A DNA stretch of 9,047 nt from Candidatus Raymondbacteria bacterium RIFOXYA2_FULL_49_16 (GTDB lineage Bacteria; Fibrobacterota; OXYB2-FULL-49-7; XYB2-FULL-49-35), in contig MFYT01000031.1 in the NCBI GenBank assembly GCA_001789205.1, forward strand, positions 1 to 9,047, given 5' to 3'. Shown in pieces: positions 1-9,047 of the stretch (positions are counted from its first letter, which is position 1; every line of letters starts with the position of its first letter). A program made the translations under genes and the position numbers. The notes beneath the pieces were generated by a model. It was not told where the DNA came from. It ran no database searches and saw only the letters and a list, made by a program, of their open reading frames with translations.

Positions 1-89
1 TGGGCCGAGAACTGCCAAGCGGTATCTGTTTCATACGATTACGCACAAACAACGCTGTTGTGACTCAAAAAATCGCTATAATGCGATAA
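1..89 (+). CDS. C-terminal end of a secreted/surface protein with type A sorting-like tail (partial)
   Basis: Reading from base 3, an open frame runs to the TAA at 87-89 and gives 28 residues beginning G-R-E-L-P-S-G-I-C-F-I-R-L and ending K-I-A-I-M-R. The pattern of G-x-LPSGxYFxRL, then a polar turn, then a hydrophobic strand closing with a basic residue is typical of the last two strands of the FlgD-like Ig or type IX secretion 'type A' C-terminal sorting domain. A Cys stands where the family usually has Tyr. The other two forward frames are also open for a short distance but give no recognisable pattern. The rest of the protein lies outside the window, so its function is unknown. The family assignment rests on a short stretch and is an inference. 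Confidence 0.6.
   Translation, partial: GRELPSGICFIRLRTNNAVVTQKIAIMR
54..82 (+). promoter_or_regulatory. Candidate promoter for the leuA leader transcript
   Basis: A perfect -10 hexamer TATAAT lies at 77-82. Only weak -35 matches exist 16-17 bp upstream (GCTGTT at 54-59 or CTGTTG at 55-60). Transcription would begin near 89, just after the upstream stop codon, and give about 50 nt before the leader ORF at 139. The hexamer overlaps the last codons of the upstream gene, so it could be coincidental. A weaker alternative is TTGCTT (96-101), 17 bp, TATTTT (119-124), which would leave almost no untranslated leader. Confidence 0.35.
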
Positions 90-138
90 GAATATTTGCT
101 TTTAATTGCTGGAAAAAGTATTTTATTAAAGAATGTTT

Positions 139-237
139 ATGAAACGATCATCAAAAATGCAGTTTAAACACAATATAAGTGTTTATCAAAGAGCACTACT
201 TCGACTTATACGCCCCCGCGGAGGTGCGCAAGGGTAG
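139..237 (+). CDS. Putative leucine leader peptide upstream of leuA
   Basis: A 32-codon ORF starts at ATG 139 and ends at TAG 235-237. In-frame ATGs at 133 and 157 are alternative starts. Its C-terminal half reads Y-Q-R-A-L-L-R-L-I-R-P-R-G-G-A-Q-G. The codons CTA CTT CGA CTT ATA occupy 196-210, so three of four consecutive codons are Leu, followed by Ile. The stop lies just before two mutually exclusive RNA structures and about 120 nt before leuA. Leader peptides of known leu operons (LeuL of enterobacteria) share this design of a Leu-codon run followed by an Arg/Gly-rich tail. The ribosome binding site is weak: a purine stretch at 128-133 is 5 nt before ATG 139. The peptide probably has no function of its own; its translation would sense charged tRNA-Leu. 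The ORF is seen directly, and its role is inferred. Confidence 0.6.
   Translation: MKRSSKMQFKHNISVYQRALLRLIRPRGGAQG
165..185 (+). repeat. Perfect 7-7-7 inverted repeat inside the leader ORF
   Basis: TAAACAC at 165-171 is repeated in inverted form as GTGTTTA at 179-185 around a 7-nt A/T spacer. It lies inside the putative leader ORF, just before the Leu codons. In RNA it could form a small hairpin that pauses polymerase early in the leader. In DNA it could be an operator. No T-run follows, so it is not a terminator. Confidence 0.45.
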
Positions 238-283
238 GCCATACCTTTTTACAGTGAAAACAACCCGGCCCCCTTTCGCACCT
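222..283 (+). promoter_or_regulatory. Candidate antiterminator pairing of the leuA attenuator
   Basis: AGGTGCGCAAGGG (222-234) can pair with CCCTTTCGCACCT (271-283) at 12 of 13 positions, with a single C-T mismatch in the middle. This takes up bases 271-274, which form part of the 5' arm of the downstream terminator, so the two structures exclude each other. The upstream arm overlaps the last four sense codons and reaches the stop of the leader ORF, where a ribosome that finishes translation would cover it. A ribosome stalled at the Leu codons (196-207) would leave it free. That is the arrangement expected of classical ribosome-mediated attenuation. The pairing is read directly from the sequence; the regulatory behaviour is inferred. 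Confidence 0.55.
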
Positions 284-300
284 GCGTCAGGGGGCTTTTT
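268..300 (+). terminator. Intrinsic terminator (attenuator) before leuA
   Basis: GCCCCCT at 268-274 pairs perfectly with AGGGGGC at 289-295 and is followed at once by TTTTT (296-300). Inside the loop, CGC (277-279) can pair with GCG (284-286) and extend the stem. The T-run lies about 60 nt before leuA and points toward it, so it would stop transcripts entering the operon. GCCCCC at 212-217 can also pair with GGGGGC at 290-295, so an untranslated leader would fold into one long stem (212-234 with 271-295) that still ends in the T-run. It could in part serve the upstream gene, but its distance from that stop (about 180 nt) and its link to the leader ORF favour attenuation. Confidence 0.7.
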
Positions 301-346
301 GTTGGCTTTCACAAGCATGAAATGGCTATTTTAACGCATTGATTTC

Positions 347-353
347 AAAGGAG
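347..353 (+). promoter_or_regulatory. Ribosome binding site of leuA
   Basis: AAAGGAG lies 7 nt before the ATG at 361. It is the strongest Shine-Dalgarno match in the first part of the window and fixes the leuA start. Confidence 0.85.
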
Positions 354-360
354 AAGAACA

Positions 361-1920
361 ATGGATAAAAACAAAGTACTTATTTTCGATACAACCCTGC
401 GCGACGGCGAACAGGCGCTTCAGTCAAGCCTGTCGGTCAACGAGAAAATACAGATTGCGCAACAACTCACCCGCCTCAAGGTCGATATCATCGAAGCGGG
501 ATTCGCCATATCGTCGCCGGGCGACTTTCAGTCAATTAAGACCATTGCCGAAGAAGTGAAGGGACCGGTCATTTGCTCCCTGGCCCGTTGTGTCGACAAG
601 GACATTGAGGCCGCGGCCAAGGCGGTCAAACCGGCGGGGCGCGGCAGGGTCCATGTATTTATCGGGACCTCACGCATTCACCGGGAGAAAAAACTTCGCA
701 AGGGAGACGACGAAGTGCTGGCCATGGGCGTTGCCGCTGTCAAGTACGCGCGCAAACTCTGCGGCGATGTTGAATTCTCGTGCGAAGACACAGGGCGTAC
801 CGAGCTTTCGTATTTGTACCGTTTTGTCGAGGCAGTAATCAAGGCCGGGGCCGCAACGATCAACCTTCCCGACACCGTGGGGTACACAGTGCCCATGGAA
901 TTCAGGGGCATTATTTCCTCCGTGTTCGCCAATGTGCCAAATATTGACAAAGCAATCATATCGGTCCATTGCCACAACGATCTGGGCCTTGCCGTGGCCA
1001 ACTCCATCATGGCGGTTGAATGCGGCGTCCGCCAGGTCGAATGCACGATCAACGGCATTGGCGAGCGCGCGGGCAATTGCTCCCTCGAGGAAGTGGTAAT
1101 GATCCTGAAGACCCGGGAGAAGCTCCTGAAGCTCAATACGAACATAGCGGCAAAGGAGATCATGCGCACCAGCAGGCTGGTCAGCAGGCTCTGCAACATG
1201 CCCGTGCAGCCCAACAAGGCCATTGTGGGCTCAAACGCCTTTGCCCATTCGTCGGGTATTCATCAGGACGGCGTGCTCAAAGAGCAGACCACGTACGAGA
1301 TCATGAAACCGGGCTCTATCGGGCTGTCTGAAAACGTGCTCAATCTCACCAGCCGGAGCGGCCGCCATGTGATCAAGCACCGTCTGGCGCTGTTGGGCTA
1401 CAAGGAAAAAGAATACGATCTCGATACGGTATACCAGCGATTTCTGGCGCTTGCCGATAAAAAGGGACGCGTCTATGATGATGATCTTGAAGCGCTCATC
1501 GAACTGCCTCATGCTGAGGAGACCGATACCTTCAGGCTCACCTACCTGAATGTCACTTCAGGATCAAAAGTTGTGCCCACGGCAACGCTTCGAATAAGCG
1601 CCAAGGGCAAAACCATCCAGGAAGCGGCCACGGGCGACGGGCCTGTGCACGCGGTCTGCAGCGCCATTGACCGGGCAAGCGGTATGAACGTTAAAATGCT
1701 CGACTACAGGATCACCAGCCGCACGGGCGGCCGTGAAGCGTTGGGTGTAGTCGATATTCTCGCTGAATATGCGGATCACCGTATTCACGGGAGCGGATCG
1801 TCCACAGACATTATCGAGGCGTCGGCACTTGCGTATATCAACATCCTGAACAAGATCGTGCGTCTTCAGGAAGTCCGCAAGGCGCGGGCAAGCAGGAAAC
1901 AGCGCCAGAGAAAGGCATGA
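361..1920 (+). CDS. leuA: 2-isopropylmalate synthase
   Basis: Catalyses the first committed step of leucine synthesis in the cytoplasm: acetyl-CoA plus 2-oxoisovalerate gives 2-isopropylmalate. The 519 residues match the long bacterial LeuA form (E. coli about 523) along the whole length. The TIM-barrel catalytic domain holds DTTLRDGEQ (residues 10-18, with the metal ligand D15), the HCHND metal site (H203 and H205), GIGERAGN ending at N239, and HSSGIHQDG from H296. A linker follows, then the C-terminal LeuA allosteric domain (roughly residues 390-505) that usually binds leucine, including the segments GDGPVHAV and STDIIEASA. The extended similarity to E. coli LeuA, including the full regulatory domain, argues against citramalate or homocitrate synthase. 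An upstream attenuator probably adds transcriptional control by leucine. The stop overlaps the next start (ATGA). Confidence 0.95.
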
Positions 1921-2465
1921 GACCGCTAAGTGACAGGGCTGCGGGCCTATGCTGCGCAGCCCTGCTTTTTGCCCTCTGTTTCTTCGATGGAACAGGGTGC
2001 ACTCCGGGTAAAAATACCGCCGCAAATCCCGCTCTTCCCGATCCCGGACCCGGTGATTCGGTGGATCTTGTTGTTGATTCAGTGACTATAAACGGCGTGC
2101 GTACAGACACGCTTTTTTGCGCTTTTGACAGCCTTACCTGCGACACGCTGGCACTGGTGCGCATCCATCTTTCCCAATGGCCCGTGATGAGGTACTCAGC
2201 CGCCTGCAACATGGTCGCCTTTGACAATAGCGGCAACAACCGCTACGAGTGTTATACCTGCGCGCAGCGCGCCCGGTGCAATGGCAGCGATAGCGTCGGA
2301 TCAGTGGCCATTGACAGCGGTGCGCTGAGCATCTCAGTCCGTTCGCTCATGATTGTGGGACTGGGCAGCGACACGGGTTCGTGCGCCATCCATCTTTCCG
2401 GGATGTTTGATGATACATTCCTCGATTCCATGGAACTCGACACTGTTATCCGTCTTTTCTGGTAA
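1917..2465 (+). CDS. Small Cys-rich exported protein, possibly a lipoprotein, function unknown
   Basis: I do not recognise this 182-residue protein. The N-terminus looks like an export signal: basic residues, then a hydrophobic stretch (about residues 9-23) and FFDGTGC ending at Cys28. That would be an imperfect lipobox, with Gly at -1 but no Leu at -3. The mature part has a Pro/Gly/Asp-rich linker, then an apparently beta-rich domain with seven more Cys, four of them in one cluster (C-N-M-V-A-F further on to C-Y-T-C and C-N-G), which suggests disulfides or a metal site. Its start overlaps the leuA stop by ATGA and it ends 7 nt before the ferredoxin subunit gene, so it is translationally coupled inside the operon. 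There is no independent promoter. Its base composition resembles that of its neighbours. Confidence 0.75.
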
Positions 2466-2472
2466 ATCGTAT

Positions 2473-2703
2473 ATGAAAAAAAAGACGCGGTACAGCGTCC
2501 GGATCATCGCGGAACGGTGCAAGGGATGCATGTTTTGCGTCTCTTTTTGTCCCGCGGGCGTACTCGGCAGGGACGGCACGGCCAATGCCCGGGGATATCC
2601 GCTTCCCTGTATTGCGAGCGCGGCCGTCTGTACCGGGTGCGCATTGTGTCAAAAACTATGCCCCGATTTCGCCATTTTTATAGAAAGTAACCATGTGCGC
2701 TGA
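2473..2703 (+). CDS. korD: 2-oxoacid:ferredoxin oxidoreductase, delta (2[4Fe-4S] ferredoxin) subunit
   Basis: This 76-residue protein is a two-cluster ferredoxin. It has CxxCxxCxxxCP at C16, C19, C22, C26 and a second set at C53, C56, C59, C63, each followed by Pro. It would carry electrons between the beta-subunit cluster and external ferredoxin. The frame is also open upstream to 2353, but that stretch overlaps the preceding gene. ATG 2473 gives the usual delta-subunit length and follows the previous stop closely, so I chose it; no clear Shine-Dalgarno sequence is visible. It overlaps the alpha-subunit gene by 11 nt. The order delta-alpha-beta-gamma is the common korDABC arrangement. Substrate specificity cannot be read from this subunit. 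Confidence 0.9.
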   Translation: MKKKTRYSVRIIAERCKGCMFCVSFCPAGVLGRDGTANARGYPLPCIASAAVCTGCALCQKLCPDFAIFIESNHVR

Positions 2704-3853
2704 ACCATTGGCACTCCTGACCGGCGTCCATTTCATGGACGGGAACAGCGCCGTGTGCGAAGGCGCCATTGCCGCGGGCTGCCGGTTTGCTGCCGGATAT
2801 CCTATCACGCCTTCAACGGAAATTATGGAGCGGTTTGCCAGCCGCGTTCCCCGCCTAGGCGGGATATGCATTCAGATGGAGGACGAGTGCGCGTCAATCA
2901 TGGCGTGTATTGGCGCTGTGTGGGGTGGGGCCAAGGCCTTTACGGCCACATCAGGGCCGGGTTTCTCGCTTATGATGGAATCCATAGGCTATGCCGCCAT
3001 GACCGAGACGCCCCTCGTAGTCGTTAATGTGCAGCGGGCAGGTCCTTCGACTGGTCTGCCCACAATGCCGGCGCAGGCCGACATGCTGCAGGCGCGATGG
3101 GGATCGCATGGTGATTACCGGGTTATTGCACTTTGCCCGAACTCGCCCCAGGAATGCTTTGACCTTGCCATCAAGGCCTTTAATCTCGCTGAAACCTGGC
3201 GCGTGCCTGTACTAATCATGATGGACGAAGTGGTCGCGCACATGAGCGAACGGGTCGTTATTCCAACACTTTCCGAGATCGCGGTTGTGCAACGCAGGTA
3301 TACGCAGGTGCGGCCTGGCGAATATCAACCATACAGGCCCGCGGCCCGCGGCGTGCCCGAGATGGCGCCAGTGGGAAAGGGCTTTTTCATGCACGTAACG
3401 GGACTTACGCACGACGCCAAGGGATACCCGGCCATGGACCCGGAAACGCAGGATGCGCTGGTCAGGCGTTTTACGGCAAAAATCGATAGTAACGCTGACG
3501 ACATCATAGTATACGAAGAGGAGGAAATCGCTGACGCGGAGGTCGTGGTGGTGGCCTATGGTATCACCTCTCGCGCGGCAGCGGCGGCGGTAGAGGAGGC
3601 GCGGGCATTAGGTATCCCCGCGGGGTTGCTCAGACTGGTCACCGCGTGGCCGTTTCCAGAAAAAAAGGTCCGTGAATTGTCTGGCCGTGTCAAGGCGCTC
3701 ATCATGGTCGAGCTTAACCTAGGCCAGATGTTTCTCGAAATGGACCGGTGCGCAAAGGGCGGGGCGCAGAGCATATTCTTAGGGCACGCTGGCGGCTCCA
3801 TCCATCGGCCTGAAGCAATTCTCATGGCAATACAAAAGGCGGCGCAGCTATGA
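2693..3853 (+). CDS. korA: 2-oxoacid:ferredoxin oxidoreductase, alpha subunit (2-oxoglutarate type)
   Basis: The alpha subunit holds the pyrimidine-binding part of the thiamine-diphosphate site and much of the substrate pocket. The 386-residue protein has the family signatures in order: GNSAVCEGAIAAGC (17-30), YPITPSTEIME (36-46), the segment TSGPGFSLMMES, GPSTGLPTMPAQADM (117-131), and a C-terminal transketolase-C-like domain with VELNLGQMFLEMDR. The complex catalyses reversible oxidative decarboxylation of a 2-oxoacid with CoA and ferredoxin, for example 2-oxoglutarate to succinyl-CoA, and in reverse can fix CO2. The split four-gene form and the YPITPST/GPSTGLPT motifs are shared by 2-oxoglutarate (Kor) and branched-chain 2-oxoisovalerate (Vor) enzymes, so the substrate is open. 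Its position behind leuA makes the branched-chain option worth testing. The stop overlaps korB (ATGA). Confidence 0.88.
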   Translation: MCAEPLALLTGVHFMDGNSAVCEGAIAAGCRFAAGYPITPSTEIMERFASRVPRLGGICIQMEDECASIMACIGAVWGGAKAFTATSGPGFSLMMESIGYAAMTETPLVVVNVQRAGPSTGLPTMPAQADMLQARWGSHGDYRVIALCPNSPQECFDLAIKAFNLAETWRVPVLIMMDEVVAHMSERVVIPTLSEIAVVQRRYTQVRPGEYQPYRPAARGVPEMAPVGKGFFMHVTGLTHDAKGYPAMDPETQDALVRRFTAKIDSNADDIIVYEEEEIADAEVVVVAYGITSRAAAAAVEEARALGIPAGLLRLVTAWPFPEKKVRELSGRVKALIMVELNLGQMFLEMDRCAKGGAQSIFLGHAGGSIHRPEAILMAIQKAAQL

Positions 3854-4683
3854 ACAGCCACCCCTCCGATAGTTATCTCCGCACCGATCGTCTCCCGCAC
3901 CTCTGGTGCCCGGGATGCGGCATCGGCGCCACCATGAATTCGTTCGTCGAGGCTGTCAAGCTCAGCGGCATTTCCCGGAAGAGTCTTGCCGTGGTCTCCG
4001 GTATTGGCTGCTCAGGCAGGGTCGCCGGATACCTGAAGGCGGATTCGTTCCACACAACCCATGGCAGGGCAATCCCCTTTGCCACGGGTCTTGCGCTTGC
4101 CAATCCGGGGCTCCGCGTGGCCGTGTACAGCGGTGAAGGCGACCTTGTGGCCATTGGCGGCAACCATCTTCTCCACGCTGCGCGGAGAAATGTCAATATC
4201 ATGGTGGTCTGTATCAATAATTTTACCTATGGAATGACCGGCGGGCAGCTGGCGCCAACCACTCCTATTGGATCGATCACAGCCACCACTCCCTATGGAA
4301 GCACGGAAATGCCATGCAACCTTGTCAATCTTGCCGCCTCTGCCGGGGCCGTGTTTGTGGCCCGATGGACCGTTTTTCACGTACGACAACTTGCGTGTAC
4401 CATGGCCGAGGCGCTGGTGCGGCGCGGCTTCTCATTTATTGAGGTGCTTTCACCTTGTCCCACGCTCCACCTGCAGAGAAATAATCTTGGACATGGAGAA
4501 ACGGAAATGAGGTATTTTAAAGAGTACAGCAGGGTGGCGAACAATACCTCGCCCGTGGAGGCCGGACTCGATCGCAGGGACAGGAAAATTATTGTTGGTA
4601 CGTTTGTGAAACGGGAACGCGCCGTATTTTTTGATTCGCCGGACAGCGTTACACTGGTCCGGAAGAAAAAGGTCAAAGCATGA
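3850..4683 (+). CDS. korB: 2-oxoacid:ferredoxin oxidoreductase, beta subunit (ThDP and 4Fe-4S binding)
   Basis: This 277-residue catalytic subunit binds thiamine diphosphate and one [4Fe-4S] cluster. The ThDP motif is SGEGD (94-98) followed by AIGGNHLLHAARR and ending in NN (123-124), then YGMTGGQLAPTTP. CPGCG gives C20 and C23. C54 in GIGCSG and C203 in LSPCPT complete four Cys whose spacing fits the cluster ligands known from archaeal 2-oxoacid oxidoreductases (two close together, one about 31 residues later, one about 150 further). All catalytic motifs seem intact. One variation is GEGD where many homologues have GDGD. It overlaps korA and korC by ATGA at both ends, so the three subunits are translationally coupled and likely made in equal amounts. 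Confidence 0.9.
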   Translation: MNSHPSDSYLRTDRLPHLWCPGCGIGATMNSFVEAVKLSGISRKSLAVVSGIGCSGRVAGYLKADSFHTTHGRAIPFATGLALANPGLRVAVYSGEGDLVAIGGNHLLHAARRNVNIMVVCINNFTYGMTGGQLAPTTPIGSITATTPYGSTEMPCNLVNLAASAGAVFVARWTVFHVRQLACTMAEALVRRGFSFIEVLSPCPTLHLQRNNLGHGETEMRYFKEYSRVANNTSPVEAGLDRRDRKIIVGTFVKRERAVFFDSPDSVTLVRKKKVKA

Positions 4684-5315
4684 TACCTCCGCATACGCTC
4701 CCCGCACGCATTATCATCAGCGGTTTAGGCGGCCAGGGCGTCATCCTTGCCGGCTGCATACTTGGCAGGGCCGCTGCTCTGTACGAACGCACGGCAGCGA
4801 CCCTTACCCGGAGTTTTGGGCCAGCGGCCCGGGGCAGCGCCTGCAGCGCACAGCTTATCCTCGACGATACACTGGTCCACTATCCCTATGTTGACAAACC
4901 CCAGGTGCTGCTCGCGCTGTCGCAGCAGGCATTTGAGCAGTATGCGCCCTTGCTTGTTCCCGGAGGCGTGCTTATTATCGATGAACACCTGGTAAAGCCT
5001 CCAGCGGCCCTCTCGGGGATTTCCCTGTACGCGGTCCCGGCAACGCGATACGCGGAAGTCCTTGGCAATCGACAGGTGGCAAATAGCATTGTCGTAGGTT
5101 TCTTTGTCGCTGTGACCGGCCTTTTTGCCCGCGCGTCCGTGGAACGGGCGCTCAGGGAATCTGTTCCGCCAGGGACCATGGGACTCAATCTAAAAGCGTT
5201 TTCGTGCGGGTATTCCCATGCAATAAAAATGTATGGAGAACATCATACGTTCTCTGGCAGGTTTGAGGGGAAGGCCCGCGCTGTTCAAGGAAATAAACAA
5301 TTTAAAAATGCGTAA
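4680..5315 (+). CDS. korC: 2-oxoacid:ferredoxin oxidoreductase, gamma subunit
   Basis: This 211-residue protein matches the gamma (domain II) subunit that helps bind CoA. It opens with RIIISGLGGQGVILAG (residues 10-25), the Rossmann-like glycine motif of the family, followed by FGPAARGSACSAQLIL, which corresponds to the usual YGPExRGG segment. Then come VLLALSQQAFEQYAPLL and GGVLIIDEHLV. Its length is slightly above the usual 180-190 because of a C-terminal extension of about 25 mostly polar and basic residues. It overlaps the korB stop by ATGA, and the next gene begins 11 nt after its stop, so the operon continues. Confidence 0.88.
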   Translation: MIPPHTLPARIIISGLGGQGVILAGCILGRAAALYERTAATLTRSFGPAARGSACSAQLILDDTLVHYPYVDKPQVLLALSQQAFEQYAPLLVPGGVLIIDEHLVKPPAALSGISLYAVPATRYAEVLGNRQVANSIVVGFFVAVTGLFARASVERALRESVPPGTMGLNLKAFSCGYSHAIKMYGEHHTFSGRFEGKARAVQGNKQFKNA

Positions 5316-5326
5316 GGAGGGTTTTG

Positions 5327-5821
5327 ATGATACGTTTTCTATGTCTGATGATTGGCATCGTATTTTTTGCCCAGTGCGCGAAACAGGGCACAACAGGCGG
5401 CGCAAGCCAGGGGACCGCGGCCCGTACAGTGCTCATAGCAATGGGACACACCGAATACGAGGACAGCATGGCGAACCATATGCGTGCGGTGCTGGAACAG
5501 AGGCGGATCGTGGTCAAGGTAGTCAGCATCGATACAGTCGACATGGAGAACCCCGGAGTGTATGACGCCATTGTTATGATGCATGCCATCAAGGAAAACA
5601 TGATGAAACCCGAGGTCCAGAACTTTCTCCGTAACACACCCACGGGGCAGAAAGGGCCGTGGCCGTATGTCATTATCAGCACGGTATCGGGCCAGGACTG
5701 GATTTCAAGCGATTCACAACTGGACGGCGTGTCTGCGGCCACTCGGAATATGCAGGTGAAGAACGTGGCCACCCTTATTCTGGGCAGGGTCGACGCCATT
5801 TTGGAAGGAAGGTTTAAATAA
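5327..5821 (+). CDS. Flavodoxin-like small exported protein
   Basis: The start is ATG 5327, 6 nt after a strong AAGGAGG site (5314-5320); a TTG one codon earlier is less likely. The 164-residue product begins with a hydrophobic stretch ending F-F-A-Q-C at Cys17, an export signal with an atypical lipobox (Gln at -1). The rest alternates strands and helices in the flavodoxin manner: TVLIAMGHTEYEDSMANHM, then a second strand V-V-K-V-V-S-I-D, YDAIVMMHAIKE, and PYVIISTVSGQDW. It lacks the canonical T/S-x-TGNT phosphate loop. Residues 133-139 read DGVSAAT, similar to the D-x-(V/I)-S-G-A-T motif where FMN-binding-domain proteins attach FMN through Thr. It sits at the end of the oxidoreductase operon, so a redox role is plausible but not shown. 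Confidence 0.7.
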   Translation: MIRFLCLMIGIVFFAQCAKQGTTGGASQGTAARTVLIAMGHTEYEDSMANHMRAVLEQRRIVVKVVSIDTVDMENPGVYDAIVMMHAIKENMMKPEVQNFLRNTPTGQKGPWPYVIISTVSGQDWISSDSQLDGVSAATRNMQVKNVATLILGRVDAILEGRFK

Positions 5822-5841
5822 GGGTCGTCCAGTCTTAAGGC

Positions 5842-5890
5842 GGGGAAATTTTCCCATTCCTTGATTTCTTCCGGATAATTCGATTATTTT
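5842..5890 (+). promoter_or_regulatory. Promoter region upstream of rpmE
   Basis: The 94-nt gap between 5821 and 5916 is A/T-rich in its second half and holds two overlapping sigma-70-like candidates: TTCCCA (5851-5856), 17 bp, GATAAT (5874-5879); and TTGATT (5861-5866), 18 bp, TATTTT (5885-5890). A near-perfect palindrome GGGGAAATTTTCCC (5842-5855) covers the first -35 and could be an operator. I see no convincing terminator for the preceding operon here. Confidence 0.45.
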
Positions 5891-5915
5891 TATATGCTTA
5901 AAAACGGAGGTTCTG

Positions 5916-6155
5916 TTGAAAGCTGATATCCATCCCAAGTACGGCAAGACCGTTGTAAAATGCTCCTGCGGGAACACCTTTGAAACCAGGTCATGCCTGG
6001 GAGAAACGCTCAGCGTCGAAATCTGCGCCGCCTGCCACCCTTTTTTCACTGGCAAACAGAAGCTTGTGGACACTGCTGGCCGTGTTGAACGCTTCAAAAA
6101 ACGGTATGCCACGGTCCCTGAGGCGGCAAAACCGAAAAAGGCCGTTAAGGCCTAG
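5916..6155 (+). CDS. rpmE: 50S ribosomal protein L31, zinc-binding type
   Basis: L31 lies at the 50S/30S bridge of the ribosome. The frame starts at TTG 5916, 5 nt after CGGAGG (5905-5910), and no ATG fits the family's N-terminus (M-K-A-D-I-H-P-K-Y). Of its 79 residues, C16, C18, C37 and C40 form the four-Cys zinc site that defines the C+ form. The segments [16 protein letters not shown] and the segment [14 protein letters not shown] are diagnostic. A lysine/alanine-rich tail of about 14 residues extends beyond the usual 65-70. The zinc-dependent form is normally used under zinc-replete conditions; no Zur-like operator was recognised upstream. Confidence 0.95.
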
Positions 6156-6192
6156 CTGTCCTTATCCGCCAATACAAGCCGCAGAAACATTC

Positions 6193-7140
6193 ATGAACAA
6201 AACCGTCCTTTTCTTTCTGGCGCCTTTTTACGCAGCGAAGTCCACTGTGGGCGGCCAGGCGGTGATCGAGGGCGTCATGATGCGGGGCAAGGAAAAGATC
6301 GCCTTGTCCGTACGCCGCAAAGCCGGAAACATCCAGTCACTGGTCAATCCGCACATAGCCTACAAGGAACGGATGCCTCTCCTGAAAATTCCCATTCTAC
6401 GCGGGGCCGCTACTTTTATCGAATCGTTGGTCATTGGGATGCGCTATCTTTCAATTTCCGCCGACTTTGCCATGGAAGACGAAAAGGGCGTTCAAACAAC
6501 CAAAAGCTGGAAAGACTCCTTCTATCTTGGCCTTTCCATTGCCATTGCCTTTGTGGCGGGCATGGGGCTTTTTTTCGCGCTGCCCTATTTTATTACGGGC
6601 GTGGTGCCATATACCAAGGAGTCGAATCCCGTATTGTTCAATCTCACGGCCGGGTTCATCCGTATCGTTTTTTTTCTCGCTTATGTCTGGGGCATTTCGT
6701 TCATGAAGGACGTCAAGCGGCTCTTCCAGTATCACGGCGCGGAGCATAAATCAATTTTCTGTTTCGAGGCAGGGCAAGAGCTTACCCAAGAAAACATTAC
6801 GGGCTTTTCAACCCATCATCCGCGGTGCGGCACCAGTTTTCTACTTATTGCAGCGGTTTCGTGCATCCTGGTCTTTGCTGTTATCGACGCGCTCATCGCC
6901 CTTCACTGGGCCGCGTATGTGCATCCGCCGTGGCACCTCAGGCTGGCCGTGCACCTGCCTCTTATTCCCCTGGTTTCCGGCATATCCTTCGAATTTCTAA
7001 AACTGTCCGACAGGTTCAGCGCAAACCCTGTCGTGGGCGCGCTTTCGCTTCCCGGGCTACTGCTTCAGAATATTACCACAGAGGAGCCCGACGCCAGCCA
7101 GATCGAAGTGGCCGTGGCCGCTCTCAAGAACGCGGTCTAA
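6193..7140 (+). CDS. DUF1385 membrane protein (YqhQ family)
   Basis: The product is 315 residues long. Family hallmarks are [13 protein letters not shown] (20-32), [13 protein letters not shown] (180-192) and [10 protein letters not shown] (207-216). Four hydrophobic segments at roughly 109-136, 148-170, 215-239 and 250-270 make it an inner-membrane protein. The biochemical role is not established to my knowledge; the conserved His, Glu and Cys residues suggest a metal site or enzymatic function. The frame is open upstream into rpmE, but ATG 6193, after the rpmE stop and shortly before the first conserved motif, gives the usual N-terminus; no clear Shine-Dalgarno sequence precedes it. Position between rpmE and prfA is a recurrent arrangement for this family in many bacteria and supports the call. 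Confidence 0.88.
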
Positions 7141-7144
7141 AACA

Positions 7145-8230
7145 ATGCTTCCCAATCTCGATAAGGTAGAACAGCGTTTCCGCGACATTGAGACCGAGCT
7201 CATGAATCCTGAGACCATCAGGGACATGAAGAAATTCCAGGGCCTCAACCGCGAGCATAATACGCTGAAGGACGTGGTCACCTTTATCCAGCAATACCGG
7301 AAGGTTTGCGCTGATATTGAGGACCACCGGACGCTGCTTGCGTCAAAAGAAGATGAGGAGTTGAAAAATCTCGCGCGTACCGAGCTTCCCGAACTTGAAA
7401 AGACCGAGGCCGGACTTGAAGCGCGCATCCGCGTGCTCCTGGTGCCCCGCGACCCAAACGACGATAAAAATGTTATCATGGAGATACGGGCCGGGACCGG
7501 AGGCGACGAGGCGGGCATTTTCGCGGGCGATTTGTTCCGCATGTATTCACACTTTGCCGAAAACAGGAAATGGAAGGTTGAAGTGATGAACACCAGTCCT
7601 TCGGAGAAAGGCGGGTTCAAGGAAGCGGTTTTTGGAATTTCCGGCAACTGCGTTTATGGCGAGCTTAAATTTGAAAACGGCGTGCACCGGGTACAGCGCG
7701 TTCCCGAGACCGAGGCCCAGGGCCGTGTCCATACCTCGGCCGCTTCGGTTGTGGTCATGCCCGAGGCAGAGGACGTTGAAGTCGAAGTCAACCCCGCTGA
7801 TCTCCGCGTTGACGTATTCCGCTCGTCCGGACCCGGCGGACAAAGTGTGAACAAGACCGAATCCGCGGTACGTCTCACCCATGTACCTACGGGCATTGTG
7901 GTCAGTTGCCAGGATGAAAAGTCTCAGCACAAGAACCGGGCCAAAGCGCTCAAGGTGCTCAAGACGCGCATCCTCGACGCGCAGCTCGAAAAGAAACAGC
8001 GCGAGGACTCGGTCAAACGAAAGCAGATTGTGGGTACTGGCGACCGTTCGGCGAAAATTCGCACCTACAATTTTCCGCAAAACCGGGTCACGGACCACCG
8101 TATCAACCTGACACTCTATTCCCTTGACCGGATCATGGATGGTGCGATAGACGAACTTGCCGCATCGCTCAAAGAGGCTGACCTGAACGAAAAACTGCAG
8201 GCCATGGCCGATACTGCACGGCCTGTTTGA
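7145..8230 (+). CDS. prfA: Peptide chain release factor 1
   Basis: RF1 recognises UAA and UAG stop codons and triggers release of the finished peptide. The 361 residues match the family's length (E. coli 360). The codon-recognition motif P-x-T appears as P187-E-T189 within [18 protein letters not shown], which marks RF1 rather than RF2 (S-P-F). The catalytic GGQ is at 231-233 in [18 protein letters not shown]. The N-terminal coiled domain and the C-terminal stretch [14 protein letters not shown] are also typical. The start lies 4 nt after the DUF1385 stop, with little sign of a Shine-Dalgarno site, so reinitiation or coupling is likely. The methyltransferase gene prmC, which often follows prfA, is not here. 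Confidence 0.96.
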
Positions 8231-8231
8231 C

Positions 8232-8260
8232 TTGAAATCACCTTATTGAATACATATATT
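8232..8260 (+). promoter_or_regulatory. Sigma-70-like promoter upstream of the DUF151 gene
   Basis: TTGAAA (8232-8237) and TATATT (8255-8260) are each one mismatch from consensus and separated by an ideal 17 bp, directly after the prfA stop. Transcription would start near 8267, only about 9 nt before the chosen ATG at 8276. Confidence 0.5.
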
Positions 8261-8275
8261 GTTAACGGATATTCT

Positions 8276-8758
8276 ATGATACATGTGTCTGTTTCAGCGC
8301 TTGCCATTGACGCGGGCACAAATTCCCCCATTGTGCTTCTTAAAGAGGAGCGGGGAGAACGCGTACTGCCCATCTGGATCGGGTTTCCCGAAGCCAGTGC
8401 CATTGCCATGGCAAGAAGCTACGAGAAAAAGGAGATCGAGCGGCCGCTCACCCACGATCTTCTCAAACTCATTCTCGACGCGCTCGAGGCCAAGCTCATC
8501 AAGGTGGCCATCGACGAGCTTGATGGTACCACCTACAAGGCCAAGCTCTATCTCCAATCGGGGAATTCGAGCTGTTATATAGATGTCCGTCCCAGCGACG
8601 CGATAGCACTGGCGCTTCGTACCAATGCACCCATCTTCATCAAGGAGACCATCCTGGGATCGGCGGAACAGGAGGCGGATGGCGCTAACAACATCGCGAA
8701 CCTGCGGAAGCGGCTGCGGGAAATTGACCCTAGCGATTTTGGGAAATTTTCTTTCTGA
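8276..8758 (+). CDS. Bifunctional nuclease domain (BFN/DUF151) protein
   Basis: The 160-residue protein is a single BFN/DUF151 domain. Signatures are LPIWIGFPEASAIAMA (31-46), RPLTHDLL (56-63), a mid-domain D-G-T-x-Y, and RPSDAIALALR (105-115) followed by APIFI. It ends with a short tail ANLRKRLREIDPSDFGKF. Members have been reported as nucleases in plants, but the role in bacteria is poorly known; there is no UVR or other added domain here. I chose ATG 8276 because the family's N-terminus aligns there and CGGA (8266-8269) is 6 nt upstream. A TTG at 8246 would add ten residues but lies within the likely promoter. It could be transcribed both from the rpmE-prfA operon and from its own promoter. 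Confidence 0.88.
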   Translation: MIHVSVSALAIDAGTNSPIVLLKEERGERVLPIWIGFPEASAIAMARSYEKKEIERPLTHDLLKLILDALEAKLIKVAIDELDGTTYKAKLYLQSGNSSCYIDVRPSDAIALALRTNAPIFIKETILGSAEQEADGANNIANLRKRLREIDPSDFGKFSF

Positions 8759-8779
8759 TTGAACCAGTAGAACGAAATT

Positions 8780-9047
8780 ATGCATCGGATATTTATTCTC
8801 ATTTTTTTATGCGCTGTTGCCGTTTTTCCGGCATACCGTTACCTGAAGCAGAAGGACGACCAGAAACAGGCGCCGCCGCCGCTTGATCCGGTTACTGAAA
8901 CGCAGATCAAGAAAGCAGTTGATCTCGTCTCTTCCGGTATGGTCTTGTACCGCGAGAAAAACTTCACCAGGGCCGAATCACTTTTTACGTATGTCCTCAA
9001 CCGCATGGGACGGGCCCCGGCAGCGGAGGCTGCGGCTGTCATGGCAG
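8780..9047 (+). CDS. Membrane-anchored TPR-like protein (5' part only)
   Basis: An ATG at 8780 opens a frame that stays open to the window end, giving 89 residues. The first 18 or so (M-H-R-I-F-I-L-I-F-L-C-A-V-A-V-F-P-A) form a signal peptide or membrane anchor, followed by a charged and Pro-rich linker (QKQAPPPLDP). Next comes an amphipathic pair of helices with SGMVLYREKNFTRAESLFTYVL, which reads like one TPR repeat (small-Y-x-x-x-x-F/Y-x-x-A). It starts 21 nt after the DUF151 stop, so it probably shares its transcript. The fold beyond the first repeat and any function are not visible. Confidence 0.7.
   Translation, partial: MHRIFILIFLCAVAVFPAYRYLKQKDDQKQAPPPLDPVTETQIKKAVDLVSSGMVLYREKNFTRAESLFTYVLNRMGRAPAAEAAAVMA

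Follow-up and report, generated by a model that had tools for sequence, protein, structure and literature searches.

A putative ribosome-mediated leucine attenuator in front of leuA in a member of the Fibrobacterota

The window, by which we mean the whole 9,047-nt stretch of DNA analyzed here, starts at base 1 of its contig, and the gene upstream of the leuA leader lies past the contig end. The leader and leuA itself comprise the following features, given in order of position.

55 to 82, forward strand: weak candidate promoter, CTGTTG-16-TATAAT, from the sequence and a script, which would leave about 50 nt of transcript ahead of the leader ATG
139 to 237, forward strand: leader peptide ORF of 32 codons, MKRSSKMQFKHNISVYQRALLRLIRPRGGAQG plus stop, with ATG at 139-141 and TAG at 235-237 (sequence and shuffle control)
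196 to 210, forward strand: control codons CTA CTT CGA CTT ATA (Leu Leu Arg Leu Ile), from the sequence
212 to 239, forward strand: candidate 1:2 protector hairpin of 9 pairs, 212-220 with 227-239, from the predicted fold of 139-245 (RNA made up to 245)
222 to 234, forward strand: segment 2, the antiterminator 5' arm, AGGTGCGCAAGGG, within the final codons of the leader ORF, with 12 of 13 positions pairing with 271-283
267 to 300, forward strand: intrinsic terminator, with stem 267-274/289-296, inner stem 277-279/284-286, and T tract 296-300
271 to 283, forward strand: segment 3, the antiterminator 3' arm, CCCTTTCGCACCT, overlapping the 5' arm and loop of the terminator
319 to 347, forward strand: block downstream of the terminator, GAAATGGCTATTTTAA[CT]GCATT..., near-identical to one in the ilvD leader (L004) of the same genome
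347 to 353, forward strand: good Shine-Dalgarno sequence of leuA, AAAGGAG, from the sequence
361 to 1920, forward strand: leuA (2-isopropylmalate synthase, 519 aa), the putatively regulated gene

The short ORF, which has an in-frame alternative ATG at 133-135, carries control codons that match the product of the downstream gene. A preliminary description of this region had placed the ORF, its alternative start, and the CTA CTT CGA CTT ATA run at these positions, and all of the coordinates agree with the sequence. The Leu run is short and weak, consisting of 3 Leu codons and 1 Ile codon in 5 codons with an interrupting Arg; CTA is rare, accounting for 3% of the Leu codons (5 of 166) in six genes of the window. 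The Shine-Dalgarno sequence of the ORF start is weak, and the candidate promoter at 55-82 is absent from the list produced by a consensus promoter scan.

An intrinsic terminator sits between the leader ORF and the structural gene. In its core, GCCCCCT (268-274) pairs with AGGGGGC (289-295) and is followed by T5; the terminator fold has a predicted energy of -21.5 kcal/mol (z, -3.8). The antiterminator form has a predicted energy of -47.1 kcal/mol (z, -5.7), and its 222-234/271-283 pairing excludes the 267-274/289-296 hairpin. The preliminary description had recognized the 12/13-pair helix and the terminator core that it disrupts, and both are present in the sequence. Alternative folding recovered both forms, refined the terminator stem to 267-274/289-296 plus 277-279/284-286, and gave a larger antiterminator than had been stated, since 212-220 is able to pair with the 3' side of the terminator as well. 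As a control for chance, we made 1,500 dinucleotide shuffles of window positions 1 to 360. A terminator arose in 21 of these and a terminator plus an antiterminator (-18 kcal/mol or better) in 4, while a terminator, an antiterminator, and an ORF ending on the arm occurred together in 0 of the 1,500.

We simulated the ribosome by masking the bases that it covers and refolding the remainder. With the A site at 196, 199, or 205, the remainder folded into the antiterminator, with 12 antiterminator pairs and 0 terminator pairs for the masks at 199 and 205. With the mask at the stop codon, there were 0 antiterminator pairs and 8 terminator pairs. The antiterminator is thus incompatible with the terminator, and the position of the ribosome decides whether the antiterminator arm is available; the masked folds switch in the manner that had been proposed from the sequence (Leu codons giving the antiterminator and TAG 235 giving the terminator). 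We consider it very probable that the leuA leader is a classical ribosome-mediated transcription attenuator. A ribosome would translate the leader peptide (139-237) on RNA that RNA polymerase is still extending through the leader. When Leu-tRNA is scarce, the ribosome would stall at the Leu codons at 196-207 and leave 222-234 free to pair with 271-283, so that no terminator would form and leuA would be transcribed. When Leu-tRNA is ample, the ribosome would reach the stop codon at 235 and cover 222-234, the terminator (267-296) would form, and transcription would stop near 300. The same scheme underlies classical leu, ilv, and trp attenuation. Since the minimum-energy fold without translation is the antiterminator, basal termination would rely on cotranscriptional folding or on the predicted 1:2 hairpin.

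A terminator/antiterminator pair, taken alone, fits any attenuator, and a metabolite riboswitch, a T-box, or a protein-binding leader might instead govern the terminator, with the short ORF being incidental. We regard this as improbable. An Rfam scan of the window gave 0 matches at the gathering score for any family, Leu_leader, T-box, and riboswitches included; moreover, a short ORF whose codons match the pathway and whose end forms the antiterminator arm is found in 17 sequence-divergent relatives.

When window positions 1 to 420 were compared by BLAST with their own genome, one other match was found, located before ilvD-ilvB, and the first match covers window positions 269 to 347. The ilvD-ilvB leader is a complete second attenuator, with peptide MKYRIHSLVSLITVVLIVPQCRGARG ahead of a stop codon (...LITVVLIVPQCRGARG), the same ORF end (AGGTGCG..AGGGTAG) and the same partner as in the leuA leader, and a terminator of -30.1 kcal/mol. 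Its codons specify Val, Leu, and Ile, suiting ilvD-ilvB, whereas those of the leuA leader are mostly Leu, so codon content follows the gene. Across 167 phylum genomes, the only 2 occurrences of the pattern GGTGCGNNAGGGTAG-N20-50-CGCACC are in the source genome, and its reversed control has 0 occurrences. The GAAATGGCTATTTTAA[CT]GCATT block that the leuA and ilvD leaders have in common could serve as a binding site or could be left over from a copying event.

The phylum of the compared genomes is very probably Fibrobacterota, as indicated by matches to Fib_succ_major (TIGR02145), of which there are about 50 per genome in one large genus. In other families of the phylum, leuA follows ilvC in an ilvB-ilvN-ilvC-leuA operon, and the region directly before leuA holds no attenuator in these relatives, leuA being the fourth gene of the operon. 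Before ilvB, however, 17 of the 18 operon heads examined show the same architecture, including a leader ORF that contains an I/V/L run. These ORFs typically end in GRETGF before the stop codon, and the ORF end pairs with the 5' arm of the terminator. In the eighteenth operon (L164), a leader-like ORF (MAHLRTADLLVNLLVLVTGEE) and a terminator are present but fall below the detector criteria. The automatic detector, which requires 5 I/L/V in 9 codons, misses the window leader, and a Leu criterion finds it. No leaders of the same kind were seen before the ilvD copies of the relatives that we read; the leader precedes ilvB there.

Covariation was assessed in 17 leaders of related families, using an alignment built without structure. 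In the antiterminator helix, 94.1% of cells were paired and 7 of 10 pairs had changed on both sides; the corresponding values for the terminator helix were 94.7% and 6 of 10. The covariation score of either helix was reached by 0 of 500 shuffles, and slid controls dropped to 36 to 65% paired. Compensatory changes in both helices were thus found across the leaders of related families; for the source genome itself, only the paralogue offers a comparison. The preliminary description had held that a lack of conservation of the Leu codons or of the pairings in relatives would speak against attenuation, and the comparison gave the opposite result, with I/V/L codons in the leader ORFs, covariation in both helices, and a paralogue before ilvD. 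These data also bear on whether the hairpin is a chance terminator between genes, marking the end of an upstream transcript, next to a spurious ORF. Intergenic intrinsic terminators are common, and the contig does not reach the upstream gene; nevertheless, given the outcome of the shuffles (0 of 1,500), the second copy in the genome, and the covariation of both helices, we find this explanation highly improbable, and its main prediction, an absence of conservation, is refuted by the relatives.

The window leader itself was compared only with its own ilvD paralogue and with more distant leaders. A covariance model made from the relatives detected leaders at E values of <1e-8 in ~30 genomes and failed to match the window leuA leader, which has a different pairing register and loop length; the likeness is therefore one of architecture and, by sequence, only loose. 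Matches to this model in the phylum with E values above ~1e-5 were mostly ordinary terminators, often on both strands, and were counted only if read by hand. The promoters of the ilvB leaders also drew our attention. In 11 of the 17 (among L146 to L163), the best -10 hexamer ends 6 to 8 bases before a leader ATG, which would put the RNA start at or beside the ATG and suggests that these leader-peptide transcripts are leaderless. The window leader differs in this respect, as its best -10 candidate is weak and lies 50 to 56 bases upstream.

Reading weak covariance-model matches by hand brought to light further leaders in the phylum. Ile-rich leaders precede the citramalate synthase gene cimA in family f12 (MKSTLAIRIIITPPGSGL and two more; L200, L202, and L211), and Leu-rich leaders precede a second, 550-aa type of leuA (MLALNLFLLHLFLHLLSGI and two more; L209, L218, and L220). 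Thr/Ile-rich leaders (..SSATTTTTCTKRTTTS..) are found before asd, encoding aspartate-semialdehyde dehydrogenase (L215 and L247), and are reminiscent of the enterobacterial thr leader. Phe/Tyr/Trp leaders (..SAFYFYFWYFTPAILRGHG and MNTKIYTCPFYFYFWLKT) lie before genes for DAHP synthase (L222 and L223, also L221/L207 and L224), in two genomes as two tandem leader-terminator units. No His leader was found in the hisG upstream regions of the phylum that were examined. In family f12 (L196 to L199), leaders that conserve a W-[VA]-I-[IV] stretch and end in ..GA[AV] before the stop codon lie upstream of a DMT-type (EamA-like) transporter gene. Similar leaders are present at two named loci outside the phylum, one in a Spirochaetaceae metagenome-assembled genome (MAG) (L034) and one in a Kiritimatiellae MAG, where a V/L-rich leader (..NLLNLVLTVVNGLVLVVSIDVDGKEAGSK and stop) and a terminator precede an ilvB-ilvN-leuA operon (L035, 380-560).

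Which signal the leuA attenuator reads is a separate question. It might sense branched-chain amino acids generally, responding to Ile through ATA at 208-210 as well as to Leu, or might respond to an overall slowing of translation. The control codons of the leuA leader comprise just 3 for Leu and one for Ile, a mixture of I/V/L codons is seen in most leaders of the phylum, and ribosome arrest from other causes gives an identical fold switch. However, leuA is Leu specific, the codons ahead of the arm are mostly Leu and include the rare CTA, and the ilvD paralogue uses Val/Leu/Ile instead, with codon content tracking the gene. We therefore consider a general sensor unlikely, though appreciably less so than the other alternatives, and favor a leucine response.

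Among known systems, leuL (Rfam Leu_leader), of enterobacteria and other Gammaproteobacteria, resembles the window leader in that its leader peptide is Leu coding, its antiterminator and terminator exclude each other, and it directly precedes leuA. Of 78 named leuA loci (almost all gammaproteobacterial), 63 show an LLL leader and a terminator with a similar detector. Compared with leuL, the window leader lacks an Rfam match, has a shorter, interrupted Leu run, places its antiterminator arm in the ORF's final codons, and belongs to Fibrobacterota. In Proteobacteria and Actinobacteria, attenuation is an established control of branched-chain amino acid (BCAA) genes (PMC1262725). The actinobacterial ilv/leu leaders (the ilvBNC attenuator of Corynebacterium and the LEU element before leuA) likewise place a leader peptide that contains branched-chain codons upstream of ilvB or leuA (PMC1262725). 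The LEU element, however, is described as a pseudoknot in which Leu codons pair with the Shine-Dalgarno box (PMC1262725), whereas the window leader has an intrinsic terminator and a simple antiterminator. A 2010 survey described leader-peptide attenuators as known only in Proteobacteria and Actinobacteria until its own case in Firmicutes (PMC2965389). Ribosome-mediated BCAA attenuation beyond the former two phyla is exemplified by Rli60, the ilv-leu attenuator of Listeria monocytogenes, which was tested by mutation (PMC5864092); Rli60 differs in that its peptide is 13 aa long and lies ahead of ilvD in a single ilv-leu operon, in its additional control by CodY, and in its phylum and sequence (PMC5864092).

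The preliminary description had suggested that, in a host outside Proteobacteria and Actinobacteria, the leader could be an undescribed instance of leucine attenuation. The host very probably belongs to Fibrobacterota and so would lie outside both groups, and we found no paper on attenuation or leader peptides in Fibrobacter, Fibrobacteres, Fibrobacterota, or Chitinivibrio, in a search that most subscription journals were beyond and that leaves absence unproven. The suggestion holds to that extent and is weakened by the BCAA attenuation already known in Firmicutes (Listeria Rli60). The mechanism is classical; what appears to be new is its occurrence in Fibrobacterota, where leaders of this type are common.

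Fibrobacterota are cellulose- and chitin-degrading bacteria. We think it reasonably probable that ribosome-mediated attenuation is a general mode of control across much of this phylum, undescribed there, that acts on genes for BCAA, Leu, Ile (cimA), Thr/Ile (asd), and aromatic amino acid (DAHP synthase) synthesis, sometimes through tandem leaders and often from leaderless leader-peptide transcripts, with the window leader and its ilvD twin being a further, copied pair that serves a split operon. This phylum-wide pattern is of higher interest than the single leuA leader (of moderate interest). A phylum-wide set in Fibrobacterota would mean that the mechanism is much older, or arises far more readily, than the 2010 survey implied. 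For annotators, the short ORFs of such leaders are control elements, and the leaders themselves would provide testable amino acid sensors in rumen and soil bacteria in which there has been no genetic work.
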